Under the pieces are notes generated by a model. The model saw nothing but the letters and a program-made list of their open reading frames with translations, did not search any database and had not been told where the DNA came from. A program made the position numbers and the translations under genes. A DNA stretch of 6,927 bases, taken from contig CAMLFK010000260.1 of assembly GCA_946479255.1 (NCBI GenBank), positions 1 through 6,927 of the forward strand. The letters are read 5' to 3'. Below are positions 1 through 6,927 of the stretch, piece after piece. The stretch comes from an uncultured Oxalobacteraceae bacterium. Lineage in GTDB: Bacteria; Pseudomonadota; Gammaproteobacteria; Burkholderiales; Burkholderiaceae. The number at the start of each line of letters is the position of its first letter. Positions within the stretch are counted from its first letter, which is position 1.

Positions 1-858
1 ATCGCGCTCGACAACGCCAGCGCCTACCGCCAGGTGGCCGCCACGCTCAAGACGCTCAGCGCAACCCAGGCGCAGCTACTGGAAAAGAACCTGGAACTCG
101 AAGGCGCCTACAAGGCACTGGAAGACGTCAGCCTGACCGACCAGCTGACCGGACTGCGCAACCGCCGCTTCTTCCTGCAGCACGTCGATGCCGATGTGGG
201 ATTAAGCCTGCGCCGCTACGACGATCCGCTGCGGGCCGGCGTGCAGGAGCGCGACAGTTCACCGGGGCGCGACCTGGTGTTCTTCATGGTCGACCTGGAC
301 CATTTCAAGGAAGTCAACGACGTGCACGGCCACGCGGCCGGCGACGCCGTGCTGGTGCAGATGCAGGAGCGCCTGCGCGAAGTGTTCCGCGAGTCCGACT
401 ACCTGATCCGCTGGGGCGGCGAGGAATTCCTGGTGCTGGCGCGCGCCACCCATCGGGATGATGCCAAGGTGGTGGCCGAACGGATCCGCGCGGCGGTGGC
501 CAACCGCGCCTTCGTGCTGCCCGACGGGAGCAGCTTGTCCAAAACCTGCTCGATCGGCTTTGCCTGCTTCCCGTTCGTTCCGGCCCAGCCACGCCTGCTG
601 TCGTGGTCCGAAGTGGTGGAGTTGGCCGACCAGGGCCTGTACCTGGTCAAGCGTTCGGGGCGCAATGCCTGGGCCGGTATCTACAGCACCGCCCAGACCC
701 ATTACGAAGAACTTTTCCCGCGCCTGATTCACCATCTCGACCAGGCCTTGATCGATGGCGAGGCAAGGCTGGTGACGAACCTGGAGCATGTGCAGGTGAC
801 GGCCGGCGCCAAGACGCGCCGGCTGGTGCTCGAAAGCGACAAGGTCAAGAAGCTCTAG
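1..858 (+). CDS. Diguanylate cyclase (GGDEF domain), 5'-truncated by the window edge
   Basis: This is the C-terminal 285 residues of a larger protein; frame 1 is open from the first base, so the real start lies upstream and the in-frame GTG at 34 is not a credible start. The first residues (IALDNASAYRQV) look like the closing helix of a GAF or similar sensor domain, followed by a predicted coiled-coil linker (about nt 34-130). The GGDEF domain begins at LTDQLTGLRNRR (nt 133-168). It has the metal-binding aspartate in MVDLDHF (codon 292-294), an active-site GGEEF (nt 415-429) and, five residues before it, RESD (nt 388-399), which fits the RxxD inhibitory c-di-GMP site. It should therefore condense two GTP into c-di-GMP and be product-inhibited. 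The segment before the metal aspartate is longer than in typical GGDEF domains, and about 56 residues follow the domain with no recognisable fold. Its stop (856-858) overlaps the stop of the convergent PaiB-type gene. The domain call is near certain; the upstream sensor is inferred. Confidence 0.95.
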   Translation: MALDNASAYRQVAATLKTLSATQAQLLEKNLELEGAYKALEDVSLTDQLTGLRNRRFFLQHVDADVGLSLRRYDDPLRAGVQERDSSPGRDLVFFMVDLDHFKEVNDVHGHAAGDAVLVQMQERLREVFRESDYLIRWGGEEFLVLARATHRDDAKVVAERIRAAVANRAFVLPDGSSLSKTCSIGFACFPFVPAQPRLLSWSEVVELADQGLYLVKRSGRNAWAGIYSTAQTHYEELFPRLIHHLDQALIDGEARLVTNLEHVQVTAGAKTRRLVLESDKVKKL

Positions 859-1472
859 AGGCTGCTATGAAGGTCCGCCAGCACCAGGCCGGCAATCGCC
901 GGCACATCCTCGGCAATCGCCCGGCGCGTACCAAGCGATTTATTCTGGCTCATCTTGCGCATTCCCTCGATGCGCGCGATCGGAATCTCGATCCCCACCA
1001 GGTGCCCCAGCAGCTTGTCGATGAACTCCCTTGGCGCGTCTTGCACTGACCATGGCATGGCGCGCCCGCCCTCGAAATGGTTCGTCATGCGGTTCAGCAG
1101 CGCCAACATCCACGCGGCGTCATCGATCACCTTCAGCGTTCCATGCGCATGCACCACGGCGTAGTCATACGTCGGCACCACTTTGCCGTGCAGCGGCTTT
1201 TCTTCATACAGCGAGGGCGACACATAGCCCGACGGGCCGTTGAACACCACCAGCATCGGCTGGCCGTCCTGGCGCAGCAGGGGATTCGGGCGGCCCAGGT
1301 GGGCACGCAGCACGCCATGCGGCGAGTCAAGTGTCGGGGCGCCGATCTCGAACGGAACGTGGTAGGCGGCCAAGCCGTCGCCACTGGTGAACACCGTGGC
1401 GAGCGGATGGGCGTTCATCAGCGCCGTCATCGCCTCGGCACAGGTCTCTACATAGCCAGTCATCTTGTACAT
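855..1472 (-). CDS. PaiB-type FMN-binding protein (putative negative transcriptional regulator)
   Basis: A 205-residue protein close in length to B. subtilis PaiB (about 207 aa), with a flavin-binding split-barrel fold related to pyridoxamine-phosphate oxidase. Family hallmarks are GPSGYVSPSLY (residues 79-89), KVVPTYDYAVVHAHG (97-111) and, near the C terminus, RKMSQNK (172-178). PaiB is described in B. subtilis as a repressor of sporulation and protease genes, but the family has no classical DNA-binding domain and many members may be flavin- or heme-binding enzymes; the role here is unknown. The start at 1472 is favoured because family members typically begin MY, and because an AAGGGAG-type ribosome-binding site lies inside the end of the upstream OsmC gene, 5 bases before the ATG. 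The ATG directly follows the OsmC stop (TAG-ATG, no gap), so the two genes are almost certainly cotranscribed and translationally coupled. The stop lies in the same CTAG as the convergent cyclase stop. I see no hairpin terminator at the 3' end. Confidence 0.9.
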   Translation of the reverse strand: MYKMTGYVETCAEAMTALMNAHPLATVFTSGDGLAAYHVPFEIGAPTLDSPHGVLRAHLGRPNPLLRQDGQPMLVVFNGPSGYVSPSLYEEKPLHGKVVPTYDYAVVHAHGTLKVIDDAAWMLALLNRMTNHFEGGRAMPWSVQDAPREFIDKLLGHLVGIEIPIARIEGMRKMSQNKSLGTRRAIAEDVPAIAGLVLADLHSSL

Positions 1473-1937
1473 CTACGCTCCCTTTTCAATAACAACGTCG
1501 GCCTTGATCGAATTGGCGATATAGCACTCTCCGTGCGCCTCGTGGTGGATGGCGTCGAGTTCCGCCTCGTCCGGCCGGCGCTCGCCGGAGAACGCTACCT
1601 TCGGCCGCAAGGTGATCAGGGTCATGGCCTTCTTGCCCTCGGCATTGGTGTCGAGGATGCCGCTGGCCTCGTCGACATAGGTATCGACCAGAAGCCCGCG
1701 GCGGGCGGCGATCGACAGGAAGAACAGCATGTGGCAGCTCGATACCGATGCCACCAGCGCTTCTTCCGGGTCCACCGCGGCCGGGTCGGACATCGGCATA
1801 CGCACCGATAGCGGGGACGAGGAGGCCGGCACGCGCAGGCCGCCGTCGAACTGCCATGCGTGCGCGCGGCTATAGCGCTTGTCGAGAAATGGCTGGTCTT
1901 GGCGCTGCCAGCTCACCTGTGCGGTATAGGTCTGCAT
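1473..1937 (-). CDS. OsmC/Ohr-family peroxiredoxin-like protein
   Basis: A 154-residue cytosolic protein of the OsmC family (E. coli OsmC is about 143 aa). These proteins reduce organic hydroperoxides with a pair of cysteines. Both are present: C68 in VSSCHMLFF on the central helix, and C138 in HGECYIANS near the C terminus, at the spacing expected for the family. The preceding DPEEALVAS stretch (56-64) is the typical entry to the first cysteine helix. It resembles the general OsmC branch more than dedicated Ohr, so the substrate is uncertain. The ATG at 1937 is preceded by GGAGG (1942-1946, read on the - strand) with a short 4-base spacer. It is the first gene of an operon with the PaiB-type gene and is divergent from the MocR-type regulator, which is the likely controller. 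A sigma70-like promoter is visible just upstream. Confidence 0.9.
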   Translation of the reverse strand: MQTYTAQVSWQRQDQPFLDKRYSRAHAWQFDGGLRVPASSSPLSVRMPMSDPAAVDPEEALVASVSSCHMLFFLSIAARRGLLVDTYVDEASGILDTNAEGKKAMTLITLRPKVAFSGERRPDEAELDAIHHEAHGECYIANSIKADVVIEKGA

Positions 1938-1964
1938 ACATCCTCCGTTTGGTACGAAAAGGTA

Positions 1965-1992
1965 ATTCTACGTTGCGATTTGGCTTGCTCAA
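1965..1992 (-). promoter_or_regulatory. Putative sigma70 promoter for the osmC-paiB operon
   Basis: Read on the - strand, a -35 hexamer TTGAGC (1987-1992; 4 of 6 matches) is followed after 16 bases by a -10 hexamer TAGAAT (1965-1970; 5 of 6 matches). Transcription would start near 1957-1958, leaving a leader of about 20 bases that contains the GGAGG ribosome-binding site. The surrounding DNA is clearly more AT-rich than the flanking genes. This is motif-based only. Confidence 0.55.
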
Positions 1993-2025
1993 ATATCCAA
2001 TAAGAGCGAGTATTGAAATACCAAT
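1991..2025. promoter_or_regulatory. Candidate MocR operator: imperfect direct repeat in the divergent promoter region
   Basis: Two near-identical copies are read on the + strand as AAATATCCAAT (1991-2001) and AAATACCAAT (2016-2025), differing by one inserted base, with the CCAAT parts 24 bp apart. The first copy overlaps the -35 element of the osmC promoter. The second contains ATACCA (2018-2023), the same hexamer used in the B. subtilis GabR operator, and an inverted relative, TGGTAC, sits at 1950-1955. MocR/GabR dimers commonly bind direct repeats between divergent genes, so this is a reasonable operator candidate, but short AT-rich repeats also occur by chance. Confidence 0.35.
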
Positions 2026-2040
2026 CCATCGAAACACGCC

Positions 2041-3516
2041 ATGCACGTTTCCGAAATCCTGTCCGCGCTGCCGCTCGACCGCAGCGCCGGCACGCCCTTG
2101 TTCCGCCAGCTCTACGCCGCCGTCAAGGACGCCGTCCTGCAGGGCACGCTCACGCCCGGCCTGCAACTGCCGCCAACGCGCGCGCTGTGCGAACTGCTGG
2201 GCGTCTCGCGCCAGACGGTGCTCAATGCCTACACCCAGCTGATGGCCGAGGGCTTCCTGACCGGTACGGTGGGCAAGGGCACTTTTGTGAGCGAACACCT
2301 GTCGCCCGACATGCGCATCAAGCCGAACACGCAGGCAGCTGGCCTGATGCGGCCCTTGTCGGAGCGTGGGCAAGCTTATGCGGCGGCGATGAAGAACACC
2401 CGCACTCATGGCGACGAGATCCGCGCCTTCCGGCCCAGCATGCCCGGCCTGGACCTGTTTCCCTTCGATGTGTGGAGCCGGCTGGAGGCGCGCCGCTGGC
2501 GCCGGCCTGGCCATCACCTGGGTTATTCCGACCCGGCCGGCTTCGCACCGCTGCGCGAACTCCTGTGCGTCTACCTGCGCGCGGCGCGCGCGGTCAACTG
2601 CAGCCCGGACCAGATCGTCATCACCTCCGGTTCGCAGCAAGCCTTGTACCTGCTGTCGGCCTTGCTGCTGGCCCCTGGCGACAAGGTTTGGGTCGAGTCC
2701 CCCGGCTACCCCGGGGCGGCGGCGCCGCTGACGGCCGTGGGGGCACGGGTCTGCACGGTGCCGGTGGACGCGGGCGGCATGGATGTGGCGTTTGCCGCAG
2801 CCCGGTATCCCGATGCCAGGATGGTCCTGACCACGCCCTCGCATCAGCTGCCGCTGGGCGTAACCATGAGCCTGCAGCGCCGCCTGGAGCTGCTGCGCTG
2901 GGCCGAACAGGCGCGCGCCTGGGTGATCGAGGACGACTACGACAGCGAGTTTCGCTACGGTGGCCCGCCGCTGGCGTCCCTGCAGGGGCTCGACCGCAGC
3001 GGCAGCACGGTCTATGTCGGCACCTTTTCCAAGGTGCTGTTTCCCAGCCTGCGCCTGGGCTACGTGGTGGCGCCGCCGGCCCTGGTGGAACCTTTAATGC
3101 GCGCCAAGGCGGTGGTGGACCGGCATAGCCCGCTGCCGCCGCAGATGGTGCTGGCCGACTTCATGGAGGGCGGCCACTTCAGCCGCCACATCAAGCGTGC
3201 GCGCGAAGCCTACCGCGAGCGGCGCGATGCGCTGCTGGACGGGATCGCCACGCATCTGCAGGATGAACTGATCGTCGGCCCGGTCGATGCCGGGCTGGAT
3301 TTGTGCGTGCAGTTCCGCCGCACGCGCGACGAAGCGGCGGTGGTGCGGGCGGCCGAACAGGCCGGCATCGACTTGCGCGGCCTGGCCTATTACGCCAACC
3401 CGGCCGCGATCCCCGAGTGCGCGGTGGCGCCCGGCCTGCTGCTGGGATTTGCGGCGGTGCGTCCTGAATACATCGCCAGCGGCGTGGCGAAGCTGGCCAA
3501 AGTGCTGCGGAGCTGA
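2041..3516 (+). CDS. MocR/GabR-family transcriptional regulator (GntR wHTH + PLP aminotransferase fold)
   Basis: A 491-residue protein with the standard MocR architecture (GabR is about 479 aa). A GntR-type winged helix spans roughly residues 18-83 (TPLFRQLYAAV, then LPPTRALCELLGVSRQTV, then the wing GKGTFVSE). After a linker of about 40 residues, a class I aminotransferase-like domain runs to the end. PLP-site residues are visible: GSQQA around nt 2632-2646, TPSHQLPLG, D298 and Y300 in EDDYDSEF, and the Schiff-base lysine K331 in TFSKVLFPSLRLGY; the D298/Y300/K331 spacing equals that of D279/Y281/K312 in GabR. It should bind PLP, and a PLP adduct or amine ligand, and act as a dimeric DNA-binding regulator rather than a transaminase. 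The ATG is the only start available: an in-frame stop lies at 2014-2016. There is no Shine-Dalgarno sequence before it. It is divergent from osmC-paiB, its probable target, and tag starts 14 bases after its stop. The ligand cannot be told from sequence. Confidence 0.93.
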   Translation: MHVSEILSALPLDRSAGTPLFRQLYAAVKDAVLQGTLTPGLQLPPTRALCELLGVSRQTVLNAYTQLMAEGFLTGTVGKGTFVSEHLSPDMRIKPNTQAAGLMRPLSERGQAYAAAMKNTRTHGDEIRAFRPSMPGLDLFPFDVWSRLEARRWRRPGHHLGYSDPAGFAPLRELLCVYLRAARAVNCSPDQIVITSGSQQALYLLSALLLAPGDKVWVESPGYPGAAAPLTAVGARVCTVPVDAGGMDVAFAAARYPDARMVLTTPSHQLPLGVTMSLQRRLELLRWAEQARAWVIEDDYDSEFRYGGPPLASLQGLDRSGSTVYVGTFSKVLFPSLRLGYVVAPPALVEPLMRAKAVVDRHSPLPPQMVLADFMEGGHFSRHIKRAREAYRERRDALLDGIATHLQDELIVGPVDAGLDLCVQFRRTRDEAAVVRAAEQAGIDLRGLAYYANPAAIPECAVAPGLLLGFAAVRPEYIASGVAKLAKVLRS

Positions 3517-3518
3517 CG

Positions 3519-3524
3519 TATACT
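3519..3524 (+). promoter_or_regulatory. Possible -10 box for a leaderless tag transcript
   Basis: TATACT (5 of 6 matches to TATAAT) ends 6 bases before the tag ATG, so transcription would begin at or next to the A of the start codon. There is no convincing -35 element 16-18 bases upstream and no extended -10. The absence of any Shine-Dalgarno sequence before tag is consistent with a leaderless message, but the box could be chance in the mocR-tag gap. Confidence 0.25.
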
Positions 3525-3530
3525 TCTGAT

Positions 3531-4103
3531 ATGACCAAACAACGCTGCTCATGGGCCAACCCGGCCAATCCGCGCTACCTCGATTACCACGACAAGGAGT
3601 GGGGCGTGCCCTGCCATGACGAGACGCGCCTGTTCGAGATGCTCAACCTGGAAGGCGCCCAGGCAGGCCTCTCCTGGGAGACCATCCTCAACAAGCGCGA
3701 GAGCTACCGCGCCGCCTTCGACCAATGGGACCCGGTCAAGATCGCCGCCTACGATGATGCCAAGGTGGCGTCGCTGCTGGCCGACCCGGGCATCGTGCGC
3801 AACCGCCTCAAGGTGGCCGCCGCGATCACCAATGCCAAGGCCTACCTGCGCTTGCGGGAAGAAGGCAGTTCGCTCGATGCCTACCTGTGGGCCTTCGTCG
3901 ATAACAAGCCGATCGTCAATGCGTGGACCCGCGAAACGCGGCCGGCCAGGACGGAGCTGGCGGACCGCATCTCCAAGGACCTGGCCAAACGGGGCTTCAA
4001 GTTCGTCGGCCCGACCATCGTCTACGCCTACATGCAGGGCATCGGCATGGTCGACGATCATGACGTCGATTGCTTCTGCCACAGCCGTGCCAGGCGCGCA
4101 TGA
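3531..4103 (+). CDS. tag: DNA-3-methyladenine glycosylase I
   Basis: A 190-residue homologue of E. coli Tag (187 aa), the constitutive base-excision repair enzyme that removes 3-methyladenine from alkylated DNA. It is recognisable along its full length. All four zinc-snap ligands are present: C6 (RCSWA), H20 (YHDKEWG), and H177 and C181 in the C-terminal HDVDC. The catalytic-region glutamate corresponds to E41 in LEGAQAGLSW (E38 in E. coli). It is cytoplasmic, with no signal peptide. The ATG at 3531 gives the expected N-terminal length before the first zinc cysteine, but it has no Shine-Dalgarno sequence; expression may depend on readthrough from mocR or on a leaderless promoter. Its stop codon overlaps the start of the MnmC-type gene as ATGA (4100-4103). 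The pairing with a tRNA-modification gene has no obvious functional logic beyond both being nucleic-acid maintenance enzymes. Confidence 0.97.
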   Translation: MTKQRCSWANPANPRYLDYHDKEWGVPCHDETRLFEMLNLEGAQAGLSWETILNKRESYRAAFDQWDPVKIAAYDDAKVASLLADPGIVRNRLKVAAAITNAKAYLRLREEGSSLDAYLWAFVDNKPIVNAWTRETRPARTELADRISKDLAKRGFKFVGPTIVYAYMQGIGMVDDHDVDCFCHSRARRA

Positions 4104-5749
4104 TCTGGCAGGAACATTGGGCCGGCCGCGACAGCTTCGTCATCTTCGATGCACGCTTTGATGCCGCGGCCTTCGACGCCACCCTGAAAGCCTGGCGCAA
4201 GGACCCGCGCCGGTGCGCGCGCCTGCACTACATCGCGCTGGACCCCAAGGCCGCATTGCCGGGCTTTCGCCGTGTGCCCGGGTTTGGCGAATCAGTGACC
4301 TTGGACCTGCTGGGCGCGCCCATCGACGCCGCGCTGGCGCAGCTGCGCGCGCGGATCGACGCGGCCTGGCTGCATGGCCTGGCGGACGCCGGCACCAATT
4401 TCCCCCGCGCGCTGGGGCGCCTGGCCGCTCCAGGCATGCGCATTGCCTGCGAGGGCCTGTCCGCGGCCCAGCTGCGCTCACTCGAGGCGGCCAGCTTCAG
4501 CCTGGCGGCGCAGGGCGCACGGGGCGAGTACACCAGCCGCCGGCCATTCATGCCGCCGGCAGCGGAACGCGAGCGGCGCGCGGTGGTGATCGGCGCCGGC
4601 CTGGCCGGCAGCGCCGCCTGCCAGCGCCTGGTGGCGCGCGGCTGGCAGGTGACCTTGGTGGAGCGTCATGCCCATCCGGCCGGGGAAGCTTCCGGCAACC
4701 TGGCCGGGATCGTCATGCCGCTGCTCTCGCGCGACGACAACGTCATGACGCGCCTGTCGCGCGCAGCCTTCCTGTACGCCCATGCTTATTGGGATGCGCT
4801 GGGCGGGATCGGGCGCGGCGGGGTGATCGCGGGCGAACGCTGCGGCGTGCTGCAGCTGGCGCGCGACGCCGGCCACGCCGAGGTGCAGCGGGCGATTGCG
4901 GCCGAACAGCATCTGCCGGACTGGTTCGCCGAATGGCAGGGCAGCGCGCAGGCTTCCGAACGCCTGGGCGCGCCGGCACCGCACGGCGCCTGGTGGTTTC
5001 CGCAAGGCGGCTGGGTGCGCCCATCGTCCGCCTGCGGCGCCATGCTGACCGCCTGCGGCGAAGCGCTGGTGCGGCGCTTCGGCAGCGGCAGCGTGATGCT
5101 CGAGCGTACCAGCGCCGGCTGGGCGGTACGCGGCGCGGCGGGGCAGGTGGTGGCGGAGGCGCCGGTGGTGATCCTGGCCGGCGGCGCATCGGCGCGGGCG
5201 CTGCCGCAGGCCGCTTCGCTGCCATTGGCGCCGGTGCGCGGCCAGGTCACGCACCTGCAGGCGGGCAGTGTGACGGCACGCCCATTCGTGCTGTGCCGCG
5301 AAGCCTACCTGACCCCGGCGGTGCGCGGCTGGCACAGCACCGGCGCCACCTACGACGACGATGAAGGGCGCGAGCTGCGCGCATCGAGCCAGCAGGCCAA
5401 CCTGGACAAGCTGCGCGCCATGCTGAACGATCCGCACGCGGCGCAGGGCGCGCCGCTGGCCGGCCGGGTGGGCTTTCGCTCGGTGGCGCCGGACCGCCTG
5501 CCGCTGGTGGGCGCGCTGCCCGACCCGGATGCCGGCACGCGCCTTGAACGCCTGCGCGAAGTGCCGCGCCATCCCGGCCTGTATGGGCTGCTCGGCTATG
5601 CCTCGCGCGGGCTGGCGTGGGCGCCGCTGGCGGCCGAACTGCTGGCCGCGCAGCTGGACGGCTCGCCCCTGCCGCTCGAGGCTGAACTGGTCGACGCGCT
5701 CGACCCGGCCCGCTTCCTGCTGCGTGAGCGGCGGCGCAACACCGTGTAA
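4100..5749 (+). CDS. mnmC: MnmC-type FAD-dependent tRNA cmnm5(s2)U34 oxidoreductase with a degenerate methyltransferase domain
   Basis: A 549-residue protein. I place the start at ATG 4100, overlapping the tag stop; the longer reading from a TTG at 4070 adds only ten residues encoded inside tag. The FAD half is complete: the dinucleotide-binding motif GAGLAGSA (G165, G167, G170) with E188 ending the second strand, then ASGNLAGIVMPLLSRDDN, then C-terminal GRVGFRSVAPDRLPLVG, GYASRGLAWAPLAAELLAAQ and ALDPARFLLR. This is the MnmC signature: the enzyme removes the carboxymethyl group from cmnm5(s2)U34 in tRNA anticodons to give nm5(s2)U. E. coli MnmC (668 aa) then methylates this with its N-terminal SAM domain. 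Here that half is only about 160 residues and is eroded: the usual GFGxG loop reads RFDAA (19-23), and the usual DAxxLDGF reads DAAWLHGL (87-94). About 60 N-terminal residues and an internal segment are also absent. Alignable remnants (FVIFDARF, LKAWRKDP, LHYIALDP, GTNFPRALGRLAAPG) show shared ancestry. Loss of methylation is inferred. Confidence 0.88.
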   Translation: MIWQEHWAGRDSFVIFDARFDAAAFDATLKAWRKDPRRCARLHYIALDPKAALPGFRRVPGFGESVTLDLLGAPIDAALAQLRARIDAAWLHGLADAGTNFPRALGRLAAPGMRIACEGLSAAQLRSLEAASFSLAAQGARGEYTSRRPFMPPAAERERRAVVIGAGLAGSAACQRLVARGWQVTLVERHAHPAGEASGNLAGIVMPLLSRDDNVMTRLSRAAFLYAHAYWDALGGIGRGGVIAGERCGVLQLARDAGHAEVQRAIAAEQHLPDWFAEWQGSAQASERLGAPAPHGAWWFPQGGWVRPSSACGAMLTACGEALVRRFGSGSVMLERTSAGWAVRGAAGQVVAEAPVVILAGGASARALPQAASLPLAPVRGQVTHLQAGSVTARPFVLCREAYLTPAVRGWHSTGATYDDDEGRELRASSQQANLDKLRAMLNDPHAAQGAPLAGRVGFRSVAPDRLPLVGALPDPDAGTRLERLREVPRHPGLYGLLGYASRGLAWAPLAAELLAAQLDGSPLPLEAELVDALDPARFLLRERRRNTV

Positions 5750-5780
5750 TCTATCAGGAGACGCCGACTTGATATCGGAG

Positions 5781-5786
5781 TATAAT
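5781..5786 (+). promoter_or_regulatory. Putative -10 box upstream of the kinase/receiver operon
   Basis: An exact TATAAT lies 48 bases before the kinase ATG in the 85-base gap after mnmC. No good -35 hexamer sits at the right distance (5757-5763 reads GGAGACG) and there is no TGn extension, so if it is active it may need an activator. A start near 5793 would leave a leader of about 42 bases holding the ribosome-binding site. Confidence 0.4.
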
Positions 5787-5796
5787 TGATTTGCGG

Positions 5797-5807
5797 CAAC
5801 ACTGTTG
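5797..5807. promoter_or_regulatory. Short palindrome just downstream of the putative -10 box
   Basis: CAACA-C-TGTTG is a perfect 11-base inverted repeat centred on 5802. It would lie about 5-15 bases into the transcript from the TATAAT box, a position where a repressor could block initiation. With a one-base centre it cannot fold into an RNA hairpin, so a protein-binding site is the only structural reading. Chance occurrence is quite possible. Confidence 0.2.
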
Positions 5808-5820
5808 TCAATACCGCTAC

Positions 5821-5825
5821 AGGAG
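5821..5825 (+). promoter_or_regulatory. Ribosome-binding site that fixes the kinase start
   Basis: AGGAG with a 9-base spacer to ATG 5835. It supports that ATG over the upstream in-frame TTG at 5805, which lies before this site and has no ribosome-binding site of its own. Confidence 0.75.
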
Positions 5826-5834
5826 AAGCTTACG

Positions 5835-6542
5835 ATGGACGATGCGCCGGGCGACAATCCGCTATTTCTGTTCCTGGCGTCGACGGCGCACGACATGAAA
5901 AATTCGATCAGCGTCCTGTCCGGGACGCTGGAGACACTGATCGCCGGCGCCTCGCCACAGGTCGATGCCGCCTATCCGCAGATGGCGCACATGCTGTACC
6001 AGACCAAGCGCCTGAACGACAACCTGATCCAGCTTCTGGCGCTATATAAACAGGTCGGCCAGCCCGAATACCCGTTCGATGTGCAGCCGCTGGAAATCGG
6101 CCACCTGGTCGAGCAGGTGGTGGCGAGCGACCGCATCCTGCTCGATTCCAAGGGCATTGAACTCGAAGCCGACTTCGATCCGGCGCTGCTGTGGCATTTC
6201 GACGAAGACTTGATCATCGGCGTGGTGGGCCACGCCATCAATAACGCCATTCACTACACGCGCGACCGCATCCGCATCGCCATCGCCAAGGTGGACGACG
6301 ACCTGGAGATCCGGGTCGAGGACAACGGCGAAGGCTATCCGGCGGCGATGCTGGAGGCCGGCGTCTCGGCCATGCACGGCGCCAGCGCCGGGGTAAACTT
6401 CCTGACCAACAGCACCGGCCTGGGACTGTACTTTTCCAGCGAGGTCGCCAAGATGCACAAGCACCGCAATCGCTGCGGCAGCCTGCGCCTGGAAAACGGC
6501 GGCAAGTTCGGCGGCGGCTGTTTCGTATTGAGGCTGCCATGA
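5835..6542 (+). CDS. Soluble sensor-less histidine kinase
   Basis: A 235-residue protein made only of a dimerisation/phosphoacceptor helix pair and a HATPase domain. The phosphoacceptor is H19 in STAHDMKNSISVLSG, a HisKA-like H-box almost at the N terminus. The ATP-binding boxes follow: N box with N136/N137 in HAINNAIHYT, G1 box DNGEGYP (D163), and G2 box STGLGLYFSS (G195, G197). There is no signal peptide, transmembrane segment, PAS, GAF or HAMP, so it is cytoplasmic and must receive its signal through a partner or its own four-helix bundle. It should autophosphorylate H19 and pass the phosphate to the adjacent receiver protein. The start at 5835 is set by AGGAG at 5821-5825. Its TGA overlaps the start of the receiver gene as ATGA, so the two are translationally coupled. 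The segment between the G1 and G2 boxes (SAMHGASAGVNF) is not the usual F-box sequence. Kinase identity is firm; the signal and direction (kinase or phosphatase) are unknown. Confidence 0.88.
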   Translation: MDDAPGDNPLFLFLASTAHDMKNSISVLSGTLETLIAGASPQVDAAYPQMAHMLYQTKRLNDNLIQLLALYKQVGQPEYPFDVQPLEIGHLVEQVVASDRILLDSKGIELEADFDPALLWHFDEDLIIGVVGHAINNAIHYTRDRIRIAIAKVDDDLEIRVEDNGEGYPAAMLEAGVSAMHGASAGVNFLTNSTGLGLYFSSEVAKMHKHRNRCGSLRLENGGKFGGGCFVLRLP

Positions 6543-6927
6543 GCGCGCCGACCATGAACGCCACGCTGGCCACCAGCATCCAGCATGTGGATTGGGCCGC
6601 CAAGAACTATCTGGTGGTGGACGACTTCATCGGTGTGCGCCAGCTGCTGCGCGAAAGCCTGCGCAACCTGGGCGCCAAGAATATCGACCAGGCCTCCAGC
6701 GGCGGCGAAGCCATGGTGCTGCTGGGACGGGTGCGCTACGACGTGGTCCTGTGCGACTACAACCTTGGCGAAGGCAAGAACGGCCAGCAGGTGCTGGAAG
6801 AAGCGCGCATCCGCAACCTGCTTCTGCCGAGCAGCGTGTGGCTGATGGTGTCGGCTGAGAAGAGCGTCGAGTCGGTGATGGGCGCGGCCGAGCACCAGCC
6901 GGACGCCTACCTGATCAAGCCGATCAC
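6539..6927 (+). CDS. Response regulator receiver domain, 3'-truncated by the window edge
   Basis: The reading frame is open to the last base (129 codons visible). After a 22-residue lead-in, a CheY-like receiver domain begins: acidic pair D28/D29 in LVVDDF, phosphoacceptor D73 in LCDYNLGEGKNG, switch residue S105 in MVSAEKS and conserved K127 in LIKPI. All catalytic residues are present, so it should be phosphorylated by the kinase encoded just upstream. The ATG at 6539 overlaps the kinase stop and has GAGG (6530-6533) five bases before it; an alternative ATG at 6554 has no comparable site. The output domain lies beyond the window. The conserved GEGKNGQQVLEEAR stretch and the partner kinase remind me of receiver proteins that carry C-terminal tetratricopeptide repeats rather than a DNA-binding domain, but nothing in the window proves that. 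Confidence 0.92.
   Translation, partial: MSAPTMNATLATSIQHVDWAAKNYLVVDDFIGVRQLLRESLRNLGAKNIDQASSGGEAMVLLGRVRYDVVLCDYNLGEGKNGQQVLEEARIRNLLLPSSVWLMVSAEKSVESVMGAAEHQPDAYLIKPI

Follow-up and report, generated by a model that had tools for sequence, protein, structure and literature searches.

A MnmC protein from Oxalobacteraceae with an apparently inactive methyltransferase half retained beside an intact FAD half

Within the 6,927-nucleotide stretch of DNA analyzed here (termed the window), the mnmC gene (4100..5749, + strand) encodes a protein of 549 residues in which a putative pseudo-methyltransferase half is fused to an FAD half, as is indicated by its reading frame, by profile matches and by structural superposition. 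The explanation that best fits the evidence, with a probability of roughly 0.65, is that the N-terminal half is an old pseudo-methyltransferase domain kept as a structural partner and that the pathway ends at nm5(s2)U34. According to this explanation, the methyltransferase half of MnmC would have become a pseudo-enzyme domain, which appears still to adopt its fold and to touch the FAD half, but to lack residues for SAM binding and for activation of the substrate amine and which, judging from sequence and from a predicted structure, could not methylate; the FAD half, an intact domain scoring over its curated cut-off, would still convert cmnm5(s2)U34 to nm5(s2)U34; and this product, rather than mnm5(s2)U34, would most likely be the end of the pathway. 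Selection, invariant interface residues and published E. coli data together suggest that the remnant is kept as a stabilizer of the FAD half. MnmC itself is a known enzyme; its dead-half form is newly described as far as the literature search goes, inasmuch as a search on MnmC in Oxalobacteraceae and Betaproteobacteria found no description of a dead half.

The mnmC frame is open from an ATG at 4100 to a TAA at 5747-5749. The FAD-dependent cmnm5U oxidoreductase half spans residues 157-546 (4568..5737, +; PF01266, E 7.9e-43), of which residues 161-546 score 375.3 bits against TIGR03197, the model for the MnmC FAD half, and thereby pass its curated cut-off of 174.2. At the positions listed as conserved in Table 2 of PMC3648344 (E. 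coli 271, 273, 287, 518, 567, 578, 619 and 653) the window row reads GGGGRGGR, that is, all are kept. An earlier, sequence-only reading of this DNA had described a MnmC homologue with an open frame and an intact FAD half, and these results uphold it. The FAD half thus resembles MnmC(o)/MnmC1 (TIGR03197; 375 versus 174 bits), from which the window protein differs in retaining an N-terminal pseudo-domain; against NF002480, the model for bifunctional MnmC, the whole protein scores 421.4 bits, which is below the curated cut-off of 540.

The methyltransferase-half remnant comprises residues 1-150 (4100..4549, +), which NF002480, an AlphaFold2 model and superposition indicate to be folded and to lack the SAM loop and the catalytic Asp. 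Searched alone, residues 1-162 match nothing in Pfam at E<=1, and neither NF033855 nor PF05430 is listed for them at that threshold; hence the remnant differs from stand-alone MnmC2/MnmD, with which it shares common ancestry, in matching neither of the models for that protein. The same residues match NF002480 at E 4.6e-10, and residues 1-548 of the AlphaFold2 model can be superposed on E. coli MnmC, with the remnant matched from E. coli residue 46 onward--a comparison that the sequence-only reading had put forward as a check. Together, the match and the superposition argue that the N-terminal homology is not due to chance. Within the remnant, pLDDT is 83 for the first ten-residue block and 90-97 for the other fourteen, and the model is predicted to share the two-domain fold and arrangement of the E. 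coli protein. What sets the latter apart (3ps9, 3awi) is a methyltransferase half of 245 residues versus about 150 in the window, along with SAM loop glycines, Asp178 and 45 N-terminal residues, all of which the window protein lacks.

A MAFFT alignment to E. coli MnmC, in which 43 of 149 aligned remnant residues are identical, locates these losses. The largest internal gap corresponds to E. coli 104-133 (30 residues), and smaller gaps include E. coli 166-169, 183-188 and 232-239, among others; thus the internal loss noticed earlier is real, whereas the N-terminal loss, previously put at about 60 residues, amounts to 45 E. coli residues without a counterpart. The two motif readings proposed from the letters were correct. 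RFDAA (residues 19-23; 4154..4168, +) lies opposite G66-F67-G68-T69-G70, the SAM-binding glycine loop of E. coli, and DAAWLHGL (residues 87-94; 4358..4381, +) lies opposite motif IV, DAWFLDGF, with His92 (4373-4375, +) in place of the catalytic Asp178. According to the available text of PMC3648344, the polar residues in the SAM pocket are Glu101 and Asp178, the latter of which probably acts as the base, and conserved positions include Phe24, Asp26, Phe67, Gly68, Gly70, Phe180 and Pro182; the window protein has no counterpart of the N-terminal segment in which Phe24 and Asp26 lie. Glu101, which contacts the ribose of SAM, falls beside a gap and is paired with Pro49 in the MAFFT alignment; if YIALDPKA is set against FISFEKFP without a gap, the partner of Glu101 is Asp48 instead. 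YI[AG]LD occurs at the Glu101 place in 5 of 66 other proteins (P0001, P0002, P0003, P0006 and P0009), all near the window; the window protein and its closest kin may thus retain an acidic residue of motif II.

How widely these features occur was surveyed in 245 genomes of the family of Massilia sp. CF038 (L001), which were retrieved on the basis of their similarity to the window and do not include the window's own genome. The best 120 homologues listed are 536-574 residues long. The FAD half is over cut-off in 144 of the 245 genomes and the methyltransferase half (NF033855) in 27, 22 of which also have the FAD half; the remaining 122 of the 144 FAD-positive genomes, including those with fragments or FAD-only frames, have no methyltransferase half over cut-off. 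Genome completeness is not given, so absence from a single genome carries little weight. Of 133 aligned rows, 127 were kept: the window, E. coli, Halothiobacillus and 124 family genomes, with 16 of the 144 FAD-positive genomes falling outside the alignment. Left out of both tree and counts were L001 (the same gene as L012), L132 (no FAD half), L108 (FAD-only), L111 (split frames), and two rows with split matches or a long insert, L115 and L128, both of which also lack Glu101 and Asp178. When a half is called dead or intact by a three-residue rule (Glu101, Asp178 and Gly179), 112 of the 127 rows are dead and 15 intact; for the family genomes alone the numbers are 111/124 and 13/124. L107 is intact by this rule yet lacks the SAM loop glycines, and for that reason the residue-by-residue comparison uses 14 intact rows. 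Hence the motif loss is clade-wide within the aligned family, the question that an alignment of Oxalobacteraceae proteins had been proposed to answer; Duganella and Janthinobacterium proteins (P0184, P0332) likewise lack Asp178 and Glu101. Database names already hint at the difference: among the names compared, NCBI mostly assigns the FAD activity alone to short or dead-half proteins and 'bifunctional' to intact ones (with P0238 and P0329 as exceptions). JGI names, where given, mostly still call dead-half proteins 'bifunctional'.

Erosion of the active site is uneven among the 112 dead-half rows. Position 178 is His in 47, Ala in 20, Asp in 15, Arg in 11, Pro in 8 and Leu in 4, with other residues in the rest, and parts of the SAM loop are often kept (Gly70 in 101, Phe67 in 75 and Gly68 in 73 of the 112); in L038 an acid at 101, Asp178 and Gly179 are all kept, but the loop is not. 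Some relatives that retain loop parts or Asp178 might, judging from these residues, still bind SAM. Such retention, along with the possible acid at Asp48, the conserved fold and purifying selection, is what could be said for a divergent yet working methyltransferase with a rebuilt SAM pocket. That reading is nevertheless very unlikely, inasmuch as the window protein has neither the loop glycines nor Asp178 nor the stretch with Phe24 and Asp26, and the mixture of residues at position 178 does not resemble a rebuilt site.

Parsimony on the tree requires three changes of label between dead and intact. On a 56-row tree, an AU test weakly rejects a single clade of all 43 dead-half rows (p 0.0375), and does not reject a single clade of the 41 dead-half rows that remain without L095 and L110 (p 0.296). 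One main loss with a few later ones is therefore possible, and these results do not demonstrate several independent losses. Where E. coli MnmC has Glu64, 101 of 112 dead-half rows have Asp and 14 of 14 intact rows have Glu, a shared substitution that fits one main event.

Some genomes depart from the main pattern. G015 encodes a FAD-only MnmC of 408 residues (L108:1480-2706, -) that has no remnant, lies directly behind a TraB/gumN gene and groups with three dead-half proteins (support 98/94). About 50 codons upstream of it, as aligned with L085, were considered as a possible remnant and rejected, for they are the end of the TraB/gumN gene in the same frame (PF01963, E 5.5e-63). In G015, G123, G201, G212 and G230 the FAD half is over cut-off in frames of 370-409 residues, which is too short for a methyltransferase half; the last four possibly encode further FAD-only MnmC proteins. 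In G232 (L111) matches to the N-terminal half are spread over three frames, reflecting either a broken gene or sequence errors. The reverse architecture, MnmC2 over cut-off with the FAD half not over cut-off, was observed in G011, G021, G037 and G052.

The remnant is under clear purifying selection. Ratios of nonsynonymous to synonymous substitution were obtained by the simple Nei-Gojobori method rather than a likelihood model, and 32 disjoint close pairs are relied upon: pooled over these, dN/dS is 0.30 for the remnant (upper bound 0.365) and 0.23 for the FAD half, with omega below 1 in all but one of the 32 pairs. For the pair that includes the window (WIN/L003) the values are 0.44 and 0.37, respectively. 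Over all 3325 dead-half pairs the medians are higher (0.64 for the remnant and 0.45 for the FAD half, with the remnant higher in 2955), because divergent and non-independent pairs are included. For intact proteins there are only five pairs, in which dN/dS is 0.37 for the methyltransferase half and 0.42 for the FAD half, the former never being the higher. The earlier description of this half as decaying therefore holds only in that its constraint is somewhat weaker (0.30 versus 0.23); the pooled ratio speaks against decay as such. Plain neutral decay towards loss--for which one may cite the complete loss in G015, the matches in three frames in G232 and the weaker constraint on the remnant than on the FAD half in 23 of 32 pairs--is accordingly most improbable, given the pooled ratio and its upper bound, the pairs with omega below 1, a loss common to 111 of 124 aligned genomes and a confidently predicted fold.

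What, then, might be selected? Leu42 (4223..4225, +), which aligns with E. coli Leu95 near the interdomain interface, and Gly55 (4262..4264, +), which aligns with the interface residue Gly137, are Leu and Gly, respectively, in 112 of 112 dead-half rows, the roles of both being those given in the available text of PMC3648344. These invariant residues, the pooled ratio and the confident fold agree with the earlier suggestion that the remnant is retained as a folded partner. Its further suggestion of a role in tRNA binding found no support: among 112 dead-half rows none has Lys at the place of Lys236, to which the same text attributes RNA binding. According to the available text of PMC3936742, the two domains of E. 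coli MnmC, once separated, bind each other with a KD of 87 nM and have a lower in vivo stability than full-length MnmC, which makes stabilization the simplest role for the remnant; the same source describes E. coli MnmC(o) as folding and working alone and this, together with the FAD-only MnmC of G015, means that the remnant is not strictly needed. Alternatively, the remnant may have been recruited to a different function, for instance the binding of a second protein or of a ligand, rather than merely propping up the FAD half. This is a doubtful proposition: it would account for the clear constraint and for the recurrence of Asp in place of Glu64 (101/112) and of His at position 178 (47/112), but the most conserved residues of the dead half are those already conserved in intact MnmC, and no new motif was noticed in passing.

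Whether methylation is completed by other means bears upon the end product. All 46 dead-half genomes tested for MnmG have it, and thus the first modification step stands. MnmM/YtqB (PF06962), which would catalyze the step missing here, was found in 0 of the 245 family genomes (the window's own genome lying outside this set; B. subtilis and L. lactis controls were positive), and a search of the L001 genome found none. MnmM was accordingly rejected as the substitute that had earlier been envisaged, and its absence agrees with the available text of PMC9976899, which describes mnmM and mnmC as mutually exclusive in their distribution. The broader idea of a separate methyltransferase holds for a single genome, G236, where the fused MnmC (L060) is dead-half and a separate MnmC2 of 256 residues (L131:1918-2688, -) has an intact active site, scores 239 bits against a cut-off of 136 and shares 59-66% identity with ten methyltransferase sequences from this family in which the active site is kept. 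This is a natural complementation, in which a separate methyltransferase has been regained. Among dead-half genomes no other separate MnmC2 is over cut-off, and the sole other extra PF05430 match, in G062, is weak (21.9 bits, positions 21-88 of 124). An MnmC2 copy in G185 was set aside, as it reaches the contig end and so may be a cut fused gene.

It could still be that the half is dead and that a methyltransferase of some further family completes mnm5(s2)U34, giving the same end product as in E. coli. G236 provides a precedent for a separate enzyme, a novel family would escape the searches, and E. coli without the step competes less well, according to the available text of PMC3936742; set against this are the 0/245 result for MnmM, the restriction of MnmC2 over cut-off to G236 among dead-half genomes and the weakness of the G062 match, so that this reading is unlikely, though it deserves to be kept in mind. 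Since, G236 aside, no other known nm5U methyltransferase was found in the relatives, nm5(s2)U34 is the likeliest end product. An analogy is provided by the E. coli mnmC(m)-G68D mutant, in which the FAD half works, the methyltransferase half is dead and nm5s2U accumulates: in Table 2 of PMC3936742 its tRNA contains 85% nm5s2U and 15% cmnm5s2U, which by analogy points to nm5(s2)U34 as the end product in dead-half bacteria. That mutant was made in the laboratory and bears a fitness cost, whereas the dead half described here is natural and widespread in the family.

More generally, the balance of evidence leans toward a history in which the Massilia/Herbaspirillum/Collimonas/Glaciimonas group gave up the last wobble-uridine methylation, matures these tRNAs at nm5(s2)U34 and has long kept the dead half as a partner of the oxidase. 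If this is true, the canonical mnm5(s2)U34 would be missing from a large bacterial group even though mnmC is present. The family also offers a graded natural series of domain death within a fusion--intact, with partial loss of the active site, a selected pseudo-domain, a fully deleted domain (G015) and an additional, separate copy (G236)--through which one can test directly why dead domains are kept.

The gene preceding mnmC in the window is a tag-like DNA-3-methyladenine glycosylase gene (3531..4103, +; PF03352, E 1.1e-77), whose stop codon overlaps the mnmC start (ATGA) at 4100. A Tag match occurs at 74 of 111 dead-half loci versus 0 of 13 intact loci and corresponds to the Massilia-type branch of the tree. 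Farther upstream, a GntR/aminotransferase regulator gene (2041-3516), which we take to be of the MocR type, lies opposite two genes, one FMN_bind_2 (855-1472) and one OsmC-like (1473-1937). Downstream of mnmC are a HATPase_c kinase-like gene (5835-6542) and then an overlapping response-regulator gene (6539-6925).
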